From positions 62,001 through 126,000 of the forward strand of contig JACPVJ010000082.1 of the NCBI GenBank assembly GCA_016191785.1: DNA of 64,000 bases, written 5' to 3'. The stretch's first letter is position 1. Every line of letters begins with the position of its first letter. The notes under the pieces are model-generated. The model was not told the DNA's origin. It saw only the letters and a list, made by a program, of their open reading frames with translations, and did no database searches. The translations under genes were made by a program, and so were the position numbers. Of the stretch, positions 1-64,000 are shown in pieces. Source of the DNA: Myxococcales bacterium (GTDB lineage: Bacteria > Myxococcota_A > Polyangia > Polyangiales > Polyangiaceae).

Positions 1-1296
1 GTACACGAACCGGCGAATGTCGTAGCGCGCGATCGGGACCGTCACGCCCGCCTGCCGCAGTCGCGCGCGGAGCTCGACGGCCTGCGCTTCGATCTCAAAT
101 CGAGACAGCGCCCCGAGCTCGCCGAGCGACGCCGCGAAGCGCGACCCGGGCTCGACCTGGAGGGGCGAGAGATAGACGCGGTCGCCTTGACAGAGGGCCA
201 TGCGCGCGAGGGTATCGACGGTCGCCTCGACGTGCCGAGCCTGCCAGCGCTTTCCCCCGGCGCCGCACAGCACGATCACGCCGACGCCGATCCCCGCCTC
301 GTGCAGCTGCTCGACCAGCCGGGTCGCGCCGGCAGATTCGGCGGGCTTGCCCAAGGTCGCGAGCACGTCGTCACAGCCGCTCTCGAGCCCCAGCGACACC
401 CCCTCGACGCCGCGGGCGCGGAGCTCCGCCCACTCTTCGGTGCGCTTCGGGCTCGAGAAGGCGTCGACGAAGGCCGAAAGGCTCCCTAGCTCGGCGGGGG
501 CCCCGGCCAGCTCGCGGTGGACGACGTCGAGCAAAGGCAAGAGCTTGTCACGCGTCATCACCAGCGCGTTGGCCTGGCCCAGGAACACGCCGCGGCGCAG
601 CGGCAGCGCCCGCCCCAAGAGACCCAGCACGCGACGGATGTGCTCGCCGAGCGCGGGCGGCGACTTCAGGGCGAAGCGCGCGTCGCGGTACAGGTGACAG
701 AACGTGCAACGATTCCACGAGCACCCAGAGGTGAGCTGGACCACCAAGGCGCGACTTTCGTCGGGCGGCAAGATCGGGATCGGATCGTAGGCGGCACGAA
801 ACCGCTCGGCCTCGGCCGCGGTCTGGTGGGTCTGGGCTCGGCGCAGGACCTCGACCACGAGCGGGTCGGCGGCCTGGGGCAGGGCCCCGACCACGGCATC
901 GACCAAGGCCCGCGCCTCGGCCAGCACGCGCTCGCCCTCAGTCCCGGGCAGGACCTCGATGGCAAGCGATCGCTCGCCGTGCTCGCGGTCGACCCGGACC
1001 CGACGGACCCGGCCGTCGAGCCCCCGCTGATACGAGCTCTCGCCCAGCCACGCCCGGTGCATGCGCCCCTCGAGATCGAGGTGCACCAGTTTGGTCTTGC
1101 CGCTGAACAACGACAGCATGTGCGCCTTCTGCGCGACGCCGAGCTCGCCGCCGGCGAGCGAGAGGACCTCGCGATACGCGCTCCCGAGCTCGTGCTCGGT
1201 GATCAGCGGGGGGATCACCGGCTCGACCACCGGCGAACGATGGCGCGCGCGCCGTGGCGACGCAACCTCGGCCGGCGGATCCGACGGCGACGTCAC
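1..1296 (-). CDS. Radical SAM protein, C-terminus beyond left edge
   Basis: The minus-strand frame is open from the GTG at 1294-1296 to the window edge, so the 3' end is missing (432 codons visible). Near codon 190-200 (about 700-732) it reads TSGCSWNRCTFCHLY, a CX4CX2C cluster like the 4Fe-4S/SAM site of a group of COG1032-like radical SAM proteins; canonical members have CX3CX2C. Downstream come LGLESGCDDVL and a Gly-rich GVIVLCGAGG stretch, typical of the SAM barrel. The N-terminal 190 residues before the cluster are not recognised. The GTG lies inside the stop of the upstream toxin gene (GTGA overlap), suggesting translational coupling; GTG codons at about 1230 and 1218 are alternative starts. 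The substrate cannot be deduced. The gene is clear, the exact start is not. Confidence 0.8.
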   Translation of the reverse strand, partial: MTSPSDPPAEVASPRRARHRSPVVEPVIPPLITEHELGSAYREVLSLAGGELGVAQKAHMLSLFSGKTKLVHLDLEGRMHRAWLGESSYQRGLDGRVRRVRVDREHGERSLAIEVLPGTEGERVLAEARALVDAVVGALPQAADPLVVEVLRRAQTHQTAAEAERFRAAYDPIPILPPDESRALVVQLTSGCSWNRCTFCHLYRDARFALKSPPALGEHIRRVLGLLGRALPLRRGVFLGQANALVMTRDKLLPLLDVVHRELAGAPAELGSLSAFVDAFSSPKRTEEWAELRARGVEGVSLGLESGCDDVLATLGKPAESAGATRLVEQLHEAGIGVGVIVLCGAGGKRWQARHVEATVDTLARMALCQGDRVYLSPLQVEPGSRFAASLGELGALSRFEIEAQAVELRARLRQAGVTVPIARYDIRRFVY

Positions 1297-1634
1297 CCCA
1301 GCGACAGAGCGAGTCTCAGGCCGGCATCGACTGCCTTCCGGGCTCGAACCGACAGGCTACCGGCGATTTCGTCGAAGTATGTCGAGTCCAGCGTCATGAC
1401 CTGGCAGACCAGCGCTACTGACGGGCGGTCGAGGCCGGTCTCGCGCGGCTGGAGCAGCACGTTCCCGATGGCCTCCGCGCGCCGCAGATTGGAGGTGAGC
1501 GGGACGACCATCACGGTTCGGAGCGCGGATTCCGTCAAGAGATCGTCTTGAACGACCAGGACCGGTCGGCGCAACGCCGGAGCAGAGCCCCTCGGCTCAC
1601 CGAGGTCGGCCCACCAGACTTCCCCCCGCTTCAT
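1293..1634 (-). CDS. MazF/PemK-family endoribonuclease toxin
   Basis: The product has about 113 residues and begins MKRGEVWWADLGEPRG, the usual first strand of the MazF/PemK SH3-like fold, followed by RRPVLVVQ, MVVPLTSN and a late CQVMTLD strand. This family cleaves mRNA and is held in check by a small DNA-binding antitoxin, here the upstream gene. An in-frame ATG at 1655 would make the protein seven residues longer and overlap the antitoxin by 14 nt; the ATG at 1634 fits the family N-terminus better. Antitoxin-then-toxin is the usual order, and the pair probably autoregulates. The stop overlaps the possible GTG start of the radical SAM gene. Confidence 0.88.
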   Translation of the reverse strand: MKRGEVWWADLGEPRGSAPALRRPVLVVQDDLLTESALRTVMVVPLTSNLRRAEAIGNVLLQPRETGLDRPSVALVCQVMTLDSTYFDEIAGSLSVRARKAVDAGLRLALSLG

Positions 1635-1641
1635 CACCCCA

Positions 1642-1884
1642 TCACCACTCGACATCGCGGAGCGCCTGTTTCGCCGACGAGGCGGCGAGCTCGCTCATCT
1701 CGTCGGGTCCGGATTCGGCGCCGAACGCGCGATCGTACGACGCTCGGATCTCGCTAGCCCGATGGCTTTCGACAAAGCGCTCGAGGGCTCGGGTGAACAG
1801 CTCGCTTCGCGACACGCCGAGCTTCTTGGCGACCCGCTCTGCTCGCTCGAAGATCGCGTCGGGGATCGAGACAGCCGTCTTCAC
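1642..1884 (-). CDS. Ribbon-helix-helix antitoxin of the MazF-like pair
   Basis: This 80-residue protein starts with GTG at 1884 (MKTAVSIPDAIFERAERVAKKL). The opening strand and the LGVSRSELFTRAL helix are typical of ribbon-helix-helix (CopG/MetJ-fold) antitoxins: the N-terminal half binds DNA as a dimer and the acidic C-terminal tail (about residues 45-80) would wrap the toxin. It is immediately upstream of, and translationally linked to, the MazF-like gene. A longer minus-strand frame reaching 2865 is open upstream, but that part is antisense to the carboxypeptidase gene and does not look like protein. Confidence 0.85.
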   Translation of the reverse strand: MKTAVSIPDAIFERAERVAKKLGVSRSELFTRALERFVESHRASEIRASYDRAFGAESGPDEMSELAASSAKQALRDVEW

Positions 1885-1946
1885 ACGCCGAGTATGACCT
1901 GGGTTATACCCGCGCACAAGGGCGCGGGCGAAGCGACTGAGCCGGC

Positions 1947-3377
1947 CTACCTGCGCGCGGCGGCGGTCCTCTCGACCACGCGGTCGATGCGGCGACGTTG
2001 CTCGTCGGCCTTGCCGGCGACGCCGTTGATCACGAGCGCGAAGGCCAGCTTCGGCCGACCGTCGGCGCCGAGCAACACGCCCGAGAGCGAGGTGGCCCGG
2101 GCCAGCGTCCCGGTCTTGCCTCGCAGCTTTCGCTTGAGCTGCTTGAAGCGGTTCTTGAGCGTGCCGTCGCTGCCACCCACCGCGAGCTGGTCGACGAAGG
2201 CAGCGCCGGTCTTGGGATCGGTGCTGGCCGCGATCTGCGCCGACACCAGCGACGCGGCGCTGATCCGGTTGGCGTCGAACAGCCCCGACCCGTTGGTGAT
2301 GCGCGTGCCCGTGGCCAGGGCGCCCGCGCGCCCGAGCCAGTCGCTGACGGCCGCCGCGCCGTCGGCGCTCGAGCCCGCCCGGTGGGTGGTCTGGCCGCCC
2401 AGCGCCTTGAGCAGCATCTCGGCCGTGAAGTTGTCGCTGTGCTTGCCGACGTCGCGCAAGATCACGCTCAGCGGTTCGCTCGACCGCTCCGCGAGGACCC
2501 GAGTCTCGTCCTTGCCCCCCTCGCTCACTCCCCCGTCGACGATCACGTTGCGTCGTTTGAGCCGGGCGCGCAGCACGTGGGCCGCGAACAGCCGCGGGTC
2601 TTCCACGCGCCGGACGAAGCTGGTCGGCTTGCTGACGTGCCCCGAGAGCCGAAGCCCGAGCGCGCTGCCGTTCGGGCGCATCTCGACCACCAGCGTCTTG
2701 CCCTTGCCCTTGGCCTCGCTCACGACTTTGCCCTCGACGTCGACGAAGCCGGCCGGATCGATGCCGACCTGCGCCGGCTCGCCCAGCTTGCCGGGAACGA
2801 CCCGCACCACGAACGCGTTCCGGTCGAGCGACACCGCGCTCACGGGAGCGCGGAACGGCGCCCACTCGGCGGGCTGCTGCTCGAAGGCGGGCGGCACGAA
2901 GCGCGCGTCGAACGCGCTCTGATCGACCACGATCTCACCGACACGCCTGAGGCCGGCATCGACCAGCTCGTTCACCCATTTCTCCAGATCGCGGCTCGCG
3001 AGGGTCGGATCGCCGTTCGAGCGCAGCACCAGCCGCGCGATCGTGCCCTCTTTCAGCTCGCCGTAGAGCCCGCTCTTGAAACGGAAGTCGGCGCCCAGCT
3101 TGGCGAGCACCGCCGCGGCGGTCGGCACCTTGGCGTTGGAGGCGGGGTTGAGCAAGAGGCCAGGGTTCTTCTCGGCGATCACCTGCCGGCCGTCGACCTC
3201 GACGATCTGCGCCGAGAGCTCACCCTTCTCTGCCTCGACCCAGGTCGCCAGCCGGTCGAGCTCTTTCTGTACCGCGCTGCTCGGGCGCGTCGGCGCGGCC
3301 GGGGCCTCGGCTCGAAGCTGCGCCGCGTGCCCGACCGGGGCCAGGGCCAAGAGCAGAGCCAAGAGCGTGGGACGCAT
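1947..3377 (-). CDS. dacB: D-alanyl-D-alanine carboxypeptidase/endopeptidase, PBP4 family
   Basis: This 476-residue exported penicillin-binding protein of the S13 (DacB/PBP4) family trims or cleaves peptidoglycan peptide cross-links in the periplasm. The three active-site motifs are present: SNAK at residues 80-83 (SxxK nucleophile), SDN at 314-316 and KTG at 421-423. Residues 1-18 form a hydrophobic signal peptide (MRPTLLALLLALAPVGHA), so the ATG at 3377 is preferred over an in-frame start at 3416. The length matches the family. The gene lies upstream of the toxin-antitoxin pair on the same strand and is divergent from the binding-protein gene. Confidence 0.93.
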   Translation of the reverse strand: MRPTLLALLLALAPVGHAAQLRAEAPAAPTRPSSAVQKELDRLATWVEAEKGELSAQIVEVDGRQVIAEKNPGLLLNPASNAKVPTAAAVLAKLGADFRFKSGLYGELKEGTIARLVLRSNGDPTLASRDLEKWVNELVDAGLRRVGEIVVDQSAFDARFVPPAFEQQPAEWAPFRAPVSAVSLDRNAFVVRVVPGKLGEPAQVGIDPAGFVDVEGKVVSEAKGKGKTLVVEMRPNGSALGLRLSGHVSKPTSFVRRVEDPRLFAAHVLRARLKRRNVIVDGGVSEGGKDETRVLAERSSEPLSVILRDVGKHSDNFTAEMLLKALGGQTTHRAGSSADGAAAVSDWLGRAGALATGTRITNGSGLFDANRISAASLVSAQIAASTDPKTGAAFVDQLAVGGSDGTLKNRFKQLKRKLRGKTGTLARATSLSGVLLGADGRPKLAFALVINGVAGKADEQRRRIDRVVERTAAARR

Positions 3378-3471
3378 GCGCTCTTCCGAGATAAACGCAG
3401 CGCGCGCGCGAGGCAATTCCCCGGCCGCGCGGAAACTCGCGCCGCACCGCCCCGTGGTCTATGACCGGGTG

Positions 3472-4953
3472 GTGCGACCGCCGCTGGTTTTCGGGCTCTT
3501 CGCGCTTGCCTCGAGCTGCGCCGGCCCGCCCCCCGCCGGTGAGCGGCCCCTCGAGATCGTGGTGCCCCAAGAGCTCGCGACGCTCGACCCCCGGTTCTCG
3601 ACCCGCGGGCACGACGTCAAGGCGACGCGCCTGGTCCACGCCGGCCTGGTCGGGCTCGATCCGGACACGCTGGCACCGACGCCGCTCGCGGCTCGAAGCT
3701 GGCGGTTTTCCGACGAGCGCACGCTGGAGGTCGAGCTTCGCCCCGGGGTGCGCTTTCACGGCGGCCGAGCCCTCACCTCGATCGACGTCTGCGCCACGCT
3801 CTCCGCGCTGGCCGATCCCAGCCTGGGCAGCCCGCACCGGGCCGTCGTGCGCGCGATCGGCACGTGCGAGCCCCAAGGCGACGATCGCCTTCGCCTGGTG
3901 CTCGCCAGCGACCGCGCCACGCTGCTCACCGATCTCGAGGTGCCGATCTTGCGGGCCGATCAAGCGCGCTCGGCCCCCGCGCCGCTGGGCGGCCTCGACG
4001 GGCTCGGTCCCTACCGGATCGCGCGGGCTTCCCCCTCGGTGGTCGAGCTCGCGCCCGCCGACACCGGGGTGGGGCCGCGGGCGAACCACGCGCTGGTGAT
4101 CCGCAGCATCCGCGACGAAAATGCGCGGGCGCTGCGCCTTCTGGCCGGGCGGACGGACATCGCGCCGAACGCGCTCTCGCCGACGCTGCTTCCGGCGCTC
4201 GAGGGCCGGGCCGGGCTCACGACGCGGGCTCGGAGCGGCGCGAACGTCAGCTACCTGTTGTTCCAGAACGATCGACCCCCTTTCGATCGCGTCGAGGTGC
4301 GCCGGGCCATCGCTCAGGCCGTCGATCGTGATCGGATCGTTCGCACCCTGCTCTCGGGCCGCGCACAGGCGGCGAGCGGCCTCTTGCCGCGCGGGCACTG
4401 GGCAGCGCCCGCCTCGACAAGAGCCCTGGACTTCGATCCGGCAGCGGCGCGCGCGGTGCTCGCCGGCCTGCCGGAGGTCACGCTGGTCACCAGCACCGAC
4501 CGACTGCGCATCACCATCGCCCGCGCACTGGCGCAGATGCTCGCCGACGCCGGGCTCCGGGCGAGGGTCGTGTCGCTCGACTTCGGCGTGCTGCTCGCCC
4601 GGCTCGACAGCGGTGACTTCGAGATGGCGACGCTGCAGATGCCCGAAGTCACCGAGCCCAACCTGCTGTCGTGGTTCTTCCACCCGCGCGGCGTGCCCGG
4701 CGAAGGGGGCGAGGGGAAGAACCGCGCGCGCTACCGTGACCCGGAGGTGGGCGCGTGGCTCGACGCTGCCGGAGCGACCCGGGACCAGGGTCGCCGCCAG
4801 ACGCTCTACTCCCAGATCGCCGCTCGGATGCAGCGCGATCTGCCCGTGGTGCCCCTGTGGCACGAGGACCAAGTCGCGGTCGTCTCCGAGCGCGCCGCGA
4901 GCTTCTCGCTCTCGGCCGAGGGGCGTTGGCTCTCGGTCGCGAAGCTGCCCTGA
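3472..4953 (+). CDS. Extracellular solute-binding lipoprotein, family 5 (peptide/nickel ABC type)
   Basis: The roughly 493-residue product has an SBP_bac_5 (DppA/OppA-like) layout: ELATLDPRFSTRG near the start, LAARSWRFSDERTLEVELRPGVRFH (seen as separate short blocks), the F-Q-N-D-RPPFDRVEVRRAI block in the middle, and a C-terminal VPLWHEDQ. Such proteins deliver oligopeptides or similar ligands to an ABC importer. A short hydrophobic leader ends ALASSCAG, an acceptable lipobox, so it is probably membrane-anchored. Start choice is open among GTGs at 3454, 3469 and 3472; the last gives the cleanest leader. No ABC permease or ATPase is nearby, so this is an orphan binding protein in the window. 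Confidence 0.85.
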   Translation: MRPPLVFGLFALASSCAGPPPAGERPLEIVVPQELATLDPRFSTRGHDVKATRLVHAGLVGLDPDTLAPTPLAARSWRFSDERTLEVELRPGVRFHGGRALTSIDVCATLSALADPSLGSPHRAVVRAIGTCEPQGDDRLRLVLASDRATLLTDLEVPILRADQARSAPAPLGGLDGLGPYRIARASPSVVELAPADTGVGPRANHALVIRSIRDENARALRLLAGRTDIAPNALSPTLLPALEGRAGLTTRARSGANVSYLLFQNDRPPFDRVEVRRAIAQAVDRDRIVRTLLSGRAQAASGLLPRGHWAAPASTRALDFDPAAARAVLAGLPEVTLVTSTDRLRITIARALAQMLADAGLRARVVSLDFGVLLARLDSGDFEMATLQMPEVTEPNLLSWFFHPRGVPGEGGEGKNRARYRDPEVGAWLDAAGATRDQGRRQTLYSQIAARMQRDLPVVPLWHEDQVAVVSERAASFSLSAEGRWLSVAKLP

Positions 4954-5026
4954 GAACCTGCCCGGAAGGGGCGGTTTTCGAGCATTCGCTTGCGTTCCGG
5001 CTCGACCTTGGTGAAAAGGGCTCCCC

Positions 5027-5563
5027 GTGCGCTTCCCAGCTCTCGCGCTTGCTGCCGGCCTGACCTGTGCGGCCACGCTCGGCCCGCGCGCCGCGCAGGC
5101 CGACGAGCCCGTGCGACCGACCCACGTCGACTCCGGTTTGTACCCGCCCTCGGGCACGCAGCTGAACCTGGCCTTGGTCGGTCTGGGCGTGACCTCGTTC
5201 TGGTACGGCGCCGCGCTGGGCTCTTCGTACGCGTGGCCCGACGCGCCGGGCGCCGCCGACCTGCGCATCCCGATCGCGGGCCCCTGGATGGCTCTCGGCG
5301 AGACCGGATGCGCCGACGACGATCCGAACTGCTCGACCTTCACCATGGTGCTGCGCGCCATCCTGACCACCATCGACGCCGTCGGTCAGACGGGCGGCGT
5401 GCTGGCCGTCGCCGAGGCGGCGTTCATGCCGACCCAAGAGGCCGCGTCCCCCAAGGCCCGCCCGTTGCCGCGCCTCCGGCGCGAGCGCGGCGCAGAGGTG
5501 CGGCCGGTCCCCTACGCCGCCGGCAAGGACGCACTCGGGTTCGGGCTGGTCGGCCAGTTCTGA
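5027..5563 (+). CDS. Exported protein of unknown function (178 aa)
   Basis: I do not recognise this protein. It starts with GTG at 5027 and has a clear signal peptide (MRFPALALAAGLTCAATL, cleavage near AAQA-DE). The mature part has two moderately hydrophobic stretches (about residues 48-65 and 110-125), two Cys in CADDDPNC, and a basic tail rich in Pro/Arg. Codon use matches the neighbours. It sits 73 nt after the binding-protein gene on the same strand, but nothing shows that the two are functionally linked. Confidence 0.65.
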   Translation: MRFPALALAAGLTCAATLGPRAAQADEPVRPTHVDSGLYPPSGTQLNLALVGLGVTSFWYGAALGSSYAWPDAPGAADLRIPIAGPWMALGETGCADDDPNCSTFTMVLRAILTTIDAVGQTGGVLAVAEAAFMPTQEAASPKARPLPRLRRERGAEVRPVPYAAGKDALGFGLVGQF

Positions 5564-5571
5564 GCGCCGGC

Positions 5572-5601
5572 GCGTGAAACTCCACGGCGATCGTTTCACG
5601 C
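5572..5601. promoter_or_regulatory. 9-bp perfect inverted repeat, operator or hairpin
   Basis: GCGTGAAAC (5572-5580) and GTTTCACGC (5593-5601) form a perfect inverted repeat around a 12-nt spacer, 9 nt after the stop of the exported-protein gene and about 110 nt before pyrG. As RNA it would form a hairpin but no T-run follows, so a simple intrinsic terminator is not supported; a protein-binding operator is equally possible. Confidence 0.4.
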
Positions 5602-5629
5602 ACGAAGTGCGCGCTCGAAGTGGCAGCGT

Positions 5630-5658
5630 TTGCGCGCGGATCGCGGCGATCCGATAAT
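5630..5658 (+). promoter_or_regulatory. Possible pyrG promoter with overlapping inverted repeat
   Basis: TTGCGC (5630-5635) and GATAAT (5653-5658) are spaced 17 nt apart, a weak -35 but a good -10 match. The spacer holds a perfect 7-bp inverted repeat, CGGATCG/CGATCCG (5637-5643 and 5647-5653), that would cover the core promoter. Transcription would start near the run of five G at 5660-5664. This is pattern matching only. Confidence 0.35.
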
Positions 5659-5689
5659 CGGGGGTGAAAGTCGGATCGAGGCGTGTTAA

Positions 5690-8300
<2,611 letters not shown>

Positions 8301-8320
8301 TGTGCTATCACCGTCCGAGC

Positions 8321-9598
8321 ATGCGCGCTCGCTCTGCCCATTTCCTCATCGGCCTGACCCTGTCGATCGCCGGCTGCGGCACCGCCCAGGTGGTGGACAC
8401 CGCCCTACACGGGGATCTGGCATCGCTCAAGCGGGACGTGCAGCGCAGTCGCGAATCCGGCCGCCTCGACAAGTCGACGGTCGAAGATCTGGCTTGGGCG
8501 GTGGCCGGTCGTGAGCTTCGGTCGGCCAGCGGCAACGCAGCGGTCGAGCGCGTCCGCGACGTTCGGACCTGCGCGCGGCCGCTGTTGCGCGTGCTCGAGG
8601 CCCGGGCCGAGCAAGCCGACGACGCGGCCGCCGAAGCGACCGCGACGCTTTTCGAGCTGGGGCAGCGCAACGCGCGGGAGCTGGTGATGCGTCACCGCGA
8701 CTCGTCGAGCGGGGCTTGGCGCGCCGTCGGGGCGCGCGCAGCGGTGGACAAAGAGTACGGGCCGCTCCGCCGCAAGCTCTTCGCCGATCCCGACGAGCGC
8801 GTGCGCCGCGCTGCGCTGCGAGCCGGGGTGGAAGCGCGGTCGGTCGACGATCTGGACGCGGCGCTCGAGGCCGCACGGCTGGATCCCGACGCGGTGAGTC
8901 GCGGCCACGCCACGCGCACGGTCGGCGCCATCGGCGGAGAGCGGGCGGTGCAAGCGTTGAAGGACCACTGGGTCCGGGCCGACGAGCCCACGCGGATCAC
9001 CATCATCGACGCATGGGCGATGCCCGCGTCGTACAAGGCCGGAGGGGAGCACGAGCTCACGACGATCGCCGAGAACCAGCACGGCACGTTGGCGGTGACC
9101 GCAGCGAGCGCCCTGGTGCGGACCCGCGGGCGATACGCCGGGTCGGGCCTGGCCGCCTTGATTCGCGCCATCGGGCAGGGCACCGAGACCGAGCGCCGGC
9201 TGGCGATCCAGCTGGCTCCGCTGTCCGACAAGGACGTGGTGGCGGCCATCGAGAAGGCCAGCAAGGACCCGGACCGCGAGGTGAAGGTGATGGCGCTGGC
9301 CCGCCTGGCCAGCGACGGCGCCCACAAGGCAAAGGCCCTGGAGGGCCTGCGGGAGCTGGCCAAGAAGGACGACGATCTGGGTCTAGAGGCCCGGGCGGCC
9401 CTGGCCGAGGCGGGCGATTCCGGCGTCAAGAAGCAGCTCACCGACCTGCTCGGCGCGCCGAAGGCCCGGACCCGGACGGTGGCGGCTCGGGGCCTGCTCT
9501 CCCTCGGGGACTATCCCAGCGCCGCGACGGCCCTGGCGGACGACGATCCGGGCGTACGCACCGCGGTCGCCTGCGCCGTCCTGGCGGCTCGAGACTAG
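8321..9598 (+). CDS. HEAT-repeat lipoprotein upstream of the TRAP transporter genes
   Basis: This 425-residue protein has a lipoprotein leader ending LSIAGC. From about residue 130 to the end it is built of alpha-helical repeats of 30-40 residues with the HEAT/PBS-lyase pattern (PDERVRRAALRAG, DPDREVKVMALARLAS, DLGLEARAALAEAG, KARTRTVAARGLLSLG, DPGVRTAVACAVLAA). Such repeats are protein-docking surfaces. It lies 60 bp before tatT on the same strand and may be co-transcribed with it; a scaffold role for the transporter is an inference from position only. Confidence 0.82.
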   Translation: MRARSAHFLIGLTLSIAGCGTAQVVDTALHGDLASLKRDVQRSRESGRLDKSTVEDLAWAVAGRELRSASGNAAVERVRDVRTCARPLLRVLEARAEQADDAAAEATATLFELGQRNARELVMRHRDSSSGAWRAVGARAAVDKEYGPLRRKLFADPDERVRRAALRAGVEARSVDDLDAALEAARLDPDAVSRGHATRTVGAIGGERAVQALKDHWVRADEPTRITIIDAWAMPASYKAGGEHELTTIAENQHGTLAVTAASALVRTRGRYAGSGLAALIRAIGQGTETERRLAIQLAPLSDKDVVAAIEKASKDPDREVKVMALARLASDGAHKAKALEGLRELAKKDDDLGLEARAALAEAGDSGVKKQLTDLLGAPKARTRTVAARGLLSLGDYPSAATALADDDPGVRTAVACAVLAARD

Positions 9599-9658
9599 TC
9601 GGGCACGCCGCCACGCGCGGATTGAATTCCCACGCAAAGACGGCTATCCCCGCGCGTC

Positions 9659-10588
9659 ATGAAACTCGCGCGGGGAATCTGTGTGCTGGGTCTCTCGACG
9701 CTCGCTCTGTCGAGCACCGGCTGTCTCAAGGCGATGCTCCTCAAGGGGCAGATCAAGGGCACTCGTGACGGCTCGGCGGCGGTCAACACGCTGCACGACT
9801 GGGAAATCGCGCGCGGGGTGGCCACGGCGGGCATCGGTCAGCTCGAGGGCTTCCACAAGCTCGCGCCGGACAACACCGACGCGCTGTTCATGCTGACCCG
9901 CGGCTGGGCTGGCCTCTCGTTCGGGTTCACCGAGGACGACTACGAGGAGGCCTACGAGAAGGGCGACGACGTGATGGCGGAGTACCACCTGCTCCGCGCG
10001 CGTGCCGGCTACGCCCGGGCGCGGCACTACGGCATCGAGCTCTTGGGGCACCACGCCACGGGCTTCGAGGCCGCGAAGCGCAACCAAGAGACCCTCTCGA
10101 AGTGGTTGAAGGAGAACTTCACCGACAAAGAGCAGGCCGAAGACCTGCTCTGGATTGGCTACGCCTGGATCGGGCACGTGTCGGCGTCGAAAGACGTGCC
10201 AGAGATCGTCGGCGAGCTCTACGTCGGCGTCGAGATGGTCAAGCGCTCGGCGGAGCTCGACGACTCGCTGGTATACGGCACCGCCTACACCATCCTGGGC
10301 GCGTACCACGCGCGCACGGCGATGGCCGAGCTCGACGAGTCGAAGGCCAGCTTCGACAAGGCCTTGGCTCTGAACGGCGGGAAGTACCTGGCCACCAAGC
10401 TGAACTACGCCCAGCGCTACTACTGTGCGAAGGGCGACAAGGCGGCCTACGAGAAGACCCTGAACGAGGTCCTGGCCGCCGGCGACGACCTGCCGGCCGC
10501 CCGGCTGCCGAACGTCATCGCCAAGCGCCGGGCTCGCCGGTACCTCGGGCACAAGGTCTGGCAAGAGGAGTGCGGCTTCAAGCTGTGA
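9659..10588 (+). CDS. tatT: TatT: TPR lipoprotein component of a TRAP transporter
   Basis: The 309-residue protein has a signal sequence and lipobox (ALSSTGC) followed by an all-helical TPR-like body: ADNTDALF-type helices, DDYEEAYEKGDDVMAEYHLLRARAGYARA (several short blocks), WIGYAWIGHVSAS, SKASFDKALAL and YAQRYYCAKGDKAAYEKTL. This matches the TatT family, the tetratricopeptide partner described for TRAP transporters of Treponema, where it docks the substrate-binding protein. The gene order here (tatT, tatP, tatQ, tatM) supports the call. A 156-bp spacer separates it from tatP. Confidence 0.88.
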   Translation: MKLARGICVLGLSTLALSSTGCLKAMLLKGQIKGTRDGSAAVNTLHDWEIARGVATAGIGQLEGFHKLAPDNTDALFMLTRGWAGLSFGFTEDDYEEAYEKGDDVMAEYHLLRARAGYARARHYGIELLGHHATGFEAAKRNQETLSKWLKENFTDKEQAEDLLWIGYAWIGHVSASKDVPEIVGELYVGVEMVKRSAELDDSLVYGTAYTILGAYHARTAMAELDESKASFDKALALNGGKYLATKLNYAQRYYCAKGDKAAYEKTLNEVLAAGDDLPAARLPNVIAKRRARRYLGHKVWQEECGFKL

Positions 10589-10744
10589 CGCACTGCATTG
10601 CGGCCGGGTCTGCCCGGCGCGCCTGGCCCCACGCGAGTTTTTCGCTTATGGCTTGATGGCTTTTCCCGGCCGACCCGTCTCACCTGAGCCGGGTGGCCTT
10701 CTGGCTGACCAGCCAATCTTCAGGAATCGAGGAGGTAGTTCGAG

Positions 10745-11731
10745 ATGGTCCGAAAGGTTCTAGCGGCAACCCTGGCCGCCGGGTTCGTGTTCTTGGGTAC
10801 GGCAGGCGTCGCGCACGCGAAGTCGACGTTGAAGATGGCCACGCTCGCTCCCAAGCGGAGCCCGTGGGGCAAGGTCTTCACCACCTGGTCGAAGGCGGTG
10901 GCCAAGAAGACCGGCGACGAGGTCGAGGTCGAGTGGCTCTGGAACGGCACCGGCGGCCCCGAAGGCGGCGTAGTCGGGAAGATCAAGAGCGGGCAGCTCG
11001 CTGGCGCGGCCATCACCGGGGTCGGGCTCTCGTCGATCGACAAGCGCTTCATCGCCCTGCAGATGCCCGGCGCGTTCGCCAGCTGGTCGGCCCTCGACAC
11101 CGCACGCGAGAAGCTCGCCGGCGAGATCCTCGCTGACGAGGAGCTCAAGAAGAAGTTCCACATCGCGGGCTTCGGCGACGTCGGCATCGGCCGCGTGATG
11201 AGCAAGGGCTTTGCCGTCAAGGTCCCCGACGACCTCAAGGGCAAGCACCCGGGTATGATCACCGAGGACATCATCGCTCCGAAGGTCTACGAGGCCATCG
11301 GCGGCGTGTCCGGCGTGCCTTCGCCGGTGACCGGCTTCTTGCCGAAGCTGAACAGCGGCGCCATCGACGTGATGAACACCCCGTCGCTCGCCGCCGAGCA
11401 GCTGCAGTGGGCGTCGCGCTTGGACCACATCAACACCGCAGAGACCTACTTCGGCATCGGAGCGGTTCTGATGAGCCAGAAGGCGCTCGACGGGCTCACC
11501 GCCGATCAGCGCGAGATCCTCAAGACGACCGGCAAGCAGGCGTCGGACGCGCTGACCAAGAAGATCCGCAGCGCCGACGCGGCGGCCTTCGAGCGGCTGA
11601 AGAAGAAGATGACCGTGCACGAGGCCACCGACGCCGAGAAGGCCCAGTGGAAGGCGGTCTTCAAGAAGGCCTGCGAGAACCTGAAGAGCTCGATCCCTGG
11701 CGACGCGCTGACCAAAGTCGGCGCCTGCTGA
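10745..11731 (+). CDS. tatP: TatP/DctP-family periplasmic substrate-binding protein
   Basis: This 328-residue protein begins with a cleavable signal (MVRKVLAATLAAGF to AHAK). The mature part has the DctP fold of TRAP transporters: LKMATLAPKRSPWGKVF at the start, VEVEWLWNGTGG, QMPGAF, a FAVKVPDDLKGK block corresponding to the ligand-binding hinge, and VLMSQKALDGLTADQREIL near the end. It captures a solute in the periplasm for the membrane subunits encoded downstream; the ligand is unknown. A strong GAGGAGG site lies about 10 nt before the ATG. A hairpin with a T-run follows the gene. Confidence 0.93.
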   Translation: MVRKVLAATLAAGFVFLGTAGVAHAKSTLKMATLAPKRSPWGKVFTTWSKAVAKKTGDEVEVEWLWNGTGGPEGGVVGKIKSGQLAGAAITGVGLSSIDKRFIALQMPGAFASWSALDTAREKLAGEILADEELKKKFHIAGFGDVGIGRVMSKGFAVKVPDDLKGKHPGMITEDIIAPKVYEAIGGVSGVPSPVTGFLPKLNSGAIDVMNTPSLAAEQLQWASRLDHINTAETYFGIGAVLMSQKALDGLTADQREILKTTGKQASDALTKKIRSADAAAFERLKKKMTVHEATDAEKAQWKAVFKKACENLKSSIPGDALTKVGAC

Positions 11732-11759
11732 GGGCGAGCGGGCGCTCAGCGCGCCCAAA

Positions 11760-11800
11760 CGGACCGGGCCGGGGCGCACGCCTCGGCCCGCGGCCGTTTT
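11760..11800 (+). terminator. Intrinsic terminator-like hairpin between tatP and tatQ
   Basis: CGGGCCGGGG (11765-11774) pairs with CCTCGGCCCG (11781-11790), with one G-U wobble, around a six-base loop. Flanking CGG/CCG bases extend the stem and TTTT follows at 11797-11800. Placed 28 nt after the tatP stop and 66 nt before tatQ, it could end most transcripts and leave the binding protein more abundant than the permeases. Confidence 0.6.
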
Positions 11801-11866
11801 GTAGCCGGCGTTCGGCAAGTTTGTCGCCGAGCGGCGATGAGATGCTCTAACGTGCGGCGAGCACGA

Positions 11867-13222
11867 ATGGCTGAGAAGGACGACCAGGACCAGGCAGAGA
11901 ACGGGGAAGCCGGCGCTGCCGAGGCGCCCGAAGCCAAGGACGAGCCGACCAAGGACGAGCCGACCAAGGACGAGCCGACCAAGGACGAGCCGACCAAGGA
12001 CGAGCCGGCCAAGGACGAACCGGCCAAGGACGAACCGGCCAAGGACGAGCCGGCCAAGGACGAGCCGGCCAAGGACGAGCCGGCCAAGGCCAAGGTCAAG
12101 ATCCCGGAGGTCCACGCCGAGAAGGCCCCCGAACGCCCCGGCGCCGCCTGGGGCTTGCCGTTCGTGAAGGCCGACGCCGCCTGGACCAAATGGGAGATGT
12201 GGCTCTGCGCCGTGGTGGTGCTGCTCGAGGTCCTGGTGCTCTCGATGTGGGTGGGGCTCAAGGGGCTCTCGACCGCGGCCGACGGCAGCAGCAAAGCCGG
12301 GCTGGTGTTCCGCGCGCTCTCCGGCGCGCTGATCTTCGGCCTGGCGGCCCACTTCGCGCTCAAGAGCCAGAAGCAGTCGGTGCGATCCGGGGCCACCGTC
12401 GCAGCCTCGGTGGTCGGCCTGCTGCTCGCCAAGACCTGGGGCCACGTCGGCGTCGACTGGGCCTCGAACCTGCTCAACTGGTTCCAGCAGGCGTCGTTCC
12501 TGACCCTGCTCGGCGGCCTGCGCGGCGTCGGCACGCGGCTCACCCTGTTGCTCACCCTGCTCGGCGGCTCGCTCGCCACCGCGGCGGGCAAGCACATCAC
12601 CATCGACCTGCTCACGCGCTATCTCAGACCCAAGCACCGGTTGCCGGTGGTGCTCACGGGGTGGCTCGGCGCGAGCGTCATCGTGGGCATCGGGGCGTGG
12701 GGCTTCTTCGATCACATCGCGATCGACGAGTTCGACGCCCGGGCGGAGGCGCCCGCGGGCGAAAAGTTCTCGGCGGTCGGCACCAGGCTGGGCGAGCACT
12801 TCTTCGTCGCGCGAAAGCAGATCGCCCTCGACCTGAAGACCCTTCCTCACGTGGTGAAGGGCGAGCGCTACTCGGACTGGATGGACTCGAATGCGTGGAA
12901 TGCCTGGGTCGACGAGAACGGGTTCGCCGAGCGCTACGGCGCCGACAAGGCCAAGCTGCTCAAGACCAGCGGCGACATGAAGAAGACGCCAATCGTGGTC
13001 GTGCCCGAGAAGGGCGAGCCCCGCGGCGAGCTGGTCAAGGCTGCCAACCTGGTCTTTCCCATCGGGCTCCTGATCATCTCGCTCAGGTTCTTGCTCTTGT
13101 GCCTGCTGGCGCTGAGCGGCCACAAGAAAGTCGACAGTGAGGCGCACGCGGACATGAACGTCGTGCCCGGGGGCAAGACCAGCGCGAAGCTGGAAGACGA
13201 GCCGGCAGAGGAGAAGGCCTGA
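11867..13222 (+). CDS. tatQ: TatQ: small TRAP permease subunit with KDEP-repeat N-terminus
   Basis: The 451-residue protein is far longer than usual DctQ subunits (about 160-200). Residues 1-85 are hydrophilic and include ten tandem KDEP(T/A) units. Transmembrane segments follow (LWLCAVVVLLEVLVLSMW-like, a VFRALSGALIFGLA helix, SVVGLLLAKTW). The DctQ signature lies in LLGGSLATAAGKHITID. A soluble insert of about 110 residues precedes the last membrane helix, which begins FPIGLLIISLRFLLL. The ATG at 11867 is preferred over one at 11837, which would add only a basic leader. The stop shares one base with the tatM start, so the two are translationally coupled. Confidence 0.88.
   Translation: MAEKDDQDQAENGEAGAAEAPEAKDEPTKDEPTKDEPTKDEPTKDEPAKDEPAKDEPAKDEPAKDEPAKDEPAKAKVKIPEVHAEKAPERPGAAWGLPFVKADAAWTKWEMWLCAVVVLLEVLVLSMWVGLKGLSTAADGSSKAGLVFRALSGALIFGLAAHFALKSQKQSVRSGATVAASVVGLLLAKTWGHVGVDWASNLLNWFQQASFLTLLGGLRGVGTRLTLLLTLLGGSLATAAGKHITIDLLTRYLRPKHRLPVVLTGWLGASVIVGIGAWGFFDHIAIDEFDARAEAPAGEKFSAVGTRLGEHFFVARKQIALDLKTLPHVVKGERYSDWMDSNAWNAWVDENGFAERYGADKAKLLKTSGDMKKTPIVVVPEKGEPRGELVKAANLVFPIGLLIISLRFLLLCLLALSGHKKVDSEAHADMNVVPGGKTSAKLEDEPAEEKA
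11936..12085 (+). repeat. Ten 15-bp tandem repeats encoding KDEP(T/A)
   Basis: Ten near-identical 15-bp units (aaggacgagccgacc, then aaggacgagccggcc) lie end to end: four encode KDEPT, six KDEPA. The third-base changes cluster into two homogeneous blocks, as expected from recent slippage or unequal exchange. The copy number probably varies between strains. Confidence 0.95.
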
Positions 13223-14874
13223 TGCTAGTCCTGCTCTTCGTCCTGATCTTCGCGCTGATCGGCGCGCCGGTGTTCGCCGTGATGGCGGGCGCCACCCAGC
13301 TCGCGTGGGCGACCCACCCCGATCAGACCAAGCACTTCATGCGCTTCCTGGCGCCCGACGTGCTCGACGAGCGGTTCGCGGGGTCGCCGATCTTGGTCAC
13401 GGTGCCGCTCTTCACCTTCATCGGCTATGCGCTCGCCGAGTCCAAGGCCCCCGAGCGCATCGTCCGAGCCTCCGAGGCGTTCTTCGGCTGGCTGCCGGGC
13501 GGCCTCGCGATCGTGTGCATCATCGCGAGCGCGTTCTTCACCACGTTGACCGGGGGCAGCGCGGTGACGATCGTCGCGGTCGGCGGCTTGCTCTACCCCG
13601 CGCTGGTCAAGTCTGGCTACCCGAAGGACTACTCCCTCGGGCTGGTGATGACCGGTGGCTCGCTGGGCCTCTTGCTGCCACCGTCCTTGCCGATCCTCAT
13701 CTATTCGATGGTGGCCGGCATCGATTTCAACAAGGCCTTCAAGGCCGGCGTGCTCCCCGGCCTCTTGGTGGTCGGACTCTTGGCGGTGCACGCGGGCTAC
13801 GTCGGCGTGCGTCACAAGATCCCCCGCAGCACGCCCAGCCTCAAGGAGATGGCTGGCGCGTTCTGGGCCATCAAGTGGGAGCTCGGCATCCCGGTCTTGA
13901 TCCTGGGCGGCCTGGCCACGGGCCTGACCGACATCGACGAGGGCGCCGCACTGGCCGCCTGCTACGTGCTCGCCGTCGAGCTCTTGGTGCACCGTGATCT
14001 GAAGGCCAAAGACCTGCCGCGACTCGCCGCCAACTCGATGGCGCTAGCCGGCGCGCTGGTCTTGATCATGGCCATGGCCATGGCGCTGACCACGTTCCTC
14101 ATCTACGAGGGGGTCCCCGGCAAGATCTTCGCCTGGTTCACCGGCCTGGGCATCACCAAACCCTGGCACTTCTTGGTGATGTTGAACCTCTTCATGTACG
14201 TCCAAGGCGCGCTGATGGAGGGCTTCAGCTCCATCTTGGTGGCGGTACCGTTGCTCTTGCCGTTCGGCGCCGAGTTCGGCCTCTCGCCGTTCCACCTGGC
14301 GATGATGTTCCTGCTCAACCTCGAGATCGCGTTCCTGAGCCCGCCCTTCGGGCAGAACTTGTTCGTCACCAGCTTCCGATTCAACAAGCCGATGGCTTCG
14401 CTGTATCGGATCTCGCTGCCGTTCCTCGGCATCTTGGTAATCGGGCTGTTGATGATCATGTACATCCCGAGCCTCTCGACCGTCGCGGTGCAGAAGGACA
14501 TCGCCGAGGCCAAGGTGAAGGCCGAGAAGATCGGCGAGCCCCCTCGGGAGGCCTGGATGATGGAGTGCGTGCAAGAGGACCGGAACAACCCCCTGCCCTG
14601 CACCGACGAGGACAAGAAGAAGTGGGGCGCCGGCAAGGAGATCAAGGCGCCGGATCAGCCCGAGCCCGAGACGCCGCTCCCGGATCCCAGCGCCGAGCCG
14701 GGCACCGAGCCGGGTGACGACGACAAGAAGGGCGACACCGACGACGACCTGCTCGAGCAGATGATGGGCGGCGACAAGAAGGGCGACGCGGCGGGCAGCG
14801 ACGCGGGCAAGGAAGAAGAGAAGAAGGGCGACGACGACAGCGACGACGAGCTCTTGAAAGAGATGCTCAAGTAG
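13222..14874 (+). CDS. tatM: TatM: large TRAP permease subunit with acidic C-terminal tail
   Basis: Residues 1 to about 430 form the DctM-type large permease, with many membrane helices and conserved blocks such as SAFFTTLTGGSAVTIVAVGG, MTGGSLGLLLPPSLPILIY and LLNLEIAFLSPPFGQNLF. With TatQ it moves the TatP-delivered solute using an ion gradient. After the last helix (PFLGILVIGLLMIMYIPSL) about 120 extra residues follow. These include a short Cys pair (MECVQEDRNNPLPC) and a highly charged D/K/E-rich tail. Typical DctM proteins end near residue 430. The ATG overlaps the tatQ stop by one base. Confidence 0.92.
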   Translation: MLVLLFVLIFALIGAPVFAVMAGATQLAWATHPDQTKHFMRFLAPDVLDERFAGSPILVTVPLFTFIGYALAESKAPERIVRASEAFFGWLPGGLAIVCIIASAFFTTLTGGSAVTIVAVGGLLYPALVKSGYPKDYSLGLVMTGGSLGLLLPPSLPILIYSMVAGIDFNKAFKAGVLPGLLVVGLLAVHAGYVGVRHKIPRSTPSLKEMAGAFWAIKWELGIPVLILGGLATGLTDIDEGAALAACYVLAVELLVHRDLKAKDLPRLAANSMALAGALVLIMAMAMALTTFLIYEGVPGKIFAWFTGLGITKPWHFLVMLNLFMYVQGALMEGFSSILVAVPLLLPFGAEFGLSPFHLAMMFLLNLEIAFLSPPFGQNLFVTSFRFNKPMASLYRISLPFLGILVIGLLMIMYIPSLSTVAVQKDIAEAKVKAEKIGEPPREAWMMECVQEDRNNPLPCTDEDKKKWGAGKEIKAPDQPEPETPLPDPSAEPGTEPGDDDKKGDTDDDLLEQMMGGDKKGDAAGSDAGKEEEKKGDDDSDDELLKEMLK

Positions 14875-14901
14875 CTGCGGGCCGAGCCGCGCCGCTGCAC
14901 G

Positions 14902-16869
14902 TCAGCGGGGCTTCGGCTTCTTCTTCGGCGCCACCGGCCGGCCTCGTGGCGGCGGGCCTGCTTCGCGTCGTGGCGGCGGGCCTGCTTCGCGTCGTGGCGG
15001 CAGGCCTGCTTCGCGTCGTGGCGGCGGGCCTGCTTCGCGTCGTGGCGGCGGGCCTGCTTCGCGTCGCGGCGGCGGGCCTGCTTCGCGTCGCGGCGGCGGG
15101 CCGGCTTCGCGTCGCGGCGGCGGGCCGGCTTCGCGTCGCGGCGGCGGACCGGCTTCGCGTCGCGGCGGACCTCCGTCTCGGCGGGGCGGGCCTCCCTCGC
15201 GTCGCGGCGGCGGGCGCTGGCCTTCTACAGCGCCCCGCATCGGGTGGATCGAGACGTGCGGCTCACGCGCATCGGGCTTGCCCGCGCTGAGCCCGAACTC
15301 ACCGGCCACCTTCGCCGCGACGTCGACCACGGAGTGTCGCGCGAAGACGCGAATCGAGCCGACGTCGCCGCCCTTGATGTGCCCACGCCGGCAGACCAGC
15401 GCGAGCAGGCGGCGCGGGTCGGCGCCGTGCGCTTCGCCGAAGGTCACGTGGAACGACACCCAGTCGGTGGTCTGGCGCTCGCCGCGAGCCGGGGGTCCGC
15501 CACCCAGCCGGCGGCGTAGCGCATCGAGATCGGGTTGCCGAAGCTCCCGTGGCTCCGTCGGTCCCATCTGCCCCGCCCGCACCAAGAGACGCGCGATGGC
15601 CCGAACCACGTTCGGATCCGCCGCCACGCGCTTGGCGAGCGCCCAGGTCGTGGGCTCGAACGGGACCACCGCACCGTCGGGATCGTCAGCGACCAGATCC
15701 TCGTACCAGCGCGCGCCGCTCAGCTCGCGGATCTCGTCCGCGTTCGGGATGGGCTCGAAGCGCGGCTCGACGCCGAGGCGTTTCAGCTGCGACAGCGTTC
15801 GCGACAGGACCGCGGGGGTGACCAAGATCGAGCTGGTGCCCTTGCGGCCGGCCCGCCCCGTCCGGCCGCTCCGGTGCGTGTAGCTGTCTCGATCGGTCGG
15901 CGGCTCGAAGTGCACCACCCGAGCGATCCCCACCACGTCGATGCCGCGAGCGGCCACGTCGGTGGCGATCAGGGCACGGTAGCGGCCCGTCTTGAAGGCG
16001 GCGAGGGCGCGGTTGCGCTCGGACTGTTCCATCTCGCCGGACAGCGAGGCGACCATGAACCCCGCGTGCATCAGCTCGGAGGTGACGTGAGCGACGTCCG
16101 CGCGGGTGCGCGCGAACACCAGCATCTGCTCGTCGGGGTGGGCCAAGAGCAGGTTCACCAGCGCGTCGAAGCGCTCGCGCGCGTCGATGGCGTGGATCAC
16201 GTGCTCGATGTCCAGGTTGGCAGCACCCCGGGGCGTGCCCAGCACCTCGCGAGGGTCTTGCTGCACGCTGTTGGCCAGGGCGAGCACCTCGCGGGGAAAG
16301 GTCGCGGACACCAAGTGGGTGCGCCGCCCCTCCGGCGCCTTGGCCAAGATGGCCTCGATGTCGTCTCGAAAGCCGAGATCGAGCATTCGGTCCGCCTCGT
16401 CGAGCACCACGGCGGACGCTTGCGACGCGTCCAGCCCGCCCCGCCCCAGGTGATCGAGCAGTCGCCCGGGCGTCCCGACGACCACCGCCGGCGACGCGGC
16501 GAGCGCCCGCCGTTCGTCCCGGTACGACGCGCCGCCGGTGACCGAGGCCACGGTGACGCCGTACGGTGCGAACAGCCAGCCGAGCTCTTGCTCCACCTGC
16601 TTGGCCAGCTCACGGGTCGGCGTGACCACCAGCGCGACGGGTGGGGTCTGGCGATCGGACCTTGCGGCGTGCGCCTCGACCGCTTCGCGGAGCAAGAGGC
16701 CGATGGCCACCGTCTTGCCGGAGCCCGTCTGGGAGCTCAGCCGCACGTCGCGACCCGAAAGGTCGGGGTCGAGCACCGCCTCTTGGACCGGCGTCAGCTC
16801 GAGATAGCCCTTCTTCTTCAGGGCGCCTGCGATCGGGTCGCCGACACGCTGTGCGAGGTCCACGGTCAT
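14902..16869 (-). CDS. DEAD-box RNA helicase (CsdA/DbpA type) with repeat tail
   Basis: The 655-residue protein carries all core DEAD-box motifs: the Q-motif region LTPVQEAVLDP, SQTGSGKTVA, PTRELA, VLDEADRML (a DEAD box), SATFP, and YTHRSGRTGRAGR. After the helicase core a DbpA-type RNA-binding domain is visible (FHVTFGEAHGADPRRLLALV, then RRGHIKGGDVGSIRVFARHS), as in cold-shock/ribosome-assembly helicases. The last 90 or so residues are PPPRREAG repeats. The ATG at 16869 overlaps the stop of the upstream MATE gene by 4 nt (ATGA). A longer frame exists upstream to 17016 but lies inside the MATE gene. Confidence 0.93.
   Translation of the reverse strand: MTVDLAQRVGDPIAGALKKKGYLELTPVQEAVLDPDLSGRDVRLSSQTGSGKTVAIGLLLREAVEAHAARSDRQTPPVALVVTPTRELAKQVEQELGWLFAPYGVTVASVTGGASYRDERRALAASPAVVVGTPGRLLDHLGRGGLDASQASAVVLDEADRMLDLGFRDDIEAILAKAPEGRRTHLVSATFPREVLALANSVQQDPREVLGTPRGAANLDIEHVIHAIDARERFDALVNLLLAHPDEQMLVFARTRADVAHVTSELMHAGFMVASLSGEMEQSERNRALAAFKTGRYRALIATDVAARGIDVVGIARVVHFEPPTDRDSYTHRSGRTGRAGRKGTSSILVTPAVLSRTLSQLKRLGVEPRFEPIPNADEIRELSGARWYEDLVADDPDGAVVPFEPTTWALAKRVAADPNVVRAIARLLVRAGQMGPTEPRELRQPDLDALRRRLGGGPPARGERQTTDWVSFHVTFGEAHGADPRRLLALVCRRGHIKGGDVGSIRVFARHSVVDVAAKVAGEFGLSAGKPDAREPHVSIHPMRGAVEGQRPPPRREGGPPRRDGGPPRREAGPPPRREAGPPPRREAGPPPRREAGPPPRREAGPPPRREAGPPPRREAGLPPRREAGPPPRREAGPPPRGRPVAPKKKPKPR
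14957..15172 (-). repeat. Nine 24-bp tandem repeats encoding PPPRREAG
   Basis: Nine head-to-tail copies of a 24-bp unit (plus-strand cctgcttcgcgtcgtggcgg plus cggg) run without spacers through the helicase C-terminus. The first five copies carry gtcgtgg and the later ones gtcgcgg, so the array has expanded in homogeneous blocks. The basic, Pro-rich product could bind RNA or proteins. Confidence 0.92.
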
Positions 16870-18308
16870 ATCTTGATGGCCTTCCAGTCCCCGCTCTTGA
16901 ATTTCCAGACCATCACCGCCGTGAGGAGCACGACGTAGGTCACCGCGGCGCTCCAGATCCCGATCAGGCCGAACCCGAGGGTGATGCCGAGCAGCCACGC
17001 CAGCGGCACCAGGCACATGAAGTGGAGGATCAGCTCCACGATCATCACGAAGCGGGTGTTGCCGGCGCCGAAGAGCGCTTGCGTCAAGATCATGCCGACG
17101 GCGATGGCCGGCGTGCAGATCCCCATCACCTGCATCGGCAAGATGGCGGCCTCGATCACCGGCGGGCTATGGCTCACGAACGACAGGATCTGATTCGGGA
17201 AGATCACGCCCTCGAGCAGGCCGACGACGCCGAAGAGGACCAGGCCCAGGCGCACGCTGACCCAGCCGAAGCGCTCGGCCTTGGCCGGATTACCCTCGCC
17301 CAACGACTGGCTGACCAGGGTCGCCGTGGACGTGCCGAACGCGAGGCAGGCGGTGAACGTGAGCTTCAGGATGCCGACGATCACCGTGGTCGCCGCGCTG
17401 TTCACGGCTTCGGCCTTGCCGCCCGGGCACGAGGGGTTGACCACGGTGGCTGTTCCGCTCAGCGCGTCCAGCTTGCTGACGATCATCGCGAACAAGGCGA
17501 AACCGCTCATCACCGCCACCGTGGCGACCGCGCTGGGGATCGACAGCTTGAGGATGTCCCGGGTCAGCGGCTTCTCGAGCTTGTTCAAGCTGAACGGCCC
17601 GAACACTTTGCGATACTTGGCGAAGGCGGCCCACCCGACCATGATCACCAGCCCGATCCAGGTCGAGACGAAGCCCGCCAGGCCCGCGCCGGCGATGCCC
17701 ATCCGCGGCGCGCCGAGGTGCCCGAAGATGAAGACCAGGCAGAGCACGATGTTCATCGCGTTCATCACGATCGCGCTGACCAGGTGAACGTGGGTCTTCC
17801 CGATGCCGTCGAAGAACGACTTGAAGCTGAAGGTCATCGCCATGCTGACGATGCCGAGCAGCCGCCAGTTGAGATAGGCGGTCGCGGCTTCTCGGACTTC
17901 GGGGACCTTGATCAGTGCCTTCAGCACGTAGGGCAAGCTGAGGTAGCCGCCTACGGTGAAGATGATGCCGGCGGTGAGCGCGAAGAACCACGAGTTGACC
18001 AGCACCGAGCCGGCGTCGGCGTGCTTCTGCTGAGCGAAGCGGCGCGCCGCCAGGGCCTGGGTGCCCACCGAGATGGCCGACAGCGACCCGCCGAACAGCC
18101 ACAGCAAGATCAGCGAGGGCAAGAGGGCCGCCTGCGCGTTCGACGACTCGGGGCAGGGCAGCCACGAGAAGAAGACGATGTCGACCTCGTTCACGATGCT
18201 CTGCGTGAGCATCGCGAAGACGGTCGGGGTCGCTAGCTTGAGCACCACCTTGTAGGGCGAACCCGTGGTGTCGAGCGCGACGGCAGATTGTGCCGGGGGG
18301 GCGGCCAT
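16866..18308 (-). CDS. MATE-family multidrug/metabolite exporter
   Basis: The 480-residue membrane protein has the two-times-six-helix layout of MATE (NorM/DinF-like) cation-coupled exporters. Hydrophobic helices run through the whole length, with family-type blocks LATPTVFAMLTQSIVNEVD at the first helix, GTQALAARRFAQQ, and the repeat-half counterpart FGTSTATLVSQSLGEGNP. The insert CPGGKAEAVNSAATTV in the middle is unusual. ATG 18308 (MAAPPAQSAV) is preferred to the in-frame ATG at 18341. Its stop overlaps the helicase start, so the two probably share a transcript; a functional link is not obvious. Confidence 0.9.
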   Translation of the reverse strand: MAAPPAQSAVALDTTGSPYKVVLKLATPTVFAMLTQSIVNEVDIVFFSWLPCPESSNAQAALLPSLILLWLFGGSLSAISVGTQALAARRFAQQKHADAGSVLVNSWFFALTAGIIFTVGGYLSLPYVLKALIKVPEVREAATAYLNWRLLGIVSMAMTFSFKSFFDGIGKTHVHLVSAIVMNAMNIVLCLVFIFGHLGAPRMGIAGAGLAGFVSTWIGLVIMVGWAAFAKYRKVFGPFSLNKLEKPLTRDILKLSIPSAVATVAVMSGFALFAMIVSKLDALSGTATVVNPSCPGGKAEAVNSAATTVIVGILKLTFTACLAFGTSTATLVSQSLGEGNPAKAERFGWVSVRLGLVLFGVVGLLEGVIFPNQILSFVSHSPPVIEAAILPMQVMGICTPAIAVGMILTQALFGAGNTRFVMIVELILHFMCLVPLAWLLGITLGFGLIGIWSAAVTYVVLLTAVMVWKFKSGDWKAIKI

Positions 18309-18410
18309 CGGGACTCGGGAAGCCCCGGCTCTTAAAGCCAATGCGCCGGGCTGTCCACTAAGGAAGGCCCGGCGAGCATTGGGACGGCTGAGTTACGGTG
18401 AAATGAGGCG

Positions 18411-21212
18411 TCAGCGCTGCGCCACTCGAGCTTCCGGGCTCAGGCCCTTGAGCATCGATCGCGCTTCCTGGCACCCGGGCCGCTCGGCGAGCAAGTCGTT
18501 CAGCGTCTTGATGGCGTCTTCGCGCTTGCCGACCTTGCGCTGCATGCTGGCCAGGAACATGCGCGACTCGATGCTCTTGTCGGCCGCCGTCCACCGCTTC
18601 GCGACGCGCAAGGCCTCGCCGTAGCCCTTCATCTGAGCTGCTGTCTCGCTCCAGGCCTTGAGCGCGCGGGGGTCCTTGCGGTGCTTCTTGCCGATCTTGC
18701 GGTACTCGTTGAAGGCCTTGACCTTCTTGCCGCTCTGCATGAGCTCTGCGGCCTTGGCCAGAGCCCCTTCGACGGGGTCGCCCTGCTTCACCGGCTGCGC
18801 GCTGAACATCTCGTCGTCCGCGGCGGCCTTCTTCTCGTCGACCTTCGCGGTCTCGGCCTGCTTCTCTTCGGCCTTCGCCACCTCGGCCTTCTCGGGCTCG
18901 GCCTCGGCCTTCTCGGGCTCGGCCTGCGCGACCTCTGCCTCGGCCTTCTCGGGCTGAGCCGGCTCCGCAGCCCCTTCCGTCGGCGCTTCGGCCGGGGCCG
19001 GTGTCGCAGCGGTCTCACCCGCGACGGCTTCGTCGCTCTCTTCGGTCGTGGGCTCTTCGGTGGGCGCGGCCTCGGCCGGGGCAGCCGCCACCGGGGCCGG
19101 CGGTGCGCCTTTGAGCCGCGCCACCGCGGCCCAGGCCTGGGCTCGGATTTCGGGCTTCGCGCCGGCGGTCCCGGCGAACGCGCCGATCGCGATCACCATC
19201 GCCCCGACGATGCCCAGACCGATGCGGCGACGACGACGGCGCTTCTCGTCGGGCTCACGCAGCGCGGCGTCGAGTGCCTCGCGCATTTCCTCGGCGTTCT
19301 GGAAACGGTCGTCGGAGCTCGGCTCCAGGGCTCGGGAGATGGTCTTGTCCAGCATCGTCGGTATTCCTCTCTGTGGTGCCCGTACGCGTGGCGCTTCGGG
19401 CTTGGTCATCGTCTTTTCGTGCAGCAGCGCCACCGTGCTCGGCGCGTCGAAGGGGAGTCGGCCGGTGACGAGCTCGTAGAGCACGGCTCCCAGGGCATAG
19501 AGATCGCTTCGGCCGTCCGACTCGCCGCCGCGAGCCTGCTCCGGCGCCATGTACTCGGGCGTACCGACCACCGAGAGCGCCTCGCCCTCGATCGCGGACT
19601 CGTCCAGATCCCGGGTGACCTTGGCGACGCCGAAGTCCAAGAGCTTCAGCGTGCCGTCGACGGTCAAGAACAGGTTCGCCGGCTTGATGTCGCGGTGCAC
19701 GACACCAGCGGCGTGCGCCGCCTCGAGCGCGAGGGAGGCTTGGACGCCGATCCGCGCCGCTTCGCGCCAGTCGAACACTTCGCCACGGGCAAGACGTCGG
19801 TCGAGGGTCTCGCCCTCGAGCAGCTCCATGGCGTAGAACGCGCGCCCGTCGGCGGTGAACCCGAAGTCGACCAGGCGCACCAGGTTCTCGTGCTCGACCC
19901 GAGCAATCGCGCGGGCCTCGGCCCGCAGTCGTTCGGAGGCGGCGCTGGACGACTGCTCCGCCGACAGCACCTTGACCGCCATGCGCCGGCCGAGATCCAC
20001 GTGGCAGGCCTCGTGCACCACGCCCATGGCGCCCGCACCGATCTCGCGGATCAGGCGGAACCGCGTGCCCGGCAGGACGCCGGGCTCGACGTCGGCAGGC
20101 GCGGGCGTGGGCGACGGCGGGGGCAGCACCAGCCGGGGCTTTTCGAGTTTCTTCGCCTGGGCAACCAGCCGGACGAACTCGGCGCGGCTGCGTGCCGGTT
20201 CGGCAGGGTACATGCGCTGCATCAGCTGGCTGATGCGCGCGCGCACGCCGCGCTCGCCGTTGGACAGGCTGGGGGCACGCTTCATCAGCTCCACCAGGTC
20301 GGTGAGCGCCTCACGCGCCGACGGATAGCGCTCTTCGATACGCGTCGCGGTCAGCCGCGCGATGATCGAGTCGAGCTCCGGCGGCGCGTCGCAGAGGTGT
20401 GCGGCCGGCATCGGGAGCCGCTTGCCGGCGCCGACTGCCGCCAGGTGCTCGGACGCTTCGCCGCTGAGGAAGCGGCGACCGACCACCAGCTCCCAGAGCA
20501 TGATTCCGAACGCGTACAGATCCGCGGGGACGCCGCCGGGGGTGTTGTTCGCGACCTCGGGGGCCACGTAGCCGGGCTTGGCGAACACGATCCCGGCGAC
20601 GGTGTGACAGCGACGGTTCTCGCCCCGCGCGGTGCCGAAGTCGATCAACTTCACGTCACCGCTGTATCCGAGCATCACGTTCTGCGGGCTCAGGTCGCGG
20701 TGCACGATCTCGAGCGGACGCCCCGCAGCGTCCGTGCGCTCGTGCACGTGCCCGAGCGCCTCGGCCAGGGTGATGCCAATGGCCAGCGCCTCGGGCCAGC
20801 TGATGCGAGCGCCGAGCTGCTGAGCACGGGTCCGGACCTCGCCCAGGTTGCGCCCCTCGACGTGCTCGACCACCACGAAGGGCTGACCGCTGCCGTCATT
20901 GGCGGCTTCCAAGATCTGCGCAACCCCCGGGTGCTGCAGCTGGGCCTGGATCCGCGCCTCGTCGAGGAAGCGAGCCAGGAACGACTTGTCCCCCGCGTGC
21001 TCGCGCCGGATGATCTTGACCACGCAGGGTCGCTCGGCGCCCTCGATGGCGCCGGTCGCGGCCAGGAACACCTCGCCCATCCCCCCGCGGGCCATCAGCC
21101 GGAGCAGGGTGAGCCGACCGAACCGCCTGGGCAGGAGCTCCGCCGGGTCCTCGGCGGTGGTTGGATTCTTGCCCGATTTCACTGACTTCTGAGCAGGGGC
21201 CGGGTCGGACAT
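18411..21212 (-). CDS. Protein with two Ser/Thr kinase domains, a membrane helix and a TPR-like tail
   Basis: This 933-residue protein has two Hanks-type kinase domains in one chain. Kinase 1 (about 30-310) has lysine K66, a catalytic loop HRDLSPQN (171-178, with Ser for the usual Lys), DFG 191-193 and APE 217-219. Kinase 2 (about 384-650) has GAGAMG (392-397), K414, HRDIKPAN (506-513), DFG 526-528 and APE 556-558. Then come a basic stretch and one membrane helix (about 664-683), a long Ala/Pro/Glu/Lys-rich region (700-800), and a helical tail (815-930) resembling TPR repeats. The kinases would face the cytoplasm and the tail the periplasm. The ATG at 21212 is chosen because the upstream extension has no kinase character. 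Confidence 0.92.
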   Translation of the reverse strand: MSDPAPAQKSVKSGKNPTTAEDPAELLPRRFGRLTLLRLMARGGMGEVFLAATGAIEGAERPCVVKIIRREHAGDKSFLARFLDEARIQAQLQHPGVAQILEAANDGSGQPFVVVEHVEGRNLGEVRTRAQQLGARISWPEALAIGITLAEALGHVHERTDAAGRPLEIVHRDLSPQNVMLGYSGDVKLIDFGTARGENRRCHTVAGIVFAKPGYVAPEVANNTPGGVPADLYAFGIMLWELVVGRRFLSGEASEHLAAVGAGKRLPMPAAHLCDAPPELDSIIARLTATRIEERYPSAREALTDLVELMKRAPSLSNGERGVRARISQLMQRMYPAEPARSRAEFVRLVAQAKKLEKPRLVLPPPSPTPAPADVEPGVLPGTRFRLIREIGAGAMGVVHEACHVDLGRRMAVKVLSAEQSSSAASERLRAEARAIARVEHENLVRLVDFGFTADGRAFYAMELLEGETLDRRLARGEVFDWREAARIGVQASLALEAAHAAGVVHRDIKPANLFLTVDGTLKLLDFGVAKVTRDLDESAIEGEALSVVGTPEYMAPEQARGGESDGRSDLYALGAVLYELVTGRLPFDAPSTVALLHEKTMTKPEAPRVRAPQRGIPTMLDKTISRALEPSSDDRFQNAEEMREALDAALREPDEKRRRRRRIGLGIVGAMVIAIGAFAGTAGAKPEIRAQAWAAVARLKGAPPAPVAAAPAEAAPTEEPTTEESDEAVAGETAATPAPAEAPTEGAAEPAQPEKAEAEVAQAEPEKAEAEPEKAEVAKAEEKQAETAKVDEKKAAADDEMFSAQPVKQGDPVEGALAKAAELMQSGKKVKAFNEYRKIGKKHRKDPRALKAWSETAAQMKGYGEALRVAKRWTAADKSIESRMFLASMQRKVGKREDAIKTLNDLLAERPGCQEARSMLKGLSPEARVAQR

Positions 21213-21296
21213 GGGCGCATGGTGCCAATGTAGGCGCAGGTGGCCAACTAAACGACACCACGGGCCGGAGCGGGAAGATCCGGTGAGCGAGCCCGG

Positions 21297-21324
21297 TTGA
21301 GAGTCGGGTCGCTCGGAGTAGACT
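21297..21324 (+). promoter_or_regulatory. Possible sigma70-type promoter
   Basis: TTGAGA (21297-21302) and TAGACT (21319-21324) are separated by 16 nt and lie 12 nt before the ATG at 21337. The boxes match the consensus at 5/6 and 4/6 positions. The leader would be very short. The site is in the divergent region between the kinase and the small exported protein. Confidence 0.35.
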
Positions 21325-21336
21325 CCGCGGGCTTCG

Positions 21337-21756
21337 ATGACTGCTCGCCGCATCGTCCACATCACCGGTCGCGCCACGGCGCGCGGCCTCGCCGTGCTCG
21401 CGGCGGTGGTGGTGTTGTTCGTGAGCGGGGTCGCGGCGGCCGCGCCCGCGCCGATGTGCGACGAGCACGCGCAGAGCATCGCCGCGCCGTTTCCGATCTT
21501 CCCGTCCCATTTCGGCGAGGCGAGCGCGAGCAGGCCCTGCCTGGGCAAGCACAAGTTCGAGCTCGGCCACGCCCCGACCCCCGAGCGCGAACAGCCCGGG
21601 AGCGTTGCCGCCCACGGCGTCGATCGCGCGCCCCCGGCCGTCCACTTTCAGGTCGTCCGCGACCGAGGTCGAGTCCTGACTCCGCGCGCGCCCGAGCGCG
21701 CCTTGCCGCGTCACGGTTTCTCGAGCGACGTGTTCCGACCTCCCCGGTCGCGCTGA
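21337..21756 (+). CDS. Small exported or membrane-anchored protein of unknown function (139 aa)
   Basis: The product is not recognised. Residues 12-38 form a strong hydrophobic leader (GRATARGLAVLAAVVVLFVS then AAAAPAP), so it is secreted or anchored. The mature part is basic, with two Cys (in PMCDEHAQ and RPCLGKH) and Pro/Arg-rich ends. It is divergent from the double-kinase gene and 174 bp before the triple-DsbA pair on the same strand. Coding potential is supported by the signal peptide and a plausible promoter, not by homology. Confidence 0.5.
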   Translation: MTARRIVHITGRATARGLAVLAAVVVLFVSGVAAAAPAPMCDEHAQSIAAPFPIFPSHFGEASASRPCLGKHKFELGHAPTPEREQPGSVAAHGVDRAPPAVHFQVVRDRGRVLTPRAPERALPRHGFSSDVFRPPRSR

Positions 21757-21930
21757 CCGTCGTCCGCTCACGCACTCGCTCGCGCCCCGCGCGCGAGCAT
21801 GAACCTCATGGGTGTCGGGCTTCCCCGCACCCGGCTGAGAGCACGTCGTGCGTCGCGCCCCGCTCTGGGACGCGGCGCCGGCGGTGCTCGAAGACTTGCT
21901 CTCGATTCGAGTATTTTTCAGGAGATTGAA

Positions 21931-23901
21931 ATGAACAAAGGAACAGCAATCGTAGGCTTCTTCCTCTGCTTTTTGGCAGGGATGGGCCTCATGTGGGGCG
22001 TCGACCGCAGCAAGGGCGTCGCGATCAGCGCCGAGGGGGCCGAAGGCGGCTCGCTCGACCACAGCGCCGCGCCCATCCCCGTGACCAGCAAAGACCCAAG
22101 CTGGGGCAACGCGGACGCACCGGTCACCATCGTGGAGATCAGCGACTTCCAGTGCCCCTTCTGCAGCCGCGTCGGACCGACGATGAAGCAGATCAAGGAC
22201 ACCTATGGTCCGCAGAAGGTCCGCATCGTCTGGAAACACCAGCCGCTGCCCTTCCACGACAAGGCACGTCCGGCGCACGAAGCCGCCGCGGCGGTCCACG
22301 CCATCGCGGGCAACGACGCGTTCTGGAAGTTCCACGACAGCGCGTTTGCCAACGCTCAGGCGCTGACCCCCGAGAACTTCGAGAAGTGGGCGCAGGCCGC
22401 CGGCGTCGACATGGCGAAGTTCAAGGAGGCGGTCGCTACCAAGAAGTACGCCGCCAAGGTCGACGAGGACATGGCGATGGCCAACAAGGTGGGAGCGAAC
22501 GGCACGCCGGCGTTCCGCATCAACGGCGTCACCGTCGTGGGCGCGCAGCCCTTCGAGAAGTTCAAAGAGGTCATCGACGCCCAGCTGGCCGAGGCGCAGA
22601 AGCTGGTCGCCGCCGGCACGCCGAAGGACAAGGTCTACGTCGAGCTGACCAAGAAGAACGCCGCCGCGAGCCCCGAGGCCGCTGCGGACCGCAAGCCCGC
22701 CGAGCCGGCCAAGCCCCAGCAGCCGCCGCCCGAGGACACCACCGTCTACAAGGTCAACATCAACCCCGACGACCCGATCCTGGGACCGAAGGACGCGCTG
22801 GTCACGATCGTGCAGTGGTCGGACTACCAGTGTCCGTTCTGCAAGCGCGTGGAAGACACGATGAAGCAGGTCGTCGACACCTACAAGAACGACGTCCGCG
22901 TGGTCTGGAAGGACAACGCGCTGCCGTTCCACCCCCGCGCCATCCCGGCCGCGTACGTCGCCATCGCCAACTACAAGGCGAAGGGTGACAAGGGCTTCTG
23001 GGACGCGCACCACGCGCTGTTCGAGAGCGCGCCGAAGCTCGAGGACGACGACCTCAAGGCCGTCGCCGAGAAGCTCGGTCTCTCGTGGGATACCATCAAG
23101 AAGGACATCGAAGCCAAGAAGTACGCGGCCAAGATCGATCTCAACATGGAGCAGGCGAGCGACCTGGACGCGCGCGGCACGCCGGCGTTCTTCATCAACG
23201 GCCGCAAGCTCAGCGGCGCTCAGCCCTTCGACGCGTTCAAGAAGCTGATCGACGGCGAGCTCGAGAAGGCCAAGGGCCTGGTCGCCAAGGGCACGCCCAA
23301 GGCGAAGGTCTACGAAGAGATCATGAAAGAGGGCAAGGAGCCCCCGCCGCCCGAGAAGAAGGAAGTCCCGCCGCCCGAGGCCGACAATGCGTACAAGGGT
23401 GGCAAGGACGCCAAGGTCGTGATCCAGCTGTGGAGCGACTACGAGTGCCCGTTCTGCAAGCGGGTCGAGCCGACGGTGACCGAGATCGAGAAGGAGTACG
23501 GCACCAAGGTGAAGATCGTCTGGCGTGACCTGCCCCTGCCCTTCCACCAGAATGCTCCGGGCGCAGCTCAGGCTGCCCGCGAGGCCTACGCTCAGAAGGG
23601 CAACGCCGGCTTCTGGAAGTTCCATGCCAAGCTCTTCGAGGCCTCGGGCTCGCCCGACGGGCTGAAGCGCCCGGGCCTGGACAAGATCGCCGAAGAGCTG
23701 GGCCTCGACATGGCGAAGTTCAAGGACGCCATGGACAGCGGCAAGCACAAGGCCCGCGTCGAGAAGGACGCCGAGGTCGCCAACAAGGCCGGGGTCAGCG
23801 GCACCCCGTCGTTCGTCATCAACGGCTATTACATCAGCGGTGCGCAACCGATCAGCGCCTTCAAGAAGGTGATCGGCCGCGCGATGAAGGAAGCCAAGTA
23901 G
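21931..23901 (+). CDS. Membrane-anchored protein with three DsbA-like thioredoxin domains
   Basis: The 656-residue chain has an N-terminal membrane helix (about residues 6-23) and three copies of a DsbA/Thioredoxin_4 domain. Active sites are CPFC at 75-78, 301-304 and 506-509. Each copy ends with a cis-Pro loop (NGTPAF, RGTPAF, SGTPSF) followed by ING and SGAQP- or VGAQP-type motifs. Lys/Pro/Glu-rich linkers (about 245-275 and 465-485) separate the copies. The family makes or rearranges disulfides in extracytoplasmic proteins. A CAGGAGA site 5-12 nt upstream fixes the ATG at 21931; an upstream frame from 21799 is not protein-like. Its stop shares a base with the next gene's GTG. Confidence 0.93.
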   Translation: MNKGTAIVGFFLCFLAGMGLMWGVDRSKGVAISAEGAEGGSLDHSAAPIPVTSKDPSWGNADAPVTIVEISDFQCPFCSRVGPTMKQIKDTYGPQKVRIVWKHQPLPFHDKARPAHEAAAAVHAIAGNDAFWKFHDSAFANAQALTPENFEKWAQAAGVDMAKFKEAVATKKYAAKVDEDMAMANKVGANGTPAFRINGVTVVGAQPFEKFKEVIDAQLAEAQKLVAAGTPKDKVYVELTKKNAAASPEAAADRKPAEPAKPQQPPPEDTTVYKVNINPDDPILGPKDALVTIVQWSDYQCPFCKRVEDTMKQVVDTYKNDVRVVWKDNALPFHPRAIPAAYVAIANYKAKGDKGFWDAHHALFESAPKLEDDDLKAVAEKLGLSWDTIKKDIEAKKYAAKIDLNMEQASDLDARGTPAFFINGRKLSGAQPFDAFKKLIDGELEKAKGLVAKGTPKAKVYEEIMKEGKEPPPPEKKEVPPPEADNAYKGGKDAKVVIQLWSDYECPFCKRVEPTVTEIEKEYGTKVKIVWRDLPLPFHQNAPGAAQAAREAYAQKGNAGFWKFHAKLFEASGSPDGLKRPGLDKIAEELGLDMAKFKDAMDSGKHKARVEKDAEVANKAGVSGTPSFVINGYYISGAQPISAFKKVIGRAMKEAK

Positions 23902-25946
23902 TGACGAGCCGCCGAGCAGCGAAGGCCCTCTTCGTCGTCGTGCTGACGCTGCTCGGCGTCGCGTGTGGGGGGAGCTCTGGCTCCCCCTTGCGCGCGAAGT
24001 CTGCCAAGTCGACCGAGGTCGACCTGGCCCAACCGACGACGAACGACGGCGCCGCGACCACCGAAGGGTCCGGCGCCTGGGGCAGCTCGGCGACGCCGGG
24101 CGCCAGCAGCAACCAAGTGCCCGTCGACGGGCGCGATGCGGTGTGGGGCGCAGGGGACGCGCCGGTCACCGTGATGATCTTCACGGACTTCCAGTGTCCG
24201 TTCTGCTCCCGCGCGCATCCCCGCGTGGCGCAGCTGATGCGTGAGTACGGGCCCAAGCGGCTGCGCGTCGTGTTCAAGCACTACCCGCTGCCGTTCCACC
24301 AGGACGCGGGGCCCGCCGCCATGGCGGCCCAGGCGGTGTACCAGGTGGGCGGGGCTTCGGCCTTCTTCGCCTACGTCGATCTGCTCTTCCAGGGGCAGTC
24401 GCAGCTCTCGGACGCGAACCTACTGTCTTGGGGCGCGCAGGTCGGAGTCGACCGGAGCACCCTGATCCGGGTAGCCACGTCGAAGGAGACGCAGGCCAAG
24501 ATCGACGCGGATCTGGCGCTGGCGCAGCGCCTGGGCGTCCGCGGCACGCCGGCGTTCCTGATCAACGGCGACCGCGTGGTCGGCGCCCAGCCCTACGAGG
24601 CCTTCAAAGAGCGGGTCGATCGCGAGCTCGCCGTCGCACAGAAGCTCCGCGACAAGGGCGTGGCGCCCTCGGGCATCTACGCGGCCCGCGTCGCAGAGAA
24701 CTTCCGGGCACCCGAGCCCGACGGCGAGGGCGACGCGCCGGCACCGCGCAAGGCGGCGGCCTTGCCCGACACCACGCTGTGGAAGGTGCCCCTCGCCAAG
24801 TCGCCCACCCTCGGCCCCGCCGACGCGCTGGTCACCCTGGTCGAGTTCTCGGACTACGAGTGTCCGTACTGCAAGAAGGCGCACAAGACGGTGGACGAGC
24901 TCTTGCGCCGGTACCCGGGGAAGCTCCGTGTGGTGTTCAAGCACCAGCCACTGCCGTTCCACAAGCGGGCGTTGCCCGCCGCGCATCTGGCGATGGAGGC
25001 CCGGGCGCAGCGGGGCGACAAGGGTTTCTGGGAGGCCACCAAGCTGATCTTCGAAGCGTCGCCCCAGCTCGAGGACGACGACCTCATGGCCATCGCTCGG
25101 CAGATGAAGCTGAACGAGGCGCGCGTGAAGGCGGCGCTGTCCAAAGAGACTCACAAGGCGGCCATCGAGGCCGACGGCGATCTGGCCGAGGACGTCGGCG
25201 CGCGCGGAACCCCCACCTTCTACGTCAACGGGAAGAAGCTCTCGGGCGCCCAGCCCATCGAGAAGTTCGAGGCGTTGATCGGCGCCGAGCTCTCGGCAGC
25301 GACCGCCAAGGTCAGCGCCGGCACTCCGGCCACGCGGCTCTACGCCGACCTGATCGCGGGGGGCGCCTCCGGAAAGCCCCTCGAGCTGGCCACCTCGACC
25401 CCCGCCGTCGACAAGAAGAACCCGAGCAAGGGGCCGGCGAAGGCAGCGGTCACGGTGCAGGTCTTCTCGGATTTCCAGTGCCCCTTCTGCTCGCGGGTCG
25501 TGCCAACCCTGGCGCAGATCGAGAAACAGTACGCGGGCCGCGTCCGCATCGTGTGGCGCAACTCGCCTCTGCCGTTCCATCAAGACGCGCGACCGGCGGC
25601 CATGGCCGCGATGGAAGCGTTCGCCCAGCAGGGGGACGCCGGGTTCTGGAAGATGCACGACCTGCTCTTCGCCAATCAGTCGTCCCTCGATCAGGCGTCC
25701 CTCGAGGGCTACGGGCGCAAGATCGGGCTCGACACGGTGAAGCTCCGTGCCGCCCTCGCGGGGGGCGTCCACGAGAGCGCCCTGGTCGCGGACGAAGCGG
25801 CCGCCAAGGCCGCGGGCGCCAGCGGCACCCCGTCGTTCGTGATCAACGGCTATGCAATCAGCGGGGCGCAGCCGCTGCGCGCGTTCAAGAAGGTGATCGA
25901 CCGCGCCCTCGAGGACGCGAAGCTGGGTCGCGCCGCGGCCCCGTGA
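23901..25946 (+). CDS. Lipoprotein with three DsbA-like thioredoxin domains
   Basis: This 681-residue paralogue of the preceding gene has a lipoprotein leader (LLGVAC, Cys22) and three further DsbA-like domains. Their active sites are CPFC at 99-102, CPYC in SDYECPYCKK in the middle domain, and CPFC in SDFQCPFCSR in the last, with cis-Pro loops RGTPAF, RGTPTF and SGTPSF. Each domain keeps the LPFH motif (KHYPLPFHQD, KHQPLPFHKR, NSPLPFHQD). The GTG start overlaps the upstream stop by one base, so both proteins should be made together. The stop is one base from the convergent kinase gene. Confidence 0.93.
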   Translation: MTSRRAAKALFVVVLTLLGVACGGSSGSPLRAKSAKSTEVDLAQPTTNDGAATTEGSGAWGSSATPGASSNQVPVDGRDAVWGAGDAPVTVMIFTDFQCPFCSRAHPRVAQLMREYGPKRLRVVFKHYPLPFHQDAGPAAMAAQAVYQVGGASAFFAYVDLLFQGQSQLSDANLLSWGAQVGVDRSTLIRVATSKETQAKIDADLALAQRLGVRGTPAFLINGDRVVGAQPYEAFKERVDRELAVAQKLRDKGVAPSGIYAARVAENFRAPEPDGEGDAPAPRKAAALPDTTLWKVPLAKSPTLGPADALVTLVEFSDYECPYCKKAHKTVDELLRRYPGKLRVVFKHQPLPFHKRALPAAHLAMEARAQRGDKGFWEATKLIFEASPQLEDDDLMAIARQMKLNEARVKAALSKETHKAAIEADGDLAEDVGARGTPTFYVNGKKLSGAQPIEKFEALIGAELSAATAKVSAGTPATRLYADLIAGGASGKPLELATSTPAVDKKNPSKGPAKAAVTVQVFSDFQCPFCSRVVPTLAQIEKQYAGRVRIVWRNSPLPFHQDARPAAMAAMEAFAQQGDAGFWKMHDLLFANQSSLDQASLEGYGRKIGLDTVKLRAALAGGVHESALVADEAAAKAAGASGTPSFVINGYAISGAQPLRAFKKVIDRALEDAKLGRAAAP

Positions 25947-25947
25947 G

Positions 25948-28092
<2,145 letters not shown>

Positions 28093-28135
28093 GCGAATCG
28101 GCGTGGTCTAGCTGAGCTCGGGCACCCGGAGGCGA

Positions 28136-29623
28136 TCAGTACGGGTTGTCGCTGGTGTTCGCCGGCGGCGGCGGCTTCGGCGCGACAGGCGGCGGCGCGA
28201 CAGGCGGCGGCGGCTTCGGCGCGACAGGCGGTGGCGCGACAGGCGGCGGCGGCTTCGGCGCCGGGGGCTTCGGCACAGCCACGGCTACCGGAGGCGGTTT
28301 CGGCGCGGGCGGCGGCGGTGCGGCGCTCTTCTCGGGCGTGGCCACGGGGGCAGCCGACGGCTCGGGCTTCGCGCTGGCGGTCTCGGTCGGCGTCGGCGCC
28401 GGGGTCGCGACCGGCGTAGGCGTCGGCGCGGGCTCGGCGGTCTTGACCGGGGTCGCTGCCGCGGTCGGCTCCGCGGGAGGCGTCGGGGCCGTGGGCTTCT
28501 CGCGAGTGAACATGAACACCGCACCGGCGATCACACCGACCGCCACCAGAAGCCCGATGGTCTTTCCGGCGCCCCCGCCGCTGGCTCGAGCCTCGGGCAG
28601 CACGGCGGGCGCTGGGCGGACGCTGGCGGCGGGGCGAGCGCTGTCCTTCTTCTCGACGCGCGACTCGGGCGGCGGGGCGGGCTCGGGACGGACCGACGGC
28701 TTCTTCTCTTCCGCCCGGGGACGCTCGCTCTTCGCGGCGGCCGGCGGCTCGCTCCGGCGTTCGGCGGGCGCTTCGCTCTTGGCAGCGACTGGAGCCTCGC
28801 TCGCCGGCTTCTCGGCTGGTTTTTCGGTGGGCTTGGGAGCGGGAGCCGCCGCCTCGCCGACCTCTTCCATCGAACCGCCCGCTTCACGCAGCGCGTCCTT
28901 CAAGAGCTCGGCAGCCTGTTTCATGACCGTGCGGTCCTCGGGCGGAGGCATGTCCTTCTCGGACTCGGTCTTGGGGAAGAACGACGACTCTTCCTTCGCA
29001 GGCGGCGTGGACTCCGCCGGCCTGGGCGGCGTGGCCGACTGGCCCACGGCCCCGAGGCCGATCATGGTCGACTTGCGCTTCTGCCCTTCGCCGGGCTTGG
29101 GCCCGGTCGTGGTGACCGCGGGCACGGACGGCGTCGCTGCTTTGGGAGCAGCCGACGGCGAGGGCCCAGCGGTCGGGGCCTTGGTGATGGGCTTGACCGC
29201 GGCGGGGGCCGTAGAAGGGATCGCCGCGGCTGGCTTGCCTGCGGCCTCGGCCTCTCCCGCCTCGAACGCCGCCCCGCCTTCGCCGCGCCCTTTGACGAGG
29301 GTGTCGATGACTTTGGTCGAATCGTCGTCGATCTTGATGAACTTCACGCCCATGCCGGCGGGCCGCTCGTCGTCGTTGTCCGTGGCATCGCGCTTCCAGA
29401 CCACGCGCCCGACGCCCTGCATCACCTTCTTGTCCTCGGCGATCTTCACCTCGAACTTGAGCAGGGTGCCCGGCGGGAACGGCGACGGCGTCTTGATGAA
29501 CATGCCGCCCCGGCTGACGTCGTGGGAGTGGTGCTCGATGAACTCGTCGAGGGTCGCGCTCTTGTAGCGGACCGTCATCGTCAGCACCTTCGCGCGCGGG
29601 TCTTTTCGCGTGTCCTGGGACAT
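28136..29623 (-). CDS. PilZ-domain protein with membrane helix and Pro-rich repeat tail
   Basis: Residues 1-110 form a PilZ-type domain of the kind frequent in myxobacteria (DEFIEHHSHDVSRGGMFIKT, PPGTLLKFEVK, GRVVWKR, GMGVKFI). PilZ domains often bind cyclic di-GMP, but the usual RxxxR is not evident here, only KDPRAKVL near the start. A 230-residue low-complexity region follows, then one membrane helix (TIGLLVAVGVIAGAVFMF) and a Pro/Val/Ala/Lys tail with a 13-residue period ending NTSDNPY. Predicted topology: PilZ in the cytoplasm, Pro-rich tail in the periplasm, recalling TonB-like spanners. Start ATG 29623 follows a GGAAGAGAG site. Confidence 0.85.
   Translation of the reverse strand: MSQDTRKDPRAKVLTMTVRYKSATLDEFIEHHSHDVSRGGMFIKTPSPFPPGTLLKFEVKIAEDKKVMQGVGRVVWKRDATDNDDERPAGMGVKFIKIDDDSTKVIDTLVKGRGEGGAAFEAGEAEAAGKPAAAIPSTAPAAVKPITKAPTAGPSPSAAPKAATPSVPAVTTTGPKPGEGQKRKSTMIGLGAVGQSATPPRPAESTPPAKEESSFFPKTESEKDMPPPEDRTVMKQAAELLKDALREAGGSMEEVGEAAAPAPKPTEKPAEKPASEAPVAAKSEAPAERRSEPPAAAKSERPRAEEKKPSVRPEPAPPPESRVEKKDSARPAASVRPAPAVLPEARASGGGAGKTIGLLVAVGVIAGAVFMFTREKPTAPTPPAEPTAAATPVKTAEPAPTPTPVATPAPTPTETASAKPEPSAAPVATPEKSAAPPPPAPKPPPVAVAVPKPPAPKPPPPVAPPPVAPKPPPPVAPPPVAPKPPPPANTSDNPY
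28173..28289 (-). repeat. 39-bp tandem repeats encoding the PilZ protein's Pro-rich tail
   Basis: The motif ggcttcggcgcgacaggcgg recurs at 28173, 28212 and, diverged, 28251, a 39-bp period equal to 13 residues (PPPVAPPPVAPKP type). Units lie end to end without spacers, so this is a protein-coding tandem repeat. The right boundary is approximate. Confidence 0.8.
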
Positions 29624-29784
29624 GAAACTCTCTTCCGTAACTCTGACGCACCGCTTCTCGGCGCGCTTGGGTGCCGGCGGGTGACCGGCGTTTCGAACGT
29701 TATCCTACCCCCACCGGCGCGGCGACCCCAAGTCCATCACGGGCGGCCGGCGGTGCAGCGCCCGTGTTAGCGTCGGCGGGCAGG

Positions 29785-30123
29785 ATGACCGGACGCGGCC
29801 ATTTTCGAGGGCTCGGGCGGCAACCGGCCCGGCTCGTGGGGTCGCTGGGCGGCGCCGACGGCCTGTGGCGTCGGCCAGCCCGGATCGTCGACCTCTCGCT
29901 CGGCGGCGCTCGCCTCGAGACCGACGCGGAAGTCCCCACCGGCGCCGCCGTGCGTCTCTCGGTCGAGAGCCCGAATCGCTGGGACCCCCTGGACGTGTCC
30001 GCGCGGGTGGTCTGGGCCCACGCCCGGGACGGCGTGAGCGAGATCGGGCTCGCCTTCGAGCCGTCGCCGGCCGTGATGCGCGGGCTCGTCGATCTGCTCA
30101 CCCTCGACGCCTACGAGACTTGA
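29785..30123 (+). CDS. Small PilZ-domain protein
   Basis: This 112-residue protein is almost entirely a PilZ-like domain: RRPARIVDLSLGGARLETD, VPTGAAVRLSVES, DVSARVVWAHAR, EIGLAFEPSP. The RR...DLSLGGA arrangement is close to the cyclic di-GMP-binding RxxxR/[DN]xSxxG pattern, so it could be a free-standing cyclic di-GMP receptor; this is inferred from motif similarity. It is divergent from the larger PilZ gene. The ATG at 29785 is used because the upstream 38 codons to 29671 look non-coding. Confidence 0.8.
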   Translation: MTGRGHFRGLGRQPARLVGSLGGADGLWRRPARIVDLSLGGARLETDAEVPTGAAVRLSVESPNRWDPLDVSARVVWAHARDGVSEIGLAFEPSPAVMRGLVDLLTLDAYET

Positions 30124-30126
30124 GCC

Positions 30127-31170
30127 TCATGGCACGGGCGCGTGGCCGCGGAGCACGCGGTCGTGGAACACCAGCATTTCGTAGACGCCGGGGCCCCGGT
30201 TGAAGACGTAGTCGTGGGGACCGGGAATGATTCGAAGCTCGTGGGACACACCGGCGCCGTCCAGCGCCTTGGAGATGGACTTGGTCGCGCGCAGAAAGAA
30301 GTCGCCGTCGCTGGTGAGTAGCCGGATTGACAGCTTCGGGTTCTTCTCGCGCGCGCGCTTCGCTCGCCGCGCCAGCTCGGGAGCATCCGCCGAGTCGAAC
30401 GCCGCCTGAAGTCCCGCGACCGAGCCGAACGACTCGGCCCGATCGAGCCCCACCAGGACCGCCGCGCGCCCACCCAGGCTGACCCCGTCGATGCCGGTCG
30501 ACGCCGGAGTGCCCAGCGCCGGCGTCTCGCGATAGACCCGAGGCAAGAGCTCGTCGACCAAGAACCGCGCGAGCGGCAGCGCCGCGCTGAACGGTCGATC
30601 GCCCGCCAGAATGTCCGGCGTGTACGGACAGACCACCACCATGTCGCCGAACGCGCGCGACCCGAGCGCCGCGTTCACGCTCGCCAGGCGCTCGGGGGCA
30701 GCCAGGTTCTCGAGGTCCCTGGAGGCGAGCGGCGGGGCGTGCAGCCGCTCGAGCGCGGTCACCAGGCCGTAGTCGTCGACCCAGCCGCGGGCGCCGTGCG
30801 CGGGACCCTTGTGGGCCTCACCCCGGCCGTGCATGGCGATCAGCACCGGAAAACGCTGTCCCGCGCGGCGCGGCGGCAGGCGCACCACCACCTGCATCGG
30901 ACCGACGCCGGTCCGATCGTAGACCCAGGTCAGCTCGCTGGCGGCGGTGATTGGGCCGGAAGGCCCGCTCGGCCCGGCGTCGGCGCCCGAGCTCGCGCTG
31001 GCGCCGGCACTGGCGCGGGGCGCCGGTTTCGCAGCACGGGCCGACTCCGGCGCAGAAGGCTTCGCGGGCGGGGTCGATGCCGGCGGGTTCGCGTGAGCGC
31101 CGCGCCCCTCACACCCTTCACACCCCAGAGCGATCAGCGCCGCGAGGACCAGCGCCGAGCGCGCGGTCAC
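30127..31170 (-). CDS. Lipoprotein alpha/beta-hydrolase (esterase-like)
   Basis: The 347-residue protein has a lipoprotein leader (LIALGC) and a Pro/Ala-rich linker, then an alpha/beta-hydrolase domain from about residue 80. The nucleophile elbow is GVSLGG, with candidate Asp in LTSDGDFF and His in IPGPHDYVFNRG; VLIAMHGRGE is the oxyanion-type HG block. The GPHDY ending is like esterase D/feruloyl-esterase-type enzymes. The substrate is unknown. The GTG start overlaps the stop of the upstream glyoxalase gene by 4 nt, so the two form an operon. Confidence 0.83.
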   Translation of the reverse strand: MTARSALVLAALIALGCEGCEGRGAHANPPASTPPAKPSAPESARAAKPAPRASAGASASSGADAGPSGPSGPITAASELTWVYDRTGVGPMQVVVRLPPRRAGQRFPVLIAMHGRGEAHKGPAHGARGWVDDYGLVTALERLHAPPLASRDLENLAAPERLASVNAALGSRAFGDMVVVCPYTPDILAGDRPFSAALPLARFLVDELLPRVYRETPALGTPASTGIDGVSLGGRAAVLVGLDRAESFGSVAGLQAAFDSADAPELARRAKRAREKNPKLSIRLLTSDGDFFLRATKSISKALDGAGVSHELRIIPGPHDYVFNRGPGVYEMLVFHDRVLRGHAPVP

Positions 31171-31928
31171 TGGAAATCGTCCTTCAGCGCCCGCAGGCGT
31201 GCCAGCACGTCGACCGGGGTCGCGGCGCCGGCGACCTTCTGCCGAATCGCCGTGCTCTCGCAGCGCAAGAAAGGATTGGTGGCCTTCTCTTCGCCGACGG
31301 TGCTCGGCACGCTCGGCTCGCCGCGCGCCCGCAGCGCTGCGACGCGATCGGCCTTGGCGCGCACAGCTTGATTGTCCGGCTCCACCGAGAGCGCGAAGCG
31401 CAGGTTGGCCTGTGTGTACTCGTGACCCGAGTACACGCGCGTCGCTTCCGGCAACGCGCCCAGCTTGTCGTTCAGCGATTCGTACATCTGCGCCGGCGTG
31501 CCCTCGAACAACCGTCCACAGCCCGCCACGAAGAGCGTGTCGCCGGTGAACACCGCGTCACCCGTGACGTACGCCAGCGCCCCCGAGGTGTGGCCGGGCA
31601 CGTGCAAGGCCGAGAACGACAGACCCGCGACCTCGAAGCGGTCGTCGTGAGCGAGCTTCTGGTTGAGCATCGGGATGCGCCCCGCGTCCGACGCATGCCC
31701 GTACACCGGCAAGCCACCGAACCGCTGGCACAGCTCCTCGTTGGCGCCGACGTGATCCCAGTGGTGGTGGGTGTCGAGGATCGCGACCAGCTCGAGGCCG
31801 TGCGTCTCGAGCGCCGCCAGCACCGGCCCTGCGTCGGCCGGATCGACGACCACGGCCTCACGCCGCCCCTCCTGATGGATCAGGTAGGTGTAGTTGTCGG
31901 CCAGGCAGGGGACGATGACGACTCGCAT
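31167..31928 (-). CDS. gloB: Hydroxyacylglutathione hydrolase (glyoxalase II)
   Basis: The 253-residue metallo-beta-lactamase-fold enzyme hydrolyses S-lactoylglutathione to lactate and glutathione, the second step of methylglyoxal detoxification. The binuclear metal motif THHHWDH is near residue 55, followed by VPGHTSG, FTGDTLFVAGCGRLFEGT and YSGHEYTQANLRFAL, all standard for GloB; length is also standard. The ATG at 31928 (MRVVIVPCLADNYTY) is the family start; the open frame continues upstream through the tRNA and is not coding there. It overlaps the esterase gene by 4 nt. Confidence 0.95.
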   Translation of the reverse strand: MRVVIVPCLADNYTYLIHQEGRREAVVVDPADAGPVLAALETHGLELVAILDTHHHWDHVGANEELCQRFGGLPVYGHASDAGRIPMLNQKLAHDDRFEVAGLSFSALHVPGHTSGALAYVTGDAVFTGDTLFVAGCGRLFEGTPAQMYESLNDKLGALPEATRVYSGHEYTQANLRFALSVEPDNQAVRAKADRVAALRARGEPSVPSTVGEEKATNPFLRCESTAIRQKVAGAATPVDVLARLRALKDDFQ

Positions 31929-31990
31929 TCCCCGCGATCTTAGCCCGACTTTCCCAGCCCGCGCCCTTGTGCTAATCAGAGCGCCCTTTT

Positions 31991-32064
31991 GCGCCCGTAG
32001 CTCAGCTGGATAGAGCGACGGCCTCCGGAGCCGTAGGTCAGAGGTTCGAATCCTCTCGGGCGCG
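31991..32064 (+). tRNA. tRNA-Arg (anticodon CCG)
   Basis: The 74-nt sequence folds as a complete cloverleaf: acceptor GCGCCCG/CGGGCGC (31991-31997, 32057-32063), D-arm GCTCAGCTGGATAGAGC, anticodon stem ACGGC/GCCGT with loop CTCCGGA, and T-arm GAGG-TTCGAAT-CCTC. The anticodon CCG (32025-32027) reads arginine CGG codons. CCA is not encoded. It is divergent from gloB. Confidence 0.97.
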
Positions 32065-32184
32065 CGAAGACAACCGGTGGAGACCAGCTCGCGGGCGGTG
32101 ATCACGAACGCGATCTCGGTGCCGGCGTGCGTGGCGTGCGTGCTTGGCTTCGGCGCCCGGCAGGCCACGTGCTACAGTACCGCC

Positions 32185-32409
32185 ATGGCTGCCGTTCGTA
32201 TCCACACGACGGTTCGATCTACGACGCTGGAGCTGCCGGAGCTCGCTCGGTTCATCGGCCGGAGGGTCGAAGTGGTGGTCAGCGAGGAGAACGAGGCGAC
32301 GTGGCCCGACGGCTGGTTTGAGGGGACCGCCGGCGCGATTCCTGACTTCGTCAGACCAGCCCAGCCAGCCGCCGAGGAGAGGCCCGGCTTCGCGGCACCG
32401 CAGCGTTGA
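32185..32409 (+). CDS. Antitoxin-like small protein without a partner toxin
   Basis: The 74-residue product reads MAAVRIHTTVRSTTLELPEL then ARFIGRRVEVVVSEE, a pattern familiar from short antitoxin-like proteins that precede PIN-domain toxins, and ends in a Trp/Pro-rich tail (WPDGWFEGTAGAIPDFVRP). No PIN or RelE-type gene follows, so it is either an orphan or the remnant of a lost pair. It lies 120 bp after the tRNA gene. An in-frame extension to 32077 begins at the tRNA end and is not convincing. Confidence 0.55.
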   Translation: MAAVRIHTTVRSTTLELPELARFIGRRVEVVVSEENEATWPDGWFEGTAGAIPDFVRPAQPAAEERPGFAAPQR

Positions 32410-32440
32410 AGTGGCCATTCGCCGCCTGGACCGGCCGCGG

Positions 32441-32854
32441 TCAGAGCTTGCAGCACCACCACGTGGCACCGCCGATTGGGTTGTTCTTGCTCGCGGCGCA
32501 GTTTGCGCGTTCGTAGCAGCTCGCGGGGCAGAAGCAGCAGTACGGGTGGACCGGGGAACAGCTGAGCTCGCTGGAGGGTGACGTCGGCCCGCACCACTTG
32601 CCGGATTGTTAGGCGCACTTGCACTGCTCACATCCAGCGTTGGGCGCGGCGTCCGGCTCCCCGCCGCCGCCCCCTCCGACCGCGCCGCCGACCCCGACCG
32701 CGTTCCCGCTCCCACGACCGCCAGAGAGTCCACCGTCCCCCACCAAGCTGCTACTCTGCCCAAAGAGCTGCGACGATTTGAACGCAGCCTTGGGTCGCGG
32801 GGGAAGGCGACGTTCGGCTGTCCTTGATGCCGGCGCCGGGTCGGCTCGCTCCAA
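32441..32854 (-). pseudogene. Remnant of a Cys-rich secreted-protein gene with an in-frame stop
   Basis: One minus-strand frame encodes a Gly-rich segment (GGLSGGRGSGNAVGVGG) and Cys-rich ends typical of this window's lipoproteins (AGCEQCKCA). It then hits TAA at 32609-32611 and continues in frame with SGKWCGPTSP, SCSPVHPYCCFCPASCYERANC and GGATWWCCKL before TGA at 32441. The second half is too Cys-rich to be chance. No signal peptide exists upstream; the only start is TTG at 32854 beside a palindrome. The gene seems to have lost its 5' end and gained a nonsense mutation. A sequencing error at the TAA is possible. No other gene was seen between 32410 and 32904. Confidence 0.55.
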
Positions 32855-32894
32855 GAGACAAAAACATGGATAATTGTCTCTCGTTGAGAGACAA
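32854..32894. promoter_or_regulatory. Palindrome and extra half-site in front of the ATPase gene
   Basis: TTGTCTCTC (32874-32882) and GAGAGACAA (32886-32894) form a perfect 9-bp inverted repeat with a 3-nt centre, ending 10 nt before the ATPase ATG. A third copy, AGAGACAA, lies at 32854-32861. The surrounding bases are AT-richer than the genome. This could be an operator, or the end of a mobile unit. Confidence 0.6.
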
Positions 32895-32904
32895 CTAGCA
32901 GGCC

Positions 32905-34209
32905 ATGAGCGACCTGTTCGAGCAGATCATCAGTGATTTCCACGAGCGAGCGCTGCCGCGGCTCACGCCGCGCGAGGCGGTTCTGCCGCGGCTTCCGGGC
33001 AAGATCGACACGCTCATCGGCATGCGCCGGACCGGCAAGAGCTGGCGCCTGTACCAGGCGATGAATGAGCTGGTGACCGCCGGCACGGCGAAACAGCGCC
33101 TGCTCTACGTCAACTTCGACGACGAGCGAATCCATCCGCTGACGCCGACCGACCTGACGCGGATCCCGGAGACCTTCTTTCGCCTCTACCCGGAGAACAA
33201 GAGTCGACGCTGCCACTTCTTCTTCGACGAAATCCAGAACGTACCCGGCTGGGAGCGCTTCGTCCGCCGGCTGCTCGATACCGAAGACGCCGACATCACC
33301 CTCACTGGCTCGTCGGCGCGCCTCCTCAGCCGAGAGATCGCCACCGCCCTGCGCGGCAGATCGCTCGCCACCGAGATCTTCCCGTTCAGTTTCCGGGAAG
33401 CGCTGCGCCACCAGAGCGAGGCTGACGGCCTCGATGGACCCGTCGGCAGTCGGCGCCGAGCCCTGCTCTCGAACCGTCTGCGCGGATATCTAGAGACGGG
33501 CGGGTTCCCGGAGGTGCAGGGGATCGACGCGCCCTACCGCATCCGCATCCTTCAAGAGTACGTCGATGTCGTCGTGCTGCGCGACGTCGTCGAGCGCCAC
33601 GGCGTGGTCAATCTGGCGCCCCTCCGCTACCTGATCCGGCATCTGCTCGGCGCGCCGGCCTGCGCGTTCAGCGTCAACCGGTTCCACAACGATTTGAAGT
33701 CCCAGGGCATTGCCTGCGGCAAGAACAGCCTGCACGAGTATCTGGCCCACCTGGAAGACGCCTATCTGGTGCAGAGCATCAGTCTCGACTCTCGCTCGGT
33801 GCGCCAGCGGCAGGTCAATCCGCGCAAGGTCTATCCCATCGACAACGGCTTGGCCCAGGCCTTCCGCCACGGGCCGGAGACGGAGCGGGGGCGCCTGCTC
33901 GAGACCTTGGTGTTCTTGGATCTGCGCCGGCGCGGCATGACCGTCGCGTACTTCCGCTCGGAGCAGGGTCACGAGGTCGACTTCCTGGCCCGGTCACCGG
34001 ACGGCAAGCCGCACGCGATCCAGGTGGCCGAGAGCCTCGCTGACGCGAAGACGCGCGAGCGGGAGCTCCGGGGGCTCGCGGCGGCCATGGCCGAGAGGAA
34101 GCTGACGAGGGGAACGATTGTCACCCTCGACGACGAAGACACGATCCAGGTGCCGCGCGGCACCATCGCTGTCGTTCCCGCCTGGCGCTGGCTGCTCCGG
34201 CGACAGTAG
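32905..34209 (+). CDS. AAA-type ATPase with DUF4143 domain
   Basis: This 434-residue protein belongs to the COG1373-like ATPases. The Walker A is GMRRTGKS (39-46), Walker B is FFFDEIQN (D108/E109), and ITLTGSSARLLS is the sensor region. The C-terminal DUF4143 part has LETGGFPEVQ, NSLHEYLAHLEDAYLV, KVYPIDNGLA and a final domain with ETLVFLDLRRRG and GHEVDFLA, resembling a nuclease-like fold. Family members are widespread, mobile and of unknown function. The gene stands alone behind a palindrome between a degraded gene and the peptidase. Confidence 0.9.
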   Translation: MSDLFEQIISDFHERALPRLTPREAVLPRLPGKIDTLIGMRRTGKSWRLYQAMNELVTAGTAKQRLLYVNFDDERIHPLTPTDLTRIPETFFRLYPENKSRRCHFFFDEIQNVPGWERFVRRLLDTEDADITLTGSSARLLSREIATALRGRSLATEIFPFSFREALRHQSEADGLDGPVGSRRRALLSNRLRGYLETGGFPEVQGIDAPYRIRILQEYVDVVVLRDVVERHGVVNLAPLRYLIRHLLGAPACAFSVNRFHNDLKSQGIACGKNSLHEYLAHLEDAYLVQSISLDSRSVRQRQVNPRKVYPIDNGLAQAFRHGPETERGRLLETLVFLDLRRRGMTVAYFRSEQGHEVDFLARSPDGKPHAIQVAESLADAKTRERELRGLAAAMAERKLTRGTIVTLDDEDTIQVPRGTIAVVPAWRWLLRRQ

Positions 34210-34221
34210 GGCGCCGGGGCG

Positions 34222-35787
<1,566 letters not shown>

Positions 35788-35868
35788 CGGGCCTCCGGGG
35801 GGCACCGTCGTACCAGAGCCCGACGCGCGGCGCTCGCCCGAACGTCACGGCGTGGCTAGGCTCGGCCC

Positions 35869-36285
35869 ATGCCGCCGGTACACGTCGAGCTCCCGGTCCT
35901 GTGGGGTGACATGGACGCCCTCGGGCACGTCAACAACACGGTCTACGCCCGCTGGTTCGAGCAGGCCCGCATCGAGTACTTCGCAGCGTCGGGGCTCCGG
36001 GGCGAAGAGGGCGCCGGCCCGATCTTGGCCCGTCAGGCCATCGACTTCGTCGCGCCCGTGTTCTACCCCGACCGCGTCCGCGTCTCGGTGCGAGCCACCC
36101 GCGTCGGCACCACGTCGCTGACCCTCAGCTACGAGGCCACGAGCCAGCAGCGGTCGGGCGCCGTGGTCGCCCGCGGCGAGAGCGTGGTGGTCTTGTACGA
36201 CTACGCCGCCGGTAAGAAGGTTCCGATCGGCGACGAGCTGCGTCGGCGGCTCGAGAGCGGAAACGCCGATCCTGCGCCCAGGTGA
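35869..36285 (+). CDS. Acyl-CoA thioesterase, 4HBT hotdog family
   Basis: The 138-residue protein has the YbgC/FcbC-type hotdog signature WGDMDALGHVNNTVYARWFE near the start, including the catalytic-position Asp and the HVNN motif. It continues with FVAPVFYPDRVRVSVRATRVG and ESVVVLYDY strands, as in single-domain thioesterases that hydrolyse acyl-CoA in the cytoplasm. Its length is typical. It is divergent from the peptidase gene and 95 bp upstream of the SulP gene. Confidence 0.9.
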   Translation: MPPVHVELPVLWGDMDALGHVNNTVYARWFEQARIEYFAASGLRGEEGAGPILARQAIDFVAPVFYPDRVRVSVRATRVGTTSLTLSYEATSQQRSGAVVARGESVVVLYDYAAGKKVPIGDELRRRLESGNADPAPR

Positions 36286-36380
36286 ACGAGGGCGCGCCCG
36301 TCCGCGGGCTTTGCCATGCGCGGCCAGAGGGCGTATGAAGGTTGGGCTTGGAGAGAAGCGCTCGCCGCTTCTTGACCAGA

Positions 36381-38201
36381 ATGCCACTACGCCGCGTCGC
36401 GCAGGTCGCGTCTTCCCTTCCCATCACCACGCCGCTCCGCCTGGGCTCGGCGCTCCGCGAACGACTGCGCCGGGGTTACACCAAGACCGATCTCCGCTCC
36501 GACGTGCTCGCGGGACTGGTGGTCGGGGTGGTGGCGCTGCCGCTCAGCATGGCGCTGGCCGTGGCCAGCGGCGCGCCGCCGCAGCACGGGCTCTACACCG
36601 CGATCATCGCCGGCGCGATCATCGCGCTGCTCGGCGGCTCGCCGGTCCAGGTCTCTGGTCCGACCGCCGCGTTCGTGGTGCTACTCACCCCGATCTCCGG
36701 ACGCTACGGGCTCGGGGGCTTGATGCTCGCCACCACCCTCGCCGGCGCGCTCTTGGTGGTCATGGGCATCGCGCGCTTCGGGCGCCTGATGCAGTTCGTG
36801 CCCTACCCTGTGGTCAGCGGCTTCACCGCCGGCATCGCCGTGGTGATCGCGCTCTTGCAGCTCAAAGACTTCCTGGGGCTGTCGGTGGCGAAGATGCCCG
36901 AGCACACGCCCGAGCGCGTGCTCGCGCTCGCCAAGGCCATGCCCACGCTTCGCTGGCAAGAGCTGCTGATCGGCACGCTCACCCTGGCGGTGCTGATCGT
37001 GTGGCCGAAGGTGACGCAGAAGGTCCCGGCCCCGCTCGTGGCGCTGGCCCTCGGCGGCGGCGTCGCCTACGGCCTCGGGCGTGTCCTGCCAGCGTTCCAC
37101 GTCGACACGATCGCCAGCCGCTTCACCTACGTGAGCGACGGCGTGACCCACGGGGGCATCCCTCGTTCGTTGCCGTTGCCGATGGTGCCCTGGGAGATCC
37201 CCGGTCCCGACGGCAAGGGGCTCGGGCTCTCGTTCGCGCTGATCCGCGAGCTGTCTGGTCCGGCGTTCGCCATCGCCATGCTCGGCGCCATCGAATCGCT
37301 GCTCTCGGCGGTGGTCGCCGATGGCATGGCCGGCACGCACCACGACCCCGACGTCGAGCTGATCGCGCAGGGCGTGGGCAACCTGATCGTGCCGTTCTTC
37401 GGCGGGTTTGCCGCCACCGGCGCCATCGCGCGGACCGCCACCAACATCCGATATGGCGGGCGATCGCCGGTGGCTGCCCTCACCCATTCGCTGTTCGTGC
37501 TCGCGGCGGTGCTGGCGCTGGCACCGCTCTTGGGTCACCTGCCCATGGCGTCGCTGGCGGCGTTGCTCTTGGTCATCGCCTGGAACATGAGCGAGGCCAG
37601 GCACGTGATCCACATGGCACGCATCGCGCCCCGCAGCGATCTGGCGGTGCTCAGCTCGTGCTTCGTGCTCACCGTGGTGTTCGACATGGTGGTCTCGGTG
37701 ACCGTGGGGGTGATGCTCGCGGCGGTGCTCTTCATGCGCCGCATGGCCGAGGTCTCGAACGCGAAGCTGGTCGGGGCCGGCGGTCAGTACGCCGGTGTCG
37801 AGGTGCCGCGCGGCGTCACGCTCTACCGCATCGATGGCCCGCTCTTCTTCGGGGCTGCACAGAAGGCGATGCACACCTTCGCGGAGATCGGCCGCGAAGC
37901 GAAGGTCGTGATCTTCGACGTGTCCCACGTGCCGGCGATGGACGCGACCGGGATCGTGAACCTCGAGAGCGCTCTCTTGCGGCTGAAGGCGCGCAATGCG
38001 CTGGCGCTCTTGGTCGGCGCCCAGGCCCAGCCCCGCGCGCTGTTCGAGCGGGCCGACCTCGAGCAGGTCACCGGCGTGGTCCTCTGCGACGAGCTGTCCG
38101 AAGCCTTCGAGCGCGCCGAGGACTTCATGGAAACCCGGCCGCTCTCTCAGGCCGCTCCGCCGGTGACCGTCAGGCCTGACTCGGGGGCCGTTTCCGGCTA
38201 A
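36381..38201 (+). CDS. SulP-family anion transporter with STAS domain
   Basis: The 606-residue protein has the SulP core with a first signature LAGLVVGVVALPLSMALAVA and VSGPTAAFVVLL, about 10-12 membrane helices, then a STAS domain from about residue 480 (FDVSHVPAMDATGIVNLESA). Family members move sulfate, bicarbonate or other anions. ATG 36381 is preferred over a TTG at 36342 because the first helix region follows directly; the TTG adds 13 basic residues. Its stop lies 9 bp before a Cys-rich lipoprotein gene on the same strand. Confidence 0.93.
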   Translation: MPLRRVAQVASSLPITTPLRLGSALRERLRRGYTKTDLRSDVLAGLVVGVVALPLSMALAVASGAPPQHGLYTAIIAGAIIALLGGSPVQVSGPTAAFVVLLTPISGRYGLGGLMLATTLAGALLVVMGIARFGRLMQFVPYPVVSGFTAGIAVVIALLQLKDFLGLSVAKMPEHTPERVLALAKAMPTLRWQELLIGTLTLAVLIVWPKVTQKVPAPLVALALGGGVAYGLGRVLPAFHVDTIASRFTYVSDGVTHGGIPRSLPLPMVPWEIPGPDGKGLGLSFALIRELSGPAFAIAMLGAIESLLSAVVADGMAGTHHDPDVELIAQGVGNLIVPFFGGFAATGAIARTATNIRYGGRSPVAALTHSLFVLAAVLALAPLLGHLPMASLAALLLVIAWNMSEARHVIHMARIAPRSDLAVLSSCFVLTVVFDMVVSVTVGVMLAAVLFMRRMAEVSNAKLVGAGGQYAGVEVPRGVTLYRIDGPLFFGAAQKAMHTFAEIGREAKVVIFDVSHVPAMDATGIVNLESALLRLKARNALALLVGAQAQPRALFERADLEQVTGVVLCDELSEAFERAEDFMETRPLSQAAPPVTVRPDSGAVSG

Positions 38202-38210
38202 ACTCTGGCT

Positions 38211-39080
38211 GTGCTTCCCCTCGTCCGCAGGGCGCTCTGGTTCTCGGGCCTCGCACTGGGGCTCCTCGCCTGCGCCAACGGCTCCGACGCCGAAGACCCC
38301 GCGGACGACACGCCGGACGGCTCGGCGGGCTCCGGGGGGTTCGCGGGGATCACCGGCAGCGGCGGCGGCTGGGTGAACGGGGGAAGCGCGGGCGCGGGCG
38401 GGACGAGCGGCGCGAGCGGTGCCAGCGGTGCCAGCGGCGCCAGCGGCGCGAGCGGTGCCAGCGGCGGCGGCGCGGGCGGCAGCTCGAGCGGCGGCACGAC
38501 CAGCGGCGGGGGCGGCTCGGGCGGCGGCGGAGGCTCGTGCACGCCGGGCGCGGTTCAGAACCTCGGCAGCTGCGAAAAGTGCGGCACCGCAGAGCGCAAG
38601 TGCAACGCCAGCGGCCAGTGGGACGCACCGACCTGCAGCAACCAGAAAGAGTGCAACCCCGGCGACCCCGCGACCCAGCCCTGCGGCAGCTGCGGCACTC
38701 AGTCACGCACCTGCCAGAGCAACTGCACCTGGCCGGCGTGGGGCATCTGCTCGGGCGGGGGTGAGTGCGTCCCCGGCACCAAGAAGAGCTGCACCAACTG
38801 CGGCACCCAGACCTGTTCGAACAGCTGCACCTGGGGCACCTGCAGCGGTCAGGGCGTGTGCTCACCCGGGCAGACCAAGCAGGGCAGCTGCGACAACTGC
38901 TCGCACCTGGTGTGCAACTCGAGCTGCCAGTGGCCCACCAAATGCGCGCTGAAGAGCGGCAACCAGTGCGACTGGGAAGCCGGGACGAACTGGCAGTGCT
39001 GTGGCTCGGGCAAGTGGCAGTTTTGTGGCTCGAGCTGCCAATGGTATCCGTGCCAGACCTGCTCGGGCTGTGGCTGCTGA
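38211..39080 (+). CDS. Gly/Ser- and Cys-rich lipoprotein
   Basis: The 289-residue secreted protein has a lipobox (GLLAC) and a long Gly/Ser/Ala linker with a run of seven GAS triplets (about residues 63-85). The remainder is a Cys-rich domain with spacings such as CEKCGTAERKC, CGSCGTQSRTC, CTNCGTQTC and CDNCSHLVC, ending GTNWQCCGSG and CQTCSGCGC. The CxxC pairs recur with regular CxxCGT blocks, suggesting small disulfide-bonded or metal-binding repeats on the outer surface. Its function is unknown. It starts with GTG 10 bp after the SulP stop and is followed by a shorter relative. Confidence 0.8.
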   Translation: MLPLVRRALWFSGLALGLLACANGSDAEDPADDTPDGSAGSGGFAGITGSGGGWVNGGSAGAGGTSGASGASGASGASGASGASGGGAGGSSSGGTTSGGGGSGGGGGSCTPGAVQNLGSCEKCGTAERKCNASGQWDAPTCSNQKECNPGDPATQPCGSCGTQSRTCQSNCTWPAWGICSGGGECVPGTKKSCTNCGTQTCSNSCTWGTCSGQGVCSPGQTKQGSCDNCSHLVCNSSCQWPTKCALKSGNQCDWEAGTNWQCCGSGKWQFCGSSCQWYPCQTCSGCGC

Positions 39081-39095
39081 TGCAGAAGTGATCGG

Positions 39096-39710
39096 ATGAG
39101 ACTCGGTTCTTTGCTCTTGGTCGCCGTCGGGGCCTTCGCCGTCGCGACGGGCTGCTCCGACGACACCCTGATCGCCACCAACGAGGCGACTGGGGGCGAG
39201 AGCGGCGCAGCGGGCTCGGGCGGCACGGACTCGGGCGCGGCCGGCTCGGGCGGTGGGGCCGCCGGCAGCGGGGGCGCTGCCGGTAGCACTGGCGGCGCCG
39301 GCAACACCGGGGGCGCGGCCGGCAGCGGGGGCGGCGCAGCCGGCAGCGGGGGCTGCACGCCCGGCGAAAAACAGACCGTGGGCACCTGCCAGAAGTGCGG
39401 CAGCTCGCGCCGCACTTGCAAGGCGAACGCCACCTGGGGCGACCCGGTGTGCGAAGACCAGAAAGAGTGCAGCCCGGGGGACAAGACCACCACGGGGTGC
39501 TCCGATCCGTGCGCCGAGAAGAACTGCGGCGCGAGCTGCACCTTCGGCAGCTGCGAGAAGAAGTCCACCGCCAAGTGCCTGTACAACAACGGCACCGAGT
39601 GGCAGTGCTGCGGCCCGAAGAAGTGGCAGTACTGCAGCAAGGACACCTGCGACTGGTTCGCCTGCGACGCCTGCTCGTCAGCCTCGTCGTGCTACACGAA
39701 GTGTACGTGA
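39096..39710 (+). CDS. Gly-rich, Cys-rich lipoprotein, shorter relative of the preceding gene
   Basis: This 204-residue protein has a leader ending VATGC and a Gly/Ala-rich linker (GSGGTDSGAAGSGG type). Its Cys-rich C-terminal domain (CTPGEKQTVGTCQKCGSS, ADKTTTGC-type block, CAEKNC, FGSCEKK, EWQCCGPKKWQYC) closely resembles that of the gene just upstream (both have CTPG, CxKCG and WQCCG blocks). The two are 15 bp apart and likely arose by duplication with loss of internal repeats. The role is unknown. Confidence 0.8.
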   Translation: MRLGSLLLVAVGAFAVATGCSDDTLIATNEATGGESGAAGSGGTDSGAAGSGGGAAGSGGAAGSTGGAGNTGGAAGSGGGAAGSGGCTPGEKQTVGTCQKCGSSRRTCKANATWGDPVCEDQKECSPGDKTTTGCSDPCAEKNCGASCTFGSCEKKSTAKCLYNNGTEWQCCGPKKWQYCSKDTCDWFACDACSSASSCYTKCT

Positions 39711-39712
39711 GC

Positions 39713-40372
39713 TCACGGCGCTGGCCCGGCGTCCGCCGGCGGCGGCTCGGGAACAGGCGGCGCCGCTTCGGGCTTGGCGGGCGGGCGCGGCAGGCGATCG
39801 GTCAGGATGATCTTCTTCTGAAACTCGGCGGTGCCCGGGTTGCCTTGGTGGCAGGCCTTGCACCGCAAGAGCCCGCCACCTTTCGCCTGAAGGTCTTCCA
39901 CCAAGTGGGTGGTCATCCACTCGGCGGCCCAGCGCGAGTCCCGGGGCTGGCCCAAGATCTTCGCCGTGCCCTTGCCGCCGCCCTGGTGGCAGTCGTTGCA
40001 CCAGAGCTCGCCGCCCTGTTTCTTTTCTAGCGCGGGGATCAGCTCGCGCGCCATCCAGTTGGCGACGTGCTTCCGGTGGGTCATCTTCGAGTAGTCCCGC
40101 TCGTCGTGGCAGAACGAGCACTCGACCCCGAGGAAGTGCTTCACGCCACCCATGATGGTGTACACCTCGCGCTGGCAGCGAGCCTTGGAGGCCACGCCGG
40201 TGTACTGCCTCTTCAGCGGCTCGGGCGGTGGCTTGCCGGGAACCGACGCGCAGTCGTCGGGCAGATCCGCACGGCGGCGCGCCGGCGCCGGCGGTTCGGA
40301 CGCCGGCTCGGGGGGCAGCGGCGCGCCCCCACACGCGCCCGCGAGCAGGCCGGCCCAGAGCACGATGCGCAT
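39713..40372 (-). CDS. Tri-heme cytochrome c-type lipoprotein
   Basis: The 219-residue protein has a lipoprotein leader (LLAGAC) and three heme c attachment motifs: CSFCH (85-89), CNDCH (125-129) and CKACH (171-175). Conserved His residues between them (MTHRKH near 98-102, TTHLVE near 156) could be distal heme ligands. Such proteins are periplasmic or outer-membrane electron carriers. A Pro/Ala-rich tail follows. The minus-strand frame is open upstream to 41038, but that part lies over the divergent DUF4336 gene. ATG 40372 is supported by the leader. Confidence 0.9.
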   Translation of the reverse strand: MRIVLWAGLLAGACGGAPLPPEPASEPPAPARRRADLPDDCASVPGKPPPEPLKRQYTGVASKARCQREVYTIMGGVKHFLGVECSFCHDERDYSKMTHRKHVANWMARELIPALEKKQGGELWCNDCHQGGGKGTAKILGQPRDSRWAAEWMTTHLVEDLQAKGGGLLRCKACHQGNPGTAEFQKKIILTDRLPRPPAKPEAAPPVPEPPPADAGPAP

Positions 40373-40423
40373 CGGTCGCCGACGATACACCGGCCCGACC
40401 GCGGTCGCGCTATCCTCGCGCCG

Positions 40424-41098
40424 GTGCCCCAACTCGAGCCCTTCGGCGACGACCTCTGGACCGTCTCGCGACCGCAGAAATTCTGGGGGGTCGAGACGGG
40501 GACGCGGACCACCGTGATCCGCCTCGGGGGCGGCGGCTTGTTCGTGCATTGTCCAGTCGCGCTCGACGCGGACCTGCGACGTGAAGTGGACGCGCTGGGC
40601 GAGGTGACCGCGGTCGTCGCCCCGAGCTTGTTCCACCACCTCTATGTCGGGCAGTGGCTCGAGGCGTATCCCGCGGCCACGGTGTGGGCGTGCCCGGGCC
40701 TCGAGCGCAAGCGCTCGGACCTCGCCTGGACCGGCGTGCTCGGCGACACGCCGGCAGAGGCGTGGCGGGCGGACGTCGATCAAGCGGCGTTCACCGCGCG
40801 GTTCGAGAACGAGATCGTGTTCTTTCACCCGAAGAGCCGCACGCTGGTGTGCGCCGACGCGCTCTTGAATCTGTCGCGCCACCCCTCGCGCCTGACCCGA
40901 GCCGCCGCCCGGCTGATGGCCAACACCGCGCCCGGTAAGGGCTGGCTCGAGCGCTTCGCGGTTCGAGACCATCGCCTGGGTCGGCGTCAGGTGGATCGGA
41001 TCGCCAGCTGGGACATCGAGAAGATCACGCTCGCGCACGGCGAGCAGGTCACGCGGGACGGCAGGCGCGTGCTGCTCGACGGGTATTCGTGGCTGTGA
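40424..41098 (+). CDS. DUF4336 (metallo-hydrolase-like) protein
   Basis: This 224-residue protein fits the DUF4336 family of plants, cyanobacteria and proteobacteria: an N-terminal DDLWTVSRPQKFWGVE, HCPVALDADL, APSLFHHLYVGQWLEAYPAA and VFFHPKSRTLVCADALLNL. The fold resembles metallo-beta-lactamase, but the metal ligands are mostly lost, so the reaction is unknown. The start is a GTG at 40424, 51 bp from the divergent cytochrome gene. Confidence 0.75.
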   Translation: MPQLEPFGDDLWTVSRPQKFWGVETGTRTTVIRLGGGGLFVHCPVALDADLRREVDALGEVTAVVAPSLFHHLYVGQWLEAYPAATVWACPGLERKRSDLAWTGVLGDTPAEAWRADVDQAAFTARFENEIVFFHPKSRTLVCADALLNLSRHPSRLTRAAARLMANTAPGKGWLERFAVRDHRLGRRQVDRIASWDIEKITLAHGEQVTRDGRRVLLDGYSWL

Positions 41099-41128
41099 CG
41101 GGCCGGCCTGCCAGCTTCCGCCGCTGAC

Positions 41129-41620
41129 TCAGGGACCCGCCGGGGCCGACGCCGGCGCCGGCACGAAGGCCAGGGGCAGCACCACCTGGATGCAACCGCC
41201 GGTGGGAGCCGGATAGCGCGTGTCCAAGTGGCGCACCAGACACGTCTCGAACTCGCTCGACACGTTCATGGTCGACGAGGTGATCTTGGTCTCGCAGGGC
41301 GCGCCGTCCTCCGCCACGGTGAGGGTGACGAGCAGTCGGCCCCGGGTCTCGGGGTTTCGCTTCAGCTCTTGCTCGTAGCACTTCCGCGCCTGCCCCGCGC
41401 GCTCGCGAAGCGCCGCCGTGAGCGCGTCGGAGGCGCTGCCGTTGCACGGCTGGCTGCAACTGCCGCGCTCGACGACGCGCGGGACCGGTGGGGTGGCCTC
41501 GAGCGTGCTCGCCGTCGCCTCGGGCTCGGCGCGCGGCACCTCGACGCCCGGGTTCTCGGCCTTCGGCGCCGGGGCGGGGCCGCACGCGAGCACCAAAAAC
41601 GAGAGCGAGAGCACGCGCAT
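41129..41620 (-). CDS. AgmX/PglI C-terminal-type domain lipoprotein
   Basis: The 163-residue protein has a lipoprotein leader (FLVLAC), a Pro/Glu linker, and a C-terminal domain with GRLLVTLTVAEDGAPCETKITSS (seen as two short blocks), FETCLVRHLDTRYPAPTGG and VVLPLAF. This is the TonB-C-like domain recurring in myxobacterial motility (AgmX/PglI) and other envelope proteins. It carries extra Cys pairs (CSQPC, CYEQE, CIQV). No gliding genes lie nearby, so a motility role is not implied. Confidence 0.75.
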   Translation of the reverse strand: MRVLSLSFLVLACGPAPAPKAENPGVEVPRAEPEATASTLEATPPVPRVVERGSCSQPCNGSASDALTAALRERAGQARKCYEQELKRNPETRGRLLVTLTVAEDGAPCETKITSSTMNVSSEFETCLVRHLDTRYPAPTGGCIQVVLPLAFVPAPASAPAGP

Positions 41621-41756
41621 TCCGACGACCGGTGTGTAGCGCGGCGGCTCGGCGCGGGCAAAACACCGCCACCGTGCCCAAGGTCGCGCCGTCCTTGCCG
41701 CACCGGCAACGCTGATCTACGTCGGCACGACTTTTCCCCGGAGGACCTCCACAAAA

Positions 41757-43145
<1,389 letters not shown>

Positions 43146-43255
43146 TCTAGCCGAAGCGCACCTCTGCACACACCGGCTCCGGAACCATTTCGCTGATTTC
43201 GGAGCCGCGGGCTTCCATTGTCCTCGGCCCCAAGCGGCGATAGGGTCCCCGGCAC

Positions 43256-43756
43256 GTGAGTCACGGGGCACTCCCTCCGCCCAGCGTCGTGTGCGTGGGC
43301 TGCGGTCAGCGTTTGGATCTGACCCGGGATCGGTGCGCCGCCTGCGGCCAGGCCGTGGTGCGGGAGCCCGAGGACTCGGATCCCACCTGGCCGGAACCCG
43401 TGGAGAACCCGGCCATCGTCGGCACTCCGCTCGCCGGCGCGAACCGTCAAGAGCGGCTCGATCGCATCGTGCGCGATCTCGAAGTCAGCGTGCGGCGGGC
43501 CGGCCCGACCTTGCAGCTGACGCTGCTGCTGAGGCGCGGCAATCCCCTGCCTCCGCTTCCGGTCGAGCTGGGCGTGTCGTTGCTCGATGCCCAGGGCCGG
43601 CACAGCGGCCCGCCGGACGCCTTCGTGCGGATCGAAGCCCTGCAAGAGCCGGTGCTCTGCTCCGTGCCGGCGCGAGGCCTGCGCACCGGCGATCCGGCCG
43701 CGCTCTCGTTCAGCCTGGGCGACGCCGACACCGAGCTAGCGACGCTCGTCCAATAG
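43256..43756 (+). CDS. Small zinc-ribbon protein of unknown function
   Basis: The 166-residue protein begins with a four-Cys zinc ribbon (CVGCGQ then CAACGQ, about residues 13-32) followed by an acidic linker and a beta-rich region (LQLTLLLRRG, VELGVSLLDAQGR, PDAFVRIEALQE). There is no signal peptide, so it is cytoplasmic. The rest is not recognised. The start is a GTG at 43256, 110 bp after icd; no functional link is apparent. Confidence 0.7.
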   Translation: MSHGALPPPSVVCVGCGQRLDLTRDRCAACGQAVVREPEDSDPTWPEPVENPAIVGTPLAGANRQERLDRIVRDLEVSVRRAGPTLQLTLLLRRGNPLPPLPVELGVSLLDAQGRHSGPPDAFVRIEALQEPVLCSVPARGLRTGDPAALSFSLGDADTELATLVQ

Positions 43757-43827
43757 CTGGGCACCGAGCGCACACACTGCCGCGACCACCCGCTGACGCA
43801 CCCCGGGCTCGACCGCGACTCCGCTCG

Positions 43828-45177
43828 TCAGCGCTGCATCAAGTGCACGTCGATCACCTGGCCCATGCTGGGCACGCCGCCGCGGTCGAACACCATGACC
43901 GAACGCTCGAGCTCGCAGTTGCCTCGCTCGTCGCAGCGCGGCGTGTGGCGGAAGCCCAGATCGATCCGCGTGACCCCCCGCGACGCGAGCGAGGAGAGCT
44001 CGCTCGGCTGGGACTGCCGATCGCGGTCGGCGTCGGACCAGAGCACGAGGCTCGGATACGCCGGGTCGGCGGGGGTGATGGCGCCGTCGCGGTCGGCGTC
44101 GAGCTCGGCCAGGGCGAAGAAGCCGTTCTCGGCGCGAGTGCCGTCGCTCAGGGTCGTGCCCGAGCCGAACAGCTCGCCGCCGTCGTCGATGCGACCATTC
44201 CCGTTGCGGTCGAGCGCCAGCCATGGCGTGCGCGCGGTGGGCCAGTCGCTGCCCACGCTGGCCGATGAACGATCGATGTCGAAGCTGCCGCTCGCCGGAG
44301 AGAGCTCGGCCGGAGCACCGTCGAACGACAGCACCAGCGGCGTCGAGCAGCGCCACGTGCGCCACTGCGAGTCGGTGCACTGGAAGGTATTGCCGGTCAT
44401 CACGACCTTGCCGTCGCAGTGGTCGTCGACCCACTTCTTGACCGCGTCGTCCCAGTTCTGGGGCCCGTTGTTGGCCTCGTCGCGCCGGTGGCACCAGGCC
44501 TGGAACCAATCCCAGGCGCAGCCGTTGGTGTTGTGCTCGGCACCGCATTTGTCGCCGTAGCCCAGGTCGCCGTTGCAGTTGTGGGGCTCGAGGTCGCTAC
44601 AGTCGAAGGTCTTGCCGCAGTCCTCGTCGGCCTTGCCATCGCAGTCGTCGTCTTTGCCGTTGCCGCACAGCTCGACCGGCGGGACGCACTCGTCGGGCTT
44701 CCCGTCAGGTCGGCAATATGTGTCGCCGGTCGAGCCGCAGGCGGTGACGCAAGTGATCACCTGATTCGGCGGGCAGGGCCCACCGCCCGCATAGCCGCCG
44801 CTGCCACCGGTCGATTCCCCGCCCTCGCCGCCCTCGCCACCTTGACCGCCCCCGCCCTGCAGGCATGCGTTGTCGACGGTTCCGTCGCAGTCGTTGTCCA
44901 CTCCGTCCCCGCACTCGTCTTTGGACGGGACCGCGGGCTGACACGACCCCCACTTTCCCTGCGAGTTGCAGTACCGCTCGCCCGCAGCGCAGCCCACCGA
45001 GTCGGGCACGTTGCACGCCACGCTGGTGCCGGGAGCGCAGCTGTCCGCGAGGGGCGACATGGCGCTGCCCTCGTTCGAGGCCACCCCGTCGTCGTCCGGG
45101 GAGGCGGCGCAGGCGACCGCGAGACCAATCACCGACAGAACTGCGAGAGAGCGAGGCGACGGGACGCGAAGAATCAT
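43828..45177 (-). CDS. MopE/EF-hand-type calcium-binding lipoprotein, Cys-rich
   Basis: The 449-residue secreted protein has a lipobox (GLAVAC). Residues 40-200 hold the myxobacterial putative metal-binding pattern DGVDNDCDGTVDNAC and GNGKDDDCDGKADEDC, separated by Gly-rich linkers. The central part is Cys/Trp-rich (HCDGKVVM, CTDSQWRTWRCSTP). The C-terminal half has two EF-hand-like loops, LDRNGNGRIDDGGELF and LDADRDGAITPADP, and further Asp-rich loops (DADRDRQSQPSE). Calcium binding is likely; the partner is unknown. It is divergent from the FHA regulator gene. Confidence 0.85.
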   Translation of the reverse strand: MILRVPSPRSLAVLSVIGLAVACAASPDDDGVASNEGSAMSPLADSCAPGTSVACNVPDSVGCAAGERYCNSQGKWGSCQPAVPSKDECGDGVDNDCDGTVDNACLQGGGGQGGEGGEGGESTGGSGGYAGGGPCPPNQVITCVTACGSTGDTYCRPDGKPDECVPPVELCGNGKDDDCDGKADEDCGKTFDCSDLEPHNCNGDLGYGDKCGAEHNTNGCAWDWFQAWCHRRDEANNGPQNWDDAVKKWVDDHCDGKVVMTGNTFQCTDSQWRTWRCSTPLVLSFDGAPAELSPASGSFDIDRSSASVGSDWPTARTPWLALDRNGNGRIDDGGELFGSGTTLSDGTRAENGFFALAELDADRDGAITPADPAYPSLVLWSDADRDRQSQPSELSSLASRGVTRIDLGFRHTPRCDERGNCELERSVMVFDRGGVPSMGQVIDVHLMQR

Positions 45178-45333
45178 GGGGTTCCTCCGAAGCGAGCGGG
45201 TGGCTCGAGGGAGGGAGCAACCGGTGTGCCAGCGGCAGCGGTCCCGGAATTTCCGCGGTTTCCACCGGCGCCGCGCCGCGCACACCACCGCCAGGGGGGG
45301 ACGATCCCCGGGATTTGACCTGGTTTCGCTGTT

Positions 45334-45359
45334 CGGACAGTGTCCGTACACTCGGACAC
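45334..45359. promoter_or_regulatory. Overlapping inverted repeats immediately before the FHA-AAA+ regulator
   Basis: CGGACA-G-TGTCCG (45334-45346) is a perfect inverted repeat. GTGTCCG (45340-45346) also pairs with CGGACAC (45353-45359) across six bases. The second repeat ends 3 nt before the ATG, so protein binding or RNA folding there would block initiation. Such a site suits autoregulation. Confidence 0.5.
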
Positions 45360-45362
45360 CGC

Positions 45363-46649
45363 ATGAGCGAACGGACGGATACCCACACGGCGCTGGACTT
45401 GCCCGAGCTCTCGGAAGCAAGACCCGTGATCGGGGTCGTCGTTGCATTCAGCGAAGGCGTGCCCGCGGCCCGTGCGGTCGCGGTCGAGGGTTGCGTCCGC
45501 GTCGGGCGCGATCCCGACCTCGAGCTCTCGGTGGACGACGGCAAGGCATCGCGCTGCCATGCCGAGCTCGGGCCCGGCACGGGGGGCGTCGTGGTGACCG
45601 ACCTCGAGAGCCGGAACGGCACCTTCTTGAACGGCGAGCCGCTCTCGTCGCCGGGCACCCTCGCCAAGGTCGGGGCGACGATTCGCGTCGGGCGCACCGT
45701 GCTCTTGGTCGTGGCGAACGTTCGGCCCCACCTGCGGGAGGCCACCGTGGAACCGCTGCTGGTGGGCGGCCCGGCGCTCGACGAGACGCGCCAGGTCATA
45801 GCCGTGGTGGGCCCGAGCCGTGTGCCGGTGTTGATCGAGGGCGAGACCGGTACCGGCAAGGAGCTGGTCGCGCAGTCCATTCACGACCGGAGCGGTCGCA
45901 AGGGTGAGCTGTGCGCGGTCAATTGCGCCGCGTTGCCCGCCGAGCTGGTCGAGTCGGAGCTGTTCGGTCATGCGCGGGGCGCCTTCTCGTCGTCGGCCGG
46001 AGCGCGCAAGGGGCTGTTCCGCGCCGCCGACGGCGGCAGCTTGTTCCTGGACGAGATCGGCGATCTTCCTCTGGGCTCCCAGGCCAAGCTGCTGCGAGTG
46101 CTCGAGACGGGTGAGGTCCGGGCAGTCGGCGAGGATCAACCGGTTCGGGTGGACGTGCGAGTGATTGCCGCCACCAACCGCGATCTCGAGCGGATGATCG
46201 CCGAAGGGCAGTTCCGCGCCGACCTCTTCCACCGGATCGCCACCGGGCGGGTGGTGCTGCCACCGCTGCGCGCCCGGCGCGAGGACGTGCCCCTGCTGGC
46301 ACGGCTCTTCGTGCGGGGCGACCTCACCTTCACGGCCCGCGCGATGGAACGCCTCATGGCGCACGGCTGGCCGGGGAACGTGCGCGAGCTCAAGAACGTG
46401 ATCGCCGCGGCGGTCGCCCGGGTGGACGCTCGCGGGTCGGTGCGCGTCGATGCCGAGGACCTGCTTCTGGACGGCCGGCCTGCACTAACCAGCCAAGGGG
46501 CCCCCAACGAAGAGCGTCGGGTGCGCGACGCCTTGTCCGAGCACGCCGGCAACGTGACGCACGTGGCCCGCGCCCTCGGCGTGCGCCGCGCCGCGCTCTA
46601 CGAGCTCTTCAAGCGTTGGGACATCGACCCGGCGGCGTATCGGCGCTGA
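45363..46649 (+). CDS. FHA-domain, sigma54-type AAA+ regulator with degenerate GAFTGA
   Basis: The 428-residue protein has an N-terminal FHA domain (about 40-115; VGRD, SRCH and SRNGTF motifs), which binds phosphothreonine. A central AAA+ domain (130-360) carries Walker A GETGTGKE (160-167) and Walker [10 protein letters not shown], with [12 protein letters not shown] and [14 protein letters not shown]-terminal Fis-type helix-turn-helix (390-415) follows. Where sigma54 activators have GAFTGA, residues 206-211 read GAFSSS. This loop contacts sigma54, so the protein may not activate it. The ATG at 45363 is preferred to longer upstream frames. Neighbouring Ser/Thr kinases could phosphorylate its ligand. 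Confidence 0.9.
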
Positions 46650-46656
46650 GCGCGCG

Positions 46657-48294
46657 TCACTTGCACCAACCCCATTCACACTTGCCACCAGGTCCGCAGT
46701 TCTTGCTCTCGCAACACTCGGGGGCACAGTAGGCCCCACACTCCGTGGGCAACCACGGCGGGCACACGCAGCTGCCGCCCTCGCACTTCTGCCCGTATCC
46801 GCACTTCTTGTTGCACTGCCCGCAGTGGCTCGCGTTGGTGTACACGTCCACGCATTGGTTGCCGCAAACGGCCACCCCCCCGGGGCAGGTGACCTTGCAC
46901 TGACCGTTCTCGCAGGCCGCGGACCCACCCAGCGCCGCGGTGCAGACATTCCCGCAGGTGCCGCAGTTGTCCGTGGTCGTCTTCAGGTCCACGCAGCGGT
47001 TTCCGCACTTGGTGAAACCCGCGTTGCAGGTGACGGTGCATGCTCCGCCGACGCAGGCCGGCGCCCCGTTCCCGCCGCTGGGAGGCGCACACGGCGTACA
47101 CGAGGCTCCGCAGTGCGTCGCGTCAGTGGTGGTGTCGAAGCAGGTCGTGCCCGAGCCGCAGGTCGAGAAGCCAGCCGAGCAGCCGACGCCGCAATTGCCC
47201 GACACGCAGGTGGCAAATCCGTTGGCGGTGCCATTGCACTTCTTGGTGCAGCTCCCGCAGTGGGCGGGGTCGCTGGTGGTGTTGGTCTCGCACCCCGGCG
47301 TCGCGTCGCAGTCGGCGTAGCCGGTGCTGCAGCCGCCCGTCGCGCACTTACCTTCGACACACGTGGGCGTGCCGTTGGTGGCGGAGCAGGCGCTTCCGCA
47401 GGCGCCGCAGTGCGACACGTGGGTCTTCAGATCGGTCTCGCACCCGTTGTCCTTGTCGTTGTCGCAGTTGCCCCAGCCAGGGTTGCAGAGCAGGTCGCAC
47501 ACGCCCTTGACGCAGCCTGCGGTCCCGTTGGTCGAGTTGCACTTCTTGCCGCAGCCGCCGCAGCTCGAAGGGTCGGTGCTGGCGCTGCTCTCGCAGCCAT
47601 TCGCCGCCTTGCCGTCGCAATCGGCCCAGTCTTTGTCGCAGGTCTCGACCACGCAGCGCGCCACCGGATACCCTGCCGGGTTGGCCTCGCACTTCGAGCT
47701 CGCGTGGGGGAGCTTGCAGGTGTTCCCACAGAACGAGCAGTTGTTCATGTCGGTCGTGAGATCGACCTCGCACCCGTTCGCCGGGTTCTTGTCGCAGTTG
47801 CCGGAGGTGGGTGGCGAGCACGGGTTTTCGACGCACGCGCCCTCGATGCACACGGCGGTGGGACTCACCTTGACCGCGCAGTCGGTGCCGCAGACCCCAC
47901 AGTTCTGTGGGTCGTTCTGCAGACTGGTCTCGCAGCCGTCGCTCGAGTCGGTGTTGCAGTCGCTCCAGCCGGTCTCGCAACTGCCCACCGCACAGCCCAC
48001 GGGGTCGGCACACTTGGCAGTGGCATGCGGCAACTCGCACGGAGCACACGCTGTCGAGCCCTTGCACCCGCTGGCCGGGCTGTCGGCCGACTCGCAGGTC
48101 AGTTTACCGTTCTCGTCGGGGCAGGCCTTGGACCCGGGAAAACAGGTATTCGAGATGCTGCCCGAGTCGCTGCCCCCCCCACCGCCGGTCGCGCCGGCGT
48201 CCGCCGGGCCGGCGCCGGTCTGCTCGATGCCGCACGCCCCTGCCGCGGCGAAGGCCGCCAGAGCGAGCACCGCGAGCGAGAGCCAACGCCGCAT
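46657..48294 (-). CDS. Cys-rich repeat lipoprotein (545 aa)
   Basis: The secreted protein has a signal ending AAGAC and a Gly-rich linker. About ten Cys-rich modules of 40-50 residues follow, each with the pattern CxxGWxDCN..GCE..DPxxCGxCGxxC (e.g. GCAVGSCETGWSDCN; HCGACGSACSATNG; CGTCGNVCTAALGG). The end has CESKNCGPGGKCEWGWCK. This kind of repeat is common in myxobacterial secreted proteins and could be a disulfide-stabilised adhesion stalk. The upstream frame to 48468 lacks a signal sequence, so the ATG at 48294 is used. It is tail-to-tail with the regulator gene. Confidence 0.88.
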   Translation of the reverse strand: MRRWLSLAVLALAAFAAAGACGIEQTGAGPADAGATGGGGGSDSGSISNTCFPGSKACPDENGKLTCESADSPASGCKGSTACAPCELPHATAKCADPVGCAVGSCETGWSDCNTDSSDGCETSLQNDPQNCGVCGTDCAVKVSPTAVCIEGACVENPCSPPTSGNCDKNPANGCEVDLTTDMNNCSFCGNTCKLPHASSKCEANPAGYPVARCVVETCDKDWADCDGKAANGCESSASTDPSSCGGCGKKCNSTNGTAGCVKGVCDLLCNPGWGNCDNDKDNGCETDLKTHVSHCGACGSACSATNGTPTCVEGKCATGGCSTGYADCDATPGCETNTTSDPAHCGSCTKKCNGTANGFATCVSGNCGVGCSAGFSTCGSGTTCFDTTTDATHCGASCTPCAPPSGGNGAPACVGGACTVTCNAGFTKCGNRCVDLKTTTDNCGTCGNVCTAALGGSAACENGQCKVTCPGGVAVCGNQCVDVYTNASHCGQCNKKCGYGQKCEGGSCVCPPWLPTECGAYCAPECCESKNCGPGGKCEWGWCK

Positions 48295-48446
48295 CGAGCC
48301 AAGCGTACCCGCCCGGCGATTTCTGCGCAAAGCGGGAGCGTTCTGCCGCGATTGCGGCCGCCAGGGCATCGAGCTAAGTGTGCCGCGCCGTGCTCGCCGG
48401 GGGGTGAGAGCCGCCCCTCCGAAGTACTCAGAAAGGTCCACGTCAC

Positions 48447-49388
48447 ATGGCAAGGAAGAAGATCGCACTCATTGGCGCAGGCAACATCGGCGGCGAGCTC
48501 GCCAACCTGTGCGTGGCGAAAGAGCTCGGGGACGTCGTCTTGTTCGACATCCCGGCGAAAGAGAGCTTCGCCAAGGGCAAGGCCCTGGACCTCGAGCAGA
48601 GCTCGGCGATGAACGGGGGCGACGTGCGCGTCACCGGCACCTCGAAGTGGGAAGACTGCGCCGGGTCGGACGTGATGATCATCACCGCCGGCATCCCCCG
48701 CAAGCCGGGGCAGAGCCGCGACGACCTGGTCGGCGTCAACCTGCCGATCATCCGCGACGTGGCCGACAACGCCAAGAAGCACTGCCCGAACGCGTTCGTG
48801 ATCGTGATCTCGAACCCGCTCGACGCGATGGTCTACGAGCTCAAGCGCCGCACGGGCTTCGCCGCAGAGAAGGTGGTGGGCATGGCGGGCGTGCTCGACA
48901 GCGCGCGGTTCACCCTGTTCTTGGCGCGCGAGCTCGGTGCCAGCATCAAGGACATCCGCGCCATGGTGCTCGGCGGCCACGGCGACGACATGGTTCCGGT
49001 GCTGTCGAACTGCACGATCAGCGGCGTGCCCCTGCCGCAGATGATCGCCAAGGACAAGCTGTCGGCCATCGTCGACCGCACGCGCAAGGGCGGCGGCGAG
49101 ATCGTCGGGCTGATGGGCACCAGCGCGTACTACGCGCCGGCCGCCGCCGCGATCGCCATGGCCGAGGCCTACCTGGGTGACCAGAAGCGCCTCTTGCCCT
49201 GCGCCGCGTACTTGACCGGCGAGTACGGGTACAAGGACCTGTACATGGGCGTGCCGGTGGTGATCGGCGCCGGCGGGGTCGAGAAGATCCTCGAGATCCC
49301 GCTGAACGACGAAGAGAAGGGCATGCTCGCCAAGAGCGCGGCCAGCGTTCAGAGCGTGGTCGACGTGGTCAAGAAGGCCGCGGGCTGA
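48447..49388 (+). CDS. mdh: Malate dehydrogenase
   Basis: The 313-residue protein is an MDH of the LDH-like class, oxidising malate to oxaloacetate with NAD in the cytoplasm. It has the Rossmann GAGNIGG at residues 10-16, the substrate-binding RKPGQSR (two Arg), SNPLDAM, and the catalytic His in [11 protein letters not shown]. The Arg in [11 protein letters not shown] at the specificity site favours malate over lactate. Start and size are normal for the family. It is tail-to-tail with the AckA-PduL fusion gene (4 bp apart). Confidence 0.97.
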
Positions 49389-49392
49389 CGCT

Positions 49393-51162
49393 TCAGCCCG
49401 GAAGCCGCACGCGCCGCGTGGTGAGCACCGCCTGAGCACCGAGCACCTCGGTGTAGGTGAGCTCGCCCGCGGCGCTGGCGCTGAGCTCTGCCGCGTTGCC
49501 CTCGTCGGTGTCGATGTGCATCTCGAGGACGAACTTCGGGCTGACCCGCACCAGCACGTCGCCGAACACCAGGTCGCGCGGGCCGCCGGTGACGGCGACC
49601 TCGACCTCGTCGCCGTCGCGCACACCGAAGCGCTCGGCGTCGCCCGGCGCCATGTGGATGTGACGCTTGGCGCAGATCAGGCCTTCGGTCAGGTTGACCG
49701 TCCCGTTCGGCCCCTCGAGCACGATCGGCGCGGAGCCCTCGGTGTTTCCCGAGTCACGGATCGGAGCGTCGACCCCGAGCTTGAACTCGTCGGTGCGTGA
49801 CACCTCGACCTGGTTCTTGCTGCGCAGCGGACCGAGCAGGCGCACGCCGTCGATGCGCCCGCGAGGGCCCAGCAGGTTCACCTGCTCTTTGCAGGCGAAC
49901 TGGCCGGGCTGCGAGATGTCTTTGTGGTGCGTGGGCGACGCTCCGGCCCCGAACAGCGCCGCGAACGTCTCGGCCGTGAGGTGCACGTGTCGGGCGCTGA
50001 TCGCGATGGAGATGGGCCCCGGTGCCGGGGTGCGCTGCCGCTCGCGGAGCACCGCCGCCGCCTGGCGGGCGATCGAGAGCTCTTCGTTGGTCTTGACGAC
50101 CAGCGCGGCGACCCGCGAGTGCTGGGCCGAGACGAACGCCGTGGGGGACTCGTGCGAGACCCGCGCGTCGGTGTTCAGGTCTTCGTCGAGGACGATGCCG
50201 AGGAAATCGAAGCGCTGAAGGATGCGCCGGCGCATGGCCGCGCCGTTTTCCCCGATGCCGCCGGTGAACACCACCGCGTCGAGCCCGCCCATCACCGCAG
50301 CGTAGGCGCCGATGTACTTGCGCACGCGGTGCGAGAACACGGTGATGGCCAGCCGGCAGCGATCGTCCCCCGCTTCGGCGCGCGCTTCGATGTCACGCAG
50401 GTCTTTTCCCACCCCCGAGAGCCCCGCGAGGCCGCTCTGGTGGTTCAAGAGCTGGTCGAGCCGCTCGGCACCGTAGCCGGCGCGGGCCAGCGTCAAGACC
50501 GCGCCGGGATCCAGATCGCCGGAGCGCGTGCCCATCACCAGACCCTCGAGCGGGGTCACGCCCATGCTGGTCTCGGTGGAGTGACCGTGCTCGACGGCGC
50601 AAGCGCTGGCGCCGTTGCCCAGGTGCAGGCTGATCACGCGCAGGTCGGCCAGCGGCCGGCCCAGAGCGCGGGCCGCCAGCTCGGCGACGTACGCGTGGGA
50701 CGTGCCGTGGAAGCCGAAGCGACGCAGGCCGTGCTCGCGCGCCACGTCTTGGTCGATGGCGTAGGTCGAGGCGCGGCGCGGCATCCGCGCGTGGAACGCA
50801 GTGTCGAACACCGCCACGTGGGGCACGTCGGGCAGCGCGCGACGCGCGGCGCGGATGCCGGCCAGGTTCGCCGGGTTGTGCAGCGGGGCCAGCGGGACGC
50901 AGCGCTCGATGGCGGCCTGCACGGCGTCGTCGATCACCACCGCGCTGGTGAGCTCGGCCCCGCCGTGGACCACGCGGTGCCCGACCGCGACAATCGCCTG
51001 CCCGCGCACGGCCTCGAGCACCTCGGCCACGGCCAGCTCGTGGGTCCGACCCGGCTCGCCGATGCGCTCGACCGTGCTCTTGTGGATCAGCGCACCGGTC
51101 TCGGGCTCGAGCAGTTGAGCTTTCAGCGAGGACGAGCCGGCGTTCAGCACCAGGACGGACAT
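49393..51162 (-). CDS. Acetate kinase-PduL phosphotransacylase fusion
   Basis: The 589-residue protein joins two enzymes. Residues 1-375 are acetate/propionate kinase (LVLNAGSSSLK at 4-14, HRVVHGG at 62-68, HLGNGAS at 180-186, TRSGDLDPG near 212-220, GGIGEN at 301-306, NEELSIA at 359-365). After a nine-residue linker (RTPAPGP), residues 383-570 match PduL-type phosphate acyltransferase, with zinc-binding RHVHLT (391-396) and KRHIHM (499-504). Together they would convert acetyl-CoA and Pi to acetyl phosphate, then to acetate with ATP. The two domains share one frame without a gap. The start ATG at 51162 gives the standard AckA N-terminus. Confidence 0.93.
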   Translation of the reverse strand: MSVLVLNAGSSSLKAQLLEPETGALIHKSTVERIGEPGRTHELAVAEVLEAVRGQAIVAVGHRVVHGGAELTSAVVIDDAVQAAIERCVPLAPLHNPANLAGIRAARRALPDVPHVAVFDTAFHARMPRRASTYAIDQDVAREHGLRRFGFHGTSHAYVAELAARALGRPLADLRVISLHLGNGASACAVEHGHSTETSMGVTPLEGLVMGTRSGDLDPGAVLTLARAGYGAERLDQLLNHQSGLAGLSGVGKDLRDIEARAEAGDDRCRLAITVFSHRVRKYIGAYAAVMGGLDAVVFTGGIGENGAAMRRRILQRFDFLGIVLDEDLNTDARVSHESPTAFVSAQHSRVAALVVKTNEELSIARQAAAVLRERQRTPAPGPISIAISARHVHLTAETFAALFGAGASPTHHKDISQPGQFACKEQVNLLGPRGRIDGVRLLGPLRSKNQVEVSRTDEFKLGVDAPIRDSGNTEGSAPIVLEGPNGTVNLTEGLICAKRHIHMAPGDAERFGVRDGDEVEVAVTGGPRDLVFGDVLVRVSPKFVLEMHIDTDEGNAAELSASAAGELTYTEVLGAQAVLTTRRVRLPG

Positions 51163-51197
51163 TCCCGGCGCATACCACGATTCGAGCGAGCTTCCGG

Positions 51198-51674
51198 CTA
51201 CTCAGTGCGCGCGATCACGTGGAACCCACGCGGCGACTCGACCACGTGACTGAGCTCACCCACGTCGAGCGCGAAGGCGGCGTTCGCAAAGGTCTCGTCC
51301 AGGTCGGCCCGGGCCACGGTGCCCAGCTTGCCGCCGGTCGCGTCGCCGCCGTCCGAGTACTTTCCCACCACCTCGGTGAAGTCCGCGCCGCCGAGCAGCT
51401 TCTCGCGTGCCTCGCGGGCGCGCAGGCACGCCTCGTCGCGGCTTCGCGTCGCGCCCTCGGGTCGCTTCAGGTCTTTGTGGCGCACGAGCACGTGCGAAAC
51501 CGTGATCCGCTCCGGGGCGCCCTCGCGGGGCGTGCGCGTCGCCGCCGCCTCGGCCAGGCACTCGTCCGCCGGCGAGCGCGACCCCGGTGCGGGCCCGGGC
51601 GCAGGCGTCGTGGCAGGCGGTGGGCCGGCGCAGGACAAGAACAGAACGGCAGGCCAGAGACGGCGTTTCGTCAT
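51198..51674 (-). CDS. Parvulin-type peptidyl-prolyl isomerase lipoprotein
   Basis: The 158-residue lipoprotein (leader ending LSCAG) has a Pro-rich linker, then a rotamase/parvulin domain: ITVSHVLVRHKD, RAREAREKLLGGADF, YSDGGDATGGKLGT and a final GELSHVVESPRGFHVIAR. This family folds secreted and outer-membrane proteins in the periplasm. One notable feature is that the domain lacks the extra chaperone region of SurA. It is upstream of the AckA-PduL gene on the same strand, 35 bp away. Confidence 0.85.
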   Translation of the reverse strand: MTKRRLWPAVLFLSCAGPPPATTPAPGPAPGSRSPADECLAEAAATRTPREGAPERITVSHVLVRHKDLKRPEGATRSRDEACLRAREAREKLLGGADFTEVVGKYSDGGDATGGKLGTVARADLDETFANAAFALDVGELSHVVESPRGFHVIARTE

Positions 51675-51717
51675 CGCCGCCCAGCATAGTCCGAATCCCG
51701 TGGTCTATCCTCGCGCC

Positions 51718-52947
51718 ATGAGCGACCTGTCGCGGCGCGGCCAGCGCCTGATCGAGAGCCCACCCGCCGCCGAGTATCTGCGCGAGCACTTCGCGCGCTC
51801 GGCCGCGCCGTACGACCCCGAGCTGCGACCGGACGGCTACATTCCGTTGTGCGTTGCCGAGAACAAGCTGGTGGGCGATCTGCTGCTCCCGGAGATCGGC
51901 AAGGCGCGGCAGATCCCGGCCCAGGCTCTGAGCTACGACCAGATGATCGGCAGCCGGCCGTTCCGGGAAGCGCTCGCGGGCTTCTTGCCTCGCTTCACCG
52001 GGCGCGCCCTGCGGCCCGAGCACGTGGCGGTGCTGGCCGGCGCCGGGAGCGTGCTCGAGCTGTTGTTTCACGTCATCGCCGACCCCGGGGACGGCGTGCT
52101 GGTGCCGACGCCCAGCTACGCGGGCTTCTGGCCCGATCTCGAGACGCGGGACGAGCTCTGCATCGTGCCGGTTCACACCCGCGCGAGCACGGGATTTCGC
52201 CTGACGCCCGAGCTTCTCGACGCAGCGCTCGGCAGCGCAGGGCGGCCGGTTCGCGCGCTGCTCTTCACCTCACCCGACAACCCGATGGGGCGCGTCTACT
52301 CCCGGACCGAGCTCGAAGCCGTGGTGAGCTGGGCCGAACGGGCCGGAGTTCACCTGGTGATGGACGAGATCTACGCGCTGTCGGTGTTCGGCCCGACGCC
52401 GTTCGTCAGCGCCGCAAGCCTCCGCCCGTCGCTCGGAGAACGCGTGCACCTGGTCTGGGCCTTTTCCAAGGACTTCGCCGCCAGCGGCCTTCGCGCCGGC
52501 GTGCTGGTGAGCGAGAACGCCGCCGTCTTGGCCGCGGTCGACGGGCTCGCGTACTGGGCGTGCTGCTCCGGCCACACCCAGCTCGTGCTGGGTGAAATGA
52601 TCGCCGACGCAGCGTGGGTCGATGGCTACGTCGCGGCCATGCGCCATCGCCTGGGCGAGGCCTATCGGCAGGTCGCGGCGGCCCTGACTGCGAGTGGCAT
52701 CCCGTTCCTCGCGTCCGACGCCGGGTTCTTCTTGCTGGTGGACTTGCGCAGCTACCTCGAAGCTCGGAGCTGGGAGGCAGAAGCCCAGCTCTGGCGCCGC
52801 CTGCTCGACGGCGCCAACGTGAACCTGACGCCGGGCTCGGCCTGCCGGATCGGCGAGCCCGGGTTCATGCGGCTGTGCTTCGCAGCCGTTCCCAGTCAGA
52901 CGGCCGCCCTCGCGGTCGATCGACTCGCGCGCGTGCTTCGCGCTTGA
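51718..52947 (+). CDS. Class I/II PLP-dependent aminotransferase (ACC synthase-like)
   Basis: The 409-residue protein belongs to fold-type I aminotransferases, close to the 1-aminocyclopropane-1-carboxylate synthase-like branch: YDPELRPDGYIPLCVAENKL at the start (a 20-residue block), GAGSVLELLFH, FTSPDNPMGR, VMDEIYALSVF, and the PLP lysine K251 in AFSKDFAASG. RLCFA near the end contains the substrate-carboxylate Arg. The exact substrate cannot be told. It is divergent from the parvulin gene, with only 43 bp between starts. Confidence 0.88.
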   Translation: MSDLSRRGQRLIESPPAAEYLREHFARSAAPYDPELRPDGYIPLCVAENKLVGDLLLPEIGKARQIPAQALSYDQMIGSRPFREALAGFLPRFTGRALRPEHVAVLAGAGSVLELLFHVIADPGDGVLVPTPSYAGFWPDLETRDELCIVPVHTRASTGFRLTPELLDAALGSAGRPVRALLFTSPDNPMGRVYSRTELEAVVSWAERAGVHLVMDEIYALSVFGPTPFVSAASLRPSLGERVHLVWAFSKDFAASGLRAGVLVSENAAVLAAVDGLAYWACCSGHTQLVLGEMIADAAWVDGYVAAMRHRLGEAYRQVAAALTASGIPFLASDAGFFLLVDLRSYLEARSWEAEAQLWRRLLDGANVNLTPGSACRIGEPGFMRLCFAAVPSQTAALAVDRLARVLRA

Positions 52948-52953
52948 ACCGAA

Positions 52954-53280
52954 TCAGATCCCAGGTGGGCAGGGGCCGGTCAGGGGCGCGGTGCCGCCCG
53001 GGACCATCACCGAGCACGACCCGTCGGCGTTCTTGGTGACGCCCGGGATGGCCGTTGGCGTCGAAGAGCCCGAGGTCGCCGGCGCGGGGGCCGGGGCGGG
53101 GGCCGGAGCCGGAGCCGGAGCTGGCTGCCCTTGCGGGTAGGGCTGCTGCTGCGGATAGGGCTGGGGCTGCTGCTGGTAGTAGGGCTGCGGTTCCTGTGGC
53201 GGCGGATCGGACTTCTTCGAACAGGCGGCCGCGACCGCCAGACACGAGCCAAGCACCAGGAACGAGAAAGCGCGCTTCAT
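52954..53280 (-). CDS. Pro/Gln-rich small lipoprotein
   Basis: This 108-residue protein has a signal and lipobox (AVAAAC, Cys20) followed by Tyr/Gln/Pro repeats (PYYQQQPQPYPQQQPYPQ) and an Ala-Pro run, ending in a short conserved-looking domain with CSVMVPGGTAPLTGPC (two Cys). It looks like a surface-exposed linker protein. The function is unknown. It is tail-to-tail with the aminotransferase gene. Confidence 0.7.
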   Translation of the reverse strand: MKRAFSFLVLGSCLAVAAACSKKSDPPPQEPQPYYQQQPQPYPQQQPYPQGQPAPAPAPAPAPAPAPATSGSSTPTAIPGVTKNADGSCSVMVPGGTAPLTGPCPPGI

Positions 53281-53367
53281 GGCCCCATTGCACCACGACT
53301 CTGGCCCTGCGGCCAGCGCTCCGCGCGCAGGCGACGAGCCCGCGCGCCGAGTGCGGTCCGCGCCGAG

Positions 53368-55110
53368 CTACTGGGGCTGGTCCGAGCAGCAGCCCTGGAC
53401 GCAGTACTTGCTACCGGGGCACGCCGGCAGGCCGGTGCCGCAGGCCTGCTTGCCGGCCGGACACTGGTCGGCGCAGCATCCACCCTGGCAGACCTTGCCG
53501 GTCGGGCAGGCGGGCATACCGCCGCCGCAGATCTGTGCGCCGCCGGGGCAGGTGTTGGGGTAGCAGCAGCCGTCGAGGCAGACGTCGGTGCCCGCGCAGG
53601 TGTTGCCGGTACCGCACGCCAGCTTGTTGTCGGGGCACGGCTCGAGATCTTCCTGGATGTCACCGCCACCGAGCTCGTACAGGTGGGTCGAGCCCGACGC
53701 CGCCCAGAAGTGGTTCAGCGTGCCGAAGCCGAAGCCCTCGAGCATCGACTTGGTCTGGTCGTTGTACTCGAAGAGCGCCTCTTGGACCCAGCCCTGGGTC
53801 TCGTCGCGTCGATACTGACCGATGAAGTCGGTGGTCATGTCGCTGACGTAGACGTACTGCTGCCCGGTCTTGGGCGAGACCACGGCCTCGATGCCGTCCA
53901 TGTGGCTACCCGCGAGGTTCGGGTACTGGAACTCGAGCACCCAGGACTTGGTGGGCACGTGGAACGAGTAGACGCGCCGGTACGACTCGTTCCCGCCATA
54001 GAACAGCTTCTCGTCGTGGGCGTAGCCCAGGAACGACATCTGCAGCGTCGTGGCGGTGGGCTGGAAAGGAACGGACGTCGTCTTCGAGGCGAAGTCGTAG
54101 AGCGTGATGCTGCCGTTGTGAGTCGGGCCGACGGAATAGATGTCGTTGTTGGAGGTCGAAACCAGACCAGAGACCGTGGTGCTGTAGACCGGGGCGTTCT
54201 CCCCGGTCTTCGCGTAGGTCTTGACGAGCTGGATGGTGCGTTGCTCGACGGGCCCGGTGTGCTTCGGGTTGTCCGGGTGCTGGTTCGGCTCGAGCTTGCC
54301 GTCGCCGTCGGTGTCCAAGAGCGTGATCTTGTAGACGTCGATGTACTGGCTGCCCCGCGTGGAATAGACGTAGTCGCCCCAGCTGGTCACGTCGCCACCG
54401 CCCAGCCACGCCGACGTCCCGGTCTGGAAGATGGCGTACTGGTAGTACTTGGAGGTGGGCGTGGTGCCGCCGGTGGTCGCCACCGCGGTGCAGGTGCCGG
54501 TCGCGGCGCTGCAGATCTGACCGCTCGAGGCGTTGCAGGTCGTCGCCGGGGCCTTTGGTACCCACTTGGCGGGCGGCCCAGGATCGCACTGCTGCACCTG
54601 ATTGCCGTTGCAGTTGAACGAGCCGGCGGTGCACGCAGCCTTGCACACGCCTGTGGGGTCACAGCCGAACTCGCACGCCGTCTTCGGGCCCCACTGCCCG
54701 GTGTTGTCACAGGTCTGCGTCTTGCCCAGCTGGCACTGGTTGGTTCCGGGCGCGCACTTGCCGACGCAATTGCCTGCCGCGCACACGAACGGACACGCCG
54801 GGTTCGAGATCCACTTGTTCCCCGGGCCACAGATCTGCGGGATGTTCCCGGAGCAGGCCTTGGTGCCCATCACGCAGTCTTGGGTGCCGCCGCCGGTGCC
54901 GCCGGTGCTGCTGCCGGCCGCGCCGCCGATGTTGATCCCGCCACCGGTGCCACCGCCACCGACGTTGACGCCGCCGCCACCGCCGCTGCTCGAGCCACCC
55001 GATCCTGCGGCGCCACCGCCACCGCCGGTGGATGAGAAACCTCCGGTGCTGTCCGAGCCGCACCCGGTTGCGAGCGCCAAGATGACACCACCCGAAATCC
55101 AATTTCGCAT
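53368..55110 (-). CDS. Cys-rich secreted lipoprotein with beta-propeller-like middle, copy A
   Basis: The 580-residue protein has a lipobox (ALATGC, Cys17), a Gly-rich linker (residues 24-75), then a Cys-rich domain (ACSGNIPQICGPGNKW; CVGKCAPGTNQC; CDPTGVCKAACTAG). The middle 300 residues are beta-rich and include a calcium-type loop DTDGDGKLEPNQH and repeated YxYVSDM, YDFASK and GGNESYRRVYSFH blocks. The C-terminal 90 residues are a cysteine-knot-like array (CLDGCCYPNTCPGG; CPTGKVCQGGCC; CVQGCCSD). It is 580 residues like its tandem copy. A GGAGG site precedes the ATG. Confidence 0.88.
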   Translation of the reverse strand: MRNWISGGVILALATGCGSDSTGGFSSTGGGGGAAGSGGSSSGGGGGVNVGGGGTGGGINIGGAAGSSTGGTGGGTQDCVMGTKACSGNIPQICGPGNKWISNPACPFVCAAGNCVGKCAPGTNQCQLGKTQTCDNTGQWGPKTACEFGCDPTGVCKAACTAGSFNCNGNQVQQCDPGPPAKWVPKAPATTCNASSGQICSAATGTCTAVATTGGTTPTSKYYQYAIFQTGTSAWLGGGDVTSWGDYVYSTRGSQYIDVYKITLLDTDGDGKLEPNQHPDNPKHTGPVEQRTIQLVKTYAKTGENAPVYSTTVSGLVSTSNNDIYSVGPTHNGSITLYDFASKTTSVPFQPTATTLQMSFLGYAHDEKLFYGGNESYRRVYSFHVPTKSWVLEFQYPNLAGSHMDGIEAVVSPKTGQQYVYVSDMTTDFIGQYRRDETQGWVQEALFEYNDQTKSMLEGFGFGTLNHFWAASGSTHLYELGGGDIQEDLEPCPDNKLACGTGNTCAGTDVCLDGCCYPNTCPGGAQICGGGMPACPTGKVCQGGCCADQCPAGKQACGTGLPACPGSKYCVQGCCSDQPQ

Positions 55111-55143
55111 GACCGAACCTCCAGCTAAGCGTGACCCGACTCG

Positions 55144-55153
55144 AGTCTATCAC
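55144..55153 (-). promoter_or_regulatory. Conserved GTGATAGACT element upstream of paralogue A
   Basis: On the minus strand GTGATAGACT (55153-55144) lies 34 nt before the ATG of the 580-residue copy A. A matching GTGATAGAAT lies at a similar distance before copy B. The TAGACT and TAGAAT parts resemble a -10 box; no convincing -35 was seen. Conservation within otherwise diverged upstream sequence suggests a shared promoter or regulator site. Confidence 0.45.
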
Positions 55154-55237
55154 TCAAGGCGATGGCCCGGCTTGCCTCGAAGTGGGCACACATGTGGGAG
55201 CGTCGCGCACACCGAGGCGCGCGCGACGCTTTGGCCG

Positions 55238-56980
55238 TCACTGCGGCTGATCGGAGCAGCAGCCCGCGACGCAGTACTTGCTGCTGGGGCACGCGGGCAA
55301 CCCGGTGCCGCAGGCCTGCTTGCCGGACGGGCACTGGTTCGCGCAGCAGCCACTCTGGCACACCTGCCCGGTGGGGCAGGCGGGCTGGCCGCCGCCGCAC
55401 AGCTGCGCGCCGCCGGGGCAACTGTTCGGGTAGCAGCACCCGTCGAGGCAAACGTCGGTGCCCGCGCAGGTGTTGCCGGTACCGCACGCCACCTTGTTGT
55501 CCGGACACGGCTCGAGGTCTTCTTGGATGTCGCCTCCGCCGAGCTCGTACAGATAGGTGCCCGAGGTGGCCCAGAAGTGGTTCAACGCACCGAAGCCGAA
55601 GCCCTCGACGACCGAGCTGGTGGCGTCGGCGTAGTCGAAGAGCTGCTCTTGCACCCAGCCCTGCGCGTCGTCCCGGCGGTACTGCCCGATGAAGTCGCTG
55701 GTCATGTCGGACACGTAGATGAACTGCTCCCCGGTCTTGGGCGAGACGACCGCGTCCATGCCGTCCATGTGGCTGCCGGCGAGGTTCGGGTACTGGAACT
55801 CGAGCACCCAGGCCTTGGTCGGCTCGTGGAACGAGTAGACGCGCCGGCCCCCCTCGTTGCCGCCGTAGAACAGCTTCTCGTCGTGGGCGTAACCCAAGAA
55901 CGACATGGTCGGCGTCGTGGCGGTGGGCTTGAACGGCGCCGTCGAAGCCTTGCTGGTGAAGTCGTAGAGCGTGATGCTGCCGTTCTTCGTAGGCCCGAGC
56001 GAGTAGATGTCGTTGTTGCTCGTCGCCAAGAGCTCCGCCTGGCTCGCCGGACCCGCCGGGGCGTTGTCGGGTGCGACCTTCGCGTAGGACTTGACGAAGG
56101 TCAGCGTGCGCGCCTCGACCGGCCCCGTGTCTTTCGGGTTGTTCGGATGCTGGTTGGGCTCGAGCTTCCCGTCCCCGTCGCTGTCGAGCAGGGTCAGCTT
56201 GTACACGTCGATGAATTGGCCGCTGCGGTTGACGTAGATGTGGTCGCCCCACGAGGTGACGTCGTAGCCGCCCTTGAACTCCGTCTTCGTGGTCTGGAAA
56301 ATGGCGTACTGGTAGTACTTGGCGGTGGGCGTCGTGCCGCCAGTGGTCCCCACCGTGACGCAAGTGCCGGTCGCGGCGTCGCACTTCTGACCGCTGGCTG
56401 GGCTGCAGGTGGTCGCCGGGGCCTTCGGCACCCACTTGGCGGGCGGACCGGGATCGCACTGCTGCACCTGGTTGCCGTTGCAGTTGAACGAGCCGGCAGT
56501 GCACGCGGTCTTGCACACGCCGGTTGGGTCACAGCCGAACTCGCAGGCCGTCTTCGGGCCCCACTGCCCGGTGTTGTCGCAGGCCTGCGTCTTGCCCAAC
56601 TTGCACTGGTTCGTGCCCGGCGCGCACTTGCCCACGCAGTTGCCCGCGGCACACACGAAGGGACAGGCGGGGTTCGAGATCCACTTGTTCCCGGGACCGC
56701 AGATCTGCGGGATGTTCCCGGAGCACGCCTTGGTGCCCATCACGCAGTCCTGGGTGCCGCCGTCGCTGCCGCTGCTGCCCGCCGCGCCGCCCACGCTGAT
56801 GCCACCGCCGGTGCCGCCCACGTTGATGCCACCGCCGCTTCCGCCCCCGGTGCCCGAGCCGCCGGAGCCGGCGCCCGCTGCGCCGCCCGTGGAGGAATTG
56901 AAGTCACCCGAGCTGTCCGACCCGCACGCCGTCGCCAGCGCCAACATGACCCCGCAAGAAATCCAGATTCGCATCACCAA
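55238..56980 (-). CDS. Cys-rich secreted lipoprotein with beta-propeller-like middle, copy B
   Basis: This 580-residue paralogue of the downstream gene has the same architecture: lipobox (LALATAC), Gly-rich linker, Cys-rich domain, a beta-rich middle with DSDGDGKLEPNQH, TKNGSITLYDFTSK and KLFYGGNEGGRRVYSFH, and the same Cys-knot-like end (GCCYPNSCPGG; CQSGCCANQC; CVAGCCSD). The two copies differ mostly in the linker and middle part. They are 128 bp apart on one strand and clearly a tandem duplication. Function is unknown; a surface adhesin or calcium-dependent binding protein is a guess from the motifs. Confidence 0.88.
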   Translation of the reverse strand: MVMRIWISCGVMLALATACGSDSSGDFNSSTGGAAGAGSGGSGTGGGSGGGINVGGTGGGISVGGAAGSSGSDGGTQDCVMGTKACSGNIPQICGPGNKWISNPACPFVCAAGNCVGKCAPGTNQCKLGKTQACDNTGQWGPKTACEFGCDPTGVCKTACTAGSFNCNGNQVQQCDPGPPAKWVPKAPATTCSPASGQKCDAATGTCVTVGTTGGTTPTAKYYQYAIFQTTKTEFKGGYDVTSWGDHIYVNRSGQFIDVYKLTLLDSDGDGKLEPNQHPNNPKDTGPVEARTLTFVKSYAKVAPDNAPAGPASQAELLATSNNDIYSLGPTKNGSITLYDFTSKASTAPFKPTATTPTMSFLGYAHDEKLFYGGNEGGRRVYSFHEPTKAWVLEFQYPNLAGSHMDGMDAVVSPKTGEQFIYVSDMTSDFIGQYRRDDAQGWVQEQLFDYADATSSVVEGFGFGALNHFWATSGTYLYELGGGDIQEDLEPCPDNKVACGTGNTCAGTDVCLDGCCYPNSCPGGAQLCGGGQPACPTGQVCQSGCCANQCPSGKQACGTGLPACPSSKYCVAGCCSDQPQ

Positions 56981-57007
56981 CCTCCGCGTACGGCTGAGCC
57001 CGAGATC

Positions 57008-57017
57008 ATTCTATCAC
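57008..57017 (-). promoter_or_regulatory. Conserved GTGATAGAAT element upstream of paralogue B
   Basis: GTGATAGAAT (minus strand, 57017-57008) lies 28 nt before the ATG of copy B, matching the element before copy A in nine of ten positions. Its TAGAAT is a 5/6 match to a -10 hexamer. Confidence 0.45.
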
Positions 57018-57086
57018 CCTCCGGGCGGCGCGCGCCCGCCGGCCAGAGGTAGGCAGTCCGCTCACACGCGCCCCGGGTCCGTACTT

Positions 57087-59228
57087 TCAGCGCGGGCGGC
57101 CGAGCAGGACCACCGTGCTGTGAGCTGAAACCAGGTACTCGCTCTGGGGGTCGAGCCAGGTTTCGCGGCCGTCCTCGGCGAAATCCGAGCCCTCGGTCAG
57201 GCTGGTGTCGACGACGCGGTGCCAGGGGTGGCCGTCGATCGCGGGCAGCTTCACGCCCCGCATCTGCCGGTCGGCGTTCAGGATCACGAACAGGAAGTAG
57301 TCCCCGGCGCCGAGCTCGGCCTCGCTTCCGTCCAGCTGGTAGGCCAGCACCCGCGCCTCGGGGTCGGACCACGCGGGCTCGCCGAGGTTCTGGCCGTACC
57401 AGCGGAGGTCCGGCACCTGATTCATGTTCTGGTCCCGGCCCGAGAAGTGACTGCGGCGCGAGAGCACCGGGTACTTGCGAACGAACTGGACCGCCTTCTG
57501 CACGAAGCGGAAGAAGCCGGCGTTCTTCTCGCGCAGCGACCAGTCGAACCACGAGAGGTCGTTGTCCTGACAGTAGGCGTTGTTGTTGCCCCGCTGCGTG
57601 CGCAAGAGCTCGTCGCCCCCGAGCAACATGGGCGTGCCGGCCGAGAACAGCAGGTGGCAGACGTGGTTCTTGGCGATCTGCCGGCGCAGCGCGTTCACCC
57701 GCGGGTCTTCGGTCTCGCCCTCGGCGCCGCAGTTCCAAGAGTGGTTGTCGTTCGTGCCGTCGCGGTTGCCCTCGCCGTTGGCTTCGTTGTGCTTGTGATC
57801 GTAGGCGACCAGATCCCAGAGCGTGAAGCCGTCGTGACAAGTCACGAAGTTGACGCTGTTGTACGGAGTCCGGCCGTCGTCCCCATACAGGTCCTGTGAG
57901 CCGGTCAGCCGGAACCCGAGCTCGCGCAGCTGGCCGCGCTCACCCCGGGCGAAGCGCCGGAGGGTGTCACGGAAACGCCCGTTCCACTCTGCCCAGTCCA
58001 CGGGGAAGTTCCCGACCTGGTAGGTCGCCAGATCCCACGGCTCGGCGATCAGCTTCACGCGCGAGAGCACCGGGTCTTGCGAGATGGCGTCGAAGAACGA
58101 CGCCGCCGTGCGAAAGGCGCCCTCTTGGCGCCCGAGCACCGACGCGAGGTCGAAGCGGAAGCCATCGACGTGCATCACCTCGACCCAGTAGCGCAGCGAG
58201 TCCATCACCAGGCGGATCACCGCCGGGTCGCCGAGGTTCAGGCTGTTGCCGCAGCCGCTGTAGTTCATGTAGTGGCGCCCGGGCTCGGTGGCGCTGCCGG
58301 TGAGCAAGTAGTAGCTGCGGTTGTCGATGCCGCGGAACGACAGCGTCGGACCGCGCTCGTCGCCCTCGGCCGAGTGGTTGTAGACCACGTCGAGGATCAC
58401 CTCGATCTTGGCGCGGTGAAGCTCGCGCACCAGGCTCTTGAGCTCGAAGACGGCAGCGCCCGGGGCCTTGCCCCAGGCGTACGAGCTCTCGGGCGCGAAG
58501 AAGCCCAACGTATTATAGCCCCAGTAGTTGGTGAGCCCCTTCTGCGTCAGGAAGTCCTCGACGAAGTACTCGTGGACCGGCAAGAGCTCGACCGCGTTCA
58601 CCCCGAGCTCGACCAGGTGCGGGATCTTCTCGATGAACCCCAGGTAGGTGCCCGGCTGGCGCACCCCCGCCGACGCATGCGCGGTGAACCCCTTGACGTG
58701 GACCTCGTAGATCACGAGCTGCTCGAAGGGAACGTTGGGCGGCGCGTCGCCCTGCCAGTCGAAGCGGTCGTCCACGACCACGCACTTCGGCATGGCGCGG
58801 GTCGAGTCGCGGGTGTCGAGCGAGAGATCGCGCGACGGCGAGTAGGGATCGTAGGCCAAGAGCACGTCGCTCTGGCTCTGCACCTTCCCGCTGAAGGCCC
58901 GGGCGTAGGGGTCGATGACGAGCTTGTGCTCGTTGAAGCGCAAGCCGTGCGCCGGCTCGAACGGCCCCCGTACCTTGAAGGCGTACAGCTGCCCCGGGCC
59001 GACGCCGTGGACGAATCCGTGGAACACGAAGCGCGTGCGCCGCGGCAGTCGAATCACGTCCGTGGGGGGACCGTCCGGGTGGTCGAAGAGCAGCAAGAAG
59101 ACGTCGGTGGCCTCGCGGCTGTAGAGGGCGAAGTTCACGCCGTCGGTGCGCGCGCTGGCGCCCAGGGGATGAAACTGCCCGGCCGAGACCGTCCTTCGGG
59201 TGTGCTCGCCGAGCTCGGGCGGGGCCAT
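57087..59228 (-). CDS. glgX: Glycogen debranching enzyme (GlgX-type)
   Basis: The 713-residue GH13 enzyme hydrolyses alpha-1,6 branches of glycogen or limit dextrin in the cytoplasm. A CBM48-type N-terminal domain (LGASARTDGVNFALYS, GQLYAFKVRGPF) precedes the catalytic barrel: VIYEVHVKGFT, DVVYNHSAEG, DGFRFDLASVLG (nucleophile Asp), LIAEPWD (acid/base Glu), and FVTCHDGFTLWDLVAY. TPMLLGGDELLRTQRGNNNAYCQD matches the family as separate blocks. Its length is typical. ATG 59228 (MAPPELGEH) is preferred; the in-frame extension to 59372 lies over the divergent synthase gene. No other glycogen gene is in the window. Confidence 0.95.
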   Translation of the reverse strand: MAPPELGEHTRRTVSAGQFHPLGASARTDGVNFALYSREATDVFLLLFDHPDGPPTDVIRLPRRTRFVFHGFVHGVGPGQLYAFKVRGPFEPAHGLRFNEHKLVIDPYARAFSGKVQSQSDVLLAYDPYSPSRDLSLDTRDSTRAMPKCVVVDDRFDWQGDAPPNVPFEQLVIYEVHVKGFTAHASAGVRQPGTYLGFIEKIPHLVELGVNAVELLPVHEYFVEDFLTQKGLTNYWGYNTLGFFAPESSYAWGKAPGAAVFELKSLVRELHRAKIEVILDVVYNHSAEGDERGPTLSFRGIDNRSYYLLTGSATEPGRHYMNYSGCGNSLNLGDPAVIRLVMDSLRYWVEVMHVDGFRFDLASVLGRQEGAFRTAASFFDAISQDPVLSRVKLIAEPWDLATYQVGNFPVDWAEWNGRFRDTLRRFARGERGQLRELGFRLTGSQDLYGDDGRTPYNSVNFVTCHDGFTLWDLVAYDHKHNEANGEGNRDGTNDNHSWNCGAEGETEDPRVNALRRQIAKNHVCHLLFSAGTPMLLGGDELLRTQRGNNNAYCQDNDLSWFDWSLREKNAGFFRFVQKAVQFVRKYPVLSRRSHFSGRDQNMNQVPDLRWYGQNLGEPAWSDPEARVLAYQLDGSEAELGAGDYFLFVILNADRQMRGVKLPAIDGHPWHRVVDTSLTEGSDFAEDGRETWLDPQSEYLVSAHSTVVLLGRPR

Positions 59229-59316
59229 GTCGCCGGGAAGGTACCAAGAGACCTGCCACGCGATATAGTGCTCGCATGAAACGGCGGGCTCTCGCGGGTT
59301 TGCGGGCGACGGCGAC

Positions 59317-60771
59317 GTGCAACTGACCGAGCTCGCCGACCGGCAGTCCTTGGTCACCGCGCTGACGATCATCGAGGCGCTCTACGTCCTCTTGCTGTCG
59401 GGCTGGATCTTGCTCGAAAAGCGCAGCCCGGCCGCGACACTAGCCTGGATCTTCGGCCTGATCGCGCTGCCCGGCGCCGGGTTCGTGATCTACTTCTTCT
59501 TCGGCCCACGCCGGGTGAGGCGGCGCCGCCTGCGCCGCTTGCGAGCGAAGCGCGCGGTGACGCATCCCGCGCTCGAGGCTGCAGCTCTGTCGATCCGCGA
59601 TCCGGCCACGGCCCGGGATGCCGCCCAGCTCTCGCTCTTGGTCGAGGCCGTGAACAAGGCGCCGCTCGCGCTGGCGACGCGCGCCGACGTGTTGATCGAC
59701 GGTGCCGAGACCTATTCCGCGATCTTGGAGGCGGTGGCCGCCGCCCGAGAGCACATCCACGTGCTCTATTACATCCTCGAACCCGACGAGACGGGCCGAG
59801 CCCTGCGGGACGCGCTGCTCGAGCGGGCGCGCGCCGGCGTGAAGGTGCGCGTGCTGGTCGACGCCGTGGGGTCGAGCCGCGCCAGACGCGCGCGGAGCTT
59901 CTTCGCACCCCTGAGAGCGGCTGGCGCCGAGATCGGCGTGTTCAACCCGGTCGGGCCCGCCGCGCTCTGGGGCCGGGTGCTCAACTTCCGCAACCATCGC
60001 AAGATCGTGATCGTGGACGGCCGCGTCGGTTTCACCGGCGGCATCAACGTCGCCGACGACGAGAACACCCAGCTCTGGCCCCAGGGCTGGCGCGACACCC
60101 ACCTCCGCCTCGAAGGCCCGTGCGTGGCCCAGCTGCAGCTCGTCTTCCTCGAAGACTGGTGTTACGCAAAGCAGAAGGCGCCCCACGACCCGACGCTGTT
60201 CCCACGGGACGAGGCGACGACGGGCGAGCTGGTGCAGATCGTGGACTCGGGCCCCGACAAGGAGCACGAGACCATCAAGGCGGCGTACTTCGCGGCGATG
60301 GGCGCCGCTTCCCGCCGCGTGTGGCTCACCACGCCCTACTTCGTCCCCGACGAAGCCATGTCGTTCGCGCTGATGGCTGCCGCGCTTCGCGGGGTGGACG
60401 TGCGCGTGCTCTTGCCCGCCAAGAGCGACTCGCGCACGGTCACCGCCGCCGGGCGGTCGCACTACGACGGCCTGCTGCGCTCCGGGGTCCGCATCTTCGA
60501 GTATCAGCCCCGGATGCTCCACGCCAAGACGTTGGTCGTCGACGACTGGCTCGGCTGCATCGGCACGGCGAACTTCGACAACCGCAGCTTCCGCCTGAAC
60601 TTCGAGGTGGCAGCGCTCGTCTACGGCAAGAAGGTCTCGGACGCCCTGGCAGCGGCCTTCGAGAGCGATCTGACGGAGGCCAAGCAGATCACGATCGCGA
60701 GCCGCCTCCGGCTGCCGCTGGGTCGCCGGTTGTTCGAGGGCGCTGCGCGCCTGCTCTCGCCGTTGCTCTGA
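59317..60771 (+). CDS. Cardiolipin synthase, PLD family
   Basis: The 484-residue membrane enzyme joins two phosphatidylglycerol molecules to make cardiolipin. Two N-terminal membrane helices (about 14-32 and 40-62) are followed by two HKD (HxKxxxxD) motifs: NHRKIVIVDG with H227 and LHAKTLVVDD with H402, each followed by Gly-rich tails (GFTGGIN, GTANFDNRSF). This is the two-helix, two-HKD layout of bacterial Cls. The GTG start at 59317 is 88 bp from the divergent glgX start. Confidence 0.93.
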   Translation: MQLTELADRQSLVTALTIIEALYVLLLSGWILLEKRSPAATLAWIFGLIALPGAGFVIYFFFGPRRVRRRRLRRLRAKRAVTHPALEAAALSIRDPATARDAAQLSLLVEAVNKAPLALATRADVLIDGAETYSAILEAVAAAREHIHVLYYILEPDETGRALRDALLERARAGVKVRVLVDAVGSSRARRARSFFAPLRAAGAEIGVFNPVGPAALWGRVLNFRNHRKIVIVDGRVGFTGGINVADDENTQLWPQGWRDTHLRLEGPCVAQLQLVFLEDWCYAKQKAPHDPTLFPRDEATTGELVQIVDSGPDKEHETIKAAYFAAMGAASRRVWLTTPYFVPDEAMSFALMAAALRGVDVRVLLPAKSDSRTVTAAGRSHYDGLLRSGVRIFEYQPRMLHAKTLVVDDWLGCIGTANFDNRSFRLNFEVAALVYGKKVSDALAAAFESDLTEAKQITIASRLRLPLGRRLFEGAARLLSPLL

Positions 60772-60775
60772 TGGC

Positions 60776-61159
60776 TCAGTCCACCTTGACGGGCTTCAGG
60801 CACGGGCGCGGCGGCACCGGCGAGAGACACACCAGGGGCTGGGGCGGCCTGGGCGGCTCTTTCGCGGCCGCGTCGCGACCGGCGTCGGGAGGCACGACGA
60901 CCTGACTCAAGCAGGGCCTCGGGACGTCCGCGTCGGGCCCGGCGTCGGACACGATCGACACCGAGGCGTCCCGCGGGCCGAGCGGCACCGACAAGCACAT
61001 CGTGGGCTCGGCGTCGGCACGCACGGCCGGCTCGAGACACGGGCGGAAGAGCGCGTCGCAGGCCGTCTGCGTCGTGGCGATGGTCGCCATGGCCGACGCG
61101 ACGAACAGGCGGCGGCGGCCGAGGATGACGTCGCGGTCGGACTTGTCCCGCGGGCTCAT
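60776..61159 (-). CDS. Small exported protein with repeated Cys-Leu motifs
   Basis: The 127-residue protein is not recognised. It has an N-terminal RRR-LFVASAMATIATTQTAC stretch (residues 15-34) that could be a Tat-like or lipoprotein signal. Five Cys-Leu motifs follow: RPCLEP (39-44), TMCLSV (53-58), RPCLSQ (81-86), LVCLSP (109-114) and RPCLKP (118-123), separated by Asp/Ala/Pro-rich spacers. Only the N-terminal Cys lacks Leu. The spacing is irregular. Its ATG overlaps the stop of the CBS gene by one base, so they are probably co-translated. The in-frame open frame to 63985 is antisense to other genes. Confidence 0.6.
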   Translation of the reverse strand: MSPRDKSDRDVILGRRRLFVASAMATIATTQTACDALFRPCLEPAVRADAEPTMCLSVPLGPRDASVSIVSDAGPDADVPRPCLSQVVVPPDAGRDAAAKEPPRPPQPLVCLSPVPPRPCLKPVKVD

Positions 61160-61548
61160 CAGCCGCCGAGCTTTCCCGAGACCAACGCGCGCACGACGTC
61201 CATGGTGGAGAGGATGCCCGCCAGGTGCCCCTGCGCGTCGACCACCACCAGGCGGTGACTGCCGGTGTCGACCATCCGCTGGGCGGCGTCGAGCACGGGA
61301 TCGCTGGCGTTCACCGCGAACACGAACGGGCTCATTACGTCCTCGACCGTCGCGGCGTGGAGCTTGTTCGGACGATTCGGATCCGCCAGATCGCTCTTCG
61401 TGACCAGTCCGAGCAGGTGCCCGCCCGCGTCTTGCACCGGGGCGCCACTGACGCCCTTCTGGGTGAGCCCCCACGCCAGGTCGTCGACCGGGGTGTCGGG
61501 CGCCACGGTCATCACGTTCCTGGTCATGATGTCTTCGACCTTGAGCAT
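61159..61548 (-). CDS. CBS-domain pair protein
   Basis: The 129-residue protein is a stand-alone Bateman module of two CBS domains: KVEDIMTRNVMTVAPDTPVDD, VSGAPVQDAGGHLLGLVTKSDL (short blocks), TVEDVMSPFVFAVNASDPVLDA and HRLVVVDAQGHLAGILSTMD. Such modules bind adenosyl nucleotides and regulate partners; the partner is unknown. The ATG at 61548 (MLKVEDIMTRNV) is the family start; upstream codons to 61596 are unlikely. It overlaps the Cys-Leu protein's start by one base. Confidence 0.9.
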   Translation of the reverse strand: MLKVEDIMTRNVMTVAPDTPVDDLAWGLTQKGVSGAPVQDAGGHLLGLVTKSDLADPNRPNKLHAATVEDVMSPFVFAVNASDPVLDAAQRMVDTGSHRLVVVDAQGHLAGILSTMDVVRALVSGKLGG

Positions 61549-61618
61549 CGGCGTTCTCCCGGTGACCGATAGAAGTACTCGCACGCCGCCGGGCAATCAA
61601 CGATGTACACTCCGCCCC

Positions 61619-62305
61619 GTGTCCAACAAGAGAAAGCTCCGGCGCGCCCATGCGCCGACTGGCAACGCCAGCCCCGGCGCCGCGCCGAGCCGCGAGGCGC
61701 TCCGCCGCCAGACCGCCACCGAACGGTTCTCGAAGGCGGGCTCCGAGAAGCTGTGGCTCGCGCTTTTGGGTTGGGAGCCCGATCGGGTCGCTCGCGCCTG
61801 GCTCGCGCAGGCGGTGAACGACGTCGCGCGCGCCAAGGGCCCGCCGGTGGTCGAGGCCCTGGCGCCGCACGCGCCCGCCGCCGCCGCCCAGCTCGATCCG
61901 TCGACCATCGAGAGCGCGCTCGAGATCTGGACCGCATCCGGAGACGGCTACGACCCGAGCGACCCCTCGCCCCGCTGGCACTATCTGGCCAACCTGGCAC
62001 AGAAGGTGGGTCTCGGCGCGACCACCCCCGAGGCCTATCAGGACGACTGGGAGGCGTGGTGCGGGTTGGTCCTGGCCTCGGCGCCGCGCGCCCTCTTGAT
62101 GTCTTCCCTGGCCCAGACCGAGCAGGCTGCCATCGCGCTCGGGAACGTGACGCGGTCGGCGCGCATCGCGGGCCTGGTGAACCTGTCGCGGGCGATGTGG
62201 TCCGCGGTCGCCTACGGCGACGACGCCACCTTCGATCACCTCGAGCGCGCAGGAACGGAGTGGCTCGGAAACATCGCGGGGAAGATCCGCCCCGGAGGGG
62301 CCTGA
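61619..62305 (+). CDS. Protein of unknown function (228 aa)
   Basis: I do not recognise this gene. The product begins at GTG 61619, has a basic N-terminal 40 residues, then a mainly helical region with Trp-rich blocks (KLWLALLGWEPDRVARAWL, RWHYLANLAQKVG, DDWEAWCGLVLASAPRALLM). There are no membrane helices or signal peptide. It ends 3 bp before the flavoprotein ATG on the same strand, so it may share its transcript and pathway. Confidence 0.65.
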   Translation: MSNKRKLRRAHAPTGNASPGAAPSREALRRQTATERFSKAGSEKLWLALLGWEPDRVARAWLAQAVNDVARAKGPPVVEALAPHAPAAAAQLDPSTIESALEIWTASGDGYDPSDPSPRWHYLANLAQKVGLGATTPEAYQDDWEAWCGLVLASAPRALLMSSLAQTEQAAIALGNVTRSARIAGLVNLSRAMWSAVAYGDDATFDHLERAGTEWLGNIAGKIRPGGA

Positions 62306-62308
62306 GCC

Positions 62309-64000
62309 ATGACCGAACCGACAGTCCCCACGCACGCACGCGTGGTCGTCATCGGTGGCGGCGTGATCGGCTGCTCCGTCGCGTATCACCTGGCCCAGAT
62401 GGGCTGGAAAGAGATCGTGCTGCTGGAGCAGGACCGGCTCACCTCGGGCACCACCTGGCACGCCGCGGGGCTGATGGTGACCTTCGGCTCGACTTCCGAG
62501 ACCTCGACCGAGATGCGCAAGTACTCGCGCGACCTCTACAGCCGCCTCGAAACCGAGACCGGGCTGTCCACCGGTTTCGAGCCGGTCGGTTTCATCGAGC
62601 TCGCGACCGAGCCCGATCGGCTCGAAGAGTACCGACGGGTCGCCGCCTTCAACCGGCACTGCGGCGTCGACGTGCACGAGATCTCGGGCGCTCAAGTGCA
62701 CGAGCTGTTTCCTCTGGCCAAGACCGACGACGTGCTCGCGGGCTTCTACGTGAAAGGCGACGGCCGCGTGAACCCGGTGGACGCCACCATGAGCTTGGCC
62801 AAGGGCGCCCAGCTCCGCGGCGTGACGATCGTCGAAGGGGTCGCCGTGACCGGCCTCACCAGCGCGCGTGGCGCGGTGCGCGGCGTCACCACCAGCCACG
62901 GCGAGATCCAGGCCGAGGTGGTGGTGAACTGCGCCGGCATGTGGGGTCGCCAGCTGGCCGAGAAGTCCGGCGTGAACGTGCCGCTGCAGGCCGCGGAGCA
63001 CTACTACCTGATCACCGACAAGGTTCCGGGCCTGTCGAAGACCTTCCCCGTGATCGAGGACCCGGCCTCCTACGGCTACTACCGCGAAGAGGTCGGGGGG
63101 CTGATGATCGGCCTGTTCGAGCCGGTGTGCGCGCCGTGGAAGGTCGAAGGGGTTCCGGACGATTTCTCGTTCGGCGAGATCACCCCCGACTGGGACCGCA
63201 TGGGCCCGTACGTCGAGAAGGCGATGAAGCGCGTCCCCATCTCGCTCGAGGTCGGCGTGCGCAAGTTCTTCTGCGGCCCCGAGAGCTTCACTCCGGATCT
63301 CGCGCCGGTGGTCGGCGAAGCCCCCGAGCTCCGGAACTACTTCGTGGCCGCCGGCCTCAACTCCATCGGCATCATCACCGGCCCGGGGCTCGGGCGCGCG
63401 CTGGCCCACTGGATCGTCACCGGTCGTCCCGACGTGGACATCACCGGGATGAACATCGATCGCCTGCACACCTACCAGGCGAACCCCGAGTACCGGCGCA
63501 CGCGCACCGTCGAGTCGTTGGGCATGGTCTACCAGTGCCACTACCCCACGCGCTCGATGCAGACCGCGCGCGACGCGAAGAAGTCGGCCATCTACGACCG
63601 GCTCGCGGCTCGGGGAGCGTACTTCCGGGACGTGAGCGGCTGGGAAGGTGCCGATTGGTACGCGCCCCCCGGCAGCGCGCCGGACCCGGGCCCGCTCTCG
63701 TGGGGCCGGCAGAGCTGGTTCCCCCAGTGGGAGGCCGAGCACCGCGCCGCCCGCGAGGGCGTGATCCTGATGGACATGTCGTTCATGGCGAAGTTCTGGG
63801 TCGAGGGCCGGGACGCCGGCCGCTTCCTGAATTTCCTCTCGGCCAACGACGTGGACGGGCCGACCGGCACCATCACCTACACCCAGTGGCTCAACGCCGG
63901 CGGCACGCTCGAGGCCGACCTGACGGTGACCAAGCTTTCTGACGAGCGCTACTGGGTGGTCGCGTCCGACACGGCCCACCGGCATGCGCTGACCTGGATG
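62309..64000 (+). CDS. FAD-dependent oxidoreductase with GcvT-like domain (dimethylglycine/sarcosine dehydrogenase type), 3' end missing
   Basis: The frame is open from ATG 62309 to the edge (564 codons, no stop). The N-terminus has the dinucleotide-binding VVVIGGGVIGCSVAYHLA. TSGTTWHAAGLM matches the segment where mammalian dimethylglycine dehydrogenase attaches FAD to His. AAGLNSIGIITGPGLGRAL is the C-terminal flavin loop. From about residue 440 it moves into a GcvT/aminomethyltransferase-like domain (REGVILMDMSFMAKFWVEG, FLNFLSANDV). It should demethylate an N-methylglycine, passing the one-carbon unit to folate; the substrate is inferred from the family. The upstream 228-residue gene lies 3 bp away. 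Confidence 0.88.
   Translation, partial: MTEPTVPTHARVVVIGGGVIGCSVAYHLAQMGWKEIVLLEQDRLTSGTTWHAAGLMVTFGSTSETSTEMRKYSRDLYSRLETETGLSTGFEPVGFIELATEPDRLEEYRRVAAFNRHCGVDVHEISGAQVHELFPLAKTDDVLAGFYVKGDGRVNPVDATMSLAKGAQLRGVTIVEGVAVTGLTSARGAVRGVTTSHGEIQAEVVVNCAGMWGRQLAEKSGVNVPLQAAEHYYLITDKVPGLSKTFPVIEDPASYGYYREEVGGLMIGLFEPVCAPWKVEGVPDDFSFGEITPDWDRMGPYVEKAMKRVPISLEVGVRKFFCGPESFTPDLAPVVGEAPELRNYFVAAGLNSIGIITGPGLGRALAHWIVTGRPDVDITGMNIDRLHTYQANPEYRRTRTVESLGMVYQCHYPTRSMQTARDAKKSAIYDRLAARGAYFRDVSGWEGADWYAPPGSAPDPGPLSWGRQSWFPQWEAEHRAAREGVILMDMSFMAKFWVEGRDAGRFLNFLSANDVDGPTGTITYTQWLNAGGTLEADLTVTKLSDERYWVVASDTAHRHALTWM

Follow-up and report, generated by a model that had tools for sequence, protein, structure and literature searches.

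An acetate kinase-PduL fusion gene in a Myxococcales genome: conservation, distribution and likely role in place of Pta

Described systems and the fusion gene

In their passages on multidomain proteins, Erbilgin et al. (2016; PMC4784909) report PF06130 pairs within multidomain proteins, most of which carry an Ack annotation. It is also proposed there that PduL may replace Pta in Ack multidomain proteins, that the Ack-joined PduL homologs are without encapsulation peptides and that the fusion may aid substrate channelling. These passages hold no sequence list, assay or distribution for the Ack fusions. The part of PMC4207490 dealing with PduL in microcompartment loci makes no mention of an Ack fusion. 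The sequence-only reading of this DNA had allowed that the same fusion might be already characterised. This holds for the architecture and the channelling idea, both in print since 2016 (PMC4784909, same passages), but not for the biochemistry, as neither a characterisation nor a laboratory assay of a fused AckA-PduL protein was found in searches of open-licence literature.

Among proteins of solved structure, the PduL of Rhodopseudomonas palustris (PDB 5cuo/5cup) matches the whole C-terminal half of the fusion, with all zinc ligands and a model rmsd of 1.0. However, it is a stand-alone protein studied as microcompartment cargo, whereas the protein described here is joined to AckA in an assembly without a PF00936 match. 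Mycobacterial AckA (PDB 4dq8, 3r9p, 3p4i) resembles the N-terminal half, sharing its short N-terminal region and 50-51% identity, but is a stand-alone kinase. The same AckA-PduL fusion is present in plasmid pPNAP02 of Polaromonas naphthalenivorans CJ2 (PNAP_RS22490), annotated as an acetate/propionate family kinase. There (L193, 1452-10839) its flanking genes are fabI and a DUF3141 gene, and upstream are ppk2 and a gene for a heavy-metal P-type ATPase; these neighbours differ from those found here. The plasmid neighbourhood presumably resembles low-oxygen gene clusters of betaproteobacteria, which we take as a lead only.

The window, that is, the whole stretch of DNA analysed, comprises 64,000 nucleotides of contig JACPVJ010000082.1 from a Myxococcales bacterium. 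The fusion gene and its parts are as follows:

49393..51162, minus strand: gene for the AckA-PduL fusion, one intact frame from an ATG start, 589 aa plus stop
50053..51162, minus strand: acetate kinase domain, residues 1-370 (PF00871, 1.5e-128; 4dq8, 1.4e-105), with a short N-terminal region like that of mycobacterial AckA
50008..50052, minus strand: linker, residues 371-385, about 15 residues, rich in Arg, Pro and Ala, predicted confidence below 50 at 377-380
49468..50007, minus strand: PduL (PTAC) domain, residues 386-565 (PF06130, 2.3e-73 over 386-560; 5cuo, 7.8e-45), with the zinc ligands

Inspection of the open reading frame at 49393-51162 revealed no internal stops. Pfam PF00871 (Acetate_kinase) matched with 429 bits against a cut-off of 22, its best stretch covering residues 55-366 together with an N-terminal stretch, and PF06130 (PTAC) with 246 bits against 25, over profile positions 2-175 of 176. 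At the NCBIfam level, the AckA half gave 412 bits with TIGR00016 (ackA; cut-off 293) and the PTAC half 249 bits with NF011652 (phosphate propanoyltransferase; cut-off 209). A sequence search of solved structures matched AckA chains to the first half and 5cuo to the second, and none of the 22 matched sequences spanned both. With AckA N-terminal, PduL C-terminal, one frame and a short linker, the protein belongs to the AckA-PduL fusion family. The fusion noticed from the letters was thus confirmed by an intact frame and by both domains scoring over their cut-offs. The G+C content by codon position (0.745/0.484/0.92) is what a genuine gene of a GC-rich genome would be expected to show.

Conserved residues, intactness and fold

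PduL residues were mapped onto 5cuo and are numbered as in Erbilgin et al. (2016), in whose passages (PMC4784909) the zinc ligands His48, His50, Glu109, His157, His159 and His204, plus Arg103, are named. All six ligands are present in the window protein, as H392, H394, E453, H501, H503 and H549. The two motifs pointed out beforehand, RHVHLT and KRHIHM, hold H392/H394 and H501/H503, respectively. A total of 112 fused rows, window included, were scored, omitting L084, L086 and L096, in which the AckA match was too short, and the repeats L018 and L058. The six zinc-ligand equivalents were identical in 112/112 fused rows, and so were those of Arg103, Ser127, Gln74, Gln107, Arg194, Ser45 and Asn211. 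Other positions were less fixed among these rows: Lys70 was K in 63, Arg97 was R in 109 and Leu99 was L in 107. At the Phe116 equivalent, 101 of the 112 had F, nine had Y and two had I. According to the same passages of PMC4784909, this residue stacks on the CoA of the partner chain in the R. palustris dimer and is poorly conserved among microcompartment PduLs. Its conservation in the fusions would fit a PduL half that may keep an R. palustris-type dimer.

In the AckA half, the window protein has N7, S10, S12, K14, R63, H95, D120, H152, H180, R213 and E360, the last being the late Glu of the NEELSIA motif already recognised in the first reading. As reference catalytic-site list we took, by assumption, Arg91, His123, Asp148, Phe179, His180, His208, Arg241, Asn335, Gly331, Arg285, Glu384 and Glu385 of M. 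thermophila AckA. The equivalents of Arg91, His123, Asp148, Phe179, His180, His208, Arg241, Gly331 and Glu384 were identical in all 112 fused rows, that of Arg285 in 111, of Asn335 in 104 and of Glu385 in 66. The N-terminal residues 7-14 were unscored in 12/112 fused and 26/39 unfused rows, which had been trimmed at the match. At each mapped AckA and PduL position named, the window protein carries the reference letter.

A fusion gene in a draft assembly might come from a sequencing error or a chimeric assembly joining two adjacent genes. There is practically no chance of this, as the identical architecture was found in the two congeners that were searched, G001 and G002, in 80/80 best GTDB loci of 548 confirmed and on the complete plasmid record of Polaromonas; an artefact of joining was ruled out by these in-frame relatives carrying an equal fusion. 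In Polyangiaceae bacterium MAG.220 (L018) the gene is letter-for-letter the one found in congener G001 and likewise runs through 589 codons in one frame, with 550/590 positions identical to the window gene, stop counted (93%). Relative to this gene, AckA showed 109 silent and 26 replacing codon changes, the 15-codon junction 2 and 3, and PTAC 46 and 11; by codon position, the differences were 30/15/172. Because silent changes prevail over replacing ones in both halves, we infer purifying selection on each of them; the junction is too short for judging.

An AlphaFold2 model, built from a 32-row alignment, had a mean pLDDT of 83.4 and a pTM of 0.65. Values fell below 50 in the linker (377-380), the tail (565-589) and two AckA stretches within 206-216. 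Foldseek recognised AckA (4dq8) in the first half of the model and 5cuo_B, at an rmsd of 1.0, in the second. The model thus suggests two folded domains joined by a low-confidence linker and, with its pTM of 0.65 and the weak linker, does not define the placement of the domains relative to each other. In the 32-protein alignment, 30 proteins had 16-19 residues between fixed points at the last AckA helix and the first PTAC strand, the other two having 22 and 25, and the linker letters were weakly conserved among the aligned fusions. No encapsulation peptide was found at the PduL N-terminus, where there is a joint of about 15 residues to AckA and no predicted helix at 376-383.

Genome context, distribution and history

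The source assembly consists of 8.3 Mb in 216 contigs and is 94.9% complete. In a profile search, the fusion was its sole PF00871 match and its sole PF06130 match. The absence of Pta, which had been stated for the window, extends to the whole assembly (PF01515, no match), although, at 94.9% completeness, the assembly may lack a Pta that the source genome has. Likewise, the observation that the window has no compartment genes extends to the assembly for the shell protein family PF00936. The Acs model gave 24 matches, one of them over the cut-off. Phosphoketolase as a source of acetyl phosphate was rejected for this assembly, which has no PF09364 match.

Beside the fusion gene, where an aminotransferase is also annotated, the window contains:

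48447-49388, strand opposite to the fusion: lactate/malate dehydrogenase family protein
51198-51674: PpiC-type rotamase
46657-48468, minus strand: 603-residue frame with many recurring cysteine units, secreted-looking by eye
53368-55110 and 55238-56980, minus strand: two neighbouring genes of 580 residues each, with 79.7% identity along their whole length, both starting like lipoproteins and ending in cysteine-rich stretches

The last two genes are a tandem duplication. Neighbourhoods were compared in 80 GTDB loci plus the window, with up to 5 kb on each side, and 30 neighbour clusters were listed. Among these 30, the clusters present in more than 6 loci were the fusion itself and four clusters of other frames, 193/199 of whose ORFs overlap the fusion gene by more than 30% of their own length. 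A conserved operon partner was consequently rejected, as no listed cluster outside the fusion and the overlapping frames occurred in more than 6/81 loci. Four clusters were found at exactly 6 loci, three in Granulosicoccaceae and relatives and one in gammaproteobacterial/Kofleriaceae loci.

The taxonomic spread of proteins with both domains, a check put forward with the first reading, was followed in GTDB using the window's own PTAC half as query, so the best 80 of 548 confirmed matches are biased toward near kin. AckA lies upstream of PTAC in one frame in 80/80 of them; contig ends truncate L078, L084 and L096, and the frame of L086 is broken inside AckA. By the phylum that their record titles indicate, these best 80 of 548 loci comprise 26 from Myxococcota, 26 from Pseudomonadota, 16 from Bacteroidota, two from Planctomycetota and two from Acidobacteriota, giving five phyla with at least two loci each; Bdellovibrionota and Actinomycetota have one each and six are without phylum. 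Both of these single loci are from metagenome bins, in which they may have been misplaced; the one from Actinomycetota (L052) sits among Granulosicoccaceae in the thinned AckA tree described below. Cultured carriers of the fusion include Plesiocystis pacifica (L074) and Raineya orbicola (L065). In S. meliloti RU11/001 a fusion copy is annotated as two pieces. Two fusion genes (L047 and L056) about 20 kb apart were observed on one Myxococcales contig, which their positions suggest to be G264:C32.

Within the window's phylum, Myxococcota as judged by its nearest named relative, the sample consisted of 283 genomes that were at least 90% complete. PF06130 was present in 91 and fused to AckA in one frame in at least 83; in a nearer sample of 59 genomes it was present in 14 and fused in 12. 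The rarity implied by the sequence-only reading is therefore wrong, since at least 83/283 genomes of the phylum, besides other phyla, carry the fusion.

To compare the fusion with Pta, PF01515 matches of at least 399 bits were counted as high-scoring Pta, a limit below which Pta genes split across contigs would fall. The next scores were 377 and below, mostly in frames of more than 750 aa, which we take to be malic enzyme-Pta proteins. The comparison covered 148 of the 159 genomes with PF00871, and its 83 fused genomes are a lower bound. High-scoring Pta was found in 5/83 fused genomes versus 28/65 with unfused AckA (Fisher p 7e-8, a statistic that ignores shared descent). Over the phylum, 34/283 genomes had it, namely the five fused, the 28 with unfused listed AckA and one (G172) whose AckA was unlisted; 37/65 unfused-AckA genomes had neither the fusion nor high-scoring Pta. 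This negative association fits replacement of Pta by the fusion. The replacement is not strict, because five fused genomes retain a high-scoring Pta, and the 37 unfused-AckA genomes that lack one also count against this reading.

Trees were constructed from 96/151 AckA rows (thinned), from 57/126 PTAC rows and from 63/156 AckA rows (second AckA tree), the last containing 30 hand-picked fused rows, after the long-branch L125 and, likewise by name, six near-copies had been removed. In the thinned AckA tree, 56/57 fused rows formed one group (SH-aLRT 92, unstarred), which includes the stand-alone L125 on a very long branch; L144, the only longer-linker row in that tree, falls apart from it. In the second AckA tree, 24/30 fused rows were together, with L144, L145, L167, L189, L190 and L176 elsewhere. 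The PTAC tree placed 47 fused rows on one side of 10 stand-alone rows with weak support (50/40; 48% of 200 bootstraps). All fused rows as one AckA clade were not rejected (p-AU 0.398; 0.136 for the 25 rows without the five longer-linker genomes). Several independent fusions were considered, as the five longer-linker genomes stand apart in the AckA tree, yet a single clade is not rejected. Going by these trees, the fusion may have arisen once and then been transferred widely. The five genomes (L144, L145, L167, L189 and L190) are class-level genomes with somewhat longer linkers and their own AckA-tree group, and two of them (G226 and G294) also carry a stand-alone PduL.

Function and significance

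The gene very probably encodes a bifunctional enzyme acting between acyl-CoA, acyl phosphate and the free acid, most likely as a bifunctional replacement of Pta and Ack. This reading is argued for by domains over their cut-offs, solved relatives for each half, conserved residues, the sole copy, the lack of a Pta match, the negative association with Pta across the phylum, mostly silent codon changes and a folded model. That a single polypeptide could in principle perform both half-reactions, as first proposed from the letters, is likewise supported by domains, residues and genome context. The intact frame, both folds, the mapped catalytic residues, the sole copy and the lack of a Pta match are direct results, and the activity of each half, the acyl preference, the direction and any channelling are inferred. 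The C-terminal PduL domain, with two zinc ions, would use phosphate to displace CoA from acetyl-CoA (or propionyl-CoA). The N-terminal acetate kinase domain would then pass the phosphoryl group on to ADP, so that acetate (or propionate) and ATP are formed; both steps are reversible. In the source genome, the fusion is the only Pta-Ack route found, and an acetyl-CoA synthetase (Acs) is present beside it. Since the linker is short and probably flexible, the fusion would keep the two sites close together and in a 1:1 ratio.

Within this bifunctional reading, direction and substrate may differ from acetate excretion. Acs is the usual route for scavenging acetate, and the source genome has one Acs over the cut-off, which speaks against assimilation (acetate plus ATP to acetyl-CoA) as the main role of the fusion; since the pathway is described as reversible in the passages of PMC4784909, this role is a real, if minority, possibility. 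The acyl group is not fixed because both families include propionate-acting enzymes. Propionyl-CoA and propionate as the physiological substrates instead of acetyl-CoA and acetate are suggested by the best NCBIfam model of the PTAC half, phosphate propanoyltransferase, and by that of the AckA half, named acetate/propionate family kinase. However, such model names leave the acyl length unsettled, the best-scoring solved AckA chains are annotated as acetate kinases and, among the 30 clusters listed, no neighbour gene recurs in more than 6/81 loci, so that we consider this substrate unlikely.

The fusion might also pass acetyl phosphate from site to site, keeping the free pool small and curbing what it does in signalling and protein acetylation. 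Such channelling was proposed for Ack-PduL fusions in the passages of Erbilgin et al. (2016; PMC4784909), and both the narrow linker length (30/32 proteins at 16-19 residues) and the order with AckA first in 80/80 best GTDB loci of 548 are in line with it. The poorly conserved linker letters, the low confidence of the linker and a pTM of 0.65, with no sign of a fixed interface in the model, make it rather doubtful. Quite speculative is the broader proposal that the fusion is a third, phylum-crossing form of Pta-Ack in which acetyl phosphate goes from site to site. Bacteria with this sole route would then overflow acetate with little free acetyl phosphate, and hence with little signalling or chemical protein acetylation.

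With the architecture and the channelling idea already published, what is new here is the distribution, the sole-copy status, the strict conservation of residues and the negative association with Pta. As the bifunctional Pta-Ack replacement that it most likely is, the fusion would be a compact natural Pta-Ack route that takes the place of Pta in many genomes of this phylum; it occurs in other phyla too. It can be annotated as a kinase only, as in Polaromonas, so that a genome can seem to be without phosphotransacetylase. Finally, it would provide a simple way of testing if joining two enzymes restricts the amount of free acetyl phosphate.
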